The notes under the pieces: generated by a model
Database searches by the model: none
What the model was told of the DNA's origin: nothing
What the model saw: the letters and a program-made list of their open reading frames with translations, nothing else
Program-made: the position numbers and the translations under genes
From: Methanolinea sp.
GTDB lineage: Archaea; Halobacteriota; Methanomicrobia; Methanomicrobiales; Methanospirillaceae
Direction of reading: 5' to 3'
DNA length: 64,000 nucleotides
Assembly: GCA_030055515.1 (NCBI GenBank)
Contig: JASFYI010000003.1
Span: forward strand, 62,001-126,000
Shown: positions 1-64,000 of the stretch, piece by piece
How positions within the stretch are numbered: position 1 is the first letter of the stretch
Layout: every line of letters begins with the position of its first letter

Positions 1-1
1 G

Positions 2-151
2 CACAGGGCAGAATTCACGGGGTTTGCCCGCGAGATAGACCCGCGGATCAGGGTCGAGTGCATCTTCGCGCCGCCGGATCCCCACCCCGGTGACATGTTC
101 TGCGCCTGGCGCTTCACGCTGGACGAGGACAGGGGCCCGCCGAGCGGGTGA
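2..151 (+). CDS. 3' end of an unidentified protein (partial)
   Basis: An open frame enters from the left edge and ends at a TGA at 149-151. The 49 visible residues include an [14 protein letters not shown] stretch, two Pro/Asp-rich turns, and a Cys-Ala-Trp-Arg-Phe segment near the C-terminus. The codons look like those of real genes here, and the downstream transporter gene starts 22 bases after the stop, so the two may be co-transcribed. The C-terminal Cys/Trp pattern weakly recalls small cysteine-containing proteins related to 2-aminothiazoline-carboxylate hydrolase, but too little is visible to name a family. Confidence 0.55.
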
Positions 152-173
152 CAGGGCGAAAAGGGACTGTCCG

Positions 174-1073
174 ATGGCATGGTTCCTCCTCGCGCTCGCG
201 GGTGCACTCGCGCAGGCGGCCTACTCGGCAGGGGCAAAGTCCCTCCTCGCCCGGTTCCACCCTGCCCGGCTCGCCGGGGGGACCTTCCTTGCGGCCGCAC
301 TCGCCCTCGCCGCGATCTCCCTCGTGAGGGGCATCCCCCCGGTCGCCCCGGGGTTCCCGGCCGCGGTCCTCGCCACGGTTGCGATCAACGCGGCCGCGAC
401 AGTGCTCTTCTACAGGGCGCTCTCGATCTCCGACCTCTCCCTCTGCCTCCCCATGCTCTCGTTCACCCCGGTCTTCCTCGTTTTTACGGCATTCGCGATC
501 CTCGGCGAGACCCCGAGTCCCGCCGGTTCCGCCGGGATCTGCCTCGTCGTCGCCGGCTCGTACCTGCTCGGGGTGCACGGGACCGGCAGTCCGGGGAGGG
601 CGTGGACCGCCCCGTTCCGGGTGCTCTCCTCGGACAGGGGCGTCCGGTACATGCTCCTCGTCGCGTTCCTCTACAGCATCTCGGTCAACTACGACCGCCT
701 CGTCGTCGCGTACTCTGACCCCGTGTTCGGCTCCGCCGCCGTCTACGGGTCGCTCGCCTGCATCTTCGTCGCGTGGGAGATCGCGCGGGCAATTGCCGGG
801 CGCGGGAGAGGGACGCCCCGTGCCACCCGCCGCGGCGTGCGGGAGTGCGGGGCGCTCCTCCTCCTCGGGATGGTCCTCGTCGTGGAGGCGGTCGCGGTCA
901 ACACCGCGTACACGCTCTCGCTCGTCCCCTACGTCATCGCGGTGAAGAGGCTCTCGGTCCTCTTCGGAGTCCTCGCGGGGGGTTTCCTCCTCGGGGAGGA
1001 GAGTCTCGTGCAGCGGGGGGCCGGGGCCGCGGTGATGGTCGCGGGCGCGGTCCTCATCGTTCTCGGCGGCTAG
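174..1073 (+). CDS. EamA/DMT-family membrane transporter
   Basis: This 299-residue protein is almost entirely hydrophobic, with about ten membrane helices arranged as two five-helix halves, the layout of drug/metabolite (EamA) transporters. A 'GE' at the end of a helix in each half (ILGETPSPAG near residue 121 and LLGEESLVQRG near 275) is the usual EamA landmark. The frame is open further upstream, but the ATG at 174 begins exactly at the first hydrophobic helix and clears the preceding gene. The substrate cannot be predicted; family members export metabolites or amino acids across the cytoplasmic membrane. Confidence 0.85.
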   Translation: MAWFLLALAGALAQAAYSAGAKSLLARFHPARLAGGTFLAAALALAAISLVRGIPPVAPGFPAAVLATVAINAAATVLFYRALSISDLSLCLPMLSFTPVFLVFTAFAILGETPSPAGSAGICLVVAGSYLLGVHGTGSPGRAWTAPFRVLSSDRGVRYMLLVAFLYSISVNYDRLVVAYSDPVFGSAAVYGSLACIFVAWEIARAIAGRGRGTPRATRRGVRECGALLLLGMVLVVEAVAVNTAYTLSLVPYVIAVKRLSVLFGVLAGGFLLGEESLVQRGAGAAVMVAGAVLIVLGG

Positions 1074-1107
1074 CGGCACGGCACGGGTGGACGGTGAAAA
1101 GTGGGTA

Positions 1108-1180
1108 TACCCCCGACCAGATTCGAACTGGTGTCGCCGGATCCAAAGTCCTGCATGATTGACCGCTACACCACGGGGGT
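1108..1180 (-). tRNA. tRNA-Gln (anticodon UUG)
   Basis: On the minus strand a 73-nt cloverleaf can be drawn: acceptor arms ACCCCCG/CGGGGGT with discriminator A, a T arm containing GTTCGAATC, and an anticodon loop CTTTGGA giving UUG. CCA is not encoded. The anticodon stem (CAGGA opposite TCCGG) contains an A-G mismatch at its second pair, where archaeal tRNA-Gln genes normally have a perfect stem. The D arm is short, as expected for archaeal tRNA-Gln. Confidence 0.9.
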
Positions 1181-1192
1181 TCTCGCACGTTG

Positions 1193-1216
1193 CATACCGG
1201 TCGCCTCGCCGGTATG
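1193..1216 (-). promoter_or_regulatory. Hairpin in the tRNA-Gln 5' leader
   Basis: A perfect 8-bp inverted repeat (CATACCGG / CCGGTATG, 8-nt loop) sits 13 bases upstream of the tRNA 5' end. An A/T-rich TATA-like element (minus-strand ATTTAATA near 1240-1250) lies upstream, so the hairpin would be in the pre-tRNA leader removed by RNase P. It could aid processing; that role is inference. Confidence 0.4.
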
Positions 1217-1302
1217 TCCTCTCATCTTTTCACGTTCCCTGCTATTAAATCCCACTTTGGAGCCCGCCCGGGTACGCGGGGAGGATGTCCCTTTCAAAAA
1301 CT

Positions 1303-1327
1303 ACGGGGGATTTTTATAATCCCCCGT
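1303..1327. promoter_or_regulatory. Palindrome enclosing the TATA box of the PEGA-protein gene
   Basis: Nine-base arms ACGGGGGAT and ATCCCCCGT are perfectly inverted around TTTTATA. The central A/T tract is positioned to be the TATA box: initiation about 25 bases downstream would fall near 1340, before the start codon at 1362. A protein binding this palindrome would block TBP, so it reads as an operator. A bidirectional terminator-like hairpin is the main alternative. Confidence 0.5.
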
Positions 1328-1361
1328 GTCATCCAGTTATGAACGCAACAGGAGATCTCCG

Positions 1362-2690
1362 ATGGCATCACTTTCTGCACGCGCAGCCCCTTTTCTTCTC
1401 GTGGGTGCACTCGCGGTGGTCGCACTCGCCGGCCATGGAACCGCGATGATCGGGGGAGGGACAGGGTACTTCGAGATCACCTCTGTCCCCTCCGGGGCGA
1501 GCGTGTTCTTCGACGATACGTACAGGGGGACGACACCCGTCACCATCCCGGTCTCGACGACGGGGAATCCCACCCACACCATCCGCGTCACGAAGACAGG
1601 GTACATGGAGTGGACCACGGTCCACGAGGGTAACCCGTTCGAGGGCGAGACGATCCACATCAGCGCGACACTTATGCCCATGCCGGGCGGCGCGAAAGGT
1701 TACTACAGGATCACCTCGAGCCCCTCGGGCGCAGCGGTCTACTTCGACGACACCTACAGGGGGACGACGCCCGTCACCGTGGAGGTTTCCACCACGGGGA
1801 CACCCGGCCACACCGTGAGGCTCGTCCTCTCCGGGTACCAGGAGTGGACGAGCTACCAGCCCGGGAACCCGGGGGAGGGCGAGACCATCGCCGTGAACGC
1901 GTACCTCCAGCCGCTCCAGAGCTACGGCAGCATCACGGTCACCTCGTCGCCGTCCGGTGCGACGGCCGTCCTCGACGGTGCGCAGTCGATGGTGACACCC
2001 TGCACGTTCCACAACGTGGTCCCGGGCACCCACACCGTCCAGGTGACCAAGCCAGGGTACCAGGCGTGGAGCACGACGACGACCGTCGAGGCAGGGCGCA
2101 ACACGCAGGTCTTCGCGTCGCTCTCGCCGGTTGCGCCGGCGCCGGGCTCGATCTACGTCACCTCGGTTCCCTCGGGCGCGGGCGTCTACGTCGACGGGAC
2201 GTACTACGGGCCCTCCCCCCAGCTCGCGTCAGGTCTCTCGCCCGGGTACCACGAGGTCCGGATATCCCTCTCCGGGTTCCAGGACTGGGTGGGGAACGTG
2301 ATGGTCAAGTCGGGGGAGACGACGCGGATCTCCCAGGCCCTCTCGGTCACCCCGACGCCCTCCCCCGTCGCGGGCACGGGGTCGCTCTCTGTCCAGTCCA
2401 GCCCGCCCGGTGCGAGCGTGTACATCGACAACGAGTACATGGGGATCACGCCGCTCGTCGTCCACTCGGTCGCGCCCGGGATGCACACGGTCCTCCTGAC
2501 CCACCCCGGGTACGCGGACTGGAAGGCGAGTGTCCAGGTCCAGAGGGATGTCCAGACTCCCCTGGACGCGACGCTCTCCCCCGCGGCACCCACGGCGATG
2601 CCGACGAAGTCTCCGCTTGCCGCGCTGCTGGCCGTGCTCGCGCTCGCCGCGTGCGCCCTCGCTCCCGCCGCGGGGCGACGCCGGGGGTAA
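1362..2690 (+). CDS. PEGA-repeat surface protein
   Basis: The 442-residue product has a signal peptide (hydrophobic about residues 8-25), then five tandem PEGA domains of about 70 residues. Each begins with a variant of 'I-T-S-x-P-S-G-A-x-V-x-x-D' and contains a glycine-proline 'G-T/I-T-P' turn. A C-terminal hydrophobic helix and basic tail GRRRG follow. PEGA domains are beta-rich modules found in extracellular archaeal and bacterial proteins, so this is probably an exported, membrane-anchored envelope protein. The ATG at 1362 is preferred to the GTG at 1326 because AGGAGA lies just upstream and the leader begins there. The palindrome over its TATA box suggests regulated expression. Confidence 0.88.
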   Translation: MASLSARAAPFLLVGALAVVALAGHGTAMIGGGTGYFEITSVPSGASVFFDDTYRGTTPVTIPVSTTGNPTHTIRVTKTGYMEWTTVHEGNPFEGETIHISATLMPMPGGAKGYYRITSSPSGAAVYFDDTYRGTTPVTVEVSTTGTPGHTVRLVLSGYQEWTSYQPGNPGEGETIAVNAYLQPLQSYGSITVTSSPSGATAVLDGAQSMVTPCTFHNVVPGTHTVQVTKPGYQAWSTTTTVEAGRNTQVFASLSPVAPAPGSIYVTSVPSGAGVYVDGTYYGPSPQLASGLSPGYHEVRISLSGFQDWVGNVMVKSGETTRISQALSVTPTPSPVAGTGSLSVQSSPPGASVYIDNEYMGITPLVVHSVAPGMHTVLLTHPGYADWKASVQVQRDVQTPLDATLSPAAPTAMPTKSPLAALLAVLALAACALAPAAGRRRG

Positions 2691-2795
2691 GAACCCCAAA
2701 GAAACTCTCCCTTTTTTTCCCGCCGCGGCGCGGGGACACGGCGATCCGGGAGGACCGGTCCCGGAAAAGGACGGGATAAAAGGGCTTTAGCCCCC

Positions 2796-3584
2796 TCACA
2801 CGAGGGGGAACTGCTCGGGCGGTATCGGCTGGACCGCGTGGACCCACCACGAGGCCGGCGGTTCCCAGTCGATGAACGTCATCGTAAAGCCCCTGTGCCG
2901 TGCCCCCGAGAAGACGGCGGGGAGCGTCCACCTGAAATGGCCCGTCGTGGTGGCAAACGACCTCCCCGCGGGATCCCAGCCCTCCCCGGTCATGATGTAG
3001 ACGTCGTAGATCCCCGGCGGAACGACCTGGTCGAACCGCTGCGCGTACCCCTTCGCCACGTACACCGCGAGGACCGCTCCCCGCTGCCGCTCCGGCGCGA
3101 GGGCGACGACGACGTCGGACCTGCCGCGCGTGTTGTCGACGGCGAGGAACTGGCCGCCCTGGTACATGGCACCCCTGAGGAGTGCCTGGCCCGCTCCCCT
3201 TGTCCCGCGGTTCCTCGCGGCCGCCTCGAGGAAAGGCTCGACGACGGCCGAGAGCGCGCGGTCGAGCGCCATCGCCCTCTCGTAGTCGGCGATCGCCTCG
3301 TCGTAGTGGCCGAGCGCCGCGTACGCCTTCCCCCTGTTGAAGTAGGCCCGCGCGAACCCGGGATCGAGTGCGATGGCGCGGGAATAGGCATCCACGGCAG
3401 CATCCCAGCGGAGCTGGCTCGCGTAGGTGCTCCCGAGGGCGTTCCACCCCGCGGCTGTCCCCGCGGGTGCCTCGCCGCCCCCTCCCTGCGCCTCTCCCGC
3501 CGCGGCCTGGACGAGGGCGGCCGCGAGGAGGAACGCGAGCATGACCAGCAGGTGCGCGTTCGGCCTCAGTGCGGTGGCATGCAT
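2796..3584 (-). CDS. Exported TPR-repeat protein
   Basis: This 262-residue protein begins with a signal peptide (hydrophobic about residues 11-28 ending AAAGEA). Two tetratricopeptide repeats follow at about residues 45-115, with the TPR landmarks WNALG, AIALDPGFARAYFNRGKAY and YDEAIADYERAMALD. The remaining 140 residues are rich in aromatics and beta-prone segments, and I do not recognise them; they may form a carbohydrate- or envelope-binding domain. It is convergent with the PEGA gene, with about 100 bp between the stops. TPRs bind proteins, so an extracytoplasmic scaffold role is plausible but not shown. Confidence 0.8.
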   Translation of the reverse strand: MHATALRPNAHLLVMLAFLLAAALVQAAAGEAQGGGGEAPAGTAAGWNALGSTYASQLRWDAAVDAYSRAIALDPGFARAYFNRGKAYAALGHYDEAIADYERAMALDRALSAVVEPFLEAAARNRGTRGAGQALLRGAMYQGGQFLAVDNTRGRSDVVVALAPERQRGAVLAVYVAKGYAQRFDQVVPPGIYDVYIMTGEGWDPAGRSFATTTGHFRWTLPAVFSGARHRGFTMTFIDWEPPASWWVHAVQPIPPEQFPLV

Positions 3585-3706
3585 CCTGACATCTCCCGTA
3601 CAGGAATACGCGGGCCCCCATTTAATACCCTCCCGGTCCCGCGGTCCGGGTATGGAGGGGAGGCGTTACGTCCCGGCCCGCCGTGCCCTGCAGGGGAATG
3701 CAACCC

Positions 3707-3970
3707 ATGTACGCGATGTGCCACGTCCTCTCGGGCGCAATGCTCGGGTCGTACCTCTCCGCCCGCAGGGGGGAGAGGAGGCTCGTTCCCGCGGGCATCG
3801 CCGGGTCGGTCCTCCTAAACCCGATCGCAAACCCGCCCGGACTTGTCCTCACCGGGACGGTGGGGTACGGGAGGATCTCTTTGCGCATCCTTTCCGCGGT
3901 ACCCGTCCTTTGCTGCGCCTCTGGATCGTCGGGGGTTTTTCCGAAGACCACCGCACCTGTCCTGCCGTAA
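3707..3970 (+). pseudogene. Decayed remnant of a YdjM/DUF457-like membrane-bound metal-dependent hydrolase
   Basis: The first 60 residues (MYAMCHVLSGAMLG, then RRLVPAGIAGSVL) resemble the N-terminus of small membrane hydrolases of the YdjM/DUF457 type. Those carry an early His and an LPDxxDKP metal-binding motif followed by a second His on the next helix. Here the motif reads LNPIANPP, so both Asp are gone, and the expected His before the next helix is Arg (LRILSA). The frame then loses family character and stops, at about half the usual length. I therefore read it as an inactivated, truncated gene; a small unrelated membrane protein is the alternative. Confidence 0.5.
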
Positions 3971-4142
3971 GTTAGCCGCAGGCACGGGAGTTTCCCCCAA
4001 TGAGATCGCGCGGGGGAGCGCGCGGGAAAAACCCCTCAGAGACTGACGGGCTGCCGTGAGAATCCCCGGAGTCCCCCCGGGAATGACCGGGCGGGCGGGA
4101 AAACCGGGAACTTTTTTTTGAGTGGTGCCTCAAGGATCCGGT

Positions 4143-5294
4143 ATGGAACGACCGGATACCGCTGCCGTGGGCAGCGCGAGGATTTTCGCCCTCTTCGCCC
4201 TCGCGCTCGTCTCCCTCGCCGTCCCCGCCGCCTCCCTCTCGATCACCGCCCGGCCGGAGGCGATCCAGAATGGTCACCCCGTCACCGTGGAGATCACCGG
4301 GCTTCCCGACGGGGCCCGGTTCTCTCTCCTCGTGGAATCGGTGTACAGCGTCTCCCCGAACACCGAGTTTTACTTCCAGATGAGCCAGTTCGAGATGCCG
4401 TTCACTCTCGCGAAAGGGAACATCACGGCCACGCTGGAAGGGACCTCGCAGAACCGGCTCGAGGTCAGGAAGGGCGATACCATCGTGGCGGTGTCCGGGA
4501 AATCGACAGATGGGAGGTTCACGACGACGAAGACCCACGACGTGACCGCGGGAACGTACGATTACTTCCGGCTCTCGGGAACGACTCTCCCCACGGCGCG
4601 GACGATCGTCGCGCGCTTCCAGGTGACGGGCACGAAGAAGGGGCCGGAAAACTCCCGGATATGGTTCGTGGTCGATGGCCTCCCGTCCGGCACGGTGACG
4701 GTCGCGGCCGTCGTGGACGGGGCAGAGGTCCTCCACAAGAAAATTCCCGTGGGAACCGGGAATGCCCCGGCGACCAACGGGACGGCCTCTTTCTCCTCTG
4801 CCGACGGGGTCGTCTCGGTGAGGGTGCCGGAAGGCACGTCGGTGAGCGTCCTCTCCGTTCCGGGACAGGGCGTGCGCGGGGACTTCCACGTCCTCGCGGG
4901 CCCCTACGCGATAGTCCCCTACGAGGCCGTCCTTTCGCCGGCGGGCGAGATCACCTTCGCGCTCCGCGGTGCCCCCCAAGCGAGGAACCCGGTTGTCGCG
5001 ATCCTCTCGGGGGGCAACTGGACCCTCCTCCCCTCTGCGGTCGCGGGGAGCTCTGTCACCGCCCCGGCAGGGACGGGGGGTATCTACGCCCTCGTCGAGC
5101 CGGTCGGGGGTATCCTCGTGAAGAGTCCTGCGCCCGAAACGACCCCTCCCACGACAACGGTGACCACGCGCGAAACCCATCCCCCCGCGACACCGACACC
5201 CGCGCAGGGGGCAGGGCCGACACCCCTCGCGCTCGCCCTCGCGGTCGCCGGCGGGTTCCTCACCGCGGCACGCCTCTCCCGGCGTCCCCCGTGA
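4143..5294 (+). CDS. Exported, C-terminally anchored surface protein (unknown family)
   Basis: The 383-residue product has a signal peptide (hydrophobic about residues 14-32, ending AAS). A long beta-rich ectodomain with many Thr/Ser and several N-x-S/T sites follows. Near the C-terminus come a Thr/Pro-rich linker (TTPPTTTVTT region), a hydrophobic helix and a short basic end (RLSRRPP). This is the architecture of methanogen envelope proteins, and it matches the DUF3821 protein at 22-23 kb and the PEGA protein at 1.4 kb. I do not recognise the ectodomain; it could be a divergent relative of DUF3821. The ATG at 4143 is favoured by an AAGGA just upstream and the position of the leader. Confidence 0.75.
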   Translation: MERPDTAAVGSARIFALFALALVSLAVPAASLSITARPEAIQNGHPVTVEITGLPDGARFSLLVESVYSVSPNTEFYFQMSQFEMPFTLAKGNITATLEGTSQNRLEVRKGDTIVAVSGKSTDGRFTTTKTHDVTAGTYDYFRLSGTTLPTARTIVARFQVTGTKKGPENSRIWFVVDGLPSGTVTVAAVVDGAEVLHKKIPVGTGNAPATNGTASFSSADGVVSVRVPEGTSVSVLSVPGQGVRGDFHVLAGPYAIVPYEAVLSPAGEITFALRGAPQARNPVVAILSGGNWTLLPSAVAGSSVTAPAGTGGIYALVEPVGGILVKSPAPETTPPTTTVTTRETHPPATPTPAQGAGPTPLALALAVAGGFLTAARLSRRPP

Positions 5295-5307
5295 TGCTCC
5301 TCCCCCG

Positions 5308-6231
5308 TCACCGCGCCGACGCGAGCGTGCGGGAAAGGCCCTCCTCGAGGGTGTACGCGGGCTCCCACCCGAGGCACTCCCGTGCGCGCGAGATGTCCGC
5401 GACGGAGTGCCGCACCTCGCCAGGCCTGCCCGCGGCATGGACCGGCATGCCCCTGTACCCGGTGAGGGCGATGAGGATCTCCGCGAGCTCGAGGATGCGC
5501 GTCCCCCTCCCGGACCCGATGTTGAACACCCCTTCCGCGCTGCCCTCCATGGCGCGCACGTTTGCCCTCGACACGTCCCTCACGTACACGAAGTCCCGCG
5601 TCTGCTCCCCGTCGCCGTAGATGACGGGCGGCCTCCCGGCGCGGAGGTTCGCGATGAACCGCGGGATGACTGCGGCGTAATCCGAGTGGGGGTCCTGCCT
5701 CTCCCCGTAGACGTTGAAGTACCTCAGGGAGACCGTTTCAAGGCCGTAGAGGTGAGAGAAGACTCTGCAGTAGTACTCCCCCGCGCACTTCGCGACGGCG
5801 TAGGGCGAGAGGGGGTTAAGCGGCATGTCCTCCCTCTTGGGGACTCCGGGCAGGTTGCCGTAGACCGCGGCAGAAGACGCGTGCACGACCTTCCTCACCC
5901 CTGCCTCCCTCGCCGCGACGAGGACCGCGAGAGTCCCCGTGAGCGTGACCTCATGGCTCCTCGCGGGATCCGCGATTGAACCCGGGACAGAGACGTACGC
6001 CGCCTGGTGGAAGACACCGTCGGAACCCTCGAATTCCCTCTTCAGGAGACCGGCATCGAGGACCGATCCCCACACGAACCTGAACCGGGTGTTCCCTGTC
6101 AGGTTGCCGATGTTGTCGGCGCTGCCCGAGGAGAGGTCGTCGATCACGGTCACCTCGTGCCCGGAGGAGACGAGCTCCTCGGCGAGGTGCGACCCGATGA
6201 AACCCGCGCCGCCTGTGACCACGTACCGCAT
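5308..6231 (-). CDS. NAD-dependent sugar epimerase (UDP-glucose 4-epimerase-like, extended SDR)
   Basis: The protein of 307 residues starts with the NAD-binding TGGAGFIGSH motif. It carries the catalytic SPYAVAK (YxxxK) and the SSAAVYG and RYFNVYG segments of the extended short-chain dehydrogenase family. Members interconvert nucleotide sugars such as UDP-glucose and UDP-galactose or their uronates, in the cytosol. The inner ATG at 6231 is chosen over an earlier one because the Rossmann strand starts there and GGACGGAGC precedes it. A second epimerase lies at 48.5 kb, and both probably feed surface glycan synthesis. Exact substrate specificity cannot be read from the sequence. Confidence 0.88.
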   Translation of the reverse strand: MRYVVTGGAGFIGSHLAEELVSSGHEVTVIDDLSSGSADNIGNLTGNTRFRFVWGSVLDAGLLKREFEGSDGVFHQAAYVSVPGSIADPARSHEVTLTGTLAVLVAAREAGVRKVVHASSAAVYGNLPGVPKREDMPLNPLSPYAVAKCAGEYYCRVFSHLYGLETVSLRYFNVYGERQDPHSDYAAVIPRFIANLRAGRPPVIYGDGEQTRDFVYVRDVSRANVRAMEGSAEGVFNIGSGRGTRILELAEILIALTGYRGMPVHAAGRPGEVRHSVADISRARECLGWEPAYTLEEGLSRTLASAR

Positions 6232-6389
6232 GCTCCGTCCTAGGTACATTTCTCTCTCCCGGGGATCTTATAGGGACCGGGGGAGCGGGAAGAGGACTCC
6301 CATTCCAACAGGGAATAGGGGACACCCGGGAATGGCCCGGGCACGGGCAATTGTGCAAGGTTAATGGTCTTGCCGGATGAGATCCCCGC

Positions 6390-7676
6390 ATGGTCTCCCT
6401 CTCCGACATCAGGGCCGCGGCGAGGATCCTCGAGGGAAAGGTGATCCGGACACCCCTCGTTTACTCCCCCACGTTCTCGTCGATGACGGGGGCAGAGGTG
6501 TACCTGAAGCTCGAGTGCATGCAGAAGGCAGGCTCGTTCAAGGTGAGGGGCGCGACCAACCGGATACTCTCCGGGGACTCCGGTGTCGTAAAGAGGGGGG
6601 TAATAGCCGCCTCTGCCGGGAACCACGCCCAGGGTGTCGCCGTTGCCGCGGCCATCGCGGGGATCCCGGCCACAATCGTCATGCCCGAATGGGTCTCCCT
6701 CGCGAAACAGGAGGCGACGAGGGCGTACGGTGCAGAGGTCTTCCTCTCGGGCTGCAGCCTCGAGGAGAGCATCGAGGTGGCGAAGCGGATGGCGAGGGAA
6801 CGGGACCTCGCCTTCATCCACCCCTACGACGACCCCCTCGTCATCGCCGGCCAGGGCACGATAGGACTCGAGATCCTCGAGGACCTCCCGGACGCCGGGT
6901 GCGTGGTCGTTCCCGTCGGGGGTGGCGGGCTGATCGCGGGGATCGCGACCGCGCTGCACGCACTCCGCCCGGAGATCCGCGTCATCGGGGTCCAGGCGGC
7001 CGCGTGCCCCTCGGCGAGGGAGGCCCTCGTTGCAGGCCACCCGGTCACCGTCGAGGCGCGGCCCACCGTCGCGGACGGGATAAGGGTCAAGAGGGTCGGG
7101 GAACTCGCCTTTCCCGTGGTGAGGGACCACGTGGAGGAGATCGTCCTCGTCGAGGAGGACGCGATTGTAGGAGCCGTGCTCGCGCTCCTCGAGCGGAAGA
7201 AGGTCCTCGCCGAGGGCGCGGGTGCCGCGGCCCTCGCCGCGCTCCTCTCGGGGGCAGTCCGGTTGGGGAGGGGGGAGAAGGTCGTGGTCGTGGTGAGCGG
7301 GGGGAACATGGACACGTTCCTCCTCGAACGGGTCATGAGGAAAGGGCTCTACGAGTCCGGGAGGATGGTCCAGGCCCGGGTCGTCCTCGGGGACGAGGGG
7401 TCCTCGCTCCCCGCGCTCCTCGCGATCGTGGCCCGGGAGGGTGCCGTCGTCACACGGGTCCACCATGAGAGGGGCGTTCCGGGGCTTGCTCTCCACCAGA
7501 CGATGGTGACACTGGAGCTCGAGGTGAGGGGGCCCCTCCATCGAGCAAGGGTGATTGATGCGGTGAGGTCGTCCGGGTACCCTGTGGAACCCTTCCCGGA
7601 GGATGGGAGAGATCGACCTGGATCGAGCCCACGTGAATGGACGCGACCCTGTGGGCATCGTGCGGGGGGGCCCTGA
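6390..7676 (+). CDS. ilvA: Threonine ammonia-lyase (threonine dehydratase) with C-terminal ACT domain
   Basis: The 428-residue protein is a fold-type II PLP enzyme that deaminates threonine to 2-oxobutanoate, the first step of one route to isoleucine. The PLP lysine is K51 in GSFKVRGA, the Gly-rich phosphate loop VGGGGLIAG is near residue 175, and SGGNMD closes the catalytic domain. Residues from about 330 on form an ACT domain typical of feedback-regulated enzymes. The recognisable ACT domain ends near base 7589. The last 28 residues are Arg/Pro/Gly-rich and lie inside the opposite-strand kinase gene, so the ancestral stop seems to have been lost. Confidence 0.9.
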   Translation: MVSLSDIRAAARILEGKVIRTPLVYSPTFSSMTGAEVYLKLECMQKAGSFKVRGATNRILSGDSGVVKRGVIAASAGNHAQGVAVAAAIAGIPATIVMPEWVSLAKQEATRAYGAEVFLSGCSLEESIEVAKRMARERDLAFIHPYDDPLVIAGQGTIGLEILEDLPDAGCVVVPVGGGGLIAGIATALHALRPEIRVIGVQAAACPSAREALVAGHPVTVEARPTVADGIRVKRVGELAFPVVRDHVEEIVLVEEDAIVGAVLALLERKKVLAEGAGAAALAALLSGAVRLGRGEKVVVVVSGGNMDTFLLERVMRKGLYESGRMVQARVVLGDEGSSLPALLAIVAREGAVVTRVHHERGVPGLALHQTMVTLELEVRGPLHRARVIDAVRSSGYPVEPFPEDGRDRPGSSPREWTRPCGHRAGGP

Positions 7677-8466
7677 ACGAGAGTGTCCCCGTGATGAGGT
7701 CGAGCCGGTCGACGAGGCCGAGCACGATGACCATCATCTCCGGGTCGCAGAGGGCGATGAGGAGGTTGCGCCACGCCTCCTCGCAGAAGGAATCAGGTAT
7801 CCTGCCGTGGACGCCGAGGCCGGATATGAACCGCGCGTGGGGCACCGCGCCCGAGAAGTACTCGGAGAACTTCTGGAAGCGGTACATCCTCCGCCACTCC
7901 CTCTTCCTCTCGACGACCTCCGGGGGACTCTGGCACTCGAATATCCTCATCCTCGGGTGGCGGCGGAAATTCACGAGTATTCCCTCGAGCTCCGGACCCT
8001 TCTCGAATCCCACGACGATCTCGGGGAGGAGGAGGTCGATCATCCGGATGTGGAATTCCTGTGCGGCGGGCTCGACGACCCATCCGGGCGAATCGGCGAC
8101 GATGTACGCCGCGCCCTCCTCCCTCGCCTTCTCGCGCAGCCGGAGCGCTCCCGCGAGCTCCTGGACCATGTGGCCGCTCGGGGTCACGGCGCCGACGAAC
8201 CTGAGGTGGGTGGCAAGGGGGGTCTCCGCGTTCCCCGAGTAGAGCGCAAGGCCGATCGTCGCCGGGGGGCCGACCGTGGACTGCCCGATGTCGCAGTCGA
8301 GGAACGCCGTGAGGGCGGTCGGCGCGAGGCGTGAGACCAGCCAGCGGCAGAATGTCGTCTTCCCCCTGTCGGCGGCTCCGACCACGTAGATCGTCGCACC
8401 CTTGCGATCCTTCACGAACCCAAGGATCTGCTCCCATTCCCCCGGGATGGTGATCCCCTGCTCCAC
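7450..8466 (-). CDS. Clp1/Grc3-type polynucleotide 5'-hydroxyl kinase
   Basis: The protein has a Walker A variant GAADRGKTT (about residues 30-38 from the chosen start), then LDCDIGQ and VADSPGWV. These are hallmarks of the Clp1/Grc3/Nol9 family, which phosphorylates 5'-OH RNA or DNA ends and is often annotated as a GTPase. I place the start at the GTG at 8466, since GGGAG lies 8 bases upstream and the 56 preceding codons look non-coding. The family-like part ends near base 7609. The final 52 residues are Pro/Ser/Arg-rich and antisense to the threonine dehydratase. The role is probably in RNA repair or processing. Confidence 0.8.
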   Translation of the reverse strand: MEQGITIPGEWEQILGFVKDRKGATIYVVGAADRGKTTFCRWLVSRLAPTALTAFLDCDIGQSTVGPPATIGLALYSGNAETPLATHLRFVGAVTPSGHMVQELAGALRLREKAREEGAAYIVADSPGWVVEPAAQEFHIRMIDLLLPEIVVGFEKGPELEGILVNFRRHPRMRIFECQSPPEVVERKREWRRMYRFQKFSEYFSGAVPHARFISGLGVHGRIPDSFCEEAWRNLLIALCDPEMMVIVLGLVDRLDLITGTLSFRAPPHDAHRVASIHVGSIQVDLSHPPGRVPQGTRTTSPHQSPLLDGGAPSPRAPVSPSSGGEQAPERPSHGGPV

Positions 8467-8973
8467 GCGGCCTTCTCCCGTCGCACGTCCTCCTGGCCCT
8501 TTGAAAGAGGTGTGCCAGGGGATCGTGTAATCAAAAACGATATCGCTCTCATCCCATAAGAGCCTAGCGAGATGCGGGGATTCGGTGTGGTACGTCCCTG
8601 AACCCTGATCGCCGGGCAACGTCCGTGCGGGCAAAAGGACTGTCGAAATCGCTTTTTTCCGGGATATAAGTCAAATAACGAAAAATTTTGGAGGGAATTT
8701 CATTCGTCGCTTTATATTTTTCGCGCGGAATTTTCTGCCCGCTCGTCCCGGAGGGGGAAAGGACGCCGCATCTAGGCCCGAAATGATTACCACCTTATGA
8801 TATAGCATTATGAAGTTTATGAAATGCGAACGCGGGTCCTTTCCCGGCGGGGAAAGGTCGAGACCGAATGCCGGCATGGGGCAACAAGGGGGACGCTGCG
8901 CGTGCAAAATCGCATCTCCGGGAAACCGGCGGGAATTCGCGGGGAGGGGGGCACCACTCGGGGAGCGAGCGGC
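8467..8973. other. Intergenic region with an A/T-rich island, no gene seen
   Basis: About 500 bases separate the kinase start from the xerA stop. The stretch 8640-8830 is strikingly A/T-rich for this genome, with TATA-like elements (GGGATATAAG at 8669, CTTTATATTTTTC near 8711, TTATGATATAGCATTATG near 8796) and several short A/T palindromes. No convincing reading frame or RNA fold was found. It may hold the kinase promoter and the xerA 3' end. Confidence 0.5.
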
Positions 8974-9924
8974 TCACGATGCCTTCCTGTCCTCCTCCTT
9001 CCCCCTCTCCCTCGCGCTGTTCCCCGCGAGGGGGAAGTACTCCTGGTACACCCTCTTTCGCTCCTCGAGGTCGGTGTGCAGGTAGATCTCCGTGGTCTTT
9101 ATGGAGGAGTGCCCGAGGTTCTCCTGGACGACGCGCAGGTTCTTCGACCGCCTATAGAGCTCGCTCGCGTAGCTGTGCCGTATCTTGTGGGGCGTGATCC
9201 CCTCGGGCGCGTACTTCCGGAAGATGTGCTGGACCGACCGGGGGGAGATGTGGCGGCCCATCTGCCCGGGGAAGAGGGGTCCCTCGATGCGGGAACCGAT
9301 GAACTTGTCCATCTCGGCGAGCGTCTCGGGGTCGACGAAGACTATCCGGATCTTTCCCCCCTTCCCGCGGACCCTGATCGTCCCGTCCTCGAAGTCGATG
9401 TCCTCGATGTTCATGCTGCACAGCTCCGAGACCCTCACCCCCGTCGCGTAGATCGTCCGGACGATCAGCCTGTCCCGCGGGTCTTCGATGGACTCGATGA
9501 GCCGGATGACCTGGCTGTGCTTCAGGTACCGGAGTTCCTGCCCCTTTATCTTCGGGCGTTCCACGCCTATCAGGGGGTTCGTCCTGACTGCCCCCTGGGT
9601 GTAGAGGAAACGGTAGAAAGAGCTCAGCGTGGAGATTATCCTGTGGAGCGTCTTGGGCCTGTACGTGCGCCGGGCGTTGAGGAAGGAGAGGTAATCCTCG
9701 AGGAGTGCAGGTTCCACTTCCACGTCCGTCTCGGTCCGCGCCTTGGAGAGATCCTCCCAGTAGAAATCGATCTTCTTGGGATCGACGTTCCGCTTGAGCC
9801 AGACGAAGTAGGCAAAGTGCTTCACGACCTGCTCGTAGCTCTGGATGGTCCTGGGGGAGTAATTCCGCATTCTCAGGTAGTGACGGTACCTCCCGAGCCA
9901 CTCCGAGAAAAATCCCCCAGGCAT
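8974..9924 (-). CDS. xerA: Tyrosine recombinase XerA
   Basis: The 316-residue protein has an N-terminal SAM-like core-binding domain (residues about 5-110) and a catalytic domain. All tyrosine-recombinase residues are visible: R164 (GVRVSEL), K188 (RGKGGK), H246 and R249 (HKIR), H272 (LGHSS) and nucleophile Y281 (TTEIYLHT). The length fits the archaeal XerA group, which resolves chromosome dimers at dif. The tail after residue 300 is charged. A TATA element (minus-strand TTTATAATTCG, around 9947-9957) and a perfect 11-bp inverted repeat precede the gene. No integrase-type cargo or att duplication is nearby, so a housekeeping role is likely. Confidence 0.9.
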   Translation of the reverse strand: MPGGFFSEWLGRYRHYLRMRNYSPRTIQSYEQVVKHFAYFVWLKRNVDPKKIDFYWEDLSKARTETDVEVEPALLEDYLSFLNARRTYRPKTLHRIISTLSSFYRFLYTQGAVRTNPLIGVERPKIKGQELRYLKHSQVIRLIESIEDPRDRLIVRTIYATGVRVSELCSMNIEDIDFEDGTIRVRGKGGKIRIVFVDPETLAEMDKFIGSRIEGPLFPGQMGRHISPRSVQHIFRKYAPEGITPHKIRHSYASELYRRSKNLRVVQENLGHSSIKTTEIYLHTDLEERKRVYQEYFPLAGNSARERGKEEDRKAS

Positions 9925-9958
9925 GTTCTATTCTTTTTTTGCTCGAATTATAAACCTT

Positions 9959-9984
9959 TTGCGCAGAATCTCCATTCTGCGCAA
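9959..9984. promoter_or_regulatory. Perfect 11-bp inverted repeat at the xerA promoter
   Basis: Arms TTGCGCAGAAT and ATTCTGCGCAA are perfectly inverted around CTCC. The repeat lies directly upstream of the xerA TATA/BRE region (minus strand). Arm length equals that of the two XerA-binding arms of a dif site, although dif spacers are usually 6-8 bp rather than 4. It may be an operator (possibly autoregulatory) or a Xer binding site. Confidence 0.6.
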
Positions 9985-12621
9985 GCTCCCTCGCGGAATC
10001 CGGCCGCAGGACCGCTCCCCACGGAATCCCCCTGCCGGTACCACCTCCCCCGCCCCGCCGCGACGTCATTCCCCCGGTACTGGTCTCCCCCCGCCCGGGC
10101 GGGCCGTGCCGGTCACCGGGAACGCTCGTTAAGCACCGATTGGTACCCGCATGCCCGCAGTTTTTGCGGGGTGAGCCGTGGGGGAAAATCTCGAAAATCC
10201 TGCCCCTTTATTCCCACGATACCGCCCGATCTCGTCGAAGAATGATGAAAGGACATTGAACATAGAAATTCTTCGAAATTTCAGTCTAAATAGGATGGAT
10301 GGTTCAGAACCGTGGAACATCACAGGAAACCCGGAGAAAACCCTTGCCACGTCCAGGATTTCCGAGGGTCGCACGGTGCCTAAGCCGCCTCAAAAAAGCG
10401 CGTGCCTCCCGCAAGCCCCGCGTGGACGCACCGGTTTTCATCCCGGCAGGATACCCCATGTCCCCCGCGAGTGAATGCACCGTTCCGCGAGAGAGAGGGG
10501 CGTGTCGGGCATGTGGCCGGGAAAGAGGGATCGAGGCCGTTTAGGGTATTGTTCCCATTAATCCGTAATTTCAGATCCCGCGTGGCCGAGGGATATCTCA
10601 CCCGCGCCTTGGGAACACTGTCTCCCCGTCAACCACTCCCCCAATGATACATGTGAGGCTTCTTACGACTCTCCCGGGAGCGATTGAATCGCGAGGGACT
10701 GTCCCGGTGGACCGAGACCTCCTTTTTAATTCCTCTATTCCGTGTTCGGGGAGGTTTAGAGTCCGGGTTCTCTCCCGGTGGTCGATAGGGAAACACCCGG
10801 TGATTCACCGCGTCACCGTGGAGCCGTTCCCATCGTGTCCGCAAGCGCGCGGAGTATCCACGCGATTCGAGTTTTGGGATGCATTGCTGGAGTGCGACAA
10901 CGAACCCTTCCCTTTCATCGATGCTTCCTTCCCCACAGCCTGGCGGGAGGAAAGTGCCATGCCTGCCAATGACACCCGTGGGATGGATGTCCACGGCATC
11001 CCGGATACCTCCATGGCCGCCGGACATGACACGATCCCCCCGTTCCAATCCACTTTTATTCCCGCTCCGGGAACGAGCCCTCCCGCGCGAGTCCATCCTC
11101 GCCGTCGCCATGACCCAGGAATCTTCGGCATCCCGCCATCCCCCGGTCCCGGCAGCCACGAGGAATGCCTTATCCAAATATCGAATTATGTCCCTTTCTT
11201 TGAAAGACGATGCAACCAGGAGGATGGAATTTACCTGATTCTACAGGAAAAGAGGGGAATTCCAACCCCTCGCATCGAGTACCATCGCAATCGCCGGCAC
11301 GCACGAGGAGGGGATCGTTTCAATTCCGGGAGTGGAGGCGAGAGTTCCCTCCTCCCTCGTGGATATTCCTTGAACGTGCGATTCGTTCCCTGCACTCTCG
11401 GCAGCCCTCCCGAGCCCAAAATCCCCACGCCGGGATTTTGAGCGTCCACGGGCGTGTCCCGTTCCGAACATGCATGTCGTCCCGGTTCTCCCGTACCGCG
11501 CAGTACCTGCCAGGGCATCTCCCCTCTTCGCATTGCATTACCCCGTCTTGAAAACATTGTGACGATGTCCTTTCGCCCTCCGCGTTACCGGTAATGGAGT
11601 ATTCTCGCGGGTCTTTCCCTTTCATCGCCCCGCGTCCATCCGCTTTTCAATGCAGGGGAGGGGACACTGGGTCTATTCCCCCTTTCCAGTTTTATACGTG
11701 CGCTCACGGTCGCGTGAAGAGGGTCGATTCCCGCAAGAATCCCCGGGGCTGGCCACGCGGACGGATTGTTTTACGCGAGTGTTTCGCAAGGGAATGGACC
11801 CAAGCGCCTTGCGCCCCGGGGCGGCGTCACCCGGAATTCAATTCTGCAGTTGCTACGGGGAGGGGTTGCTTTCCCGTGCAACTGGGTCGACGTGAATGGC
11901 AGGTCGGGGAGACGTCCCCGGTCCGGGAGCGATTCTCCGCTCCGCAACCACTGCTCCGTTCACCCCCGGGCGGGGAAAGTGACCGCGAGATCGCCCGCCC
12001 ACGGGGAAAAAAGCCGAAAGAAATGGGATGTTTGCGTTGCTCTCCGGGAGATGTTCTCTCCCGCCGGGAAATGTATCCTTTCCCCGTTCCCAGGGCACCC
12101 GCCCGGAACGCCCCCGGATCCTCCGTGTCCCCGACGCCGGGATCGCAATCCGGTTACCCGCAGAGGGGTATCCCACCGTTCTGCATAAACCGTATAATGC
12201 GATATAACTGAGGATACCCGCGGCGACCCTTCGTGCGTGCACGACCGCGGGGGTCTGCACCCGGTTCGATCGCGAATTGAGAGTATATTCCCGCGGATGA
12301 AATCCAGGAATGTGGGCATCTCCCATCCCGTGCCGTCCCCGGGGGCGAGGTCACCGGGCCACGTCCCCGCGTGGTCAGGTGACGCGAGGGGATCCTTTTC
12401 CCGGACTGCAACTCCTGCCCCCGTTCCCGCCATCGCGGGAGACAGGGGCGGGAGCAAACGGAGATCTCCCGCGCCCGCGGAGAGCACCGCGTCCGCGCGG
12501 GTGGGTTTCTTCGAGAGGGTCCTCCCGAAAGATAAACTAAATAATGCTATATACTAGGAAATCAGATTGTCTACCGAGCCTGATCAAAAAATGGATGGAT
12601 CCACGGAGGCGGAAACCTGAA
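9985..12621. other. 2.6-kb block without credible genes, rich in short palindromes
   Basis: The open frames here are short, overlap on both strands, are rich in Arg/Pro/Ser/Gly and match nothing I recognise. Base composition is visibly less GC-rich than in flanking genes. Short perfect inverted repeats are common, for example at 10154-10170 (CCCGCA/TGCGGG), 10235-10276 (TCGAAGAAT/ATTCTTCGA), 10671-10705 (three in a row), 10798-10810, 11252-11271 and 11585-11594. TATA-like elements occur near 11690 and 12190, and one near 12545 probably serves the next gene. I see no tRNA, rRNA, CRISPR array or long direct repeat. Confidence 0.6.
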
Positions 12622-13260
12622 ATGCGCTCGCACTTCGGAGAGGCGGACGTGAACAAGTACAGGAAGTTCAAGAAGGTCGACGGGGCGACTTACCAGAAGG
12701 TGAACCAGTTCCTGCGGAAGAGGACCTACATCACCGCGAGGGAGTGGGCGATCGCGCGGCTCTGCACGGATTTCAGGACGAGGAATGGCGCCGAGATGAC
12801 GTTCATCGGGCAGAATCTCCCCCGGCTCGTGCCCTTCATGAAAGAGCCGTACACCCCGCAGGCGGTCAACCAGGCCCGCAACTCGTTCAAGAAGAAGGTC
12901 TACAAGTCTGGCGCGACCTTCTTCTACGGCGCGCTGTGCGGCTTTTTCACGAGCGAGGAGCTCGACGACCTCCTCTTTGAGGCTAGCGAGGTCGCGCGTT
13001 TCCTCCTCGAGGTGGAGAGGACGTCGATAGAGATAGACGACGAGATAGAGATCGAGGACCGCATCACCGAGGTGATGCGCAGCGTCGGGAAAGCCGCGGC
13101 CCACATCCTCAGGACGAGGGCTGAGCAGGAGGAGTCGGCCGAAAAAGGCCACGAAGCGACCGGGAACGGGGATGGCGAGTCAGGATCGGCCGGCAAGGAT
13201 TCCCCGCGAGTATCTCCCCCGCCCGGCGCCGGCGACGCCCCGGGGAGGGAGGGAGAGTGA
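12622..13260 (+). CDS. DUF5806-like conserved archaeal protein
   Basis: The 212-residue protein has a conserved core (KYRKFKKVDGATYQKVN, REWAIARLC, EMTFIGQNLP, YTPQAVNQAR). I recognise this from uncharacterised methanogen and haloarchaeal proteins of the DUF5806 group. An acidic helical segment follows (near residues 130-165), then a low-complexity tail of about 40 Gly/Ser/Glu residues. The TATA-like ATGCTATATAC at about 12543-12553 overlaps the longest possible start, so translation should begin later. ATG 12622 has GGAGG 12 bases upstream and begins at the conserved part. The last codons overlap the MobB start by 4 bases, implying translational coupling. Function is unknown. Confidence 0.75.
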   Translation: MRSHFGEADVNKYRKFKKVDGATYQKVNQFLRKRTYITAREWAIARLCTDFRTRNGAEMTFIGQNLPRLVPFMKEPYTPQAVNQARNSFKKKVYKSGATFFYGALCGFFTSEELDDLLFEASEVARFLLEVERTSIEIDDEIEIEDRITEVMRSVGKAAAHILRTRAEQEESAEKGHEATGNGDGESGSAGKDSPRVSPPPGAGDAPGREGE

Positions 13261-14003
13261 GGGTCATCCACGTCTGCGGGCCCTCGGGTTCCGGGAAGAC
13301 CACGCTCATCCGGTCGCTCGTCCCCCTCCTCTCGGGCACCGGGCAGGTGGCAGTCGTCAAGCACCTGGGACACCACCGGTTCGAGCTCCCCGCGGGGAAG
13401 GACACGACCCTCTTCCTCGACGCGGGCGCGACTGCATCGGTGGGGATCGACAGCGGGAGGGCGGTCATCGTCAGGAATGACGCATCCCTCCGGCAAGTCC
13501 TCGACGTGCTCTCCCTCTCCGGGACGAGGTTTGCACTCGTCGAGGGGTACAAGTCGCTCCCCCTCCCGAAGGTGATCACGGGCCCGTTCCCGGGCGCAGA
13601 GAACGTGGTGCTCGAGAACCCACGTCCCGGCGACGTCCTCGACCATCTCGGGATATTCCCCGAGTACTTCTCCCCCGAGGGGCTCGCCCGCGAGGTGTGG
13701 GCCGAGGGCCACGTCGTCGCGACCGGGTCCTTTCCCACCCGGGCGAGTCTCCTCCCCCCCGCGGGGAGAAAAGAGTTTTATGACCGCTTTTTCCCATTGA
13801 TAGGTGAGATGCAGGAAGTGCGGCCGGGAGCGGCGGCGGTGAGGACGAGGGTTCACCTCCACCAGGGCCTCTACTTCGGCGGCGAAGACGTGGTGCTCTT
13901 CGCGGTGGGATGCCCGTCCGCCGGGATGGTCCCCGCGGCTGTCTCGCGGCTCTCCGCGCGCATCGACGCCGCGGTGAGGGATGCCCTCGCGGGCGCGGGG
14001 TGA
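13257..14003 (+). CDS. MobB-type molybdopterin-guanine dinucleotide biosynthesis protein with C-terminal MoaE-like segment
   Basis: The 248-residue protein opens with a P-loop GPSGSGKTT (residues 8-16). VVKHLGHHRFELP, DAGATAS and LVEGYKSLPLPK follow, as in MobB, the GTP-binding accessory protein of molybdenum/tungsten cofactor synthesis. From about residue 180 the pattern (R-x-R-V-H-L-H-Q-G, then GGEDVVLFAVGCPS) resembles the C-terminal half of MoaE, the large molybdopterin synthase subunit. Archaeal MobB-MoaE fusions are known, but the visible MoaE part looks short. The GTG start overlaps the upstream stop by four bases. Formylmethanofuran dehydrogenase would be the obvious consumer of the cofactor. 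Confidence 0.75.
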   Translation: MRVIHVCGPSGSGKTTLIRSLVPLLSGTGQVAVVKHLGHHRFELPAGKDTTLFLDAGATASVGIDSGRAVIVRNDASLRQVLDVLSLSGTRFALVEGYKSLPLPKVITGPFPGAENVVLENPRPGDVLDHLGIFPEYFSPEGLAREVWAEGHVVATGSFPTRASLLPPAGRKEFYDRFFPLIGEMQEVRPGAAAVRTRVHLHQGLYFGGEDVVLFAVGCPSAGMVPAAVSRLSARIDAAVRDALAGAG

Positions 14004-14009
14004 AAGGGC

Positions 14010-15365
14010 GTGACGACGAAGAAGCTCGAAAAGCGGTTGTTCGGGACGAACGGCGTGAGGGGGGTCGCGGGGACCGAGATGACCCCCGCACTCGCACTCG
14101 AGATCGGCCTTGCCCTCGGGACCATGCGCCCCGGGACAGTTGCCGTGGGAATGGACACGCGTACATCAGGCCCCGCGCTCGCGAGCGCGCTTAAGTCCGG
14201 CCTCCTTGCCGCCGGCTGCGACGTGGTCGACTGCGGCATCCTGCCCACGCCTGCCCTCCAGTACATCGTCAGGGCCCACTTCGACGCGGGAGCGATGGTC
14301 ACCGCCTCCCACAACCCGCCGGAGTACAACGGGATAAAGGTCGTCGAAGCCGACGGGACCGAGATGGACGACGAGGGGAGCCTCGCCCTCGAGGGCCTCA
14401 TCTTCGGGAAATCCGCGCGGATGGTGGCGTGGGACGCGGTCGGGCGCGAACGTGCCGCACCCGACCTCGTGGAGGAGTACGTGGACGCGGTCGCAAAAGC
14501 GCACCCCCCGGGGACCGGGGAAGGTATGACCGTCGTCGTGGACCCCGGCTGCGGTGCCGCGGCGGCCACGACCCCCGAGATCCTCAGCCGGATGGGGTGC
14601 CGCGTCATCACCCTCAACTCCCAGATGGACGGGACATTCCCCGGGAGGCTCCCCGAACCCTCCCCCGAGGGCCTCGAGCCCCTCGCGAGGCTCGTGGTCG
14701 AGACGGGCGCGGCTTTCGGAGTCGCCCACGACGGGGACGGGGACCGCGCCGTCTTCGTGGACGAGAGGGGGAATTTCATCGAGGAGAACCTCGAGTTTGC
14801 GCTCGTCGCGGACCACGTCTGCAGGGGGAGGAAGGGGGTCATCGTCACGCCCGTGAGCACGTCCCGCCTCGCAGAGGTCGTGGCCCGCAGGCACGGCTGC
14901 CGCGTCGTCTACACCCCCGTGGGGAGCATCTACGTGGCGAGGACAATGATCGCGCTCGCCGCGCAGGGCACACCGGTCGTCTTCGGGGGCGAGGGGAACG
15001 GCGGGCTGATATTCCCCGGGCACCAGCTCTGCAGGGACGGGGCCATGACCGCGGTGACGATGGTCTCCCTCCTCGCAAGTTCCGGCGAATCCCTCTCCAC
15101 CCTCGCCGGGAAGATGCCCCGGTTCTCCCTCATAAAGGAGAAGTTCAGGGAGAAGGACCCCGAGGGGCTGATTGCCCGGCTGAGGGAGCACTTCTCCGGC
15201 GAGAACCTCGACCTGACCGACGGCATCAGGATCAACAGGGGCGACTCGTGGGCCCTCGTCCGTCCCTCGGGGACCGAGCCGCTCGTCCGCGTGATGGTCG
15301 AATCCGAGTCGGAAGAGACGGCGCGCCGGTTGTACGGGGAGATAATGGAGTTCATCCACCGGTAG
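14010..15365 (+). CDS. glmM: Phosphoglucosamine mutase/phosphomannomutase
   Basis: The 451-residue protein is an alpha-D-phosphohexomutase. The phosphoserine is S100 in TASHNPPEYNG, the Mg-binding loop is DGDGDR (residues 241-246), the sugar loop is GEGNGG, and the phosphate-binding loop RPSGTEP is near the end. The N-terminal LFGTNGVRG is typical of the archaeal GlmM group, which isomerises glucosamine-6-P to glucosamine-1-P for UDP-GlcNAc, although archaeal members can also act on mannose or glucose phosphates. The GTG at 14010 follows the mobB stop by 6 bases, so the three genes from 12.6 kb form an operon. A T-run follows the stop. Confidence 0.9.
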   Translation: MTTKKLEKRLFGTNGVRGVAGTEMTPALALEIGLALGTMRPGTVAVGMDTRTSGPALASALKSGLLAAGCDVVDCGILPTPALQYIVRAHFDAGAMVTASHNPPEYNGIKVVEADGTEMDDEGSLALEGLIFGKSARMVAWDAVGRERAAPDLVEEYVDAVAKAHPPGTGEGMTVVVDPGCGAAAATTPEILSRMGCRVITLNSQMDGTFPGRLPEPSPEGLEPLARLVVETGAAFGVAHDGDGDRAVFVDERGNFIEENLEFALVADHVCRGRKGVIVTPVSTSRLAEVVARRHGCRVVYTPVGSIYVARTMIALAAQGTPVVFGGEGNGGLIFPGHQLCRDGAMTAVTMVSLLASSGESLSTLAGKMPRFSLIKEKFREKDPEGLIARLREHFSGENLDLTDGIRINRGDSWALVRPSGTEPLVRVMVESESEETARRLYGEIMEFIHR

Positions 15366-15456
15366 CGTCACCTTTTTTGCACCCGGAATTTCGGGAGGAG
15401 CACTCCCTTTCCCGCCTTTCATAAACCATATGTCGCGATACAAATGCCGGGCGCGG

Positions 15457-15810
15457 ATGGAAATGCAGATAACGTTTCGCGTGGCAGATACACCGGGGAT
15501 CACTCCTGTGGGAGCGTCGTGGGAGCCGACCCGGAGCAAGACCATCGAGGTCCGGATCGCGGGGAGGGTGCAGAAGGTCGGACTCAGGAACTGCGTCCGC
15601 CACATCGCGGGGAAGCTCAACATCAGGGGCGAGGTGATGAACCTGCCCGACGGGACCGTGAAGATCACCGCGAGCGGAGACCCTCTCACGCTCGACAAGT
15701 TCGTCTCGATGATCTACGGGTGCCCGCGGGCCCACATCCGTGACATGGAGATCTGCGAGGTCCCCTTCAGGTCATTCCCCGACTTCTCGGTCGTTTACCC
15801 TGCGGAGTGA
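15457..15810 (+). CDS. Acylphosphatase
   Basis: Residues from about 30 on form an acylphosphatase domain: AGRVQKVGLRNCVR contains the phosphate-binding loop and catalytic Arg, and NLPDGTVKI carries the catalytic Asn. The enzyme hydrolyses acyl phosphates such as 1,3-bisphosphoglycerate or carbamoyl phosphate in the cytosol. An N-terminal extension of roughly 25 residues is not part of the domain. A TATA-like TTTCATAAAC near 15418 predicts initiation around 15445, so the start is probably ATG 15457 rather than 15430. In the usual GxVQGVGFR loop, Gly and Phe are replaced by Lys and Leu here. Its 3' end overlaps the opposite-strand Cas1 gene by 39 bases. Confidence 0.82.
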   Translation: MEMQITFRVADTPGITPVGASWEPTRSKTIEVRIAGRVQKVGLRNCVRHIAGKLNIRGEVMNLPDGTVKITASGDPLTLDKFVSMIYGCPRAHIRDMEICEVPFRSFPDFSVVYPAE

Positions 15811-16779
15811 CCCGTCCTCCGGGACCTTCACGACGAACTCCGTCTTCTTCAGGAGTGAGTTCTTCAGGGCGAGGACGTGGGAATCAATCGTTTCCTGCCG
15901 GATCGTGCGGGAGAGCCTCCCGAGGATCTCGTGGATGAGGTCGTCGGAGAGGATGCACCGGTCCTGCCCGCACTCGTAGTCGTCGCCCGAGAGCCCCTCC
16001 CTCGCGATGGAGAAGACGGGGTCATCGACCATCGCGGGCCGGAAAGGGTCGCACAGGTCGTGCACGAGCGCCCCCGGTCCCTTCGAGAGGAAACCGACGT
16101 CCGGGTCGAGGTGTGCCCCGACGACCGCGACGCACACGTTCCCGAAGAGGATACCGTGCGCGAAGGAGAGCATCGCGTTGACGGGATCCCTGTGGGGCCG
16201 CGGGAGCCGGCGGCGGAACCCGAGGCCGGGGGGGACGGTCCGCGCGAGGACCTCGTAGTACATGTCGGATATCAGCCTGTGCACCCTCCGGACCTCCTCG
16301 AGCCTGACGAGGTACTCGAGCTCCGCGAGGCTCTTTTCGAGTATCTCGAGCTCGCCCTCGTAGAAGAGGGGCCGGCCGAGCCTCTCCTGTAACCGGGTGA
16401 GGGAGAGGATCCGCGCGTGGCCACTCCCCTTCGCGAGTGCGAGAGCGTAGGAGTGGGGGAATGCCTGTGCCTGCGCCTCCCTCACGACCTCATCGTGGCG
16501 GAACCCGAAGGGCTCGAGGAACCCGAGCGGCTCGCCGTCGGCGCTGAAGAACGAGATGCATGACCCCGCGGAGAGGAGGCGCTGGACCACGGACGTGTGG
16601 AGGGTGTGCCCTCCCATGACGAGGAGGTGCCGGATCCCGGCGATCGGTATCTCGTCGACGCGGCCCTTCTTCTGGACGACGAGGGCACGGGGCGTTGCCT
16701 TGATGTGCGCCCCGAATCCGGACACGAGGAACCACGGGACCTCCCCGTCGCCGTTCTTTTCCATGCCTGTCTCGCGCAC
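15772..16779 (-). CDS. cas1: Stand-alone Cas1-family protein, probably catalytically inactive
   Basis: The 335-residue product has the two-part Cas1 layout. An N-terminal beta domain (about residues 16-90, with HTLHTSVVQRLLSAG and SFFSADGEPLG) is followed by a helical domain with the signature RDPVNAMLSF at 197-206 and LDPDVGFL at 224-231. Canonical Cas1 has a metal-binding Glu about 13 residues after the motif Asn and a His after GF(L/V). Here those places hold N214 (or C216 in an E. coli-like alignment) and S232. The later Asp pair D241/D244 is kept. No cas2, other cas gene or CRISPR array is in the window, nor a family B polymerase as in casposons. ATG 16764 is an alternative start. It has its own TATA box. 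Confidence 0.85.
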   Translation of the reverse strand: MRETGMEKNGDGEVPWFLVSGFGAHIKATPRALVVQKKGRVDEIPIAGIRHLLVMGGHTLHTSVVQRLLSAGSCISFFSADGEPLGFLEPFGFRHDEVVREAQAQAFPHSYALALAKGSGHARILSLTRLQERLGRPLFYEGELEILEKSLAELEYLVRLEEVRRVHRLISDMYYEVLARTVPPGLGFRRRLPRPHRDPVNAMLSFAHGILFGNVCVAVVGAHLDPDVGFLSKGPGALVHDLCDPFRPAMVDDPVFSIAREGLSGDDYECGQDRCILSDDLIHEILGRLSRTIRQETIDSHVLALKNSLLKKTEFVVKVPEDGSLRRVNDREVGE

Positions 16780-16812
16780 GAGGCTTCCAGCCTATTGTAA
16801 TCCTTTCCCGGG

Positions 16813-16820
16813 CATAAATA
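16813..16820 (-). promoter_or_regulatory. TATA box of the cas1-like gene
   Basis: On the minus strand the element reads TATTTATG in an otherwise GC-rich spacer. Initiation about 26 bases downstream would fall near 16790, giving a leader of roughly 10-25 bases to the GTG at 16779 or ATG at 16764. An intact promoter argues that the gene is expressed rather than decaying. Confidence 0.5.
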
Positions 16821-16996
16821 CCACGGTATCCCGCGGGGTCTTTCAGGCGCGGCGGGAATGCCATGCCATGACTTGGCAATATTTTTCACCCCCCGGCACG
16901 AGTTTATGAGAGTGTGACGAATCCCGTCCCCCGCGGGATGTTTTCCGGGTGCCCGGCGGGATGACACGACGGGATAACTGGTGAGAGAATGCGGGA

Positions 16997-18325
16997 ATGG
17001 CCAAAAATAGCGGTTCTCGGGGTATGGTGAACATGTACTGGGACGAGAAACACGAGACCCTCCCGAAAAAGGAGCTCGAGCGCCTCCAGCTCAAGCGGCT
17101 CAAGAAGACGCTCGTCCATGTCCAGAACGTGGAGTTTTACAGGAGGCAGTTCCGGGAGGCGGGGATAAGACCGTCGGATATAAAGACGCTCGAGGACGTG
17201 CAAAAGCTCCCCTTCACCCGCAAACAGGACCTCCGCGACGGGTACCCGTTCGGGTTCTTCGCGGTCCCCATCCACGAGGTCGTGCGCATCCACACCACGT
17301 CCGGGACGACCGGGAAGCCCACCGTCGTCGGTTATACGAAGAAGGACCTCAGGACGTGGGCGAACCTCATCGCGAGGAACATGACGATGGTCGGGCTCAC
17401 CGACAGGGACATATTCCAAAACATGGTCAATTACGGGATGTTCACGGGGGGGCTCGGGTTCCACTACGGGGCAGAGCTGATCGGGATGACGGTGATCCCG
17501 AGCGCCACGGGGAACACCCGCAGGCAGATCGAGATGATCCACGACTTCGGGGTGACCGCCATCCACTGCACCCCTAGCTACGCCCTCCACCTCGCCGAGG
17601 TCGCAGAGGAGATGGGAACGGGCCTTGACTCGCTCCGGACAGGCCTCTTCGGGGCGGAACCGTGGTCCGAGTCCATGAGGAAGGAACTCGAGAACAAGCT
17701 GGGCGTGACGGCGTACGACTCGTACGGGCTCTCGGAACTGTTCGGGCCGGGCGTCGCATTCGAGTGCACCGAACGCGACGGCCTCCACATCTGGCACGAC
17801 TGCTACCTCGTCGAGATTGTCGATCCCTCGACGGGGGAAGTCCTCGGAGAGGGCGAGAAGGGGGAGATGGTCGTCACGCCGCTCGTAAAAGAGGCAATGC
17901 CCCTCGTCAGGTACAGGACCGGCGACATCACGATGCTCCTTGGAGACGGGTGCGCGTGCGGCCGGGGCCAGAAGATCGCACGTATCATGGGCAGGAGCGA
18001 TGATATGCTTGTGATAAGGGGGATCAACGTGTTTCCATCCCAGATAGAACATGTGCTCCTCGGCATCCCGGAGGTGGGGAACCAGTTCATGGTGTACGTG
18101 GACAGGGTCAACCACCTCGACGAGCTGACGATCGAGGTGGAGGTCAACAGGGAGTACTTCTCCGGTGAGCTCCAGGACCTCGCGAGGATACAGAGAAAGG
18201 TTGTGAAGGAACTCCGCGACGCGCTCGATCTCCGGACGACCGTGAAACTCGTGGAACCGGGATCGCTTCCCCGGTTCGAGGGGAAGGCAAAGAGGGTCAT
18301 CGACAGGAGGGGGGATAGCGTGTGA
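16997..18325 (+). CDS. paaK: Phenylacetate--CoA ligase family protein (first of two)
   Basis: The 442-residue AMP-forming ligase carries the adenylate motif TSGTTGKPT near residue 105 and GLFGAEPWSE. It also has DSYGLSE, the RYRTGD hinge region and the C-terminal lysine loop EGKAKRV. Family members activate phenylacetate and related aryl acids to CoA thioesters. In methanogens they are linked to indolepyruvate oxidoreductase and aromatic amino acid synthesis from exogenous aryl acids. The next gene is a paralogue overlapping by four bases, followed by an ACT protein, the usual order of this cluster. The start is uncertain; ATGs at 17024 and 17033 would fit the family N-terminus (MYWDEKHE) equally well. 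Confidence 0.88.
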   Translation: MAKNSGSRGMVNMYWDEKHETLPKKELERLQLKRLKKTLVHVQNVEFYRRQFREAGIRPSDIKTLEDVQKLPFTRKQDLRDGYPFGFFAVPIHEVVRIHTTSGTTGKPTVVGYTKKDLRTWANLIARNMTMVGLTDRDIFQNMVNYGMFTGGLGFHYGAELIGMTVIPSATGNTRRQIEMIHDFGVTAIHCTPSYALHLAEVAEEMGTGLDSLRTGLFGAEPWSESMRKELENKLGVTAYDSYGLSELFGPGVAFECTERDGLHIWHDCYLVEIVDPSTGEVLGEGEKGEMVVTPLVKEAMPLVRYRTGDITMLLGDGCACGRGQKIARIMGRSDDMLVIRGINVFPSQIEHVLLGIPEVGNQFMVYVDRVNHLDELTIEVEVNREYFSGELQDLARIQRKVVKELRDALDLRTTVKLVEPGSLPRFEGKAKRVIDRRGDSV

Positions 18326-19626
18326 CGGGCGCGTGGGACCCCCGGATTGAGTACATGCCGCAGGAGGACTTGAGGAAACTCCAGTACCGGCTCTTGAAGA
18401 CACTCGTGTACAGGCTCTACAGTTTCTCCCCATTCTACCACCGCCGCATGGAGGAGGCGCGGGTCCACCCCGACGACATAAGGGCCCTCGAGGACATACG
18501 GAAACTCCCCTTCATGTACAAGAAGGATCTCCGCGACAATTACCCCGACAAGCTCTTCGTCGTGCCCCAGGAAGACCTCGTCAGGTACCACGTCTCGTCC
18601 GGCACGACGGGAAAGCCCACGGTCGTCGGGTACACGGAGAGGGACCTTGAGAACTGGACGATCTCGCTCGCCCGCGCCCTCGTCTCCTGCGGGCTCGGTC
18701 GGGGTGACGTGATCCAGGTGAGCTACGGGTACGGCCTCTTCACGGGCGGGCTCGGGCTCCACTACGGGGCCGAGCGGATCGGCGCGACGGTGCTCCCGAC
18801 GAGCGTGGGGAACACGGAACGGCAGATCGAGCTGATGCAGGACCTCGGCGCGACGGCGATCGCCTGCACGCCGTCCTACCTCCTCCACATCGGGGAGGTC
18901 GCGGAGAAGATGGGGGTGAGCATCCCCCACGACACAAAGCTGAGGGTGGGGATCCTCGGCGCCGAACCGTGGTCCGAGAACATGCGCCGGCGCATCCAGG
19001 AGTGGCTCGGGATCAAGGCATACGACATCTACGGGACGAGCGAGCTCTACGGCCCGCTGTTCTGCGAGTGCACGGAGCAGAAGGGCTTCCACGTCTGGGG
19101 AGACCTCGCGTACGTCGAGGTCCTCGACCCCAAGACGCAGGAACCGCTCCCGCCCGGGGAACGCGGCGAGCTCGTCTTCACCATGCTCCAGAAGGAGGCA
19201 ATGCCCCTCGTCAGGTACAGGATCGGGGACATAAGCTCTCTCGAGGAGGGCATCTGTCCCTGCGGGAGGACGCACCCCCGCGTCCAGAGGATCACCGGGA
19301 GGGTGGACGACATGCTGATCATCCGCGGGATCAACGTCTTCCCCTCGCAGGTAGAGTACGCCCTGATGACCATCCCCGAGGTCGGCAAGCACTTCCAGAT
19401 CATCGTCGACAGGAAGGGGGCGCTCGACGACATGCTCGTCCAGGTGGAGCTCTCGCCGGAGGCGTTCTCTGACAAGATCCCGGACCTGATGCAGGTCAAG
19501 AAGAAGGTCGAGCACAGGTTGAAGAGCATCCTCAACGTGGGCGTGTCCGTGGAACTCGTCGAGCCGGGTTCCCTCCCCCGGTTCGAGGGTAAGGCAAAGA
19601 GGGTCATCGACAGGAGGAAGTTCTGA
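18322..19626 (+). CDS. paaK: Phenylacetate--CoA ligase family protein (second of two)
   Basis: This 434-residue protein aligns end to end with the preceding ligase: SSGTTGKPTVVGYT, GILGAEPWSE, DIYGTSELYG, RYRIGD and the shared end PRFEGKAKRVIDRR. The pair looks like a local duplication that has since diverged substantially. The GTG start overlaps the upstream TGA. Two copies may give two aryl-acid specificities (for instance phenylacetate and indoleacetate or 4-hydroxyphenylacetate) or an obligate pair; the sequence does not decide this. Confidence 0.88.
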   Translation: MTGAWDPRIEYMPQEDLRKLQYRLLKTLVYRLYSFSPFYHRRMEEARVHPDDIRALEDIRKLPFMYKKDLRDNYPDKLFVVPQEDLVRYHVSSGTTGKPTVVGYTERDLENWTISLARALVSCGLGRGDVIQVSYGYGLFTGGLGLHYGAERIGATVLPTSVGNTERQIELMQDLGATAIACTPSYLLHIGEVAEKMGVSIPHDTKLRVGILGAEPWSENMRRRIQEWLGIKAYDIYGTSELYGPLFCECTEQKGFHVWGDLAYVEVLDPKTQEPLPPGERGELVFTMLQKEAMPLVRYRIGDISSLEEGICPCGRTHPRVQRITGRVDDMLIIRGINVFPSQVEYALMTIPEVGKHFQIIVDRKGALDDMLVQVELSPEAFSDKIPDLMQVKKKVEHRLKSILNVGVSVELVEPGSLPRFEGKAKRVIDRRKF

Positions 19627-19628
19627 AG

Positions 19629-20063
19629 ATGGGAGTCGACAGGTACATCATCAAGCAGATATCGGTCTTTTCCGAGAACAAGCCCGGCAGGCTGGCGGCA
19701 ATCGCCAAGGCACTCCAGGAAGAGAGGATAAACATCCTCGCCTTCTCGATCGCGGAGGCGGACGGTTTCGGGGTGGTGCGGGCACTCGTGGACAACCCGC
19801 AGAAGGCATACGAGAAGCTCTCGAAGATCGGTTTCAACGTGGCATTCACCGATGTCATCGCCGTCCAGATGAGGGACGAGCCCGGCGGTCTCTACGAGAT
19901 CGCGAGGATCCTCGGCCAGGGCGGGATTAACATCGAGTACGCCTACGCCTACACCGGGAAGGAGTGCGCGGTCCTGATCCTCAGGGTCGACAACGTCGAG
20001 GCAGCGATTGAGGCACTCCAGAAGGGTGGCGCGCGGCTCCTCGAGAGCGCCGTCTTCCGGTGA
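19629..20063 (+). CDS. Tandem ACT-domain regulatory protein
   Basis: The 144-residue protein is two ACT domains in tandem (about residues 8-70 and 74-140), each with the beta-alpha pattern and a Gly-rich turn (NKPGRLAAIAKAL; DEPGGLYEIARIL). ACT pairs bind amino acids. This arrangement downstream of phenylacetate-CoA ligase genes is common in archaea, where it probably senses an aromatic amino acid and modulates the ligases. It starts two bases after the ligase stop, so it is in the same operon. No DNA-binding domain is visible, so control would be at the protein level. Confidence 0.88.
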   Translation: MGVDRYIIKQISVFSENKPGRLAAIAKALQEERINILAFSIAEADGFGVVRALVDNPQKAYEKLSKIGFNVAFTDVIAVQMRDEPGGLYEIARILGQGGINIEYAYAYTGKECAVLILRVDNVEAAIEALQKGGARLLESAVFR

Positions 20064-20075
20064 AAAGGGCCACCC

Positions 20076-21449
20076 CTACTTCTTTTCCCAGCGGGCGAGG
20101 TCGGATACCCGGGAGAGCGTGCTGCCCCGCCGTATCTCCTCGCGTATCCTCTCCTCCGTCTTCTTCACCTCGAGCGCCCTCCGCGCCACCTCGGCCGCGC
20201 GCTCGCGGGGAACGACGACCACGCCGTTTGCGTCCCCCACGATCCAGTCGCCGGGCCGGACTGTCTGGCCGCCGCACCTGACCTCCGCGTTGATCTCCCC
20301 GAATCCCTTGGGTTCCCCCGCGTTGGGCGTCACCGCCCTCGCAAAGACTGGGAAACCGAGGCGCCGTATGTCGTCGGCGTCCCTGACCGCGCCGTCGACG
20401 ACGACCCCCGAGAGGCCGCGCGCCATCGCGCTCAGCGTCGCGAGCTCGCCCCAGCACGCCACGTGCGTGGCACCGTCGTTGTTCACCACGATCACGTCGC
20501 CCGGCTGCGCGATGTCTATCGCCTCCACGGGCTTTGCCCAGTCCCCCGCGAATCCCTGCACCGTGACGGCCCTGCCCACCATCCGGGCCTCCCCGCAGAG
20601 GGGAACGATCCCTATCATCGCCCCCTTCCGGTGCATCGCGTCAGAGACGTGGGGGGTCGAGACGGAGGAGAGGATCCTGCGGATCGCGGATTCGGGGGAT
20701 TCCCTTTCCTGCCGCGGGACGGCGGGGCTGTCGATCGCGGCGCGGACTTCCCTCGCCGACGCCGTCACGTCGGCAGACTTCGTGATGGCGCTCCCCACGA
20801 TCACGATGTCCGCGCCCGCGGCGACCGCGAGCGGCGCGGTCTGTGCATTGAGGCCGCCAGCCGCGGCGAGCGGGATCCCGACCGCGTCGCGGATCGCGGA
20901 GAGGACGCCGAGGGGGCTTTCTCCACGCATCTGCTGGTCGATCCCAACGTGGGCGTTGACGATGTGGACGCCCATCGCCTCAAGCTCCCTCGCGCGGGCC
21001 ACCGGGTCGGGGACGCTGATCAGGTCGGCCATCAACCTGACGCCGTAGAGGTCTGCGGCCCTCACCGCCTCGGCGATCACGGCGTCGTCGGCCACGGCGA
21101 GGACGCACACGACGGAAGCCCCTGCCTTTGCGGCCATCTCCACCTCGAGCGCCCCGGTGTCCACGATCTTCAGGTCGGCGACGACGGTGTGCGCGGGGAA
21201 CGCCTCGTGCAGCGCCCGGACGGCCGCCATCCCCTCGCTCTTCACGAGGGGGGTCCCGGCCTCGAGCCAGTCCACCCCGCCCCCGATTGCCTCCCGGCCT
21301 ATCTGGAGGGCGCGGTCAAGCTCCGTGAGGTCGAGCGCAACCTGGAGAATGGTCCGGCCGCGGGGATTTCCCCCCTCCCCGCCGGTGCCGGGACTCCGGT
21401 CCTTCCCGGGTGGGTTCACCGCCTGCCACCCTCCGGAAAAACCGGTCAC
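20076..21449 (-). CDS. Bifunctional 3-hexulose-6-phosphate synthase / RraA-like protein
   Basis: Residues about 30-245 are a hexulose-6-phosphate synthase: [29 protein letters not shown] with the metal/phosphate DxKxxD motif, and the GGLN and VGSAI phosphate loops. Residues about 260-440 are an RraA/demethylmenaquinone-methyltransferase-like domain ([29 protein letters not shown]). In archaea lacking a pentose phosphate pathway, this synthase runs in reverse to make ribulose-5-P and formaldehyde from hexulose-6-P. The role of the RraA part is unsettled (aldolase-like or RNase regulator). The GTG at 21449 directly follows the nitroreductase stop with GGAGG inside that gene's end; about 30 N-terminal residues are not family-like. 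Confidence 0.85.
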
Positions 21450-21956
21450 CTACTCCTCCGAGTACGTGTCGTAGAATGTCACCTCGTCGAGGATCTTCTT
21501 CCTCTGCACGGTGACCTCCGCGGGGTACCCGGCGGAAACGAGCGAGACGAGCGTGTACTTCTCGGGAACGGAGAGGAGCTTCCGGATCTCTTCCGCGTAC
21601 GGCTTCTTGTCGCCTGCAACCCAGCAGCTTGCGACACCGTAGGCCCACAGCCCGAGGATGAGGTTTTCGGTTGCCGCGCAGCAGTCCTCGAGGTAGTACT
21701 TGGCACCCTTCTCCCCGAACACGGCGAAGCACACCTGTGCATCCGCGATGAACTTCCCGTGGTCGGTGAGTTCCGCGATCCTCGCGAGGAGACTCCTGTC
21801 GCGGACGACACCAAAGAGCCACGGCTGGAGGTTCATCGCCGTCGGTGCCTGGCGGGCACACTCGAGTGCATCGCGTATCACGTTCTCCGCGATGGGCTCG
21901 GGCTTGTATTTCCGCACGCTGTGGCGTGACTTGATGATGGTGGTGCCAATGTTCAT
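21450..21956 (-). CDS. Nitroreductase-family FMN protein
   Basis: The 168-residue product begins MNIGTTIIKSRHSVRKY; the SRHSVRKY segment binds FMN phosphate. It continues with APTAMNLQPW, GLWAYGVASCWVAG and SLVSAGYPAE, all standard nitroreductase elements. Such enzymes reduce quinones, flavins or nitro compounds using reduced cofactors, and the length is short for the family, as in archaeal versions. The inner ATG at 21956 is chosen because upstream codons are low-complexity and antisense to another gene. It abuts the hexulose-phosphate synthase gene with no gap, suggesting co-expression. Physiological substrate unknown. Confidence 0.88.
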   Translation of the reverse strand: MNIGTTIIKSRHSVRKYKPEPIAENVIRDALECARQAPTAMNLQPWLFGVVRDRSLLARIAELTDHGKFIADAQVCFAVFGEKGAKYYLEDCCAATENLILGLWAYGVASCWVAGDKKPYAEEIRKLLSVPEKYTLVSLVSAGYPAEVTVQRKKILDEVTFYDTYSEE

Positions 21957-22014
21957 GGATTTCCCATTCGGTGCGGGAGGAAAAAAAAGTGACCCCCGGC
22001 CGCGCCCGGTCCAC

Positions 22015-23013
22015 TCACCCCTGCCTCCGCGCGGCGCGGAACGCGAGGACGGCGCCGAGCGCGAGCACCGCGGTCGCGGGGAGGAGCCCCTGGGCCCGCG
22101 TGGGCGTGGGAGATCCCTGTGGCTGGACCATTGCCGCCGGGGCAACGGGAACTGCCTCCCCGGTGGCCGGCGGGGTCGTTCCGGGAGGTAGAGGGGTCCC
22201 GGGAACGGTCGCCGGAGGGACCTGCACGGTCACCGGGGGGCTTGCTCCCGCCGTGGCGGTCGTTGTCGGTGTCGCGATCAGGGGATTGACCCTCTGGAGG
22301 AGGAAGGAGACCGTCCCGCTCTCGGTCTTCCCGGTCGAAGGGTAGTTCTCGTGCATCCCGTTCGCCTCGCAGCGGACGGTGACCCTGTACTCGCCCACGG
22401 GATACTCCGGGGAGCCCGTCTGCCACACCGGTCCCGTCTCGAACGTGGGCGAGTCGACGACCACGTCTTTCAGGGAGAGGCCGCCGAGCGACGAGAGGGA
22501 GAGGCCTCCGGGCCCGGAGACCTCGAGGGTGAGGGGGACCCCGCGGCAGCCCGGCCGGCGCGAGAATACCCAGAGGTTCGTGTCGATCCGGAACCCGACC
22601 GCGTCCCCCTTGGGGACCCACGACGCGTCCTTTCCCACCACGAATCCCGACGTGGCATCGACGACCCTCACCTCGAGGGTGGGTTCCGCGACGTAGAAGA
22701 CGAGCCTGTTGTCCGGCAGAAGGAACCACGGGCCCGTCTTCCCGGAGAACGTGGCGGGCGAGACGTAGAACGACGAGGGGTCGGCGACCGTCACGCGGGC
22801 CGAGGGCACGCCCGACGTGCTCCCGCCCGGCCCGTAGTACGCGAGGACGGATCCTGCCTCCACCCCTGCCGCCGAGAGGTCGAGTCCCTCCTCGCCGATG
22901 AACACCCACTCCCCCGCGGGGATCTCCCCGCACCCCGCACCCGCGTGGACGGCGATGGTGGAAAGGAGCGCGGCGAGAACCGCGACCATGGAAAAGAGGT
23001 CCTCTCCCTTCAT
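22015..23013 (-). CDS. DUF3821 surface protein
   Basis: The 332-residue protein has a signal peptide (about residues 8-26). The DUF3821 hallmark I-P-x-G-x-x-V-F-I-G-E-E-G-L-D (about residues 31-46) follows, then a beta-rich ectodomain. Next come a Thr/Pro-rich linker of about 70 residues and a C-terminal hydrophobic helix with basic tail FRAARRQG. DUF3821 proteins are abundant in Methanomicrobiales envelopes and are presumed S-layer-associated. A FLPL-containing strand follows KTGPW, as usual. The gene sits upstream of the nitroreductase but has a 58-base gap, so co-transcription is possible. The molecular role is not established. Confidence 0.85.
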   Translation of the reverse strand: MKGEDLFSMVAVLAALLSTIAVHAGAGCGEIPAGEWVFIGEEGLDLSAAGVEAGSVLAYYGPGGSTSGVPSARVTVADPSSFYVSPATFSGKTGPWFLLPDNRLVFYVAEPTLEVRVVDATSGFVVGKDASWVPKGDAVGFRIDTNLWVFSRRPGCRGVPLTLEVSGPGGLSLSSLGGLSLKDVVVDSPTFETGPVWQTGSPEYPVGEYRVTVRCEANGMHENYPSTGKTESGTVSFLLQRVNPLIATPTTTATAGASPPVTVQVPPATVPGTPLPPGTTPPATGEAVPVAPAAMVQPQGSPTPTRAQGLLPATAVLALGAVLAFRAARRQG

Positions 23014-23092
23014 ACAGTGGAAGGATCACGGGGTCTCTTCTAATACCTTTCTGCCCCGCGGGGAATAGACCCGGGAGGGTGCCGGGCGGAAC

Positions 23093-24298
23093 TTACCCCG
23101 GCACGAGCCCCGTGATCGCACCCCACATGTTCTGGAATCCGTGCGTGACGAGGACCGCGGGGTCTATGCCCAGCATCGGGAATATGAAGATGAAGTAGAG
23201 GACCGTCCCGAGCGTGCTCCCGATATTCGCGAGGGCTGCGACGAGGACGACGCGGAAGAGGGGTATCCGCATCATCTCCGAGATGCTCTCTGCCTCGAAT
23301 ACCCTCCGGAAATCCGACGGCGCGGGTTTCCTCACCCTCGCCTCGACGAGCGCCGCGAACCAGCCCGCGGCAACGAGGGGGTTCAACGCCGTGAACCACG
23401 AGACCGCAAATCCCGTGAGGGCGGAGAGGGGGTGCCCGCGGGCAGCGAGGGTGAAGGCGGCGGCGAGAACGCCGTGGAGCAGGACCCAGTAGACGAGCGC
23501 GGAGAGGAGGACGCCGGTTCCCACGCCCGAGAACGCGATCGCGAGGAGGAGGAGGACGAAGAGGGCGGTCACGCCGGCGCCGAGGATCTTCCCCCAAGGC
23601 CTCGGTTTCACGTCGGCGGTCAGCTCGTTGACGGGGATGATCCCGGCGGGGGAATCGATCAGCCTTTTCACGCCGGCCACGTGGCCCGCGCCGATGACCG
23701 CGAGCACCCTTTGGTGCCTCTCCCGGAGCGCGATGAGGTTGTGCGCGAGGTACGAGTCCCTCTCGTCGATGAGGGCACGGGCACCGTTCGGGGAGAAGCG
23801 CCTGAACTCCTCCATCGCGACGGAGAGGACGTCCTCCCTCTTCAATTCCTCGACGTCGATATCCCCGGGGTCGAGGCTCGCCATCGAGGCGGCGAGGGCG
23901 TAGAGGAGCCTCGCCTTCTCGAGGAACGAGAGGGATCTCCAGAACCTCCGAAGCGTGATCCCGATGTCCCTGTCGATCAGGGCGACGGGGATGTTCCGCG
24001 CCTCCGCCTCCTCGATCGCGGCCTTCATCTCCGCGCCGGGCTCGACCCCCATGTCGAGGCCGATGCGCCTCTGGAGGTACGCGAGGATCCACTGGACGAG
24101 GACCTGCGTGAAGTTCCTCGCCTCGAGGATCTCGTCCACGGCCGGGTCCCTCGCCTGCTTCTTCAAGACCGCGTACCGGGCGGGGTCAAGCTCGACTGCG
24201 ACGACGTCCGGAGAAAACTCCCGTATCGCGGAGCGGACTTCCTCCACGCTTTTCGCGGAGACGTGGGCAGTCCCCACGATCCGCAGTTCCCCCGTCAC
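23093..24298 (-). CDS. TraB-family membrane protein
   Basis: The 401-residue product starts with the TraB/GumN landmark RIVGTAHVS and continues with VAVELD, GVEPGAEMKAA, PVALIDRD and VIGAGHVAGV. The C-terminal half has several membrane helices from about residue 225. TraB proteins relate to erythromycin-esterase/Tiki-type metal-dependent proteases, with conserved His and Glu in the N-terminal part. The bacterial namesake inactivates peptide pheromones, but the archaeal function is unknown. I place the start at GTG 24298, which overlaps the stop of the upstream gene and fits the family N-terminus; the open frame extends further but looks non-coding. Confidence 0.85.
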   Translation of the reverse strand: MTGELRIVGTAHVSAKSVEEVRSAIREFSPDVVAVELDPARYAVLKKQARDPAVDEILEARNFTQVLVQWILAYLQRRIGLDMGVEPGAEMKAAIEEAEARNIPVALIDRDIGITLRRFWRSLSFLEKARLLYALAASMASLDPGDIDVEELKREDVLSVAMEEFRRFSPNGARALIDERDSYLAHNLIALRERHQRVLAVIGAGHVAGVKRLIDSPAGIIPVNELTADVKPRPWGKILGAGVTALFVLLLLAIAFSGVGTGVLLSALVYWVLLHGVLAAAFTLAARGHPLSALTGFAVSWFTALNPLVAAGWFAALVEARVRKPAPSDFRRVFEAESISEMMRIPLFRVVLVAALANIGSTLGTVLYFIFIFPMLGIDPAVLVTHGFQNMWGAITGLVPG

Positions 24299-24846
24299 AG
24301 CGGGTACACCCCCGCGGAATCGACGACGTACCTCCCCGGGTCCCCGGGGAGCCGGGAGAACGCCTCGCGGACCCTCGAGAACTCCTCCTCTTCCGCGGCC
24401 GCCCTCGAGAGCAGGGCGCGCGCGATCCGGAGGGCTTCTCCCCTCCCGATCGGTCTCCCGAGCCCGCGGCACGGGTACACCCGGAGGCGCCCCCCCTCGA
24501 GCGCGAAGGGGTACGTCCTGCAGATCGCGGGCCTAGCCGAGTACACCGTGCACCCCCCGCCGGAGAAGAACAGGCAGTCACCGCGGGGGCGCCGGAGGAC
24601 CCGGCCGAACGTGACCGTGCGGCCCCCCGGGAGCGGGATTTCCTCCGGGTACGGTTCCGAGACCTCGCCGGGATCCATCCCGGAATACGCGGCGATGGCG
24701 GAGATCTCCTCCGGGGATACCATCACGAGGTTTCCATCCCCCTCGCCTGCCCTGCAGCAGTCCCCACAGCGGGTGCACTCGAAACCCATTCCCTCGATGA
24801 GCGAGGCGAGGGCCCGTGCGTCAGGCAGGCCGTTCTCGCCGCTCAT
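24295..24846 (-). CDS. YkgJ-family cysteine-cluster protein
   Basis: The 183-residue protein has ECTRCGDCCR near residue 20 and later CLFF, GGCTVYSARPAICRTYPF and a further Cys near residue 128. This is the C-x2-C-x2-CC ... C ... C pattern of YkgJ proteins, thought to bind an Fe-S cluster or zinc. ATG 24846 overlaps the end of the GMP synthase subunit gene, and its own stop overlaps the TraB start, so guaAA, this gene and traB form one tightly packed operon. Biochemical function is unknown. Confidence 0.82.
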   Translation of the reverse strand: MSGENGLPDARALASLIEGMGFECTRCGDCCRAGEGDGNLVMVSPEEISAIAAYSGMDPGEVSEPYPEEIPLPGGRTVTFGRVLRRPRGDCLFFSGGGCTVYSARPAICRTYPFALEGGRLRVYPCRGLGRPIGRGEALRIARALLSRAAAEEEEFSRVREAFSRLPGDPGRYVVDSAGVYPL

Positions 24847-25406
24847 GTCCCGTGTTCCCTGCATATCGCGTCGAAATTCCGGTAGACTCTCCACCCGTCC
24901 CGGGTATGGCTGACCTCCGGGTGCCACTGGAGGCCGTAGATCTTCTTTTCGGGATCCGCGATGGCCTCGTGGGCGCACACCGCGGACCGCGCGAGGAGCG
25001 AGAAACCGCGGGGCATCGCGGTGACCTCGTCTGCGTGGGATGCCCAGACCATCATCCTCTCGGGGTATCCCTCGAGGATCTCCGATTCCTGCACGATTTC
25101 GACCTCCACGGGCCCGTAACCGCCGGCCTTCCCGGGAGCGACCGCGCCGCCGAACTCCCTCGCGATGACGTGGAGGCCGAGGCATATCCCGAGGACCGGG
25201 ATGCCGAGGTGGAGGAAGAGGGGGGAGTTCCCGCACCGGGCGATGTCCGGGCCGCCGCCGAGCACGATCCCGCGGCAGGCACCCGCGACCTCCTCGGGGG
25301 GCGTCGTGTTGGGGACCATCCGCGCGCCGATCCCGAGGTCGCGGAACATCCGGAGGATGAGGTGGTTGAACTGCCCGTGATTGTTGACCACGAATATGGG
25401 GAGCAT
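24843..25406 (-). CDS. guaAA: GMP synthase, glutamine amidotransferase subunit A
   Basis: The 187-residue protein is a class I amidotransferase with catalytic C75 (GICLGLH) and H162/E164 (WHPEV). Archaea encode this subunit separately from the ATP-pyrophosphatase subunit, with which it makes GMP from XMP. The first residues FVVNNHGQFNHLI and the RMVPNTT segment are typical of archaeal GuaAA. GGAGGA lies 3 bases before the ATG. The synthetase subunit is not in this window. Confidence 0.92.
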   Translation of the reverse strand: MLPIFVVNNHGQFNHLILRMFRDLGIGARMVPNTTPPEEVAGACRGIVLGGGPDIARCGNSPLFLHLGIPVLGICLGLHVIAREFGGAVAPGKAGGYGPVEVEIVQESEILEGYPERMMVWASHADEVTAMPRGFSLLARSAVCAHEAIADPEKKIYGLQWHPEVSHTRDGWRVYRNFDAICREHGT

Positions 25407-25459
25407 CCTTCCTCCTTGAATGTGGCCCCCCGGAGGTGAAAATGCCTCTCTCCCCTCCC

Positions 25460-26509
25460 TCACGCGTAGGAAGAGAGGGTGCCGAGGATCTTGTCCCTGA
25501 TCTCCCCGGGAGAGTGGCCCATGATCGCCGCGAGGAACATCGCGCCCCCCGCGCCCATCCCCTCCTTCACCTCGCCGATGCAGTACCGCGCGAGGCCCGC
25601 GTGCCCGAGGTCGCCGAACGCCGGGTCGACGTAAGCGACCGGCACACCGATGCGCGCGGCGATCTCGCTGAAATTGGCGGACGCATCGTCTCTCACGTAG
25701 ACGGTCGTCGCGATGACCGGGCGGGGGAGGGAGAGGGCATGCATGAGCGCGGCGACCGCGAGCATCTGGGTCCCGCCCGCGAGGACGAGCGTGCCCCGGA
25801 AACCCTTCCCGATGCCTGCAGTGAGGGGGATCATCGGGTCCCCGCAGCACCGCGCGGCCTCGAGGGGCGGGAGGGGGAGGGGCCGGCCGATCCTCCGGGA
25901 GACCTCGGCCCACACCGCCTCCTTCATCCCGACCGGGTTCTCCACGTAGCTCGAGCTGACCTTCGCCGGGTACCCGAGGGCACGCAGCACGCAGAGCGCG
26001 GTCGTCGTCCCGCCGGGCACGCACTCGCCGAGGACGAGGAGGTCGAACGCTTGCGAGAGGAAATTGCCTATGGCACACCCTTTCTCGAAGAGTTCCCGCG
26101 CGAGCGGGACGGCGTCCCCGGCGCGCGGGTCCCTCCCCGGCTCCCCGTAGACGTCGAGGCAGGGCACGGTCGGCCGGTGGACGAGCCCCGCGTTGACGAA
26201 GAGGGGGATGATCCCGCAAAGCTCCACCATCGCCCGCGTGATGGATGCCGGGGTGGGGCAGCCGGTCGGCGTGTCGGGCCGGGCCGGCATGCTCGTGATC
26301 TTCCCGCGGAGGACGAGTTCCGCGTCGAGGACCGGGGTGAGGAGGGTCTTCTCGGGGCTCGGGCCCGCGCCCGATATCCCCGGGACGGTGGAGAGGACCG
26401 TGTTGGCAAGGATACTCGCAAAGAGCGGCCTTTTTGGCGCGAGCGAGAACGTGTCTGTGACGAACGGCATGGGCGCTATCCTTCCCTCTCCTTCTGTTTC
26501 CTGCGCCAT
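25460..26509 (-). CDS. cobT: CobT-like nicotinate-nucleotide-dependent phosphoribosyltransferase
   Basis: The 349-residue protein matches the archaeal CobT group, with TVPGISGAGPSPEKTLLTP, ARPDTPTGCPTPASITRA, ECVPGGTTTALCVLRALGYP and VLAGGTQMLA. It would activate the lower-ligand base of cobamides by forming alpha-ribazole phosphate from nicotinate mononucleotide. cobZ and cobS follow on the opposite strand just across a 180-bp spacer, forming a divergent cobalamin cluster. The ATG at 26509 is chosen because the extra 24 upstream residues lack family character. Cobamides serve methyl transfer in methanogenesis. Confidence 0.88.
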   Translation of the reverse strand: MAQETEGEGRIAPMPFVTDTFSLAPKRPLFASILANTVLSTVPGISGAGPSPEKTLLTPVLDAELVLRGKITSMPARPDTPTGCPTPASITRAMVELCGIIPLFVNAGLVHRPTVPCLDVYGEPGRDPRAGDAVPLARELFEKGCAIGNFLSQAFDLLVLGECVPGGTTTALCVLRALGYPAKVSSSYVENPVGMKEAVWAEVSRRIGRPLPLPPLEAARCCGDPMIPLTAGIGKGFRGTLVLAGGTQMLAVAALMHALSLPRPVIATTVYVRDDASANFSEIAARIGVPVAYVDPAFGDLGHAGLARYCIGEVKEGMGAGGAMFLAAIMGHSPGEIRDKILGTLSSYA

Positions 26510-26688
26510 TCCTTCAATATACCGGCATGCCGTGGCGGGGAATGGGAGGGGGAAAAGGGGGCGGGGAAAGGCCCTGCACAACCCTCATTACGGGGGGTGT
26601 CGAAACAGATCTCCTTGGAAAGTCCCGGGGAAGGCACGCCACCCGACGGTGAGCGGACGCGGACGGCTGCCCGGGACGGGGAGGATCC

Positions 26689-27126
26689 ATGTTCGGAATC
26701 GCCGGGAGGCTGGAGGGGAAGGGCGTGTCCCTCAGGGACATCCTCGACGCCGCGATGGAGCTGTACGTGCCGCACGGCGTGCCCGCGGAGGAGGCCCGGC
26801 CGAGGATAGGCCGGATGCTGGAGCGGTACATGGGGGATCCCAACGTCGCGTCCCTGCTGCTCGCTGCCATCCTCCTCGAGGAAGAGCTGTTCTGGAAGGA
26901 CAGGGAGGGCTCGCAGATAAGGGACGACCCCGTGTTCCTCCTCTCCGACGAGATCATCGGCATGGCCATCGCCGAGTGCATCGGGGGAACGTACGCCCGG
27001 TTTGAGTTCACGCGGTACGACCAGAAGAAACCCGGCGTGATCCGGTCGCTCGGGCCGTTCCTCGACGATGCCATCGCCGGCCTCATCGCCGGCTGCACAT
27101 CGAGGTTCTACAGCGAATGTGGCTGA
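26689..27126 (+). CDS. cobZ: PgpA-like phosphatase, probably alpha-ribazole-5'-phosphate phosphatase CobZ
   Basis: The 145-residue protein has SDEIIGMAIAECIGGTYARFEFTRYDQKKPG and FLDDAIAGLIAGC, the core of the phosphatidylglycerophosphatase-A fold. The helices bear the acidic residues used by these enzymes. In Methanosarcina a member of this family, CobZ, dephosphorylates alpha-ribazole phosphate in cobamide assembly. The direct overlap with cobS (10 bases) and the divergent cobT support that role here over lipid metabolism. It lacks the long hydrophobic segments of true PgpA. Confidence 0.8.
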   Translation: MFGIAGRLEGKGVSLRDILDAAMELYVPHGVPAEEARPRIGRMLERYMGDPNVASLLLAAILLEEELFWKDREGSQIRDDPVFLLSDEIIGMAIAECIGGTYARFEFTRYDQKKPGVIRSLGPFLDDAIAGLIAGCTSRFYSECG

Positions 27127-27836
27127 ATTCCGCCGTCGCGCTCCTCCAGTTCACGACCATCCTCCCCCTCGGGAAGCCGAGGGATTTCGACGCTTTTGCG
27201 GCCCGCTCGTGGATGTACCCCCTCGCGGGGTACGTCACCGGGGGGATTGCGGCCGCGGTCGCGCTCCTCGTCTCGCCCCCCCTCCTCGCGGCCTCGCTGG
27301 GGATCGGCACCGTCTTCCTCGTCTCGGGGTGCAACCACCTCGACGGCCTCATGGACTTCGGGGACGGGCTCATGGCACACGGCGGGCGCGAGAAGAGGAT
27401 CGCGGCGCTCACGGACAGGAACGTGGGGGCCGGTGCACTCGCGCTCGGGATGAGCGTCACCCTCGTCTCGTTCTCGTCCCTCGCCTCGGCGGCCTGCGCC
27501 CCCTGCGCTCTCCTCGTCGCGGAAGTGGGCGCGAAGTTCTCGATGGCGCTCCTCTCCACGACGGGAAAACCGTTCCGGGACGGCCTCCACGCCGCGATCC
27601 AGTCCCGATCGCGCCCCTACTTCCCGGTCCTCGCGGGCATCCTCTGCCTCCCGCTCCTCCTCCTCCCCGTGCCGCTCCCCGCGTTCCTCCCGGTCGCCGC
27701 GGCGATGGTCGGCTGCCCCCTCATCCTCCAGCTCGTCGCCGGGAGGCTCTTTGGGGGCGTGAACGGCGACGTCGTCGGTGCGTCGCACGAGCTCACGCGG
27801 GCCGCCGTCCTCGCGGCCCTCGCCCTCGCGTGGTGA
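27117..27836 (+). CDS. cobS: Adenosylcobinamide-GDP ribazoletransferase
   Basis: The 239-residue membrane protein has about six to seven helices and the CobS metal-binding motif HLDGLMDFGDGLM near residue 70. TDRNVGAGALAL and the late NGDVVGASHELTRA follow. It joins alpha-ribazole (from CobZ) to adenosylcobinamide-GDP to make adenosylcobalamin-type cofactors at the membrane. The ATG lies inside the end of cobZ, so the two are translationally coupled. Confidence 0.92.
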   Translation: MWLNSAVALLQFTTILPLGKPRDFDAFAARSWMYPLAGYVTGGIAAAVALLVSPPLLAASLGIGTVFLVSGCNHLDGLMDFGDGLMAHGGREKRIAALTDRNVGAGALALGMSVTLVSFSSLASAACAPCALLVAEVGAKFSMALLSTTGKPFRDGLHAAIQSRSRPYFPVLAGILCLPLLLLPVPLPAFLPVAAAMVGCPLILQLVAGRLFGGVNGDVVGASHELTRAAVLAALALAW

Positions 27837-27880
27837 CGCGACGCGCACCTTTTTTCCCGGGGCCGGGAGAGTACCACTCC

Positions 27881-28762
27881 ATGCGCAGGGAGATCGCCAT
27901 CCACATGCGCGGGGGTGTCATCACCGAACGGGATCCCCAGTACTGCACGGTCCGCACCCGCATCCCCGCGGGTGTCGTCACGCCCGACATGTTGAGAGGA
28001 TTCGCGGATATCGCGGAGAAGTTCGGTGCCCGCGCCCTCCACCTCACCACACGGCAGACGGTCGAGATTCCCGGCATCGACCCGTCCCGCCTCGAGGAGA
28101 TCGCGAGGGCCCTCGAGGAGAATGGTACACCCCTCGGTTCCGAGAGGGACGAGATCGTCAACGTGACCGCCTGCCCCGGGATCTCCCGCTGCATGTTCGG
28201 GAACATCGACACGGTGGGCCTCGCCAAGGCGATCGACGCGAGGCTGTTTGGGCGGGAGATGCCCGTCAAGGTGCGGATCGCGATCTCCGGCTGCCCCAAC
28301 GCGTGCACGAGTCCCCTCCTCAACGAGATAGGGATCGTCGGCCGGATCGCACCCGTGAGGACACCCGGGCTCTGCACGGGGTGCGGGACCTGCGTCGAGT
28401 ACTGCAAGGAGGGCGCGATCTCCATCAGGAAAGGTATCTCCGTGCTCGACGCGTCCCGCTGCGTCCAGTGCGGGACGTGCGTGCGGTCCTGCCCCTTCCA
28501 CCTCCTCAAGTCATCGGGAGAGCACTACCTCGTCGCCGTCGGGGGACGGAGGGGGAGGCACCCCAAGATCGGGCGCGAACTCGTGGTCGTGCGAACCCCC
28601 GAGGCGGTCGTGGACGTGGTCGAGAAGGTCGTCCAGTGGGTCTACAGGAGGGCGTGGAGCGGGAGGCTGCTCTCCGACCAGCTCGAGGAGATCCAGTTCG
28701 ACCAGCTCCGCGAGGAGATCCTCCGCGCGCTTCCGCCATCCGCCCTCTCCACGGGGGAGTGA
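27881..28762 (+). CDS. Small siroheme sulfite/nitrite reductase-like protein with two [4Fe-4S] ferredoxin motifs
   Basis: The 293-residue protein has a sulfite-reductase ferredoxin half-domain (residues about 5-70), then the siroheme-[4Fe-4S] ligand pattern CPGISRC ... GCPNAC (Cx5C, Cx3C). An inserted ferredoxin carries two CxxCxxCxxxC sets (CTGCGTCVEYCKEG and CVQCGTCVRSCPF). This is the layout of the small dissimilatory-sulfite-reductase-like proteins of methanogens. Sulfite or nitrite reduction is possible, but the true substrate is unproven for most of them. ATG 27881 begins the domain. It is convergent with, and 4 bases from, the following gene. Confidence 0.85.
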   Translation: MRREIAIHMRGGVITERDPQYCTVRTRIPAGVVTPDMLRGFADIAEKFGARALHLTTRQTVEIPGIDPSRLEEIARALEENGTPLGSERDEIVNVTACPGISRCMFGNIDTVGLAKAIDARLFGREMPVKVRIAISGCPNACTSPLLNEIGIVGRIAPVRTPGLCTGCGTCVEYCKEGAISIRKGISVLDASRCVQCGTCVRSCPFHLLKSSGEHYLVAVGGRRGRHPKIGRELVVVRTPEAVVDVVEKVVQWVYRRAWSGRLLSDQLEEIQFDQLREEILRALPPSALSTGE

Positions 28763-28766
28763 CGCG

Positions 28767-29069
28767 TCAGATCCTGTAGCGCGGGACGAATCCCGTCCCC
28801 TTCTCGTCGCCGCAGTCGATGGAGTCGCCGTCCCTGACGAGCTGGTTGAACTGGAGCTGCGCGGAGAGGAGGGCCTCGTCCGGCACGGTCCCCCTCTTCA
28901 GGTCGCGCAGCACCTTCTCCTGTGGCGTTGGATAGAACCGGGAACCCACCCTGATGCCCTTGCAGTGCTCGCAGAAGGCACAGTAGCGGTAGACAGAGAC
29001 TTCGCCCGTGGCGCACTCCACAGTGGCGCGGTTCCCCGTTCCATCCTTGTGCATTTGCAGGGTCTTCAT
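28767..29069 (-). CDS. Small Cys-rich hypothetical protein
   Basis: This 100-residue protein contains ECATGE, then YCAFCEHCKG, then a later single Cys (DCGDEKG). It may bind a metal ion or Fe-S centre through these cysteines. The C-terminal half is charged and helical (QEKVLRDLKRGTVPDEALL). It ends 4 bases from the sulfite-reductase-like gene on the opposite strand. I do not recognise the family. Confidence 0.65.
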   Translation of the reverse strand: MKTLQMHKDGTGNRATVECATGEVSVYRYCAFCEHCKGIRVGSRFYPTPQEKVLRDLKRGTVPDEALLSAQLQFNQLVRDGDSIDCGDEKGTGFVPRYRI

Positions 29070-29188
29070 TATCCCGGAGGGGATTTGCTCCCCCGCATTA
29101 TGATTCTGTCGATAATACCTTCCTTTTCCCGGGAAATCCCACGAAATCCCGTCAATCGAAATGATTAATACGTATCCATTTCCAATAA

Positions 29189-29195
29189 TTTATAC
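29189..29195 (+). promoter_or_regulatory. Promoter (TATA box) of the EF-1alpha gene
   Basis: TTTATAC lies in an A/T-rich stretch (29150-29200). Initiation about 25 bases on would be near 29215, giving a short leader with GGAGG at 29236-29240, six bases before the ATG. This strong TATA and strong ribosome-binding site fit a highly expressed translation factor. Confidence 0.6.
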
Positions 29196-29246
29196 TCGAA
29201 TAAATGGGCTGAACTCTGACAGGCTCATTTTTATCGGAGGAATGAC

Positions 29247-30524
29247 ATGGCAGCAGAAAAGCCTCACCTGAATCTGGCGGTCATCGGACACATCGACCAC
29301 GGGAAGTCCACGATGGTCGGGAGGCTCATGTTCGAGACCGGGACCGTGCCCGCGCACATCATCGAGGCGTACCGCAAGGAGGCCGAGGCCAAGGGCAAGG
29401 CCACCTTCGAGTTCGCATGGGTCATGGACAACCTCAAGGAGGAACGCGAGAGGGGTATCACCATTGACATCGCGCACAAGAGGTTCGACACGCCGAAGTA
29501 CTACTTCACGATCGTGGACTGCCCGGGCCACAGGGACTTCGTCAAGAACATGATCACGGGCGCGTCCCAGGCTGACGCCGCGATCCTCGTGGTCGCCGCG
29601 CCGGACGGGATCATGGAGCAGACGAAGGAGCACGTGTTCCTCGCGAGGACGCTTGGGATCGCGCAGCTCATCGTGGCCATCAACAAGATGGACGCGGTCA
29701 AGTACGACCAGAAGCGGTACGAGGAGGTGAAGAAGGACCTCTCTGCACTGCTCCAGATGGTCGGGTACAAGCCCGCAGAGATCCTCTTCATCCCGACGAG
29801 CGCACTCGCGGGCGTGAACATCGCCAAGAAGGCGCCGGAGACGCCGTGGTACACGGGTCCCACGCTCCTTGAGGCCCTCGACACACTGAAGGAGCCCGAG
29901 AAACCGGTGGACAAGCCACTGCGCCTCCCCATCCAGGACGTGTACAGCATCAGCGGTATCGGGACCGTCCCCGTGGGCCGCGTCGAGACCGGCATCCTGA
30001 AGAAGGGAATGAAGGTCAGCTTCATGCCGGCCAACAAGGAGGGAGAGGTCAAGTCCATCGAGATGCACCACGAGGAGATCCCGCAGGCCCTGCCGGGTGA
30101 CAACGTCGGGTTCAACGTGCGCGGTATCGCGAAGGGCGACCTCCGCCGCGGCGACGTGACCGGGCCGGCCGATGCACCTCCGACAGTAGCCGACGAGTTC
30201 ACCGCCCAGATCGTCGTCCTCCAGCACCCGAGTGCCATCACGGTGGGATACACCCCGGTGTTCCACTGCCACACGGCACAGACGGCGTGCACGTTCATCG
30301 AGCTCAAGAAGAAGCTCGACCCGAGGACCGGCCAGACCAAGGAGGAGAACCCCTCGTTCATCAAGACCGGTGACGCGGCGATCGTCCAGATCAAGCCCAC
30401 GAAACCAATGGTCATCGAGAACGTGAAGGAGATCCCGCAGCTCGGGCGGTTTGCCATCCGCGACATGGGCTCCACCATCGCTGCCGGCATGTGCATCGGG
30501 ATCGTTCCAAAGCAGATGCGGTGA
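29247..30524 (+). CDS. tuf: Translation elongation factor 1-alpha (aEF1A)
   Basis: The 425-residue GTPase has G1 GHIDHGKST, the switch region with RGITID, G3 DCPGHRDF, G4 NKMD and G5 TSALAG. Two beta-barrel domains follow, ending [19 protein letters not shown]. It delivers aminoacyl-tRNA to the ribosome. S10 follows 40 bases downstream, the standard archaeal pairing. A strong Shine-Dalgarno precedes it. Confidence 0.97.
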
Positions 30525-30564
30525 GGAATAGGGCCCATTCTTCGCACTTTTTTGGTGTGGTAAC

Positions 30565-30873
30565 ATGCAGAAGGCCAGGATTCGCCTGACGGGGACGGAC
30601 TACAAGAAGATCGAGATGGTCTGCGACCGCATCCGCGAGATCGCGGAGCGGACGGGTGTTAACCTCGCCGGCCCGATCCCGCTGCCGACGAAGCGCCTCG
30701 TCATCCCCATCAGGAAGAGCCCCGACGGGGAAGGCACCGCGACGTGGGATCGCTGGCAGATGAGGGTGCACAAGAGGCTCATCGACATCGACGCGGACGA
30801 GAGGGCCCTCCGGCAGCTGATGCGCACCCAGGTCCCCAAGGACATCGGCATCGAGATCGTCCTCGAGAGCTGA
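30565..30873 (+). CDS. rpsJ: 30S ribosomal protein S10
   Basis: The 102-residue protein is full length, with [13 protein letters not shown] at the N-terminus, PLPTKR in the loop and [20 protein letters not shown] near the centre. It is part of the small subunit head. It follows the EF-1alpha gene in the conserved archaeal order, and a GGTGTGG sequence precedes its ATG. Confidence 0.96.
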
Positions 30874-30882
30874 GGGAGCGGT

Positions 30883-32484
30883 TTGGCCGCGACCGGGATT
30901 TTCCGGAAGATCCACCCGGTCACGTCACCCGATGCCCTGTTTCTTTTGGTCTTCCTCGTTGCCCTCATCCTCCGGTTCCTCTTCCTCGATTACAAGCTCT
31001 TCCACCACGACGAGGCGATCCACGCGTGGTTCTCCTACGAGCTCCTCACGAAGGGGACCTACGTCTACGACCCGATGTACCACGGGCCGCTCCTCTACTA
31101 TGCCACGGCGTGGATCTTCTCCCTGCTCGGGCAGTCCGACGCTGCCGGGCGGCTCCTCCCCGCCCTCGCGGGGACCGCCATCGTCCCCCTCGTCTACGCG
31201 GTGTACCGCCTGGGGTACCTCGACGGGAGGCAGGCCCTCATTGCCGCCCTCTTCGTCGCCGTCTCCCCTGACCTCGTCTACTTCTCGCGGTTCCTCCGGC
31301 ACGACATTTTCCAGCTCTTCTTCTCGCTCCTCCTCCTCGTCGCGTTGCTCGCGTACCTCGAGCGCGGGAAAACCGCCTATGCCATCGTCGCGGGGCTCGC
31401 GGCCGGGGCGGGGATGTGCCTCAAGGAGGACATGCCGCTCTTCCTCCTCGTCCTCGCGGTCTTTGGGATTTACATTGCCCTGAGGCGCGACGTCCCGTTC
31501 CCGCGGGCGTGGAAGAGGGACGGTGCAATCGGTGCCCTCGTTGCCCTCGGCGTGATATCGCTCTTCTACTCTTCCCTCGGCGCCCACCCCGAAGTCCTCT
31601 GGACAGGGGCCCAGAAGGCATACGCCCACTGGACCGCGATGCACGGGCAGTGCCGGATATGCGGCCCGTGGTTCTTCTACGTCCTCCTCTTCCTCCTCTA
31701 CGAGGTCCCCATCTTCGCACTCGCCATCTTCTCGATCATCCAGTTCACCGACCGGCACAACCCCTTCGCGTGGATCGCCGGCCGCGCCCGCGGTATCCTC
31801 CGGGGGGGCAGCACGGGGTGGAGCGGGGAACCGGGCCAACCCTGGAACAGGCAGGAGCTCTTCTTCCTCTTCTGCATCCTCTGGTTCGCCTCCACGCTCG
31901 CGGCCTACGCCTACATCGGGGAGAAGGTCCCCTGGCTGATCGTCCACCAGCTCCTCCCCGCGATACTCGTCTCCGTGTACCTGATGACGAAGAAGAAGGC
32001 CGTCATCGCCCTCTCGGGCTGCGCGTTCCTCGTCCTCATGACGTTCCACGTCTCTTTTGCGCCCGGTGACGTCAACGAGCCCATCGTGCAGGTCCAGAAC
32101 TCCGAGGACCTCCGCACCGTCATGAGGCTGATCGACGCGTCCGATTCCGTCGTCGTCGCCTCGGAGAACTACTGGCCGCTCCCGTGGTACTACAGGGGCG
32201 AGAAATGGAACAAGATGCATTTCTACGGGAGGCTCGTCGACGAGGCAACGGTCTATGGAGTGGATCCCGACATGGTGATCACCCACGACCAGGCCAGTTA
32301 CCCCTCCCTTTCCGGGTACACCAAGGAGACGTACAAGCTCTGCTACTGGTTCTCCATCTACGACAACGAGAACAGGATACCCGAGTACTACGTGAAGAGG
32401 GACGGGAAGCTCGGGAGCATCAACATCGACGTCTTCGCGAAACCGTCGGTCTACGAGAGGGCGGGCATCCCGCTGCCGGACTGA
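30883..32484 (+). CDS. Agl23-type (TIGR03663) membrane glycosyltransferase-like protein
   Basis: The 533-residue protein has about ten membrane helices. In the first external loop it has HHDEAIHAWFSYELL, the acidic DEA motif of GT-C glycosyltransferases, then PMYHGPLLYY, FSRFLRHD and LKEDMPLF. A soluble C-terminal part of about 120 residues follows. This fits the 'flippase activity-associated' Agl23 family, linked to lipid-linked sugar transfer for archaeal N-glycosylation. I infer a TTG start at 30883 with GGGAG just upstream, nine bases after the S10 stop. The four-gene glycan cluster at 35-40 kb is a likely functional partner. Confidence 0.82.
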   Translation: MAATGIFRKIHPVTSPDALFLLVFLVALILRFLFLDYKLFHHDEAIHAWFSYELLTKGTYVYDPMYHGPLLYYATAWIFSLLGQSDAAGRLLPALAGTAIVPLVYAVYRLGYLDGRQALIAALFVAVSPDLVYFSRFLRHDIFQLFFSLLLLVALLAYLERGKTAYAIVAGLAAGAGMCLKEDMPLFLLVLAVFGIYIALRRDVPFPRAWKRDGAIGALVALGVISLFYSSLGAHPEVLWTGAQKAYAHWTAMHGQCRICGPWFFYVLLFLLYEVPIFALAIFSIIQFTDRHNPFAWIAGRARGILRGGSTGWSGEPGQPWNRQELFFLFCILWFASTLAAYAYIGEKVPWLIVHQLLPAILVSVYLMTKKKAVIALSGCAFLVLMTFHVSFAPGDVNEPIVQVQNSEDLRTVMRLIDASDSVVVASENYWPLPWYYRGEKWNKMHFYGRLVDEATVYGVDPDMVITHDQASYPSLSGYTKETYKLCYWFSIYDNENRIPEYYVKRDGKLGSINIDVFAKPSVYERAGIPLPD

Positions 32485-32502
32485 AAAGGGGATCCAAAAA
32501 AA

Positions 32503-32519
32503 TTTCCGGAAAATTTTCC
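32503..32519. terminator. A/T palindrome between convergent genes
   Basis: Overlapping perfect palindromes TTTCCGGAAA (32503-32512) and GGAAAATTTTCC (32508-32519) lie between the 3' ends of the Agl23 gene and the coiled-coil gene, with A- and T-runs on both sides. It is placed to act as a bidirectional terminator. Confidence 0.4.
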
Positions 32520-32535
32520 CGAAAAATGGGGTGTC

Positions 32536-33669
32536 TCAGCCGAGTTCGTCCCACTTCCTCCGCCGCCGGAAGAGGAGGTACCCGACGACGGCGACGACGG
32601 CGACCACCGCGATTATCCCCACGATGGCTATCCCCCCGAGGAGCGCTCCCGCGAGCGCCGAACCGACACCGTAGAGCGGGTTTGACTCGACCTTCTCCTT
32701 GAGGGAAAGCGCCTCCGCGAGCGCCTCGTCTGCCTTCGCCCTCGCCTCGGATGCCTTCGCCCTCGCGCGGTCGTAATCCTTCGCCGAAAGCGCGTCCCTC
32801 GCTGCGGAGACGAGGCCGGCGGCGTTATCGTGCGCGAGGATGATGGGGGTGAGGCGGGCGTCCGATCCCATGCTCTTGTTGACGCGGAGGTCCGTGATGA
32901 TCTCGTTCACCTGGCCGACCCGGGCATCCGCGTCATCGATCTCCTTCTTCACGGATATCTCGGAGAGGATCACCTCCGCGTCCGCGATCGCGGCGTTCGC
33001 GCTGTTCAGGGAGTTCTGGGCACGGGAATAGTCGCTCGTCTTCTCCGCGTTCTTGACGTGGTCCTCTGCCTCGTTGTACTTCGCCTCGACGGCCGAGGTG
33101 TCTAATCCGGCTGCCCTCGCAGAATCTACCTTCGACTTGAGGGCTGCCAGTCTCTCCCGGGCCTGCTGGATCGACGCGGAGATCTGCGCGGGGTTGATGA
33201 CGAGGGCCTTTTTCACCACCTCTGACGAGGCGATCGATTTCCCCTTGCTGTCCAGTTCCTTCACGCCGAAGACTATCTTCTCCCCGGTTCCCTCGACGAC
33301 GGGTGCGGTCGCTTCCATCGTCACCTTCATCGAGACCTCCCTTTTGGCAGGGTAGGAGAGGAGCCAGCCGCTGATGGTGACGGGCTGCCCGACCTCCGTC
33401 ATCGAGGGATTCTCTACCCCGTCGATGACGAGGGCATAGGTCCACACGGGTTTCTCCATCTCGCTCACAAGCTGGAGGGTGTTCGAATCGTCGAAGGTCT
33501 TGCCCCCGCTCGGCGGGAAATCGATGATGAAGGTCGCCCTCACCTGTGTCTGGCCCGACACGAGACTGCCCGAAGGCGAAATGACGATATTTCCCACGGA
33601 CATGGCGGCCATGCCGGGGACGAGGATGCACAGGAAGAGTATTGCAGGTATTGCCCGTTTCAATCGCAT
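32536..33669 (-). CDS. Membrane-anchored exported coiled-coil protein encoded with a CetZ-family gene
   Basis: The 377-residue product has a signal peptide (about residues 6-22) and a beta-rich domain (25-150). A long Ala/Glu/Lys helix with strong heptad character follows (about 155-325), then a Gly/Ala/Val membrane helix (about 338-365) and the short basic cytoplasmic end FRRRRKWDELG. It starts 4 bases after the CetZ-like gene and must be co-transcribed. I do not recognise a named family. The topology puts the coiled coil outside and a basic tail inside, where it could touch the acidic tail of the tubulin-like protein; this is inference. Confidence 0.75.
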   Translation of the reverse strand: MRLKRAIPAILFLCILVPGMAAMSVGNIVISPSGSLVSGQTQVRATFIIDFPPSGGKTFDDSNTLQLVSEMEKPVWTYALVIDGVENPSMTEVGQPVTISGWLLSYPAKREVSMKVTMEATAPVVEGTGEKIVFGVKELDSKGKSIASSEVVKKALVINPAQISASIQQARERLAALKSKVDSARAAGLDTSAVEAKYNEAEDHVKNAEKTSDYSRAQNSLNSANAAIADAEVILSEISVKKEIDDADARVGQVNEIITDLRVNKSMGSDARLTPIILAHDNAAGLVSAARDALSAKDYDRARAKASEARAKADEALAEALSLKEKVESNPLYGVGSALAGALLGGIAIVGIIAVVAVVAVVGYLLFRRRRKWDELG

Positions 33670-33673
33670 GGTA

Positions 33674-34852
33674 TCACTCGAATAACGGTTCTATCTCTTC
33701 GTCAAATGTAATGGGTTTTTTCTCCTGTGACTTCGCCACGTCTTCCTTCGTGATCTTGGCGATCTCCATCAGCTCCCTGATCCGCGGCGCGTTGCCGATC
33801 GTGGCGAGGACGACGACCGCGGCCACGTAGTTGCTGTTCACCGGGTAGTCGCCGCCGCGGACTTCCACGCCCGCGATGTTCTCCTCGACCCAGCTCTTCG
33901 CCTTCTCGATGCCTTTCCGGTCAAGCTCGTCCGGCGGGCCGGCGACGAGGACGAGCGCCCTCTCGGCGGTGCTGTAGTCGCACGGGAGGGTGAGCCTCCC
34001 GAGCATTGCCCGCCGTACAAGCGAGATGATCTTCGCGGTCCGGTCCTCCCCGAGGAGGACCTCCTCTGTCGCGTCCCTCTTCCTCAGGGTGCCCTTGATG
34101 CCCTCGAGGAGGGTGCTCACGGACGGCCTCTGTTTCCTTGTCACCACCTCGGCGATCGCGTACCCCACCGACGTGATCCCCCCGCCCCGCAGGGTATTGA
34201 TGATCTCGCTAGAGTCCACGACCATCTCGCCGACGCCCGCGGAACCCACCTCCCCAGCCCGGAAGAGGACGCCGAACCGCCGGACGATCTCGTCGTTCAA
34301 GCGGGAAAAAGCGGATTTTATGCTCTCCCCCTCGTTCTTCCACGCGCTGTTGTCGAAGATGAACGTGTTGTCCGCTTCCTTGACGAGGGTCGTGAGGCTC
34401 CGGGCGGCATTGTAGGAGTACAGTCTCCCCTCCTCCGGGGCGGGCAGTATCCCGAGGACATACACGGGCTCCCTGTAGATCTTCTTCAACGCGCGGGCGA
34501 GGACCGGCGTCCCCCCCGATCCCGTCCCGCCCCCGAGGCCCGCGACGATCATGAACGCATCGACGTCGTGCGTTCCCCTCCTGTCGATGCCGCTCACGAT
34601 ACTGTCGATCTCGTCCATCGTGATGCGGGCACCCGCCGCGTTGTCGGTTCCGACCCCGTGGCCCTTCACGACGGTCTGGCCGATGAGGATCCGGTCCTTC
34701 ATGTCGATGTGGCGGAGGCCCATGAGGTCCGTCCGCGCCGTATTCACCGCGACTCCCCTGAAACTGTTCCTCCCGAGCTTCCTGTCCTGCTCGAGGAACA
34801 TGTCCACGATCTTCCCGCCCGCCTGGCCGAACCCGATGAAAAACATTTTCAT
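33674..34852 (-). CDS. cetZ: Tubulin/FtsZ-superfamily protein, CetZ-like
   Basis: The 392-residue GTPase has GFGQAGGKIVD at the N-terminus, the tubulin signature GGGTGSGG (residues 107-114), the GILPAP segment and the NTARTDL loop. These are characteristics of the CetZ group rather than cell-division FtsZ. CetZ proteins control cell shape and motility in haloarchaea; methanogen versions are little studied. The acidic C-terminus (DEEIEPLFE) may be an interaction tail as in FtsZ and tubulin. It is divergent from the glycan cluster and leads a two-gene operon with the coiled-coil membrane protein. Confidence 0.88.
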   Translation of the reverse strand: MKMFFIGFGQAGGKIVDMFLEQDRKLGRNSFRGVAVNTARTDLMGLRHIDMKDRILIGQTVVKGHGVGTDNAAGARITMDEIDSIVSGIDRRGTHDVDAFMIVAGLGGGTGSGGTPVLARALKKIYREPVYVLGILPAPEEGRLYSYNAARSLTTLVKEADNTFIFDNSAWKNEGESIKSAFSRLNDEIVRRFGVLFRAGEVGSAGVGEMVVDSSEIINTLRGGGITSVGYAIAEVVTRKQRPSVSTLLEGIKGTLRKRDATEEVLLGEDRTAKIISLVRRAMLGRLTLPCDYSTAERALVLVAGPPDELDRKGIEKAKSWVEENIAGVEVRGGDYPVNSNYVAAVVVLATIGNAPRIRELMEIAKITKEDVAKSQEKKPITFDEEIEPLFE

Positions 34853-35034
34853 GAAAACGCTACACCAGCCCGCTTATCCCGAAGGGACGTTTAATTTCTT
34901 GGAATATTATGATTTTCTCTCGGGAGTTCAAATACTTTCCTTGGGGGCGGTCCCGCCAAAACTGATTAAAAGAGACAATTTCCAATGCGGAGCCTTTTTC
35001 ATCCCAATTTCCCAACCTGTAACAGGAACGCTGC

Positions 35035-36258
35035 ATGAAGGTATGCATCATCGGCGGCGGGCTCACCGGTCTTACCGCGGCCCTCTCCCTCGGAAAGGAG
35101 CACGAGGTCGACCTCTACGAGAAACGCCACAGGCTCGGGGGATGCCTCGCGTCCTACGAGGTCGGGGACACGCACGTGGAGTCTTTTTACCACCATTGCT
35201 TCTCGGGTGACAACCGGTTTTTCTCGCTCCTCGGCACGCTCGGGCTCCGTGACAGGCTCGAGTGGTTCAGCGGGTCGACGGGGTACTTCGCGGGGGGGAA
35301 GGTGTACCCCCTCACCACGCCAGGCCAGATACTCTCGTACCCCTACCTCACGCTCTGGGAGAAGGCGAGGCTCGCCCTCCTCACGCTCCGGTCACGGTCG
35401 ATCGACGCCGCCTCGCTCGACGGGGTCACGGCCCGCGAGTTCATCGTGGGAGCACTTGGGGAACGGACGTACGAGTCGTTCTTCGAGCCGCTCCTCGCGA
35501 GCAAGTTCGGGGACTACAGGGACAGGATCTCCGCGGCCTGGCTCGTGAGCAGGATCGCGATCCGGTCCCACCGCGGCCTCTCGGGGGAGCGCCTCGGGTA
35601 CCTGAAGGGGGGTTTCCACGCGGTGATCAGTGCCCTTGCGGAGCGGGTGGGGAGGGACTGCACCATCCGCCTCGGCGACCCCGTCGAGAAGCTCGCGAGG
35701 GAAGCGGGGGGTTGGCGGGTGAACGACCGCCGGTACGATGCCGTCATCTCGACCGTGCCTCCCCAGGCGCTCCCCCCGATGTCCGTCCCGGACGTGGAAC
35801 CCGTGCCGTACCAGGGGGCAGCGTGCGTGCTCGCGGGACTCGGACGGGACCCTGCCGGGGGAGTCTACTGGCTGAACATGAAGGATCCCGCGCCCTACGG
35901 CGCGGTGATCGTCCACACGAACCTCGTCCCCCGGGAAAGGTACGGCGAGCACCTCGTCTACCTCGCATCCTACTTCCACGGGAAGCTCCCTGAGAAAGCG
36001 GACGAGAGGATGCTCTCGGACTTCTGCACGAGGTTTGGGATACCGCGGGGGGAGATCCACTGGCACAGGTTCGCGGTGGAACAGTATGCCGGCCCGCTCT
36101 ACGTGACGGGATACGCGGAGAAGATCCTGCCGTACAGGGCCGCGGGCCTCTACTTTGCGGGGATGTTCTCCCGGCCGAACTACCCGGAGAGGAGCATGGA
36201 GGGCGCGGTCGCTGCCGGGACGGAGGTCGCAGAACTCGTAGGGAGGGAGGCGGGCTGA
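35035..36258 (+). CDS. FAD-dependent oxidoreductase (protoporphyrinogen oxidase/amine oxidase-like)
   Basis: The 407-residue protein has the dinucleotide motif IGGGLTGL (from residue 5) and EKRHRLGGCLASYEV, the flavin-binding stretch of the amine oxidase/protoporphyrinogen-oxidase/UDP-galactopyranose-mutase group. AGLYFAGMFSRPNYPERSMEGAV is at the C-terminus. It overlaps the next gene, a polyprenyl-phosphate glycosyltransferase. The cluster therefore suggests a role in modifying an isoprenoid lipid or a lipid-linked sugar rather than haem synthesis. Candidate roles are polyprenol saturation or sugar ring contraction; neither is proven. Confidence 0.82.
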   Translation: MKVCIIGGGLTGLTAALSLGKEHEVDLYEKRHRLGGCLASYEVGDTHVESFYHHCFSGDNRFFSLLGTLGLRDRLEWFSGSTGYFAGGKVYPLTTPGQILSYPYLTLWEKARLALLTLRSRSIDAASLDGVTAREFIVGALGERTYESFFEPLLASKFGDYRDRISAAWLVSRIAIRSHRGLSGERLGYLKGGFHAVISALAERVGRDCTIRLGDPVEKLAREAGGWRVNDRRYDAVISTVPPQALPPMSVPDVEPVPYQGAACVLAGLGRDPAGGVYWLNMKDPAPYGAVIVHTNLVPRERYGEHLVYLASYFHGKLPEKADERMLSDFCTRFGIPRGEIHWHRFAVEQYAGPLYVTGYAEKILPYRAAGLYFAGMFSRPNYPERSMEGAVAAGTEVAELVGREAG

Positions 36259-36983
36259 TGGAGGGGTCCCCCGCGAACCTCGTCAGCGTGGTCATCCCCG
36301 TCTACAACGACAGGGAGAGTCTCTCCCGCGCGATCCCCTCCGCGATCGCGGCCCTCGAGGCAGCCGGGTATCCCTTCGAGCTCATCGTGGCCGAGGACGG
36401 GAGCACGGACGGGAGCGCCTCCGTCGCGGAAGAGTGGGAGAGGAGGGACAACCGCGTCCGGCTCCTCCACAGCGACACGCGCCTCGGCCGGGGGAGAGCC
36501 CTCTCGAGGGCCTTTTCTGCCGCGAGGGGCGACATCGTCTGCTACTTCGACGTTGACCTCGCGACGGACCTCGCGCACATCCCCGAGCTCGTCGGGTCGG
36601 TGAGGGAGGGCCACGACATCGCGACGGGGTCCCGTCTCCTGCCGGAAAGCAAGATCGCGAGGAGCAGCAGCCGCGAGATCGCGAGCCGCGTGTACAATTT
36701 TCTCGTCCGCCGTATCCTCGGGTCGCGGGTGCACGACCACCAGTGCGGTTTCAAGGCGTTCAGGCGGGAGAGGTTGCTTGCCCTCCTGCCGGAGGTGCGG
36801 GACACGCACTGGTTCTGGGACACGGAAGTCCTCGTCAGGGCACAGAGGAAGGGGTACTCGGTCAGGGAGTTCCCCGTGCGGTGGAGAGAGGGGCGGGGCA
36901 CGACCGTGAGGCGGAGGGACGTCTGGGAGATGGGGCGGGCCATCTTCCGCCTGTGGTGGCAGTTGCATGTGGAGAAGGGCTAG
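36258..36983 (+). CDS. Family 2 glycosyltransferase, dolichyl-phosphate sugar transferase type
   Basis: The 241-residue GT-A enzyme has SVVIPVYND, VAEDGSTDGS, the metal-binding FDVDLATD and DHQCGFKAFRR. The arrangement is typical of archaeal AglD/Dpm-like enzymes that charge dolichyl phosphate with a hexose on the cytoplasmic face. It overlaps the oxidoreductase stop by one base and the next gene by 17, so the cluster is one operon. Donor sugar unknown. Confidence 0.87.
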   Translation: MEGSPANLVSVVIPVYNDRESLSRAIPSAIAALEAAGYPFELIVAEDGSTDGSASVAEEWERRDNRVRLLHSDTRLGRGRALSRAFSAARGDIVCYFDVDLATDLAHIPELVGSVREGHDIATGSRLLPESKIARSSSREIASRVYNFLVRRILGSRVHDHQCGFKAFRRERLLALLPEVRDTHWFWDTEVLVRAQRKGYSVREFPVRWREGRGTTVRRRDVWEMGRAIFRLWWQLHVEKG

Positions 36984-37932
36984 CGCGATCCTCGTCTCGA
37001 CGCTCCTCGCTGTCGGGATCGTGGCCTTCATGGTCTCCACGATATGGGACGATCTCCTCGTCACCGCGGAGCACGCCGTGTGGCACTACCTCGTCCTCGC
37101 GTCCGCGATCTGTCTTGGGTCGTGGTGGCTTCGGGGGCTTCGGTACAGGGGCATCCTCTCCTCCCTCGGGGTGCCCGCGGGGACGACGTTCTCGGTCGCA
37201 TGCATCTTCGTGAGCCAGACGGCAAACCTCGTCGTCCCCGCCCGCCTCGGCGACCTCGTGCGGATATTCATCCTCCGCCACGAGTTCGGGACGTCCGCGT
37301 CCCGCGGGTTGTCGTCGATCGTCGTGGAGCGCGTCTTTGACATCCTGCTTGTGGCGGCACTCGGGGCAGTCTCCCTCCCATTTGTCCTCAATGCACCCGG
37401 CTGGTTCTACACGACCGTCGCGATCCCGATTGCCGGGGGGTTCGCGTTCTTCCTGTTCCTCGTCCTCACGAGGAAAACTTTTCCCAAGAACCGCGTGATG
37501 CAGGCGATCTTCGGGGTGATCCACCAGGTGCGCGAGGCATCCCTCTCGCCCCGTGCCCTCCTCTCACTCTCCGCCGGTTCCACCGTGATATGGGTGATGG
37601 ACGTCCTGGTATGCGTCTGCGTGGTGATGATGTTCCAGATTACCGTGCCTTTTGCCACCGTCGTCCTCGGTATCGTGATCGGAAACCTCGTCAAGGCTGT
37701 CCCCCTGACCCCCGGCGGCGTGGGGACCTACGAACTTGCGCTCGCGCTCACCTTCACCCTCGGGGGCGTCCCGGCACAGGGCGCGCTGATGATCGCGATC
37801 GTCGATCACCTCGTCAAGAACCTCGTCACGCTCGGCGGCGGTGCCGTCTCGATTTACTCCTTCGGCGGGTGGGTGCTCGGGAGCATCCGGACCGCGATCT
37901 CGGAGAGGTTCGGGGGGATGAAGACTGACTGA
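36967..37932 (+). CDS. UPF0104/lysylphosphatidylglycerol-synthase-like membrane protein
   Basis: The 321-residue protein has about eight membrane helices and the UPF0104 landmarks: SQTANLVVPARLGDLVRIFILRH early, VERVFDILLV, and GNLVKAVPLTPGGVGTYELALAL. In archaea this domain is often fused to or encoded beside a dolichol-phosphate glycosyltransferase (as in AglD) and may help flip the lipid-linked sugar. Here the two are separate overlapping genes, a split version of that fusion. The ATG region lies inside the glycosyltransferase gene. Confidence 0.85.
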   Translation: MWRRASAILVSTLLAVGIVAFMVSTIWDDLLVTAEHAVWHYLVLASAICLGSWWLRGLRYRGILSSLGVPAGTTFSVACIFVSQTANLVVPARLGDLVRIFILRHEFGTSASRGLSSIVVERVFDILLVAALGAVSLPFVLNAPGWFYTTVAIPIAGGFAFFLFLVLTRKTFPKNRVMQAIFGVIHQVREASLSPRALLSLSAGSTVIWVMDVLVCVCVVMMFQITVPFATVVLGIVIGNLVKAVPLTPGGVGTYELALALTFTLGGVPAQGALMIAIVDHLVKNLVTLGGGAVSIYSFGGWVLGSIRTAISERFGGMKTD

Positions 37933-40018
37933 CCCGGTCACGCAGGTCCTTTATGTTCTCTCGTGGCTCGTCCTCGTCTTCTTCCTCCAGCTCTCCCTAT
38001 GGCCCTCAGTCCGGGGAACTTTCCCGGGGTTTGCCTGCGCGGTCTCGTTCCCCCTCTCCGCCCTCCTCTTCTCGCTTTCGAGCTGGTACTGCGGGCTCCT
38101 CCGCCTGCCGGTAACCCTCGCCCTCGTCCCGTTCGCCGCGCTCTTTCTCCTCTCCGCGTGGGGGAAAAAATACTCGCGGGAGATTCTCCGGGAGGGGTGG
38201 CCGTACCTCGCTGTATTTGCGATCTTCTTCTCGTCGATGCTGTGCGTCCGGTTCGCGAACCCCAGCATCTCGTACGCGGAGAAATTCATGGACCACGCCT
38301 TCCTCGCCTCCGTCATGAGGACCCCCGTCGTCCCGCCCCTCGACCCGTGGTTTGCGGGGGGCTTCCTCGACGTGTACTATTACCTCGGCTACTGGATGTT
38401 CGGGGTGATGGGGATCGCGAGCGGCGTGCCGTCGCACGTCGCGTTCAACCTCGTGCTCCCGACCGTCTTTGGTTACTCTGCCGTGGTGCTCTATGCCCTC
38501 GGGCGGCTGCTCGCCCCGAGGTTCCCGTGGGTCCTCCCCGCAGTCCTGATCCTCCCGAACCCCTCCTTCTTCTGGCAGGTTATCCAGGGGAAGGCAGCGG
38601 GATCCGTCCTGTGGGACAGCACGCGGACGATATCGAACACCATCAACGAGTACCCCCTCTTTTCCTTCCTCTGGGGCGACGTCCACCCCCACGTCGTCGG
38701 CATCTTCAACCAGGTCCTCCTCGTTTTCCTCCTCGTCTACACCCTCCAAAGATACGGGGACCTCGGCGTGGGGAGCCGGATCATCCTCGTCCTCACGAGC
38801 GGGCTCTCGCTCGGCTCGATGCCGCCCACCAACACGTGGGACGTCCTCGTCTATGCCCCTGCCACTGTCGTATTCGGGATCCTCGTGGGGGTTGCGTCGC
38901 GCGGGTCGCCCCCGCCGGGGAACCCCCCTGCGACCCTTAATGCCACGCGTATCCCGATCGCGGGCGCAGTGCGGGAATGCGCAGGGAGAATATTCCTCTC
39001 GCCGTGGTCATTCCTCTTCTCCGTGCCGGTAGTCGCGGGGATCGCGTACCTCCCCTTCATCTCGCAGATGCGATCGCAGGGGATCATGGGCGTGGGCCTC
39101 GTCCACTCGCCCACGGCACCGCCCGAGTTCCTCCTCGTCCACGGGTTTTTCCTCCTCCCCATGGTGCTCTTTTTCGCCCCGCAGATCAGGAGGATGCCCC
39201 TGCTCCTCGCCGTCCCGGTCTCCCTCGCGCTGGCCGGGTACGTATCCGCGGCGATCGCGGCGGTCCCCCTCGCCGGGGCCCTCGCAGGCATCGTCTCGGG
39301 GGAGAGGCGCGGGGCAGGGGAGGTCCTCGCGGCACTCGGCCTTGCGATCGTCATCGCCTGCGAGGTCGTCTACCTGAAGGACAACATGGGCGACGCGTAC
39401 TACAGGATGAACACGGTTTTCAAGCTGTACATCGCGGCGTGGATCCTGATGGGAGCCTCCTCGCTCTCCATGCTCTCCGGGGCGATCGGCAGGCACGTCC
39501 CGGAGGGGCGCGTCCCCCAGTGGGCGAGGAACCTCGCGCTGGTTGCGGTGTCCGTCCTCCTCGTCGCCGCCCCGCTCGCGGTCTCCCTCGATCCCCCCTA
39601 CAAGGGGGGGACCCTCGACGGCCTCGCGTACCTTGACTCGGCGCACCCCGGGGACGCGCGGGCGATCGCCTTCCTGCGATCGCTCCCCCATGTCGGGGGC
39701 ATCGTGGAGGCCGAGGGGGGAGACTACACGTACTTCGGGAGGGTCTCCGCATTCACCGGGATCCCGACGATCATCGGGTGGCCCTTCCACGAGTACATGT
39801 GGCGGGGCAACGAGGGCGGGTGGTACGGGACGCGGCAGGCGGACGTGAGGGCGATCTACGAGGACCCCGCATCCACCGCGACCCTGATGCGCAAGTACAA
39901 CGTGACCCACGTGTACGTGGGTGAGCCCGAGAGGGAGAGGTACGCGGTGCGGCTCGGGGATGCCGGTCTCCCCGCCGTCTACGACCGCGACGGCGTTTCG
40001 ATCTACGCCCTCGAATAG
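37925..40018 (+). CDS. DUF2298 multi-pass membrane protein, apparent non-canonical start
   Basis: The conserved DUF2298 core (SISYAEKFMDHAFLASV, PLDPWFAGGFLDVYYYLGYW, INEYPLFSFLWGDVHPHV, YRMNTVFKLYIAAWIL) is clear, with a dozen or more membrane helices and a soluble end. The first ATG in frame is at 38237, but 100 upstream codons also encode two or three membrane helices of the kind the family starts with. That stretch contains no ATG, GTG or TTG. A CTG at 37925, just after a G-rich element and overlapping the previous stop, is the best candidate start. DUF2298 proteins are GT-C-like and probably act in surface glycan assembly with the preceding genes. Confidence 0.75.
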   Translation: MTDPVTQVLYVLSWLVLVFFLQLSLWPSVRGTFPGFACAVSFPLSALLFSLSSWYCGLLRLPVTLALVPFAALFLLSAWGKKYSREILREGWPYLAVFAIFFSSMLCVRFANPSISYAEKFMDHAFLASVMRTPVVPPLDPWFAGGFLDVYYYLGYWMFGVMGIASGVPSHVAFNLVLPTVFGYSAVVLYALGRLLAPRFPWVLPAVLILPNPSFFWQVIQGKAAGSVLWDSTRTISNTINEYPLFSFLWGDVHPHVVGIFNQVLLVFLLVYTLQRYGDLGVGSRIILVLTSGLSLGSMPPTNTWDVLVYAPATVVFGILVGVASRGSPPPGNPPATLNATRIPIAGAVRECAGRIFLSPWSFLFSVPVVAGIAYLPFISQMRSQGIMGVGLVHSPTAPPEFLLVHGFFLLPMVLFFAPQIRRMPLLLAVPVSLALAGYVSAAIAAVPLAGALAGIVSGERRGAGEVLAALGLAIVIACEVVYLKDNMGDAYYRMNTVFKLYIAAWILMGASSLSMLSGAIGRHVPEGRVPQWARNLALVAVSVLLVAAPLAVSLDPPYKGGTLDGLAYLDSAHPGDARAIAFLRSLPHVGGIVEAEGGDYTYFGRVSAFTGIPTIIGWPFHEYMWRGNEGGWYGTRQADVRAIYEDPASTATLMRKYNVTHVYVGEPERERYAVRLGDAGLPAVYDRDGVSIYALE

Positions 40019-40060
40019 GGAATCCTCCCGCGAAAAACCGGTCGTGGACCGCCCTCCTCC

Positions 40061-40070
40061 AAACATTTAT
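40061..40070 (+). promoter_or_regulatory. Promoter of the L7Ae ribosomal operon
   Basis: ACATTTATGC in the spacer after the DUF2298 gene is a good TATA candidate. Initiation near 40090 would give a leader of about 65 bases to the L7Ae ATG at 40158. Confidence 0.4.
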
Positions 40071-40157
40071 GCCTGCACCTGTCGAATTCATATGGCTGCA
40101 TCGTCGGTACTGACTGATGAGTGATGAAGGAGACGCGACTCCTGAATGAGGTGGGTC

Positions 40158-40526
40158 ATGGCAAAGTCATACGTCAAGTTCCAGGTTTCTGAAGAGATAC
40201 AGAACAAGGCACTCGAGGCCCTCGAGATTGCACGGGAGACGGGGAAGATCAAGAAAGGTTCGAACGAGGCAACGAAGGCGGTCGAGCGAAGTATCGCGAC
40301 GCTCGTCCTCATCGGGGCGGACGTGGAGCCAGAGGAGATCGTGATGCACCTCCCGCCGCTCTGCGAGGAGAAGAAGATCCCGTACCTCTTCATCAACAAG
40401 CAGAACGACATCGGGACCGCGAGCGGGCTCGACGTGGGGTCGGCCGCGGCGGCGATCGTCAAGCCCGGGAAGGCGAAGGAACTCGTGGACGAGATCATCA
40501 AGCAGGTCAGCGAGCTGAAGGCGTGA
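40158..40526 (+). CDS. rpl7ae: 50S ribosomal protein L7Ae
   Basis: The 122-residue protein is full length, with [36 protein letters not shown] and [10 protein letters not shown]. It binds kink-turns in 23S rRNA and also serves box C/D and H/ACA RNPs and RNase P. The inner ATG (GGTGGGTC upstream) is preferred to the one at 40146. It starts the conserved archaeal cluster L7Ae-S28e-L24e-NDK. Confidence 0.96.
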
Positions 40527-40535
40527 GATGGATCC

Positions 40536-40745
40536 ATGGCTGACGAAGGAACACCCGCAGAGGTTATCGAGGTGATCGGCCCCACCGGGATGCACGGCGA
40601 GGCCATGCAGGTGAAGTGCAGGATCCTCGACGGGCCAAACAAGGGCCGGATCATCACGCGGAACACGGTGGGCCCCATCCGCGAGGGTGACATCCTGATG
40701 CTCCTCGAGACCGAGCGCGAGGCAAAGAAGCTCTCGAGGCGGTGA
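40536..40745 (+). CDS. rps28e: 30S ribosomal protein S28e
   Basis: The 69-residue protein has the family core [30 protein letters not shown] and the end [16 protein letters not shown]. It is the normal full length and lies 9 bases after L7Ae. Confidence 0.96.
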
Positions 40746-40753
40746 GGAGTCCC

Positions 40754-40945
40754 ATGGTCGAACAGAAGAACTGCAGTTTCTGCGGGGAGCTCATCGAGCC
40801 GGGCACGGGGAAGATGTTCGTCCGGAAGGACGGGTCTGTCTTCTACTTCTGCAGCTCGAAGTGCCAGAACAACTTCCGCCTCGGGAGGACCCCAAGGAAC
40901 GTCCCGTGGACGCGCGCGGGGCGGAAGGCCATGGGCAAGGAGTGA
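40754..40945 (+). CDS. rpl24e: 50S ribosomal protein L24e
   Basis: The 63-residue zinc-binding protein shows [17 protein letters not shown] and [12 protein letters not shown], the four zinc-ligand cysteines, followed by the basic tail. ATG 40754 is used since the family begins with the zinc finger. It is co-transcribed with S28e and NDK. Confidence 0.95.
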
Positions 40946-40951
40946 CCGGGC

Positions 40952-41401
40952 GTGGACCGGACGTTCGTGATGGTCAAGCCCGACGGCGTCGCGCGCGGTC
41001 TCGTCGGCGAGGTGATCAGGAGGCTCGAGAGGAAGGGCTTGAAGCTCGTCGCGGCGCGGTTCGAGAAGGTCCCGGAGAAGAAGATCCTCGAGCAGTACAG
41101 GGAACACATCGACAAACCTTTCTTTCCGTCCCTGCGCCACTACATCGAGAGCGGCCCCTGCTTCCTCATGGTCTGGGAGGGCAGGGACGCGGTCGCGGTC
41201 GTGAGGAGGATGATCGGGGCGACGAATCCCGCGGAGGCCGCGCCCGGCACCATACGCGGCGACCTCGCGCTCGATACCGGGAGGAACGTCATCCACGCCT
41301 CGGACTCCCCCGCGAGCGCTGCCCGCGAGATATCGCTCCACTTTTCGCCCGAGGAGATAGTCACGTACCGGCGGGTCGACGAGCCGTCGATCTACGAGTG
41401 A
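40952..41401 (+). CDS. ndk: Nucleoside diphosphate kinase
   Basis: The 149-residue protein has [15 protein letters not shown] at the start, the [19 protein letters not shown] loop, and the catalytic histidine H115 in NVIHASDS (the usual motif is NxxHGSD, so Gly is Ala here). It transfers phosphate between NTPs and NDPs. It starts with GTG 6 bases after L24e and closes the standard ribosomal cluster. Confidence 0.95.
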
Positions 41402-41548
41402 CGCGGCCCGCTCCCCGATCTCCCTTTTTTCCAAACGCCTCCCGCACGCCTCCCGGCGAGCGCATTTCCCGGTTGGTCTTCCCGGCTGGCGGAGTATCCC
41501 GGGGCGGGGGAAGGCTCATGGTGTCTTCCGGAGAGATCTTCAGCACCT

Positions 41549-42340
41549 ATGATCCTGTGCTGCGCACAGATCCGGAGCGTGTGGGAAGACCCTGACGCGA
41601 CCCTCGCGAAGGCAGAACACTGCATCGCGAGGGCCTCGCGGGAAGGGGGCGATCTCGTCTGCTTCCCCGAGCAGTTCGCGACGGGGTGGGATCCCTCCTC
41701 CCTCCGGCACGTCCAGGACATGTCAGGCCCGATCGTCGCGAGGCTCCAGGCACTCGCGGAGGAGTATTCCATCGCGGTGCTCGGGTCGCTCAGGAAGAAC
41801 GCGAGACCCCGCCCGGAGAACACGTGCGTTGCCATCTCCGCGAGGGGAGAGATCCTCGCGGAGTACTCGAAGTGCCACCTCTTCTCCCCCGCGGGCGAGG
41901 ACCGATACTACCAGCGCGGGAAGTCGATCGCGACGTTCCCCCTCGGGGGAATGACGTTCGGGATTGCCATCTGCTACGACCTTCGATTCGCGTCCCTCTT
42001 TTCGCTCTACAGCGATGCGGGGGTGGACGGCATACTCGTCCCCGCAGCCTGGCCTGCCTCCCGGCTCTCCCACTGGGAGCTCTTCGTTCGGGCCCGCGCC
42101 CTCGAGTACCAGGTGTACGTCGCGGGGATCAACACGACGGGTGCAACACCCGTGGACGTGTACAAGGGGGGGACGATCGTCGCGGACCCGACGGGGGCCC
42201 CCGTCATCTCCGCGGGGGCGGAGGAAGGGGTCTACTCCTGTGAGCTGCGCAGGGAGTTCGTCGAGAGGGTCCGGGCCGCGCTCCCGGTGGGGAGAGACCG
42301 GCGGTCCGATCTCCCCCCGGCCGGCGGCTCGCGCGGGTGA
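41549..42340 (+). CDS. Carbon-nitrogen hydrolase (nitrilase superfamily)
   Basis: The 263-residue protein has the complete Glu-Lys-Cys triad: E41 (FPEQFATG), K108 (KCHLF) and C142 (ICYDLRF). The sequence resembles the omega-amidase/Nit2 branch, which hydrolyses 2-oxoglutaramate-type amides, but archaeal members have varied substrates. It starts soon after the ndk operon, and the last 20 residues are low-complexity and may be an extension. Confidence 0.88.
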   Translation: MILCCAQIRSVWEDPDATLAKAEHCIARASREGGDLVCFPEQFATGWDPSSLRHVQDMSGPIVARLQALAEEYSIAVLGSLRKNARPRPENTCVAISARGEILAEYSKCHLFSPAGEDRYYQRGKSIATFPLGGMTFGIAICYDLRFASLFSLYSDAGVDGILVPAAWPASRLSHWELFVRARALEYQVYVAGINTTGATPVDVYKGGTIVADPTGAPVISAGAEEGVYSCELRREFVERVRAALPVGRDRRSDLPPAGGSRG

Positions 42341-42430
42341 CGGGTTTTTTTGGGGCCCCCCGCCCGCAGGTGGGCACGTGCCCTCCCCGCCAATCCGCCT
42401 CCTATTTACCCGTGGAGAGCGACTATCTCC

Positions 42431-43648
42431 ATGTACATGTACAGTCTCGTGTGTGTCGGGTGCGGGGCCACGTATCCCCCCGACGAAGTCGTCTATTCCT
42501 GCGGGCGTTGCGGCCACCTCCTCTCGGTGGAGTACGATCTCGACGAGCTCGACGTCGAGAGGGGCGCGTGGGAGAAGAGGCCCCTCTCCGTCTGGCGCTA
42601 CAGGGAGCTCCTCCCGGTCTCGATTCCCCCGGTCACCCTGCGGGAAGGGGGAACCCCCCTCTACCACCTCCCCCGCATCGGGCAGGAGATCGGGGTGCCG
42701 GAACTCTACGCGAAGCACGAGGGCATGAACCCCACCGGGTCCTTCAAGGACAGGGGGATGACGGTGGGCGTGAGCATGGCCCTCCAGCTGGGGAAAAACT
42801 CCGTCGCGTGCGCGAGCACGGGGAACACCTCGGCGAGCCTCGCGGCGTACGCCGCAAAGGCGGGGATCCCCGCCGTCGTCCTCCTCCCCGCCGGGAAGGT
42901 GGCGCTCGGGAAGGTCGCGCAGGCGCTGATGCACGGCGCCCGCGTGCTCTCCATAAGGGGAAACTTCGACCGGGCACTCGAGATGGTCCAGGAGCTCTGC
43001 ACCACCCACGGCCTCTACCTCCTCAACTCGGTGAATCCCTTCCGGCTCGAGGGGCAGAAGACCATAGGATTCGAGGTGCTCGACCAACTAGGGTCCGTTC
43101 CTGACAGGGTCGTCCTCCCCGTCGGGAACGCGGGGAACATCTCCGCGGTCTACAAGGGGTTCCGCGAGCTCCTTGCGCTCGGTCTCCTCGACAGGATCCC
43201 CATGATGACCGGGATACAGGCCGCGGGCTCGGCACCGGTCGTGAGGGCGATCCGGGAGGGTCTCCCCGCCGTGGAACCTGAACCCCGTCCCGAGACGGTA
43301 GCCACCGCGATCCGGATCGGCGCGCCCGTGAATGCCGAGAAGGCGCTCGTCGCGATCAGGGAGACGGGCGGGTGCGCGGAGGCCGTGACGGACGACGAGA
43401 TCCTCGCGATGCAGCGGGAACTCGCGCGGAAAGAGGGGATCGGGGTGGAACCTGCCTCCGCCGCGTCTGTCGCGGGGGTGAAGAAACTCGCCGAGGCTGG
43501 CGTGATAGGGAGGGACGAGACGGTCGTGTGCGTGGTGACCGGCCACCTCCTCAAGGACCCTGAGACAGTGATACGCCAATGTCCCGCACCTGTCGAGATC
43601 GACGCGGACCTGCCCTCCTTGCTCTCTGCGCTGCGACTCTCCTCGTGA
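42431..43648 (+). CDS. thrC: Threonine synthase
   Basis: The 405-residue PLP enzyme begins with a zinc-ribbon (CVGCG ... CGRCG, residues 8-28). The PLP lysine is K106 in NPTGSFKDRGM, then CASTGNTSASLAAYAAKAG and the phosphate loop VGNAGN. It converts O-phosphohomoserine to threonine. The ATG at 42431 matches the zinc-finger start; upstream codons are low-complexity. The next gene starts inside its 3' end. Confidence 0.93.
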   Translation: MYMYSLVCVGCGATYPPDEVVYSCGRCGHLLSVEYDLDELDVERGAWEKRPLSVWRYRELLPVSIPPVTLREGGTPLYHLPRIGQEIGVPELYAKHEGMNPTGSFKDRGMTVGVSMALQLGKNSVACASTGNTSASLAAYAAKAGIPAVVLLPAGKVALGKVAQALMHGARVLSIRGNFDRALEMVQELCTTHGLYLLNSVNPFRLEGQKTIGFEVLDQLGSVPDRVVLPVGNAGNISAVYKGFRELLALGLLDRIPMMTGIQAAGSAPVVRAIREGLPAVEPEPRPETVATAIRIGAPVNAEKALVAIRETGGCAEAVTDDEILAMQRELARKEGIGVEPASAASVAGVKKLAEAGVIGRDETVVCVVTGHLLKDPETVIRQCPAPVEIDADLPSLLSALRLSS

Positions 43649-44208
43649 TCCAGTCGCTCGCCGCGGACGTGGCGGAGTTCCGGATCCTCCCGAACGGGAC
43701 AGCGTACACCGCGTCCCTCGACCTTTCCGACGCGACGGGCTACGAGTTCTCCGAGCCGGGCTTCCTCGGGGAGATGGTCCCGTTCAGGCCGCAGAACGTC
43801 ACCCTCGCGGGGGACTGTTCGCCGTGCACGTTCACGTGGAAGGGAGATTCCGCGATCCGGTTCCCGCGGGGGAACTACACCCTCTCTTTCCAGGGGCCGG
43901 TCCGCGACCGGGACTTCCTCGCCGTCTTCGATCGGCCACGCCGCGTCTCCGTTGTCCTCCCGCCCGGGTTCGACGCGAGGAACCCTGCCCTCGGCGCGGT
44001 CAGCCCCGGCGCTGCCGTCTCGACCCTGCCGGACGGGGGGCTTTCGATCTCGTGGAACGCGACGAGGGTCGCGGAAGTCAGGTTCTACGAGAGGGAACGC
44101 GAGGAGCTCCTCTTCCTCTTTGCCCAGTTCTGGGTCGTCGTCGCACTCGTGATGCTCGCCCCGTTCCTCCTCACGCGGGGGAATCCCCCGAGAGGACCGC
44201 GCGGATAG
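43579..44208 (+). CDS. DUF5803-like exported membrane-anchored protein
   Basis: The 209-residue product has an N-terminal hydrophobic signal (about residues 11-29) and a beta-rich ectodomain with N-glycosylation sites and a Cys pair (CSPC). The pattern VSVVLPPGFDARNPALG ... W, then RFYEREREELLFLFAQFW, leads into a C-terminal membrane helix. This resembles the DUF5803 group of methanogens and haloarchaea. It overlaps threonine synthase by 70 bases in another frame and ends 38 bases inside the convergent response regulator. Function unknown. Confidence 0.7.
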   Translation: MSRTCRDRRGPALLALCAATLLVIQSLAADVAEFRILPNGTAYTASLDLSDATGYEFSEPGFLGEMVPFRPQNVTLAGDCSPCTFTWKGDSAIRFPRGNYTLSFQGPVRDRDFLAVFDRPRRVSVVLPPGFDARNPALGAVSPGAAVSTLPDGGLSISWNATRVAEVRFYEREREELLFLFAQFWVVVALVMLAPFLLTRGNPPRGPRG

Positions 44209-44572
44209 CCTCGTCCAGCCTTTGCATCTGGAATGGCTTAGGGACCACGGCGGAAAACCCGAGTTCCCTGTACCGCGAGACGATCGGGTCGTCGGTAAAA
44301 CCAGTCGTGATGATCGCCCTCACGCCCGGGTCGATCGCCTTCAGCAGGCGCAGCGTCTCGATCCCGTCCGGGCCCGACTTCACGGAGAGGTCGAGGATGA
44401 CGACCGCGAAGGGATCGCTTTCCCGGAGCGCCCTCTCGTAGGATTCCCTCGCGGCCTCCCCGTCGGCAACGACCTCTGCGCGGTACCCGAGCCTCGCGAG
44501 GTATATTTTCACGATCTCGCGTATGCCCTCCTCGTCGTCCATGAAGAGAACACGCGCGCCCGAAGCATTCAT
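44171..44572 (-). CDS. Stand-alone response regulator receiver domain
   Basis: The 133-residue protein is a CheY-like receiver without an output domain. It has acidic D12/D13 (MDDEEG), phosphoacceptor D61 (ILDLSV), T89/T90 (IITTGF) and K112 (PKPF). Such single-domain regulators are common in methanogens and act through protein contacts or phosphorelays. No histidine kinase is encoded within the window, so its partner is elsewhere. A short GC hairpin (44598-44612) lies in its leader region. Confidence 0.92.
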   Translation of the reverse strand: MNASGARVLFMDDEEGIREIVKIYLARLGYRAEVVADGEAARESYERALRESDPFAVVILDLSVKSGPDGIETLRLLKAIDPGVRAIITTGFTDDPIVSRYRELGFSAVVPKPFQMQRLDEAIRAVLSGDSPA

Positions 44573-44597
44573 TCCACTCTCGGGAATGTGCGGGATA

Positions 44598-44612
44598 CCC
44601 CCGTAGAGGGGG
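44598..44612. terminator. Hairpin and T-run downstream of the por operon
   Basis: Arms CCCCC/GGGGG with a GTAGA loop lie between porB and the response regulator gene. Nearer porB, 44625-44640 is a poly-A tract, which reads as a T-run on the minus strand (AAATTTTTTATT). The T-run suits termination of the por transcript; the hairpin would be in the response regulator leader. Confidence 0.4.
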
Positions 44613-44635
44613 TTGGTGCCCCGGAATAAAAAATT

Positions 44636-45532
44636 TTATTTCTTCACAGTGATGTCGATTCCAAACCTCTCCGCGTTCCTGTCCGCGATGGCCTGTATCT
44701 TTGCGATCTCCGCGTCGTTCCTCTTGGGGGTGAAGAGGTGCCGGAACCTCCTCTGCTGCGAGAGGTACTCCTCGACGGGTTTCCTCGCGACCTTCTTTGC
44801 GCGGGTAAGCTGCCCGTTCTCCATCTCGAAGATGACGAAGAGCCCTGTCTCGACCGCGAGCCTCGCGATCGCGAGTGTCTTTTCGCCCTCGAAACCCCAG
44901 CCGGTGCAGCAGGGCGCGTGGACCTGGACGTAGCAGGGCCCCTCCGTGTCGAGGGCTTTTTTTACTTTCTTCTTCAGGTCGGGGATGTACGCGATCGAGG
45001 CCGTCGCGACGTAGGGTGCGCCGTGCGCCGCGAGGATTGACGGGAGGTCCTTCTTCGGCCTGCGGTTCCCCGTCGAGCACCTCCCCGCCGGGCTCGTCGT
45101 CGTGCTCGCGTCGTAGGGGGTTGCCCCGGACCTCTGGATCCCGGTGTTCATGTAGGCCTCGTTGTCGTAGCAGATGTACACGAAGTCGTGGCCGCGCTCG
45201 AACGCGCCCGAGAGGCAGAGCATCCCGATGTCGAAGGTCGCCCCGTCCCCTCCGAGGGCGATGACCTTCTCCTTCCTCCCCTGCTTCTTGAGCGCCGCGG
45301 ATATCCCGGATGCGACGGCCGCGTTGTTCTCGAAGAGCGAGTGGATCCACGGGACTCTCCATGCAGTCTCGGGGTAGGGAGTGGAGAATACCTCCATGCA
45401 CCCAGTCGCCGAGACGATGATCGTGTCCGGCCCCGCCGCGTCGAGGATGGCGCGTGCCGCGAGTGCCGCGGCGCACCCCCCGCACGCCCTGTGCCCGGCC
45501 TCGAAGAGGGGACACTGTTCTTCTCCCGTCAT
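44636..45532 (-). CDS. porB: Pyruvate synthase (pyruvate:ferredoxin oxidoreductase), beta subunit
   Basis: The 298-residue subunit binds thiamine diphosphate through [10 protein letters not shown] ... DNEAYMNTG. It carries the Cys residues of the beta-subunit Fe-S cluster ([11 protein letters not shown] near the start; APCCTGW later). With PorA, PorC and PorD it reductively carboxylates acetyl-CoA to pyruvate using reduced ferredoxin, the main entry of carbon into biosynthesis in methanogens. The ATG overlaps the porA stop by four bases. Confidence 0.95.
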
Positions 45533-46686
45533 TTCAGGACCTCCTCGCGGAGACCGTAGAAGATGTCTCCTTTCCCTTCCATTGCCATCTTGACGACCGA
45601 TTTCACGTCCTTCTTGGCCACGTCCCTCCCCCCGAGCGCAATCACGTAGTCGAGGACGGGGATGTTGCTCCCGTAGAGTGCATCCCTCACCTCGAGGGCC
45701 ACTGCCCCCTTCGACCCAAGGGAGATATTCTTGTCGAGGACGGCGACGGCCGAGACGCCGGAGAGTGCCTTCCTGATCTCCTCGGCGGGGAACGGCCGGA
45801 ATGCCCGTATCTTGAGGAGCCCCGCTCTCGTCCCTTCTTTCCTCATCTCGTCGATCGCGTCCTTCACCGTCCCGCAGATGGACCCCATGGCGACGATCGC
45901 GCAGTCCGCGTCGTCCATCCGGTACTCCTCGACGAGTCCCGAGTAATCCCTCCCGAACATCTCGCCGAACGCGCGGCCGGCCTCCTGTATCACCCGGGCC
46001 GATTCCCTCATCGCCCTGTCGATCTGGTACCTGAATTCCATGTAGTAATCGGGGGAGGCGAAGAGACCGATGGAGATCGGGTCCTTGCTGTCCAGCTTGT
46101 GGACGGGCTTGTAGCGGGGGAGGTAGCTGTCGACCTGCTCCTGCGTGAGCATGTCCACCGGCTCGTACACGTGGGAGAGGATGAACCCGTCGAAGCAGAC
46201 GAACGCCGGGAGGAGGACGCGGCTGTCCTCCGCGACCCTGTAGGCGATGTAGTGGAGGTCGGTTGCCTCCTGGCAGTCCTCCGCGTAGAACTGGAGCCAG
46301 CCCGAGTCGCGCAGCGAGATGGAATCCTGCTGGTCGTTCCATATTGAGAGGGGCGCGCCGAGCGCCCTGTTCGCGATGGACATGACGACGGGGAACCGTA
46401 ACCCCGCGGTGTTGAAGCAGACCTCGAACATCAGCGCGAGACCCTGTGAGGTCGTGGCCGAGTAGACGCGCGAGCCCGCCGCGGACGCCCCGAGGCAGGC
46501 AGAGAGGGCCGAGAACTCGCTCTCCACGGTGATGTACTCCGCGTCCAGCGTGCAGTTGGCGACCATCTCGGCGAGGGCCTCCACGATGTGGGTCTGCGGC
46601 GTGATCGGGTACGCGGCGACGACGTCCGGCCTGCACATCCGGACCGCGTGGGCCACGGCGTGCGACCCTTCCATGATCTCCATCAT
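45529..46686 (-). CDS. porA: Pyruvate synthase, alpha subunit
   Basis: The 385-residue subunit has [28 protein letters not shown] at the N-terminus (pyrimidine-binding domain), [25 protein letters not shown] and the DKNISLG segment, all typical of PorA. It starts one base after the porD stop. Confidence 0.95.
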
Positions 46687-46687
46687 C

Positions 46688-46948
46688 CTACTTCTCCTCC
46701 TTCTGCATCTCGATGGCCTCGCCGGCGCACTCCTCGGCGCACAGGCCGCATCCCTTGCAGTAATCGTAGTCCGGCTCGAAATACCCCTCCGCGGTCTCCA
46801 CGATGCACCCTTCCGGGCATATCTGGACGCAGAGCCTGCACTTCGTGCACTTTTCGCGCGAGAAGACGGGGCGGAACGTCCGCCAGCTCCCCGTCCTGTT
46901 TGCGCGGGACGTCCCCGGCCGCGAGGAACACCCTAGCCCGAGCGCCAT
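46688..46948 (-). CDS. porD: Pyruvate synthase, delta (ferredoxin) subunit
   Basis: The 86-residue protein carries two [4Fe-4S] motifs: CTKCRLCVQICPEGC and CKGCGLCAEECAGEA (the usual Pro after the fourth Cys is Ala in the second). It passes electrons between the catalytic subunits and ferredoxin. Confidence 0.93.
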   Translation of the reverse strand: MALGLGCSSRPGTSRANRTGSWRTFRPVFSREKCTKCRLCVQICPEGCIVETAEGYFEPDYDYCKGCGLCAEECAGEAIEMQKEEK

Positions 46949-46951
46949 TTC

Positions 46952-47503
46952 CTACGCCACCCCCTTCACGAACTCGTACGCCTCGCGCGCTGCCGCGATG
47001 TTCTTCTCGGCCATTTCCCCCTTGAACCTCCCGCGGATAGCCTCCTCGAGTGCCCCGAGGCTTATCTCGCCGCTCGCCGCGGCGAATGCACCCATGAGGG
47101 TCGTGTTGGTGATGGGAACGCCGAGGTGTTTCAGGGCGATGCTCGTCGCGTCCAGCGTGATCACCCTCACTCCCGGGGGAACTTTCGTCTTCAGGGGCTT
47201 CTCGGTGTTCACGATGACGATTCCCCCGGGCTTCAGGCCCTGGAAGACATTGACGTCGGCGATGAGCGTGCTGTCCTGGACGATGATGTAGTCAGGCTCG
47301 TAGACCTGGCTCCGCAGCCTGATCTTCTTGTCGTCGAACCGGACGAATGCCTGGACAGGGGCTCCCCTCCTCTCCACGCCGAATGCGGGGAACGCCTGCG
47401 CGTAGACGCCGCCCGCAAAGGCCGCCACGGCGATCAGTTCCGCGGCCGTGACCGATCCCTGTCCGCCACGACCATGAATACGCAGCTCGCGCAAGGAAAT
47501 CAC
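46952..47503 (-). CDS. porC: Pyruvate synthase, gamma subunit
   Basis: The 183-residue protein begins RELRIHGRGGQGSVTAAELIA, the classical gamma-subunit glycine motif, and has NTTLMGAFAA near the C-terminus. It heads the operon (porC-porD-porA-porB, the standard methanogen order). A/T-rich TATA-like sequence (47508-47535) lies close upstream of the GTG, suggesting a short-leader or leaderless transcript. Confidence 0.94.
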   Translation of the reverse strand: MISLRELRIHGRGGQGSVTAAELIAVAAFAGGVYAQAFPAFGVERRGAPVQAFVRFDDKKIRLRSQVYEPDYIIVQDSTLIADVNVFQGLKPGGIVIVNTEKPLKTKVPPGVRVITLDATSIALKHLGVPITNTTLMGAFAAASGEISLGALEEAIRGRFKGEMAEKNIAAAREAYEFVKGVA

Positions 47504-47553
47504 TGTATCATTTTACATTATTAATCATAATAAAATGGTGCGATTCGGTCGTT

Positions 47554-48435
47554 TCACCGCTGTACCGGGATCCCGAGGACCGAGTCCGCGCCGCGGGAGA
47601 AGACCTCCCTTGCGATGAGCGAGAGGCCATCCGCGGCGCACCACTCGTCGTAGATGGCAACGTCCCTCCCGAGGAGCGCTCCGACGCCCTCCCCCACCGC
47701 TGCAGCCATGCTCCCCGCGACGGCGACCCGGGCACGGGGGGCGAGGAGGAGGAGGGCCGCGCATTCCATCGCGGCGAAGAGGGCGAGCGCGGGCAGCCTC
47801 TCCCCCGGCGGGAGCGTGTGGTTCACGCCGGCCTGCAGGAACGCCTGGTTCGCCGTGATCTCCCCGCGGTCTATCCTCCGGATGGCATCCACGTCGAGTG
47901 CGCCGTGTTCCGTCCCCGGGGCAAAAATGCAGGCATCGATGGCGCCGACGATCCTCCCTTCCCGCACGAGGAGCGTGACGGTGTTCGAGCTCACGTCCGA
48001 GACGACCACGTCGGGGCCCAGGTCACGCGCCACGAGGTAGGCGATGCCGACCTTCTCGGGGCTCGCCTGGTGCGAGTAGACCCTGAAACGGGGATCCGTC
48101 GGGGACCCGCGGTGGAGGCCGGGGACCGCGACGGCGGGAACCCCGCTCGCCGCGATGACGTCAAAGACCCGCGTCCCGCCACCCGTGTGTTTCCCGGCAC
48201 CTTCCCTGCTGACGACCCCCCTGTGGGAGAGTCTCCCCACGGGGGTGATGGCCGAGAAATTGTCCCCCATCGAGTAGGAGAGCGCGATTCCCTCTATCTC
48301 CCCGACAGGGCAGATTGCCCCGATGTCCTCGAGCGTGAAGCGGACGGCGTCCCCCCTCGGAACCTTGAACCTCGGCCCGCCGGGCCCCGCGGAGAACCTG
48401 ATCGCCGAGGTCCCGTGGTCGATCCCGATGAACAT
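47554..48435 (-). CDS. Methanogenesis marker protein 12
   Basis: The 293-residue protein begins MFIGIDHGTSAIRF, an ASKHA-type phosphate-1 motif. It continues with ALSYSMGDNF, VSDVSSNTVT and AGSMAAAVGEGV, matching the marker-12 family found essentially only in methanogens. The fold suggests an ATPase or sugar-kinase-like activator, like those that prime Fe-S or corrinoid enzymes; the exact role is unknown. It lies just upstream of the por operon, with a separate promoter region between. Confidence 0.9.
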   Translation of the reverse strand: MFIGIDHGTSAIRFSAGPGGPRFKVPRGDAVRFTLEDIGAICPVGEIEGIALSYSMGDNFSAITPVGRLSHRGVVSREGAGKHTGGGTRVFDVIAASGVPAVAVPGLHRGSPTDPRFRVYSHQASPEKVGIAYLVARDLGPDVVVSDVSSNTVTLLVREGRIVGAIDACIFAPGTEHGALDVDAIRRIDRGEITANQAFLQAGVNHTLPPGERLPALALFAAMECAALLLLAPRARVAVAGSMAAAVGEGVGALLGRDVAIYDEWCAADGLSLIAREVFSRGADSVLGIPVQR

Positions 48436-48477
48436 AACACTACTCCTTTACGTGGGAGAACCAAATATTAGGGTATT

Positions 48478-49407
48478 ATGGCCTGCGTCGTGACGGGGGG
48501 TGCGGGATTCATCGGCTCGCACCTCGTGGACGCTCTCGTGGCCCGCGGGGAGCAGGTCTGCGTCATCGACTCGCTCGTGACGGGATCCGAGCGGAACATC
48601 GCGGGCCACATCGCGGGGGGGAGGGTCCGGCTCGTGAGGGAGGATCTCCTCGGGGACGGCTGGCAGGACTGCCTCTCCGGGGCAGAGAGGGTGTGGCACC
48701 TCGCGGCCGATCCCGACGTCCGGGCGGGCGCGCTCTCCCCGGAGTCGCAGGTCCAGAACAATATCCTCGCGACGTGGCGTGTCCTCGAGGCGATGCGCGC
48801 GGCCGGGGTGCCCGAGATCGCTTTCACCTCGACGTCCACGGTGTACGGGGACGCGAGGATTATCCCGACGCCGGAGGATTACGCTCCCCTCGAGCCCGTT
48901 TCCGTGTACGGGGCGACGAAACTCTCCTGCGAGGCTCTGATATCCGCGTACTGCCATAGCTTCGGGATGAGGTCGTGGATATTCCGGTTCGCAAACATCG
49001 TCGGGGCGAGGAGTTCCCACGGCGTCATCCACGACTTCATCAGGAAACTCTCCGAGAACCCAAAGAGGCTCGAGATCCTCGGCGACGGCAGGCAGAAGAA
49101 GTCGTACCTCGAGGTGACGGCCTGCGTGGAGGCGATGATCTACGCGGCCGACCACTCCTCGGGAACCGTGAACACCTTCAACATCGGCTCGGAGGACTGG
49201 ATCGACGTCCGCACGATCGCGGACCTCGTCGCCGAGGGCATGGGTCTCTCCGGTGTCGAGTACGTGTTCACCGGCGGGGAGCGCGGGTGGGTGGGCGACG
49301 TCCCCCGGATGCAGCTCTCGGTCGAAAAGCTGAAGGCGCTCGGGTGGCACCCGCCCCTCGGGTCGCGGGAGAGCGTAAAAAAGGCAATCTCTGCCATACT
49401 GGAGTAG
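48478..49407 (+). CDS. NAD-dependent sugar epimerase/dehydratase (extended SDR)
   Basis: The 309-residue protein has TGGAGFIGSH at residue 5, TSTSTVYG and the catalytic SVYGATKLSCE (YxxxK), with RFANIVG and EVTACVEAMIYA. These features fit UDP-glucose or UDP-N-acetylglucosamine 4-epimerases and UDP-glucuronate decarboxylases. It is only about a third identical by eye to the epimerase at 5.3-6.2 kb. It starts a three-gene run with the export protein and phosphoglycerate mutase. Confidence 0.88.
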   Translation: MACVVTGGAGFIGSHLVDALVARGEQVCVIDSLVTGSERNIAGHIAGGRVRLVREDLLGDGWQDCLSGAERVWHLAADPDVRAGALSPESQVQNNILATWRVLEAMRAAGVPEIAFTSTSTVYGDARIIPTPEDYAPLEPVSVYGATKLSCEALISAYCHSFGMRSWIFRFANIVGARSSHGVIHDFIRKLSENPKRLEILGDGRQKKSYLEVTACVEAMIYAADHSSGTVNTFNIGSEDWIDVRTIADLVAEGMGLSGVEYVFTGGERGWVGDVPRMQLSVEKLKALGWHPPLGSRESVKKAISAILE

Positions 49408-49410
49408 AGG

Positions 49411-49878
49411 ATGGACGTCGTCTCGGCCCTCGTCGTCGTGGTTCTCGGTGCGCTCCCGTTCTTCGAGGCGCGGTACGCGATCCCCCTCGCCATCCTCTAC
49501 GGCTTTCCCCCCGCGACCGCGTTCGCGCTCGGCATCGCGGGCAACCTCCTCCCCGTCGTTCCCCTGCTCCTCCTCCTCGACCCCGTCTCGGGATGGCTCC
49601 GCGCCCGTTCCCGCGCGATGGACAGGTTCTTCTCGTGGCTCTTTTCGAGGACGGGGCGCCACGAGGCGATGGTGCGGCGCTACGGGGCTCCCGCCCTCTT
49701 CCTCTTCGTGGCGATGCCGGTCCCCGTCACGGGCACGTGGACCGGCTGCGCCGCGGCCTTCGTGTTCCGGGTCCGTTTCAGGGACGCCCTCGCGGCGATA
49801 GCAGCAGGGGCAGTGGTGGCGGCCCTCATCACCACCCTCCCCGTGCTCGGGTTGATGGAACTCTTCGGGGGAGCGTGA
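49411..49878 (+). CDS. Small multidrug-export-family membrane protein
   Basis: The 155-residue protein has about four hydrophobic helices. It begins with LGALPFFEARYAIPLAILYG, typical of the small 'multi-drug export' (COG2426) family, and later has GAPALFLFVAMPVPVTGTWTG. The family name is historical and substrates are not established. It begins 4 bases after the epimerase stop. Confidence 0.85.
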   Translation: MDVVSALVVVVLGALPFFEARYAIPLAILYGFPPATAFALGIAGNLLPVVPLLLLLDPVSGWLRARSRAMDRFFSWLFSRTGRHEAMVRRYGAPALFLFVAMPVPVTGTWTGCAAAFVFRVRFRDALAAIAAGAVVAALITTLPVLGLMELFGGA

Positions 49879-49885
49879 AGGGGAG

Positions 49886-51058
49886 ATGGGAGAGAAAAAG
49901 TTCGTCGTGGTCGTGGGCGACGGGATGGCCGACGAGCCCCTCGACGAGCTCGGGGGGGAGACTCCCCTCGAGCACGCTCGGACTCCCCACATGGATTCCA
50001 TCGCGCGCGAGGGGTGCTGCGGGATGCTCCGCACGATCCCCCCCGGCTGCGAACCCGGCTCGGACATCGCGAACCTCTCGATCCTCGGGTACGACCCGAG
50101 GGTGTACTACACCGGGAGGGGACCCCTCGAGGCCGCGAGCATGGGGATACCGCTCGGGCCGTCCGAGATTGCATACCGGTGCAACCTCGTCACGATCACG
50201 GACGGGATCATGAGGGACTTTTCCGCCGGGCACATCTCGAGCGCGGAGGGGGCAGCCCTCCTCTCTGCCCTCGGGGAGAGGGTCAGGCCGGCCCGCCTCT
50301 TCCCCGGCGTGAGCTACCGGAATGTCCTCGTCGTCCCCGGCGCCCGCGGGGCAAGGACCGTCCCTCCCCACGACATCGTGGGCCAGGAGATCGCGCCCCA
50401 CCTCCCGGCCGGCGAAGACGCGGGAGTCCTCCTCTCCTGCATCGAGGCTTCCGCGCGCGTGTTCGACGGCCACCCCGTCAACCTCTCCCGGGTATCGCGC
50501 GGCCTTCCCCCCGCGACCCACGTCTGGCCGTGGAGCGGCGGCCGCACCCCCAGCCTCCCCCCGTTCGAGGAGAAGTACGGGGTGCGCGGCGGCATGATCT
50601 CGGCGGTCGACCTCCTGCGGGGTATCGCGCGGTGCGCGCGGATGGAAGTGATAATCGTGCCTGGCGCGACCGGGTACCTCGACACCGATTACCACGCGAA
50701 GGCCCGCTACGCGCTCGACGCGCTCCGCCGGCTCGACTTCGTCTACGTCCACGTCGAGGCCCCCGACGAGGCGGGGCACCTCGGCAGCCTCGAGGAGAAG
50801 ATCCGGGCAATAGAGAGGCTTGACGGGATGATCGGCGAGATCCTCCGCGGCTGCAGGGCGCGGGTCGCGGTCCTCCCCGACCACCCGACACCGCTCCGGA
50901 CGCGCACGCATTCCGCCGAGCCCGTCCCGTTCGCGATCCTCGGTGCAGGGCGCGACGGGTGCCGCTCCTTCTGCGAGAGGGAGGCGGCCTGCGGCTCGCT
51001 CGGCACCCTCGACGGTCCACGGTTCCTCTCCCTCTTCCTCGGCGCCGAGGGTCCCTGA
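49886..51058 (+). CDS. apgM: Cofactor-independent phosphoglycerate mutase (archaeal type)
   Basis: The 390-residue alkaline-phosphatase-superfamily enzyme has VVGDGMADEPLDELGGETPLEHA, EPGSDIANLSILGYDP (nucleophile Ser region), TGRGPLEAASMGI, HVEAPDEAGHLG and LPDHPTPLRTRTHS, the metal-ligand stations of ApgM. It interconverts 2- and 3-phosphoglycerate in gluconeogenesis and glycolysis. GGGAGATG precedes the start, 8 bases after the previous stop. Confidence 0.93.
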   Translation: MGEKKFVVVVGDGMADEPLDELGGETPLEHARTPHMDSIAREGCCGMLRTIPPGCEPGSDIANLSILGYDPRVYYTGRGPLEAASMGIPLGPSEIAYRCNLVTITDGIMRDFSAGHISSAEGAALLSALGERVRPARLFPGVSYRNVLVVPGARGARTVPPHDIVGQEIAPHLPAGEDAGVLLSCIEASARVFDGHPVNLSRVSRGLPPATHVWPWSGGRTPSLPPFEEKYGVRGGMISAVDLLRGIARCARMEVIIVPGATGYLDTDYHAKARYALDALRRLDFVYVHVEAPDEAGHLGSLEEKIRAIERLDGMIGEILRGCRARVAVLPDHPTPLRTRTHSAEPVPFAILGAGRDGCRSFCEREAACGSLGTLDGPRFLSLFLGAEGP

Positions 51059-51126
51059 CCGCGGCGGGGACGCGGACCCCCCCCCAAAAGGCTTGTATGG
51101 GACGACACCCACCTGCCCATGGTGAC

Positions 51127-52659
51127 ATGAAGGAATTCTCCCTGTGCGACGACCTCGAGAAGGTCGCGGGGCCCCTCTCTCCCCTCCAGCGCGTCCTCCT
51201 CGGGACCGACGGGTCGGTCACGCGGCTGCTCGAGCTTGCCTGCGGCGCACCCGTCGCGATCGTGACGAGGCTCCAGGAGGTCATCCCCGCCGACGACGAG
51301 GTCGCCGAGAGGCTCCAGATCCACCCGGGCGACGAGGTGAACCACAGGATCGTCGAGCTCGTGGACACGCGCTCCGGCGAGACGCTCATCTACGCCGAGT
51401 CCTACACGCCCCTCTCGAGGCTCTCGCCCTCCTTCCGCGACGACCTCATGCGCGCGGACATCCCCATCGGCAAGATCCTCGAGCACCACAGGCTCGAGAC
51501 CCGCCGCGAGATCATGGGGGTCTCCGCGGGGCCGAGGTCGCCGGAGGTCGCAAAGGCCTTCGGCCTCGGCGGGAACCCCCTCTTCCTCTCGCGCAGGTAC
51601 AGGATCATCCACAGGGACCTCCCGCTCATGCACATCGAGGAGACCTTCCCCGCGTCGCGCTTCTCGGGCGAGCGGCACGTCGTCGTCCGTGCCCCCTCGC
51701 GCATCCACCTCGGGCTCCTCGACATGAACGGGAGCCTCGGCCGCGTGGACGGCGGGATCGGGATTGCGCTCGCCGAGCCGGGGATCGTCCTCTCCGCCCG
51801 CCGGGGCAGCGGTTTCTCGGTGACGGGGGGCGACGCGGACGCTCAACACCGCGTCCTCGCGGCAGCCCGGGCCGTCGCGACGGCGCTCAAGCTCCCCGGC
51901 GGGGCCGAGTTCACGCTCCGGTCGATCTACCCCGGCCACGTCGGCCTCGGCCGCGGGACGCAGCTTGCGCTCTCCGCGGCAACTGCCCTCTGCACGCTGT
52001 ACCACCAGGCCTGCACGCCGCGCGAGGCCGCGCGCATGACGGGGAGGGGGGGGACGTCCGGGATCGGGACGGCTGCATTCGCGCTCGGCGGGTTCATATG
52101 CGACGGCGGCCACAGCCTCGGTGACGGGGGGGACAAGTCGGCGTTCCTCCCTTCCTCCGCGTCGCGCGGCGTGAGGCCCCCCGAGGTGACCGTGCGGCAC
52201 CCGTTCCCCGAGGGCTGGAAGATCATCCTCGCCATCCCCCGCGCCGCCGGAGGGGCGAGCGGAAACGTGGAGAGGGACGTCTTTGCCTCGCACTGCCCGG
52301 TCCCCCTCGAGGAGGTCCGGGAGCTCTCCCACATCGTCCTCGTCGCGCTCCTCCCCGCCCTCGTCGAGGGTGACATCGAGCTCTTCGGCAGGGCAGTGGA
52401 GAGGATGCAGGACCTCGGGTTCAAGAGGGTCGAGAACATGCTCGCGCCGCCCGTCACGCGGGAGCTGCGGGAGGCGATGCGCGACGCGGGCGCCGCGGGT
52501 GCAGGCTTGAGCTCGTTTGGACCCACCGTCTTTGGCTTTGCCGAGGGGGACGCGGGCGAGATCGAGCGGGCCTGCAGGGAGGTCCTCGACCGCGCCGGGG
52601 GTGGCGAGACGATCTGCACGCGCGCGTGCAACACGGGGGCGCAGGTGACCGTGACGTGA
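51127..52659 (+). CDS. mptG: Chorismate-lyase-like (DUF98) domain fused to beta-ribofuranosyl-benzene 5'-phosphate synthase
   Basis: Residues 1 to about 185 resemble the chorismate pyruvate-lyase/DUF98 fold: ILEHHRLETRREIMGV, then the strand-turn FLSRRYRIIHRDLPLMHIEETFP. Residues from about 186 are a GHMP-type beta-RFA-P synthase (VVRAPSRIHLGLLDMNGSLGRVDGG, HVGLGRGTQLALSAATAL, GRGGTSGIGTAAF). That enzyme joins PRPP and a benzoate with loss of CO2, the first committed step to methanopterin. If the N-domain makes 4-hydroxybenzoate from chorismate, one polypeptide supplies and uses the substrate. The ATG at 51127 follows GGTGA closely; the longer open frame overlaps the previous gene and is rejected. 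Confidence 0.88.
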   Translation: MKEFSLCDDLEKVAGPLSPLQRVLLGTDGSVTRLLELACGAPVAIVTRLQEVIPADDEVAERLQIHPGDEVNHRIVELVDTRSGETLIYAESYTPLSRLSPSFRDDLMRADIPIGKILEHHRLETRREIMGVSAGPRSPEVAKAFGLGGNPLFLSRRYRIIHRDLPLMHIEETFPASRFSGERHVVVRAPSRIHLGLLDMNGSLGRVDGGIGIALAEPGIVLSARRGSGFSVTGGDADAQHRVLAAARAVATALKLPGGAEFTLRSIYPGHVGLGRGTQLALSAATALCTLYHQACTPREAARMTGRGGTSGIGTAAFALGGFICDGGHSLGDGGDKSAFLPSSASRGVRPPEVTVRHPFPEGWKIILAIPRAAGGASGNVERDVFASHCPVPLEEVRELSHIVLVALLPALVEGDIELFGRAVERMQDLGFKRVENMLAPPVTRELREAMRDAGAAGAGLSSFGPTVFGFAEGDAGEIERACREVLDRAGGGETICTRACNTGAQVTVT

Positions 52660-52760
52660 CCGCGGGCGGCCGCAAGCCGCACCCCCGCGAAACGGGTACC
52701 GGGACTCCCCCGGCCCGCCGGGGGATCATTCATTAGATACCACCCGCAGAGTATGGTACG

Positions 52761-53228
52761 ATGGATGGGCAAGGGCAGAGGACCCTCTCGATCGGAGTCA
52801 CCGTGAACCTCGAGAACTACGAGAACCTCCGGCTCGAGGTGAGCGGCCCCGTGGAGACCGAGGAGGATGCAATGGACCTCGCGCGGTTCCTCGACTCCAT
52901 CCTGCGGAAATTCGGCCAGGGCGACGAGGCCTCGAGGGAGAGGGTGGACTCGTTCAGGCGGCGTATCCTCCCCCGGCAGGAGGGGGTGGTAGCGACGGAA
53001 CCCCCTCTCTCAAGGGCCGAGACGACGGATTCCCAGCCGAAGGAATCCCCGCAAGTGCCGGAGAATGCGGCGAAACCGGCTGCGGCCGCGCCCGCGGCCG
53101 AGAAAAGGGAGACCGAGGAACTCCACGCGTGCGAGGCGTGCGGCGCTCCCGTCAAGCCGGCGGACCGGAAGATGAGCATGCTCTTTGCGAGCAGGACGCT
53201 GTGCAGGAAATGTCTGCGGAACGTGTAG
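52761..53228 (+). CDS. Hypothetical protein with C-terminal zinc-ribbon-like motif
   Basis: The 155-residue protein has an N-terminal part (ISGVTVNLENYENLRLEVSG-like, residues about 9-60). A disordered Ala/Pro/Glu linker follows, then CEACGAPV with a later CRKC pair that could chelate zinc. It is 34 bases upstream of the Orc1/Cdc6 gene and probably co-transcribed. Similar short N-terminal domains occur beside replication or single-strand-binding genes in methanogens, but I cannot name the family. Confidence 0.65.
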   Translation: MDGQGQRTLSIGVTVNLENYENLRLEVSGPVETEEDAMDLARFLDSILRKFGQGDEASRERVDSFRRRILPRQEGVVATEPPLSRAETTDSQPKESPQVPENAAKPAAAAPAAEKRETEELHACEACGAPVKPADRKMSMLFASRTLCRKCLRNV

Positions 53229-53262
53229 GCCCGGCACACCCCCCGCGCCGGGAGGGGCAGGG

Positions 53263-54396
53263 ATGGGCAGCCTGAAGAAGAACCTCCTCATGTGGGACGA
53301 GACCCTCTTTCGCGACCCCGAGGTCTTCGAGATCGACTACGTGCCCGAGCAGTTCAACTTCCGCGAGACGCAGATGAGGGAACTCTCCTTCCAGATCAGG
53401 CCCGCGCTGAAGGGGGGGCGGCCGCTCAACACGGTCTGCAGGGGCCTCCCGGGCACGGGGAAGACGACGAGCGTGAGGAAGCTCTTCGCCGAGATCGAGG
53501 AGGTGACGAAGAAGATCGTGCCCGTCCACGTCAACTGCCAGATCGACAACACGAAGTTCTCCATATTCGCGCAGGTGTACAGGAAACTCTCCGGGCACCT
53601 CCCCCCCTCGTCGGGGACATCGTTCAAGCAGGTCTTCGACGCGATCGCGAGGATCCTCCAGAAGGAGGAACAGGTCCTCCTCGTCGCCCTCGACGACGCG
53701 AATTACCTCCTCTACGAGAACGAGTTCAACAGGGTCCTCTACTCGCTCCTCCGCTCCTACGAGGTCTACCCCGGTCTCCGCACGGGGGTGATCGTCATCA
53801 TGAGCGACTTGGACATCGACCTCGCGCGCGTCGTCGACGCGAGGGTATCCTCCGTGTTCCGGCCGACGGAGATCTACTTCCCGCCCTACACGGTGGACGA
53901 AGTGAGGCAGATCATCGGGGAACGCGTGATGCAGGGCCTCTACCCCGGCTGCCTCTCCCCGGAAATGTTCGACCTCGTCGTGGAGCAGACACAGAAGAGC
54001 GGGGACCTCCGCGTCGGAATCGACCTCCTCAAGCGCGCCGGCCTGAACGCGGAGAAGAGGGCGAGTCGCAAGATCGAGCGGGAAGACATCTGCAGCGCGT
54101 ACGAGGTCTCGCGGTACATCCACCTCGCCGCCACAGTAAAGACCCTCCGCCCGGAGGAGAAGGCGGTTCTCGCCACGCTCGCCCGCCACGCGGAGGGCGG
54201 GGGCGAGATGCACGCGGGGGACGTGTACAAGGCGGTACGGGAGAAGTCCGGGATGGGGTACACACGGTTCTACGAGATCATCAGGAAGCTGGACGCGATG
54301 CGCCTCGTGAACCTCGAGTACCGAGACGGGAAGGGTCGCACGCGGGTCATCACGCTCCGTTACAATCCGGCGAAAATCTGCGAGTATATCTCCTGA
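53263..54396 (+). CDS. cdc6: Orc1/Cdc6-type replication initiator
   Basis: The 377-residue AAA+ protein has Walker A GLPGTGKTT (residues 61-69), Walker B ALDDANYL (D144/D145, where most relatives have D-E), and a sensor-1 region ending VIVIMSDLD. A C-terminal winged helix (about residues 295-377) follows. Archaeal Orc1/Cdc6 proteins recognise origin repeats and load MCM. The altered Walker B and short N-terminus suggest it may be one of several paralogues rather than the main initiator. GGAGG lies 8 bases before the ATG. No clear origin-recognition repeat cluster was seen next to it. Confidence 0.9.
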   Translation: MGSLKKNLLMWDETLFRDPEVFEIDYVPEQFNFRETQMRELSFQIRPALKGGRPLNTVCRGLPGTGKTTSVRKLFAEIEEVTKKIVPVHVNCQIDNTKFSIFAQVYRKLSGHLPPSSGTSFKQVFDAIARILQKEEQVLLVALDDANYLLYENEFNRVLYSLLRSYEVYPGLRTGVIVIMSDLDIDLARVVDARVSSVFRPTEIYFPPYTVDEVRQIIGERVMQGLYPGCLSPEMFDLVVEQTQKSGDLRVGIDLLKRAGLNAEKRASRKIEREDICSAYEVSRYIHLAATVKTLRPEEKAVLATLARHAEGGGEMHAGDVYKAVREKSGMGYTRFYEIIRKLDAMRLVNLEYRDGKGRTRVITLRYNPAKICEYIS

Positions 54397-54400
54397 TCCC

Positions 54401-54410
54401 TTTTATAAAA
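54401..54410 (+). promoter_or_regulatory. TATA box of the mch gene
   Basis: TTTTATAAAA lies 5 bases after the cdc6 stop in a short A/T-rich spacer. Initiation near 54430 gives a leader of about 40 bases to the GTG at 54473. Confidence 0.6.
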
Positions 54411-54472
54411 CAATCATTTGGTAACTCTTATCTCTTGTCCGACCATGTTGTATGGTAAAGGGGGTACTCCAC

Positions 54473-55417
54473 GTGCTCAGCGTGAATGAACTTGCTCTCG
54501 AGATATTTGAAAACCTGGCGGAATACGCAGAGGAATTCAACGCCACGTACCACGAATTGGATAACGGGGCCCGGATCATCGACTGTGGCGTGAGCACCCG
54601 CGGGGGCTACGCCGCGGGGCGGGCCTTCACAGAAATCTGCATGGGGGGACTCGGCGAGGTCAATTTCCGGATGGGGTCCATAAGGGACATCCCCGTCCCT
54701 TTCATCGACGTGTTCACGGATTTCCCCTCCATCGCGTGCCTTGGCTCGCAGAAGGCCGGGTGGACCATCAAGCACAACAATTACTTCGCGATGGGCAGCG
54801 GTCCCGCGAGAGCGCTCTCCCTCAAGCCGAAGCACACGTACGAGGTCATCGAGTACGAGGATGACTTCGATTCTGCGGTGATTGCCCTCGAGAGCGACCA
54901 TCTCCCCAACGCCCAAGTGATGGAGAAGATCGCCGAGGACTGCCACGTGGATGTGGCAAACGTCTGTGCCGTGGTTGCCCCGACATCGTCGATCGTCGGA
55001 TCCATCCAGGTCTCCGGCCGGTGCGTGGAGACCGCGGTGTACAAGCTGAACGAACTCCACTTCGACACGCGGAAGATCACCGCGGCGATTGGCACGGCGC
55101 CGATACCCCCCGTCAGGGGGCCGAAACTCGCGATGGGTGTCACGAACGACGCGACCATCTACCATGGCCGCATCATGCTCACGGTGAAGGCGCCCGAGAT
55201 CCGCGAGTACCTCGAGAAGATCCCGAGCAACAAGTCGAAGGGGTACGGGAAGCCGTTCAATGAGATCTTCAAGGAAGCGGGGTACGACTTCTACAAGATC
55301 GATACCTCGCTCTTCTCCCCCGCCGAGGTCGTCATCAACGAGATCACGGAGGGCGTGGTGTACCACTGCGGCGGGGTGAATCCCGAGGTGACCCTGAAGT
55401 CCTTCGGTCTCCTCTGA
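54473..55417 (+). CDS. mch: Methenyltetrahydromethanopterin cyclohydrolase
   Basis: The 314-residue protein catalyses the reversible conversion of 5-formyl-H4MPT to 5,10-methenyl-H4MPT in the CO2-to-methane pathway. Conserved stretches are ARIIDCGVSTRGGYAAGRAFTEICMGGLG, MGSGPARAL, APTSSIVGSIQVSGRCVETA and GVNPEVTLKSFGLL. I start it at GTG 54473 because the family begins with M-x-SVNE, as here (VLSVNE); an ATG seven codons upstream is the alternative. It has its own TATA box. Confidence 0.95.
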   Translation: MLSVNELALEIFENLAEYAEEFNATYHELDNGARIIDCGVSTRGGYAAGRAFTEICMGGLGEVNFRMGSIRDIPVPFIDVFTDFPSIACLGSQKAGWTIKHNNYFAMGSGPARALSLKPKHTYEVIEYEDDFDSAVIALESDHLPNAQVMEKIAEDCHVDVANVCAVVAPTSSIVGSIQVSGRCVETAVYKLNELHFDTRKITAAIGTAPIPPVRGPKLAMGVTNDATIYHGRIMLTVKAPEIREYLEKIPSNKSKGYGKPFNEIFKEAGYDFYKIDTSLFSPAEVVINEITEGVVYHCGGVNPEVTLKSFGLL

Positions 55418-55544
55418 CGCGAAACGGGCAGGGAATGAGAACTTCCCCTCTTTTTCCCGGCTGGCCACCGCTCCCCTCTCCCGCTCCTCCCCGCCCCGTC
55501 CCGCGATTCCCCGGCGGGAGCACGCGCTCCGCGATTCTCCGGGC

Positions 55545-56228
55545 TTGCGCGCGAGGCTGGTGACCGGGAGCGTGGAAGATCCATACCGGGATCCATACCG
55601 GGAAGCGTGGGAAGAAGAATACGCGCGGAAGGGTCGCATCTACGGGCGGGTCACAAGGGACCTCCCGTGGCCCGGCCCCGGCACGCGGGTCCTCGACGTG
55701 GGGTGCGGTGACTGCAGGGGTCTCCACTGCCTCGGCGGTCCGGAGCTCCGCAAATATTTTGCCTGCTACGTGGGGATCGACCACGCGAGGGCTGCGCTCC
55801 GGTCCTGCCGGAAGATCTCCTCCCGTGCACCGGGCGTCCACGTGGTCCTCGGGAACGGGATGCGCTTACCCTTCCGGGACGGGTCCTTCGACATGGTCTT
55901 CCTCGTCCACGTCCTCGGGCACGTGCTCCTCGCCGATAGAATGCGCATGGCACGCGAGGCTGCCCGCGTCGCGAGGATGGGGGGAGAGGTATTCGTCAGG
56001 GTTTTTTCCCTCTCCGATTTCCGCGCGGGACGGGGCGAGGAGGTCGAGGAGGGGACCCGGGTGAGGGGGACGGGGATTCCCACCCACTTCTTCTCCCGCG
56101 ACGAGATCTGCGACCTCTTTCCCGATCTCTCCCCCGTCACGCTCCGCGAGGTCTCGTGGATGATGGGTGTCGGGAAGGGGCAGAGAAAGCGGGCGGAAAT
56201 AGAGGGACTCTTTGCGAGGTCCCCCTGA
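55545..56228 (+). CDS. SAM-dependent methyltransferase (class I)
   Basis: The 227-residue protein has motif I VLDVGCGDCRG, then YVGIDHA, GMRLPFRDGSFDMVFLVHVLGHVL and GGEVFVRVF, matching the methyltransferase-11 type of Rossmann enzyme. Only archaeal context is available: it follows mch with a 127-base gap and is upstream of tRNA-Val. The TTG at 55545 is the longest start; a GTG at 55560 is also possible. Substrate unknown. Confidence 0.8.
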   Translation: MRARLVTGSVEDPYRDPYREAWEEEYARKGRIYGRVTRDLPWPGPGTRVLDVGCGDCRGLHCLGGPELRKYFACYVGIDHARAALRSCRKISSRAPGVHVVLGNGMRLPFRDGSFDMVFLVHVLGHVLLADRMRMAREAARVARMGGEVFVRVFSLSDFRAGRGEEVEEGTRVRGTGIPTHFFSRDEICDLFPDLSPVTLREVSWMMGVGKGQRKRAEIEGLFARSP

Positions 56229-56331
56229 TCAGCACGGTCCCGCGGGGACTTCGCCCGCGGCCCGGAATTCCCGCCGCGAGTCCCAACAGGTGCCTTTAAT
56301 ACCCTGACAGGTGAACCCTTCTCGCTGTCTT

Positions 56332-56406
56332 GGGCCCGTGGTCTAGTCGGTTCATGACGTCGCCCTTACACGGCGGAGGCCGCCGGTTCGAATCCGGCCG
56401 GGCCCA
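56332..56406 (+). tRNA. tRNA-Val (anticodon UAC)
   Basis: A 75-nt cloverleaf with acceptor arms GGGCCCG/CGGGCCC and discriminator A, anticodon loop CTTACAC between CGCC/GGCG pairs, and T arm CCGGTTCGAATCCGG. No CCA is encoded. A TATA-like CTTTAATAC at about 56294 lies 38 bases upstream. Confidence 0.95.
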
Positions 56407-56873
56407 TGGCGACGGGTTCCCGGGCACTCCCCTGTTTCGCACGGCCACCACGTGCAGGCGACAACACCGGGGATCCCGACCCCTGCTTTTCGGCCGGTGC
56501 GCCGGCCACCCTCCCCGCCACGCGGACCGCTCCCGGGAAGGGAGGGGACACAATAGAAAAGTATTTAAGGGGTACCTGCGGCACCCCTCCCCGCGGGGGC
56601 CGGATTTTCACCCCATTTTATGCGATCCCTGTCAGACACACCCCTTTCCGGGATCCGGAGCCGTCCCGTATACGATTCCCCCTGCGTTCCGGAAAAATTA
56701 ATAATTGCGGTTATTTTTTCAATTGGGTCGATTATAATTCTTTTTCCACGTGGATGGATAATCTCGGTCCAATCGGAAATTCCGTTCCAAGACGTCTGAC
56801 GCATGTCAAAAGGGGCGAGGAAAATACCCTTTCGACCATGGCATTTATATAGGAGAACGTAAAATGGTTTTTT
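56407..56873. other. Intergenic region between tRNA-Val and the RNA candidate
   Basis: No credible coding frame. There is a TATA-like AAAAGTATTTAAGG near 56557-56570 followed by small GC hairpins (GGGGT/ACCCC around 56571-56589, CCCCGCGGGG just after). An unusually A/T-rich stretch spans 56690-56755, and TTTATATA lies at 56844-56851. Whether another short transcript starts near 56595 cannot be decided by eye. Confidence 0.45.
56844..56851 (+). promoter_or_regulatory. TATA box of the structured RNA candidate
   Basis: TTTATATA is one of the best TATA matches in the window. The predicted initiation 26-27 bases downstream is 56873-56874, exactly where the terminal stem of the RNA candidate begins. 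Confidence 0.55.
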
Positions 56874-56984
56874 GGTGCACCGTTCAGCGGGCGACGCCTG
56901 CCTGAAAAAGCACTATACAATCAAGGTGGCATCAATATAGGCAGTACTCCAGGCTTTAAAGGTGGCGGCGCTTCCCGGTACACC
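56874..56984 (+). ncRNA. Candidate structured non-coding RNA (about 110 nt)
   Basis: The ends GGTGCACCG (56874-56882) and CGGTACACC (56976-56984) pair over 8 of 9 positions. Inside are a strong hairpin (TTCAG-CGGGC / GCCTG-CTGAA, 56883-56906), a helix AAAGC (56907-56911) with GCTTT (56953-56957), and within it CTATA with TATAG. AAGGTGGC occurs twice (56923-56930 and 56959-56966). The 5' stem could instead pair with CGGTGCATC at 57042-57050, giving an RNA of about 177 nt. It does not match tRNA, 5S, SRP or RNase P RNA as I know them. No protein is encoded. Confidence 0.5.
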
Positions 56985-57020
56985 AGAATGAGATATCACA
57001 TCGGAGTGAAAAAGGTATCG

Positions 57021-57050
57021 GATCGCACCGGGGAGGTTCCCCGGTGCATC
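57021..57050. terminator. Strong GC hairpin, terminator or alternative RNA stem
   Basis: Nine-base arms GCACCGGGG and CCCCGGTGC (57025-57033, 57039-57047) are extended by GAT/ATC. On the minus strand a T-run follows about 10 bases later, which suits the end of the FKBP transcript. On the plus strand it closes the RNA candidate region. Confidence 0.5.
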
Positions 57051-57177
57051 CCAAAGTTCACCGTAAAAGACTGCTTTTCCAAGAAGGAGATTTTATAGGG
57101 AGATTCCTCGGAACCGGCCGACAAGGAGGACCGGGTGGTCCGCGGTCGACCCGCGAGGGTCACGGCCTTACCAGTTC

Positions 57178-57789
57178 TCACGCCCTTTTCACGATGTCGA
57201 CCAGCGTGATCGTCGCCTCGAGGTCCCGGCCCGCGAGGGGGTGGTTCTGGTCGACCGTCGTCGTCTCCGCCGTGATATTCGTGAAGACGTAGAACACGAC
57301 CTTGCCGTCCGGGAGCCTGTACTTGAGGATGAGGCCCTCGACACCGGGGATTTCCACCTTCGTGAACGTCCCGTTCTGTTCCAGCTCGTCGAGTTTCCTC
57401 GTGAGGAGCGGCGTGCTCACGACACCCACCTTCTTCTCGTCGCGCGGGCCGTACCCGAGCTCGGCCGGGATGAGGACCGTCCTTGTCTCTCCCGGGTGCA
57501 TCCCCACGATCGCCCTGTCGAACCCCTCGATCATCACGCCGGAACCGAGGACGAACTCCAGGGGTGTCGCGTTCTCGTTGCTCTCGAACGGCGCGCTGCC
57601 GGGAAATGCCATCCGGTACGTGACCCTCACGGTGTCGCCGGGCGCGGCTCCGCGGGCGGGCGTCTTCTCGGCCGCAGTGCAGCCTGACGCGGCGACCGCG
57701 AGCATGAGCACGAGCGCGAGCGCGATGCACGCGAAGGGCAGGGCGGCCTCCCGGTGCGTGCCCTGCGTCTTATTCCACCCCCGTTCCAT
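57178..57789 (-). CDS. FKBP-type peptidyl-prolyl isomerase lipoprotein
   Basis: The 203-residue protein has a lipoprotein signal (hydrophobic 17-34, lipobox AASGC). An FKBP domain follows, with GDTVRVTYRM, FVLGSGVMIEGFDRAIVGM and PAELGYG. The archaeal-type insert and closing segment VDQNHPLAGRDLEATITLVDI are also present. It probably assists folding of exported proteins at the outer face of the membrane. The ATG at 57789 begins the signal peptide; the long upstream frame is non-coding. Confidence 0.9.
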   Translation of the reverse strand: MERGWNKTQGTHREAALPFACIALALVLMLAVAASGCTAAEKTPARGAAPGDTVRVTYRMAFPGSAPFESNENATPLEFVLGSGVMIEGFDRAIVGMHPGETRTVLIPAELGYGPRDEKKVGVVSTPLLTRKLDELEQNGTFTKVEIPGVEGLILKYRLPDGKVVFYVFTNITAETTTVDQNHPLAGRDLEATITLVDIVKRA

Positions 57790-57959
57790 GGGATCGGGGT
57801 ATGTGCCTGTTTGGAGATAACACCGTCGGAATCGAGTGCGCCACCCGTGCCCGTCCCCTGTCTTTCCGGAAAAACCTGTGAAACCGTGTCCGAATCGAAT
57901 TCTATTTAACGTCCAAGCTTCCATAAAACGGGTAAGACGCGCGTTCCGGGGTATTTTCA

Positions 57960-58853
57960 ATGGCAGAAGACGAGTACAGGGTCGCCAGTGTCGGCGGGAA
58001 GGAGGTCCAGTGGGATCCCGCGCAGCTCCGCAAGGTCCGGGAACACCCGTGCTTCTCTGAAAAGGCATGCCACGCGTTCGGGAGGTGCCACCTCCCGGTC
58101 GCCCCCAAGTGCAATATCCAGTGCAACTACTGCATAAGGGACTTTGACTGTGTCAACGAGAGCAGGCCCGGCGTGACGACGAAGGTCCTCTCCCCCCGCG
58201 AGGCGGTCGACCTCGTCAGGAGGGCGATCGAGAAGTTCCCCTACATAAAGGTTGTCGGGATCGCGGGGCCCGGTGAACCCCTCGCGAACGAGGAGACGTT
58301 CGAGACGCTCCGGCTCCTGCACGAGGAATTCCCCAACGTCATCAAGTGCATCAGCACGAACGGCCTCCTCCTCCCGGAGAAGATCGATCTCCTCCAGAAG
58401 TACGACGTCGGGAACATCACGGTCACGCTCAACGCGATCGATCCCGACATCGGCGCGAAGATCTACCAGTTCGTGGATTACAAGGGGAAGAGGTACGAGG
58501 GGCGCGAGGCCGCAGAGATCCTGATCAAGAACCAGCTCGAGGGCATCAGGAAGGCGGTCGAGCGGAAAATGATCGTGAAGGTGAACACCGTGTACATCCC
58601 GGGGATAAACGAGGACCACATCCCGGAGATCGCGCGCAAGGTCGGGGAGATGGGCGTCTACACCTTCAACATCATCCCCCTAATCTCCCAGTACAAGTTC
58701 TCGCACATCGCCCCGCCCACGCCCGAGATGAAGAGGAAGATGCAGGACGAGTGCGCGAAGTACGTCCGCCAGATGAGGCACTGCCAGCGGTGCAGGGCAG
58801 ACGCGATAGGGCGGCTCGGAAAGGACGTCCAGTCCTGCCTGTACTCCGACTGA
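57960..58853 (+). CDS. nifB: NifB-type radical SAM protein
   Basis: The 297-residue protein has the radical SAM cluster motif CNIQCNYC (C51, C55, C58), an early HPCFSEKACHAFGRCHLPVAPKC segment, GIAGPGEPLAN, STNGLLLPEK, TLNAIDP and the C-terminal CQRCRADAIGRL. These features fit NifB, which makes the 8Fe-9S-C precursor of nitrogenase cofactor; archaeal NifB lacks the C-terminal NifX-like domain, as here. No other nif gene is in the window, so nitrogen fixation cannot be claimed from this alone. A terminator hairpin follows the stop. Confidence 0.9.
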   Translation: MAEDEYRVASVGGKEVQWDPAQLRKVREHPCFSEKACHAFGRCHLPVAPKCNIQCNYCIRDFDCVNESRPGVTTKVLSPREAVDLVRRAIEKFPYIKVVGIAGPGEPLANEETFETLRLLHEEFPNVIKCISTNGLLLPEKIDLLQKYDVGNITVTLNAIDPDIGAKIYQFVDYKGKRYEGREAAEILIKNQLEGIRKAVERKMIVKVNTVYIPGINEDHIPEIARKVGEMGVYTFNIIPLISQYKFSHIAPPTPEMKRKMQDECAKYVRQMRHCQRCRADAIGRLGKDVQSCLYSD

Positions 58854-58874
58854 ATGGGGAAACCCCCCATTTTT
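58854..58874 (+). terminator. Terminator after nifB
   Basis: ATGGGG pairs with CCCCAT, and the stem runs straight into TTTT, an intrinsic-terminator-like structure one base after the nifB stop codon. Confidence 0.55.
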
Positions 58875-58938
58875 CCCGAAGTAATCCGAGAGGATCCCGC
58901 GAAGCACGTGGGACCGGCGCGCGGAACAATCAAAAAAA

Positions 58939-59430
58939 TTATTCCTTGTTCCTGTTCTCCCCGAGGACCTGCTCGAGGAACTCGAGGAGAGGGGCCAGCG
59001 CGTCCGGGACACCGGTCGTCTCTGTCACGATGGTGCGGTTCCCGATGACCAGCGTGTAGGTGAAGTAGTCTGCCCCCGGGGACGGGGCCGGGTACGTCCC
59101 GTTCAGGCCTGCGGCCTCCACGTCCCGTAGAAGCCTCTCCAGCCTCTCCATCTCGTCGGGATCGAGCACGAAGCTCCCCGACTTCTGCCGCGTCTGGTAG
59201 ACTGCCTGGCCATCGCTGTAGATCACCATCCGGTCGGAAAACCCGGCGATACCCCCGGTGCGCGAGTAATCCACGAGGAGCGGGGGGGCTCCCACGACGG
59301 GGGGCCTCTCGCCTTGGTCACCGGTGCAGCCGGCGGTGAATGCAATCGGGATGACGAGCAAAAGGAGGAGGACGACCGGGCCGGCGCCGGTGCCCTTTTC
59401 ATCGCGGACCCGCGGTGTTCCTGACCCCAT
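58939..59430 (-). CDS. Lipoprotein of unknown function
   Basis: The 163-residue product has a hydrophobic signal and lipobox (ITAGC-type, AFTAGC at about residue 35). A single beta-rich domain of about 115 residues follows (VDYSRTGGIAGFSDRMVIYSDGQAVY, then ERLLRDVEAAG and TYTLVIGNRTIV). This resembles small archaeal and bacterial exported domains of unknown role. It is monocistronic and convergent with nifB. Confidence 0.75.
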   Translation of the reverse strand: MGSGTPRVRDEKGTGAGPVVLLLLLVIPIAFTAGCTGDQGERPPVVGAPPLLVDYSRTGGIAGFSDRMVIYSDGQAVYQTRQKSGSFVLDPDEMERLERLLRDVEAAGLNGTYPAPSPGADYFTYTLVIGNRTIVTETTGVPDALAPLLEFLEQVLGENRNKE

Positions 59431-59600
59431 GGGTGTGTATCCTCTCTCCTCTGTTCTCACTGCGCCCAGATATATCTTTGATCCCGCGCGGAACCCCGGA
59501 TTTGGCCTCCCGCGTGCCCCCGTCCACGCGACCGGCGTCGCGCGCGTGGAGACCGGGTCGGCGGGCCCCTCCCGCGGGGGAGACGGGGGACGCGCACCCC

Positions 59601-59927
59601 TCATATCATCAGGACATCGTCCGGGCCACCCTTCTGGTCCTTCTTCCCGGGCGCGACCTCCTCGATTGCCCGCAGGAGCGCGTCGACCTTCGGGTTTGAG
59701 AAGATCTCGCGGAACGCGGCGAGTTCTGCCGTGTTCATGACCATGACGCCCTTCTTCTTCATGGGAACACCCTTCTGGTTGACGGGGTTGACCTCGATTG
59801 CGAGCGAGGGAGGGCGCGTCTTCGTCCCCGGGAGCTTGATGATGGAGACGCCGTTCAACGAGGTGTTCTTCCTCTCCCAGTCCTCCCCGGTCTCGAGGAA
59901 TGCCCGCAGGACATCGACCAAATCCAT
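59601..59927 (-). CDS. Conserved hypothetical protein
   Basis: The 108-residue protein contains a helical N-terminus (VDVLRAFLETGEDWERKN), a beta segment (SIIKLPGTKTRPPSLAIEVNPVN), a basic KGVPMKKKGVMV and a helical end (LAAFREIFSNPKVDALLRAIEEV). It has the look of a small conserved cytosolic archaeal protein, but I do not recognise a named family. The ATG at 59927 has a short A/T-rich upstream region. Confidence 0.65.
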   Translation of the reverse strand: MDLVDVLRAFLETGEDWERKNTSLNGVSIIKLPGTKTRPPSLAIEVNPVNQKGVPMKKKGVMVMNTAELAAFREIFSNPKVDALLRAIEEVAPGKKDQKGGPDDVLMI

Positions 59928-60062
59928 GGAGTAACTCTCAGAAGACCAATGATAAAAAAGGCTGTGGTGCGCGGTGCGAAAATCCGCGCGCCCGCGGGGA
60001 TGTTCCCGGGCCCGCACGCTGATATCGGGGGAAAACCCAACTGATCCGGAGAACGACCTGTC

Positions 60063-60932
60063 ATGCCATCGCTCGCCCTCGATCCCGGCCAGCCCTTCGA
60101 CCTCGATCTCACCCTCTCGTGCGGGCAGGTGTTCTCCTGGGAGAAGTTCGGGGACACGTGGAGAGGGGTCGTGGGGGGAAACGCTGTACGGGTCGCGCAG
60201 CGCGGCGACCGGCTCGTGTACTCCGGTGTTCCGCGCCGGTTCGTCCGGGATTACTTCGCGCTCGACGTCGACCTGCCCTCCATCCTCTCCGAGATCGACA
60301 TCGATCCCGTCATCGGCCGCGCGATCTCCCGGTGTGCCGGGCTGCGCATCGTCCGGCAACCCCCGTGGGAATGCCTCGCGTCCTTCATATGCGCGACGTA
60401 CGCGAGCATCCCGGGGATAAGGAAGAGGGTCTCCCTCCTCCGCGAGTACCTCGGCGAACCCGTCCCCGGCGGGGAACCCGGCCTCCACGCGTTCCCCTCC
60501 GTCGACGCGGTCGCCCGCGCGGGAGACGATCTCATCCGCCGGTGCAGGCTCGGGTACAGGGCTCGGTACCTCGCGGAGACGGCGCGCATCCTCTCGGGGC
60601 GGCCCGGGTGGGCAGAGGAGATCGCATCCCTCCCGTCGCCCGAGGCGAGGAGGGAACTCCAGAAACTCCCCGGCGTCGGGAAGAAGGTCGCTGACTGCGT
60701 GCTCCTCTTCGCATTCGGGAGGTACGACGTCTTCCCGGTCGACGTATGGGTGGAGAGGATCATGCGGGCGTACTACCCCGCGTGCAGGGACTTCCGGAAG
60801 TACGAGCAGGTGAGCAGGTTCGGGAGGGCGTACTTCGGGGAGTATGCCGGATACGCCCAGGAGTACCTCTACTGCATGCGGCACGAGCTCGCGGGGAGGG
60901 GGGAGGAACGGGGGATGGGCGCGCCCGGGTGA
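60063..60932 (+). CDS. ogg: 8-oxoguanine DNA glycosylase (OGG1-type)
   Basis: The 289-residue protein has an N-terminal OGG domain (LSCGQVFSWEKFG, RFVRDYFALD). A helix-hairpin-helix LPGVGKKVADC has catalytic K208, and PVDVWVER has D227, which fits hOGG1-like bifunctional glycosylases that remove 8-oxoguanine and cut the backbone. The last 15 residues are Gly/Arg-rich. It is convergent with the homocysteine hydrolase gene. Confidence 0.88.
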   Translation: MPSLALDPGQPFDLDLTLSCGQVFSWEKFGDTWRGVVGGNAVRVAQRGDRLVYSGVPRRFVRDYFALDVDLPSILSEIDIDPVIGRAISRCAGLRIVRQPPWECLASFICATYASIPGIRKRVSLLREYLGEPVPGGEPGLHAFPSVDAVARAGDDLIRRCRLGYRARYLAETARILSGRPGWAEEIASLPSPEARRELQKLPGVGKKVADCVLLFAFGRYDVFPVDVWVERIMRAYYPACRDFRKYEQVSRFGRAYFGEYAGYAQEYLYCMRHELAGRGEERGMGAPG

Positions 60933-60948
60933 GGGCGCCCAAGCCCGC

Positions 60949-62175
60949 TCACGTGCCCGACTCCCAGCCGGAGAGGTACTCCTTCTGGGCGTCCGTGAGG
61001 GTGTCGATGCGCAGTCCGAGGGCGGCAAGCTTCCTCGCGGCGACCATCTCGTCGATCTCCCCGGGGACCTCGTGGACCCCCGGTTCCATGGAGCGCCCGT
61101 TCCGGGCGATGTGGAGGGCGCAGAGTGCCTGCAGCGAGAAGCTCAGGTCCATCACCTCGATGGGGTGTCCCATCCCCTTCGGGACCGCGAGGTTGACGAG
61201 CCTGCCTTCCGCGAGGACGTGGAGGTCCTTGCCGTGGACCGTGTAGGTATCTATCCCCTCGCCCCTGACGATCCTCTCGGCGTTCTCCTCGAGCCACCCG
61301 ATATCTATCTCCACGTTGAAGTGGCCCGCGTTCGCGAGGATTGCACCGTGCCGCATCCGCAGGAAGTGGGGGGCCGTGATCACGGACGTGTTCCCCGTCG
61401 CGGTGATGAATATCTCGCCCACGGCGGCTGCTTCTTCCATCGGCATGACCGAGAACCCGTCCATGTACGCCTCGAGTGCCCTCCTCGCGTCGACCTCCGT
61501 CACGATGACCCTCGCGCCGAGCCCGTGCAGTTTCCGCGAGAGTCCCCTGCCGCAGAACCCGTACCCTGCCACGACCACCGCTTTGCCCGCGACGAGCACG
61601 TTCGTCGTGAGCATGATGCCCGCGATCGCGCTCTCCCCCGTCCCGTGCACATTGTCAAAGTGCCTCTTCATGGGGGTATCGTTCACCGCGATCACGGGGA
61701 AGGCGAGCTTCTTCTCCCTCGCCATCGCGCGGAGCCGGTGGACGCCCGTCGTCGTCTCCTCGCACCCGCCGATGACGTGGGGGAGGACGTCCCTCCTCGC
61801 CGTGTGGAGCCTGTGGATGAGGTCCATCCCGTCGTCGATGACGATCTCCGGGCGCGAGTCGAGCACCCTGTCGATGGCCTCGTAGTACTCGCGCGCGCTA
61901 ACGCCCCTCCGGGCGTGGCACTCGACGCCCGGGACGTCGTTTAGGGCCCGCGCGACGTCGTCCTGCGTGCTGAGCGGGTTGCACCCCGTGATCGAGACGC
62001 GGGCCCCGCCCGCGGCGAGCGTCTCCACGAGGCATGCCGTCTTTGCTTCGACGTGGAGAGCCATCCCGATGCGAATCCCCTCGAGGGGTCTCTCCCCGCG
62101 GAACTCCTCCGCGATGGAGGAGAGGACGGTCATGTACTGCTTCGCCCACGAGATCTTCCTTCTCCCGGTATCCAT
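60949..62175 (-). CDS. ahcY: S-adenosylhomocysteine/S-inosylhomocysteine hydrolase
   Basis: The 408-residue NAD-dependent enzyme has [26 protein letters not shown], the NAD-binding [30 protein letters not shown] and AGHFNVEID. In methanogens this family hydrolyses S-inosylhomocysteine made from S-adenosylhomocysteine by a deaminase, so either specificity is possible. The ATG at 62175 is preceded by GGGAG, 7 bases away; the upstream open frame is antisense to hisF and rejected. Confidence 0.9.
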
Positions 62176-62305
62176 TGGAACACTCCCGGTCGCGGGTAAC
62201 CGCGCTTGTTTCCCCGGTTCCATAAGGATTCGGCGGCCAACTCTCTTAAAACCCGGCGCACGCCGCTCCACAAGCATGATATCCCCCGCTGGTTTACCTT
62301 CTCCC

Positions 62306-63112
62306 ATGACACTCACCCGCCGCATCATCCCGTGCCTCGACCTGAAAGACGGGAGGGTCGTCAAGGGAACGCACTTCGTCGGGCTCCGCGACGCGGGAGA
62401 CCCCGTGGAGCTCGCCCAGCGCTACAACGAGCAGGGGGCAGACGAGGTCGTCTTCCTCGACATCACCGCCTCCGTCGAGGCGCGGGGGATCATCCTCGAC
62501 GTGATCACCCGCGCCGCCGACCAGCTCTTCCTCCCCCTCACCGTCGGCGGCGGCATCAGGTCCGTGGACGACATCCAGCAGATACTCCGCGCGGGCGCCG
62601 ACAAGGTGAGCATCAACACGAGCGCGGTGCAGGACCCCTCGCTCATCGACAGGGCCTCGGAGAAGTTCGGGACCCAGTGCATCGTTCTCGCCGAGGACGT
62701 CCGGCGGAATTTCTCGGAAAATCCCGGTGCGACGACGATCGTGCTCCCCGACGGGAGGGAGTGCTGGTACGAGGTCGTCACCCACGGGGGGAGGCGCCCC
62801 ACGGGGATCGACGCGGTATCGTGGGCGATCGAGGCGGAGGAACGCGGCGCGGGGGAGATCCTCCTCACGAGCATGGAGACCGACGGGACGAAGAGCGGCT
62901 TTGACATCCCCATCACCGCGGCGATATCCGACGCGGTCGGGATCCCGGTGATCGCGAGCGGCGGGGTGGGGTGCCTCGAGCACTTCTACGAGGGGTTCGT
63001 GCGCGGCAAGGCGGACGCCTGCCTCGCGGCGAGCGTCTTCCACTACGGCGAGCTCACGGTGCGGCAGGTGAAGGAGTACCTTGCCGCCCGGGGTATCCCG
63101 GTACGGCTGTGA
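62306..63112 (+). CDS. hisF: Imidazole glycerol phosphate synthase subunit HisF
   Basis: The 268-residue (beta/alpha)8-barrel cyclase has [12 protein letters not shown] (first catalytic Asp), [16 protein letters not shown], then AEDVRR with the second catalytic Asp. A short insert (about 15 residues, before [13 protein letters not shown]) as in other methanogens and [11 protein letters not shown] complete it. With HisH it closes the imidazole ring in histidine synthesis. The ATG at 62306 begins the barrel. Its 3' end overlaps pheT by 59 bases. Confidence 0.93.
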
Positions 63113-64000
63113 GGTCGATCTCGACCGCGGCGACGGGGTGCTCGAGGTCCCACGCGTTCAGGACGGCGGGGTGGATCTCCCCGAAGACGCCTATCCTCTC
63201 CCCCCCGCACGTGAGCGCCCCGCGCCTGCCGGGGATGAAGGCCGGATCGTCCGATTCTTCGACACCATACGCGATCCCCAGTTCCCTGCAGAGGGCATCC
63301 GCGACCGCGTAGGCCTCGGAGAAATCCGCGGAAGCGTGGATGCTCGCGCAGGCTGCGCGCGGGAGCGTCTCCGTCCCCTCGACGACGTCCCCCACCGCGA
63401 AGATCCTCTGGGGGAGTTCCCTGTGCCGGTTGAGCGCGCACGCCTCGAGGAGGAGGGGGAGGATGTCCGTCCTCACCACCGCCTGCTCCTCGGATATCGG
63501 GTGCAGGACCCGCAGCGCCGTCTCTTTCAGGGGCCGCTGCATCCTCTCCGCGAGGACCTCCTCGCTCGTGAGGGAGAAGGGGAGGACCTCGGCGAATCCG
63601 AGGCCGCAGAGGATCTCCCGCGTGACCGCGTAGATCTCCATCACGGGGTGGGGGGCCCCTATGGTGAACGTCGGCGGTATCTCGGCCTCGAAGTTCCCGT
63701 AGCCGTAGGCGATCGCGACATCCTCGAAGATATCCCAGTCGTGCATGATGTCGGCCCTGTAGCAGGGGACGAGGACCCTCACGCGGGAAGGCCCTTCGGG
63801 TTCCGCCCCGTACCGCATCCTCTCGAGCAGGGCCGCGAGTGTTGCAGGATCGAGCCTCACGCCGAGGAGGGCGGACGCGTCCTCCGCGCTCACGGTCCGC
63901 TCCGACGGGAGCAGGTCGGGCACTTCCCGCCCCCCGACGCGGACGCTCTCGATCGTCGCCCCCGTCTCGGCGAGTGCCGTGCAGATGATGTTGACCGCGG
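63054..64000 (-). CDS. pheT: Phenylalanyl-tRNA synthetase beta subunit (3' part)
   Basis: About 315 C-terminal residues are visible; the gene continues beyond the right edge. [26 protein letters not shown] is the archaeal/eukaryotic-type PheT B5/core junction. It is followed by [40 protein letters not shown] and [12 protein letters not shown], with no anticodon-binding extension after it, as in archaea. The final 18 residues after AVEIDL are Pro/Gly-rich and lie antisense to the end of hisF. Confidence 0.92.

Follow-up and report, generated by a model that had tools for sequence, protein, structure and literature searches.

A full-length Cas1 homologue without its catalytic site is a domesticated core gene of the archaeal order Methanomicrobiales and is not decaying. 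Cas1 is the enzyme by which CRISPR arrays gain new memories, and it is usually viewed as bound to mobile or immune functions. The retention of a dead Cas1 by nearly all members of an order, even in genomes with no detected CRISPR adaptation genes, shows an integrase exapted for a role in cell physiology. Here we describe the fold, the loss of the catalytic tetrad, the order-wide presence, the vertical descent, the purifying selection and the CRISPR independence computed for this gene (cas1-solo), as seen from the copy in the window, the whole 64-kb stretch of Methanolinea sp. DNA analysed here. From these we infer how the protein may dimerise, bind DNA and serve the cell. The reading that we favour, with somewhat better than even confidence, is a dead Cas1 domesticated as a vertically inherited, CRISPR-independent core gene, whose dimer would still bind DNA but would neither cut nor join it.

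Minus-strand positions 15772-16779 form an open frame whose product is a Cas1 of full length (PF01867, 174 bits, E 5e-51, 269 residues matched; TIGR00287 of NCBIfam, 135 bits). The RDPVNAMLSF and GFL landmarks, which the first-pass annotation had noted in a Cas1-like protein, are present, and the nearest PDB sequences are Cas1 proteins. The ATG at 16764 (330 aa) is a likelier start than the GTG at 16779 (335 aa); residue numbers used here are counted from the GTG, as in the 335-aa version (Table 1). An AlphaFold2 model built with 83 orthologues as input has a mean pLDDT of 93.9. Its match to Cas1 spans the whole length (Foldseek and VIA-align), and the closest solved fold is that of a casposase in complex with its integration product (6opm_B, Z 29.7, 309 residues). 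The predicted model thus has the Cas1 fold of a CRISPR adaptation Cas1.

Table 1. Features of the cas1-solo locus and related loci (window positions unless a locus or contig is named)
Feature	Position	Strand	Details
cas1-solo (group 1) CDS	15772..16764	-	ATG start, 330 aa; PF01867, TIGR00287, AlphaFold2, casposase fold
R165-V166-H167	16279..16287	-	H167 = catalytic Glu column; R165 in place of preceding Gly
S232	16084..16086	-	Catalytic His column (E. coli H208)
D241	16057..16059	-	E. coli D218 column
D244	16048..16050	-	E. coli D221 column
TATA-like GTATTTATG upstream of cas1-solo	16813..16821	-	From sequence
Acylphosphatase gene	15430..15810	+	PF00708, E 1.5e-15; synteny
Protein of ~1,190-1,210 aa, examples	L079:10209-13844	-	Also L154-L156
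Two CRISPR loci of the window's genome	L095 (G000:C2:360000-376000), L096 (G000:C2:336000-353000)

Four residues of E. coli Cas1, E141, H208, D218 and D221, are each required, and mutation of any one abolishes activity (as cited in PMC4046053). We aligned E. coli K-12 Cas1, taken from its record, with 99 orthologues of cas1-solo and 9 canonical Cas1s. In two MAFFT alignments the four columns correspond to H167, S232, D241 and D244 of the window protein. Pairwise HMMER alignments to solved Cas1s also place E141 at H167, and a profile-profile alignment (hhalign, 99.96%) agrees with the MAFFT register around the catalytic columns. The first-pass annotation had put the catalytic Glu at N214 or C216. 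These residues lie about 50 positions downstream of the Glu column, where canonical Cas1s also lack a conserved acid, and because E141 aligns with H167 in the MAFFT and hhalign alignments neither is the catalytic Glu. Its placement of S232 at the catalytic His, and of D241 and D244 as the remaining Asp pair, agrees with the alignments.

No orthologue has the complete Glu-His-Asp-Asp/Glu tetrad (0/99), and the window protein reads H-S-D-D. The Glu column is mostly His (H63 S11 F9 Y5), with Glu or Asp in only 6 orthologues, none of which has the rest of the tetrad. The His column is more mixed (H52 R13 S8 N8 Y8). D241 is invariant (99/99), and the D244 column keeps an acid in 94 of 99 (E49 D45 N5). 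The loss of the tetrad is therefore shared by all 99 orthologues. Where canonical Cas1s have Gly-x-Glu-Gly, the orthologues read Arg-x-(His/Ser/Phe/Tyr)-(Arg/Lys). R165 is the same in all 99, and W16, H58, Q103, E143, Y174, E176, R180, D252 and C275 are also invariant among them. As read from these aligned columns, the old site is swapped for a new conserved set rather than randomly decayed. The loss goes back to the ancestor of the whole order and is not particular to the window protein.

Orthologues of cas1-solo were found in 217 of 232 Methanomicrobiales genomes and in 133 of the 135 that are near complete. None was seen outside the order in a 393-genome sample of Halobacteriota, where the best match (E 3e-27, 27% identity) is at the level of an ordinary Cas1; in bacteria at large the search covered close relatives only. 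Viral contigs and phage records held no relatives and plasmids gave ordinary CRISPR cas1 only, and a mobile or viral origin of the clade was rejected on this evidence. Against 10 canonical Cas1s the orthologues form one clade (97% SH-aLRT). Families are nearly monophyletic within it, with 7 label changes where the minimum is 6 and shuffled labels give 55. These counts fit vertical descent, and inheritance looks vertical in a tree that has long branches and was built with a quick search method. One genome of the same genus carries two copies (G144:C101:7427-8344 and G144:C67:6558-7472), from duplication or mixed strains.

Selection on the gene is purifying, with a median dN/dS of 0.16 over 147 pairwise comparisons. 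Recent inactivation is ruled out because the tetrad is lost order-wide and selection is purifying. The suggestion of the first-pass annotation that the integrase site was lost while the gene was kept thus stands on the missing tetrad, the dN/dS and the near-universal presence, although its mapping of the Glu does not; its remark that the gene is not obviously decaying is borne out.

In the window the acylphosphatase gene and cas1-solo lie tail to tail, with a 3' overlap of 39 bp. The neighbourhood is shared with the orthologues: the convergent arrangement is common to 108 of 122 loci of the order, and the ends often overlap. The acylphosphatase gene does not adjoin cas1-solo in four genera (g4, g9, g13 and g25), whose genomes have acylphosphatases elsewhere. 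Because cas1-solo remains when the acylphosphatase lies elsewhere, the pair is a conserved synteny and an obligate partnership is ruled out. The other neighbours are GlmM, MobB-like and PaaK-like genes. Two PaaK-like (AMP-binding) genes stand in tandem in the window (16997-18325 and 18322-19626, plus strand), divergent from cas1-solo and with an ACT-domain gene after them. In 34 of the 59 long loci the acylphosphatase gene has beside it a gene for a protein of about 1,190-1,210 aa that matches nothing in Pfam or NCBIfam. Further away, about 2.5 kb of the window (~10000-12540) holds no recognised gene; six of its larger ORFs have no Pfam match, and a 34-nt stretch is its only match to related loci. 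No polB adjoins cas1-solo in the loci examined, in line with what had been reported from the window, and no convincing terminal inverted repeats were found in the window. A casposon remnant is ruled out on these two grounds.

The conserved residues could be taken to mean that the protein gained a new enzymatic activity through group-specific invariant positions around the old active site. The strong invariance of H58, E143, R165, E176, R180, D241, R274 and C275 is not relaxed drift and would suit such a gain. However, some invariant residues are also found in canonical Cas1s, the invariance could be structural, and the gene has no constant partner in a metabolic operon, the acylphosphatase gene being convergent and in four genera not adjoining. 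We consider a new enzyme unlikely. Quite improbable, too, is a protein that is still a nuclease or integrase, its metal site rebuilt with other acids in place of the Glu. Such a site could draw on the invariant D241, the second Asp or Glu, the His kept at its column in about half of the orthologues, and E162 and E176 as candidate acids. The rare acids at the Glu column never come with the rest of the tetrad, however; the glycines on either side of the Glu, next to the metal site, have given way to Arg and Arg/Lys; and the E. coli enzyme does not tolerate mutation of any of the four residues.

Roughly two thirds of loci share an element, CGATGNATTRATS, in the promoter region of cas1-solo. Motif estimation gives it as AAACGATGNATTRATSTA, at a fixed distance upstream of the gene in 65 of 99 loci and in 46 of the 59 long loci, and it is also present where the divergent PaaK-like gene is missing. 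It is found at no other neighbouring genes except as weak matches at one family. The window's gene has lost the element and has instead the putative TATA-like GTATTTATG, about 50 nt upstream; at this place 11 of 12 aligned same-genus loci, the window not among them, have CGATGCATTGA(T/A)GTA or a close variant. Genera g13, g15 and g25 are among those without the element. Exact matches to AWCGATGNATTRATS number 56 in the 135 genomes, and about 30 of them are at cas1-solo. Scattered extra matches, which were not inspected one by one, come to about 26 against 4 in a reversed-pattern control. No further repeated target is apparent among the 135 genomes, and a regulon that shares the element was rejected.

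The simplest reading of the element is a core promoter, because it sits at the expected BRE/TATA site and has an A/T-rich stretch about 20 bp after it. It might instead be the operator of a sequence-specific autoregulator, cas1-solo binding its own promoter, which we think rather doubtful. The fixed spacing regardless of the upstream neighbour, the share of exact matches that fall at cas1-solo and the near absence from neighbouring genes speak for an operator; the core-promoter position and the loss from the window's gene and several genera speak against it. A control from the same neighbourhood weighs further on that side. The nearby DUF5806 gene has a conserved 10-mer of its own, TAAACCATAT, upstream of window position 12544 in 28 of 44 loci, possibly that gene's own promoter. 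Gene-specific conserved promoters are thus not special, and because of this control we tone down how particular the element is to cas1-solo. The bolder version, in which a Cas1 integrase turned once into the order's core DNA-binding regulator or architectural factor, recognising for example the element at its own promoter, is a long shot.

Independence from CRISPR was seen both in the window and across the order. No CRISPR array was found in the 64 kb and no cas2 was seen among its annotated genes, as had been stated earlier. The genome does have two CRISPR adaptation loci on another contig, one with cas1 and cas2 close to an array of 21 repeats and the other of type I-E with more than 100 repeats, but each has its own cas1, and cas1-solo is genetically unlinked to any cas2 or array, which sets it apart from a CRISPR adaptation Cas1. 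In 46 of the 135 near-complete genomes (counted from result tables; 6 of the 46 are single-contig) cas1-solo is the sole PF01867 match and no Cas2 was detected with PF09827, the only Cas2 profile used (not PF09707) and one that misses some type I-E Cas2 proteins. Retained without CRISPR machinery, the gene therefore probably has another household job. In Cas1-Cas2 complexes only one subunit per Cas1 dimer is catalytic, and cas1-solo could in principle serve adaptation in trans, for instance as a non-catalytic subunit in mixed dimers with the CRISPR Cas1s that the window's genome possesses, but it is unlinked to any CRISPR locus, far more universal than CRISPR systems and kept in those 46 genomes, and we hold this to be very unlikely.

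The domesticated, non-cutting Cas1 that we favour would have arisen as follows. A Cas1 would have entered the ancestor of the Methanomicrobiales and there lost its metal-binding Glu, the flanking glycines becoming Arg or Lys, while the complete two-domain fold was retained. Thereafter it would have been inherited vertically in single copy, a CRISPR-independent core gene on which selection is purifying. The dimer may bind branched or bent DNA or a specific site with no cutting or joining, and its role as a DNA-binding protein may be architectural, protective or regulatory. Given the retained fold, the equivalent of E. coli R163 kept as R191 (98/99) and that of K224 kept as K/R247 (86/99), non-catalytic DNA binding is the most likely mechanism, and such a role is our best guess from the sequences. 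R59, R66, R84 and R248 of E. coli Cas1, which we take to be DNA-contacting, have no basic equivalent in cas1-solo and are missing in many canonical Cas1s too. The median net charge is -5 and the pI 6.2, unfavourable to strong non-specific DNA binding. Because of this charge and the absence of several E. coli contact arginines, the DNA-binding step is put forward conditionally. No expression data for cas1-solo were found. Its function can be tested directly in culturable Methanomicrobiales, given the clean distribution and the invariant residues listed above.

The window protein is a member of Cas1-solo group 1, a group named since 2013, by its published description rather than by comparison with named group-1 sequences. 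As summarised by Krupovic et al. 2014 (PMC4046053) after Makarova et al. 2013, group 1 is restricted to Methanomicrobiales and lies outside CRISPR loci, shows no sign of horizontal transfer, and lacks at least one of the four active-site residues in every member. The order restriction, the incomplete tetrad, the non-CRISPR locus and the vertical clade of its own are all shared by the window protein, and nothing in it is disqualifying. In 2014 group 1 was passed over for the casposons, and our literature search of open-licence papers found no functional study of it; one may exist. To the known group we add its universality, selection, residue mapping, CRISPR independence, acylphosphatase synteny and the promoter-region element.

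The casposases (Cas1-solo group 2; 6opm) are stand-alone Cas1s like the window protein and its best structural match (Z 29.7). However, they keep the four catalytic residues, whereas the window protein has H167 and S232 for Glu and His, and they reside in polB-bearing elements with inverted repeats, neither of which is found at cas1-solo, where chromosomal neighbours are conserved. With the CRISPR-associated Cas1s of E. coli, A. fulgidus and Synechocystis, cas1-solo has in common the two-domain fold and many core residues, such as R191, P195, D198, N201, D241 and D252. It differs from them in its lack of linkage to cas2 or CRISPR and in the replacement of the catalytic Glu and often of the His.

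Follow-up and report, generated by a model that had tools for sequence, protein, structure and literature searches.

What is encoded in the spacer beside the tRNA-Val gene of Methanolinea sp., and on which of the two strands? In the window (the whole stretch of DNA analyzed, 64,000 nucleotides of contig JASFYI010000003.1, from an archaeal genome of 1.76 Mb referred to below as G000), this locus adjoins tRNA-Val (positions 56331-56407). It is separated from the next plus-strand gene, which starts at position 57960 and which we take to be radical-SAM-like, by a minus-strand gene that is presumably FKBP-like, both being named from their protein sequences. The original prediction, made from the letters alone, was that a TATA-driven, free-standing structured RNA is encoded on the plus strand, that two mutually exclusive closing stems make it a switching RNA, and that it matches no recognizable archaeal RNA. 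All the sequence features invoked in its favor were found to be present as described, including the absence of any plus-strand gene for 900 bases.

The prediction of a conserved and structured RNA, standing free next to tRNA-Val, was borne out by a covariance model and by the alignments of relatives, in which conservation sets the locus apart from its flanks. The model, built from 25 distinct copies, identified the RNA in 31 of the 232 genomes of the order, all of which belong to a single family (Methanolinea/Methanoregulaceae) and to 8 of 40 genera; the class-level search covered the same 232 genomes and returned the same 31 positives. Searches based on DNA similarity gave matches in 31 of 101 genomes, and the similarity is real in 29 of them, the matches in G041 and G044 amounting to only 31 and 23 bases and not corresponding to this RNA. 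The stem-loop-stem pattern was found in 31 public records, two of them named only as Euryarchaeota and the others as Methanolinea, Methanoregulaceae or Methanomicrobiales. Viral contigs gave no matches. Screening the window with cmscan yielded two tRNAs only, and since the Rfam covariance search gave no family match in the region, with nothing above chance at E values up to 10, the statement that the RNA resembles no recognizable archaeal RNA also stands as far as the Rfam families are concerned.

The RNA adjoins the FKBP-like and radical-SAM-like genes in 21 of the 29 loci L001-L029, and tRNA-Val was found in 18 of them; in genus g16, another tRNA-Val (gac) is present. In the three loci checked, each from a different genus, the divergent copies, called type B here, are encoded downstream of a gene presumed from its protein sequence to be adenine-deaminase-like, and share its strand. 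Additional copies of the unit are present at L031 in G005 and at L032 and L033 in G007. Two alignments were used: A1 contains 25 of the 28 distinct copies, without L010 (which has an N in the hairpin), L033 (a degenerate paralogue) and L043, while A2 contains 29 rows, 27 of them distinct, and includes L033 and L043 again.

The strand carrying the structure is the minus strand, read from position 56984 to 56874, and not the plus strand as was first proposed. When the segment was folded in the window, only 2 of 200 shuffles were as good as the minus strand, versus 46 of 200 in the case of the plus strand (z scores in Table 1). The only hairpin in which the minus strand is not the lower in energy is the degenerate paralogue L033. 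In the shuffle test, which took 12 of the 28 distinct hairpins, the minus strand beat dinucleotide shuffles in all 12 representatives (z from -2.3 to -5.4); the z scores of the plus strand ranged from -2.5 to +0.3. The contrast is strong rather than absolute, since the plus strands of L024, L025, and L027 also beat most shuffles, only 4-8 of 200 folding as well. With the closing stem P1 removed, the minus strand was still lower in energy in 11 of the 12 representatives. Among the divergent copies, the minus fold of L220 was matched by none of 300 shuffles and that of L221, which is weaker, by 19 of 300. Changes on both sides were observed in 10 of 25 pairs, a count reached by none of 500 shuffles, although counts of this kind lean towards structure because the alignment was fitted to it. 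A sequence-only RNAalifold analysis was dropped; helices P2-P4 fell apart in the alignment. The GGTG..CACC closing stem of the original prediction is present and helps to distinguish the strands: the plus-strand segment GGTGCACCG at 56874-56882 pairs with CGGTACACC at 56976-56984 over 8 of 9 positions, and the invariant C.A mismatch left at position 5 reads as U.G on the minus strand.

Table 1. Positions of the features of the locus in the window, with the evidence for each.
Feature	Positions	Strand	Evidence
Structured RNA, about 111 nt	56874..56984	-	Covariance model match at G000:C3:118874-118984, minus strand; minus fold z -2.98 vs plus -0.70; better fold on the minus strand in 27 of 28 hairpins
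Putative ends of the minus RNA	5' GGUGUACCG near 56984; 3' CGGUGCACC at 56874	-	Suggested by stem and promoter spacing
Apical loop GATGCCACCTTGAT, antisense to ATCAAGGTGGCATC	56920..56933	-	Exact 14-mer three times in G000; core 64-85% unpaired in 13 copies (predicted)
P1 closing stem, 5' arm GGUGUACCG	56976..56984	-	Position 5 is U.G in 26 of 27 distinct sequences; the remaining eight pairs do not vary
P1 closing stem, 3' arm CGGUGCACC	56874..56882	-	Same stem analysis as for the 5' arm
T-rich box TTTTTCAC resembling a TATA box, 21 nt 5' of the minus RNA	57006..57013	-	Box at such spacing in 22 of 29 copies
TATA box TTTATATA, 22 nt before GGTGCACCG	56844..56851	+	26 of 29 copies have TTTAWATA, at a distance of 22-24 nt
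Conserved box GTCTGACGCATGTCAAAA, upstream of the plus TATA box	56794..56811	+	Alignment of relatives
GC hairpin holding the second closing stem originally proposed	57020..57051	Unassigned	Letters vary between relatives

What the original prediction had overlooked is the apical loop and the sites matching it elsewhere in the genome. On the minus strand the loop reads GAUGCCACCUUGAU, with the core GCCACCUUGAU, and the complement of the loop is a 14-mer, about 0.01 genomic copies of which would be expected by chance according to our own arithmetic from base counts. The three exact occurrences in G000 are located in the RNA itself, 64 nt after the stop codon of a histone gene (PF00808), within its 3' UTR, and over the ribosome-binding site of a secreted-protein gene, directly before the start codon of a 277-residue protein which has a signal-peptide-like start and no Pfam match. 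Across 149 genomes, the exact 14-mer gave 52 matches in 31 genomes and the reversed pattern gave none; judging from their context, 30 of these matches are in the RNA, 15 in histone 3' UTRs and 5 in leaders, the two left over being in G047 and G059. If the minus strand is transcribed, it would carry an exact complement of 11-14 nt covering the Shine-Dalgarno sequence of the secreted-protein mRNA and, at the end of the histone message, the site in the 3' UTR. In predicted duplexes, calculated with accessibility ignored, all 31 of the pairs favored the minus strand, two of them by less than 1 kcal/mol relative to the plus strand.

Some further features of the sites were observed. The AUCAA half of the site is often paired with an upstream strand in a leader hairpin, although shuffles showed such pairing at a frequency below 5% in no more than 5 of 16 cases. 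The histone 3' UTR site of G000 (L070, about 1690-1780, minus strand) is flanked by GC-rich arms, and since these look able to pair, the site would be in a loop. The type B plus strands of L053, L221, and L220 carry AAGGTGGCATC followed by an ATG and a short open frame, like the target leaders, with a longer gap to the ATG in L220. At L298 (G001) and L311 (G032), AATCAAGGTGGC occurs just before the start codon of genes whose products have a signal-peptide-like start, and which are possible further targets. A broad scan with the pattern TCAAGGTGGCN{2,5}ATG was dropped; in the contexts retrieved, its matches were mostly in coding sequence, the others being in leaders already known and in those of a few more secreted-protein genes.

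The distribution of the sites was compared with that of the RNA, in counts which are not independent since the genomes are related: allowing up to 3 mismatches, the histone site was identified in 18 of 19 loci from RNA-bearing genomes and in none of 11 from genomes without the RNA (30 fetched loci examined, out of all the histone matches), and the leader site, ATCAAGGTGGC followed by 3 nt and ATG, in 15 of 24 surface-protein homologues (24 of the 29 fetched loci), all 15 from RNA-bearing genera. The exception in the case of the histone is G014, where the RNA is present and the histone site is absent. The homologues without the leader site are those of G012, G014, G032, and G036, which have the RNA, and of G018, G020, G028, and G034, which do not; the site is present with one change in G027, and it is present in G006, a genome 76% complete in which the RNA was not found. 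The loop and the site core are nearly invariant across copies. Where target changes do occur, that of G027 (ATCGAGGTGGC) keeps the pairing via G.U, and those of G025, G026, and G042 break a pair. In genus g16 (L125-L128), CAAC replaces the terminal CATC of both the histone and the leader sites, and the RNA loop has not changed in step.

Promoter-like boxes were found on both strands. The TATA box described at promoter distance in the original prediction is conserved as such in relatives (Table 1), and it is the sole box in the type B copies. The T-rich box of the minus strand lies 21-23 nt before GGTGTACCG in the copies which have it, and is absent in all five type B copies; it reads TTTTTTAT in most relatives, whereas it is degenerate in the window and altered in L027 as well. 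Similar T-rich boxes precede tRNA-Glu(ttc) and tRNA-Thr(tgt) in G000, and in g16 as well as in type B copies a U-tract is located closely 3' of the minus RNA. The box GTCTGACGCATGYCAAAA, which precedes the plus TATA box by about 33 nt, is conserved between genera and is a possible regulator site. From the boxes we infer that type A copies carry two facing promoters; since the conserved TATA box points at the plus strand, an opposing transcript from that strand is likely.

The explanation which best fits these data is a trans-acting antisense small RNA encoded by the minus strand of the locus, a reading to which we attribute a probability of about 0.58. The sequences show that the locus is conserved, which strand is structured, that the complementarity is exact and that the RNA and the histone site occur together; that either strand is transcribed, that pairing takes place in the cell and in which direction it regulates are inferred. 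Its long irregular hairpin (P1-P4) would present the apical loop core to the site AUCAAGGUGGC in target mRNAs. In the secreted-protein mRNA, pairing would be expected to block translation, since the site contains the Shine-Dalgarno sequence and lies 3 nt before the AUG. In the histone mRNA, where the site is in the 3' UTR just before a U-tract, pairing should for that reason alter the stability of the mRNA, or the 3' UTR might serve instead as a sponge for the small RNA. The facing plus-strand promoter probably produces an opposing transcript carrying the target sequence, which could neutralize the small RNA as an anti-sRNA.

It might be argued that the plus strand is itself the functional product, a decoy which carries AUCAAGGUGGCAUC in its loop, like the mRNAs, and titrates a common factor, either protein or RNA, binding the site in the histone and secreted-protein mRNAs. 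The plus TATA box occurs at a fixed spacing in 26 of 29 copies, compared with 22 of 29 for the minus box, and the type B copies have no other; yet L031 and L032 have lost it while keeping the minus box and the structure. The site has the same sense in the plus-strand RNA, the leader and the 3' UTR, it is followed by an ATG in the type B plus strands of L053 and L221 as in the leaders, and both kinds of targets in g16 have CAAC, as if a single factor read both. An RNA of this kind is poorly reconciled with a plus strand folding no better than shuffles in 9 of the 12 representatives, or with the invariance of the C.A mismatch in P1. We consider the decoy rather unlikely, and give it the weight it has because the plus TATA box is more widely shared than the minus box and because there is no clear compensation between loop and targets (the g16 targets having changed alone).

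A guide RNA of the H/ACA or C/D box type, acting on rRNA or tRNA, would account for the stable closed hairpin, the strong conservation and the proximity of a tRNA gene. This proposal seems quite improbable: no Rfam family was matched, the complementarity of the plus RNA to 16S and 23S rRNA was within the range of shuffles, the best scores of the minus RNA and of the loop against rRNA were 13.2 and 8.3 (shuffle maxima 14.6 and 10.6), and the best tRNA complementarity, 10 nt to tRNA-Val(gac), scored 10.3, where the 90% point of shuffles was 10.8. Least probable of all is the plus-strand switching RNA originally proposed, since although both pairings exist in the window, where GGTGCACCG also pairs with CGGTGCATC at 57042-57050 over 9 of 9 positions with one G-U, the 5' segment can pair completely with the region downstream on the plus strand only in that copy out of 29 (at best 8 of 9 in 4 copies, 6-7 of 9 in 24), the plus strand is weakly structured, no gene follows on that strand for 900 bases, and two conserved exclusive stems placed upstream of a gene, as in riboswitches, are not what is found here.

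Returning to the antisense small RNA, a broader proposal can be put forward tentatively, as a possibility less likely than not even in our own estimate: that of a dual-strand RNA gene in which facing promoters would produce an antisense small RNA and its full complement from one hairpin. Throughout a clade of methanogens, the loop would tie a histone mRNA 3' UTR, and thus chromatin, to the translation of a secreted surface protein via the ribosome-binding site of the latter, and the small RNA would be reset by the opposing transcript. Neither a conserved element in a histone mRNA 3' UTR nor a hairpin with two promoters facing each other would be expected in the gene regulation of archaea. Several genera have retained the RNA together with its loop and two unrelated target sites, so that the pairing is open to test by simple mutations. 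To our knowledge, few archaeal small RNAs have targets supported by conservation. In the mostly open-access literature searched, no title or abstract opening on small RNAs of Methanolinea, Methanoregulaceae or Methanomicrobiales, or on archaeal antisense small RNAs to histones, describes this RNA.

Among the known systems, sponge RNAs of the CsrB/RsmZ type carry the ribosome-binding motif of their targets, a likeness which applies to the decoy explanation; a sponge of this type has many motif copies per RNA, and a single copy was found in each RNA here. The sRNA154 of Methanosarcina mazei, which has a role in nitrogen regulation, is likewise a free-standing regulatory RNA of a methanogen, in another order, its sequence having been compared with ours only through Rfam. 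The nearest precedent for the mechanism is sRNA162 of the same species, an intergenic RNA which is reported to mask a ribosome-binding site by base pairing and is also antisense in cis (PMC3510493). Like it, the Methanolinea RNA is intergenic and structured, with a predicted unpaired target-binding region, and would likewise mask a ribosome-binding site and be antisense in cis. According to the same study, sRNA162 is 191 nt long, is restricted to Methanosarcina and binds via a single-strand linker which is its most variable part (PMC3510493). In the Methanolinea RNA, by comparison, the putative binding segment is the apical loop, which is the most conserved part and has persisted in eight genera, and a second site is provided by a histone 3' UTR.
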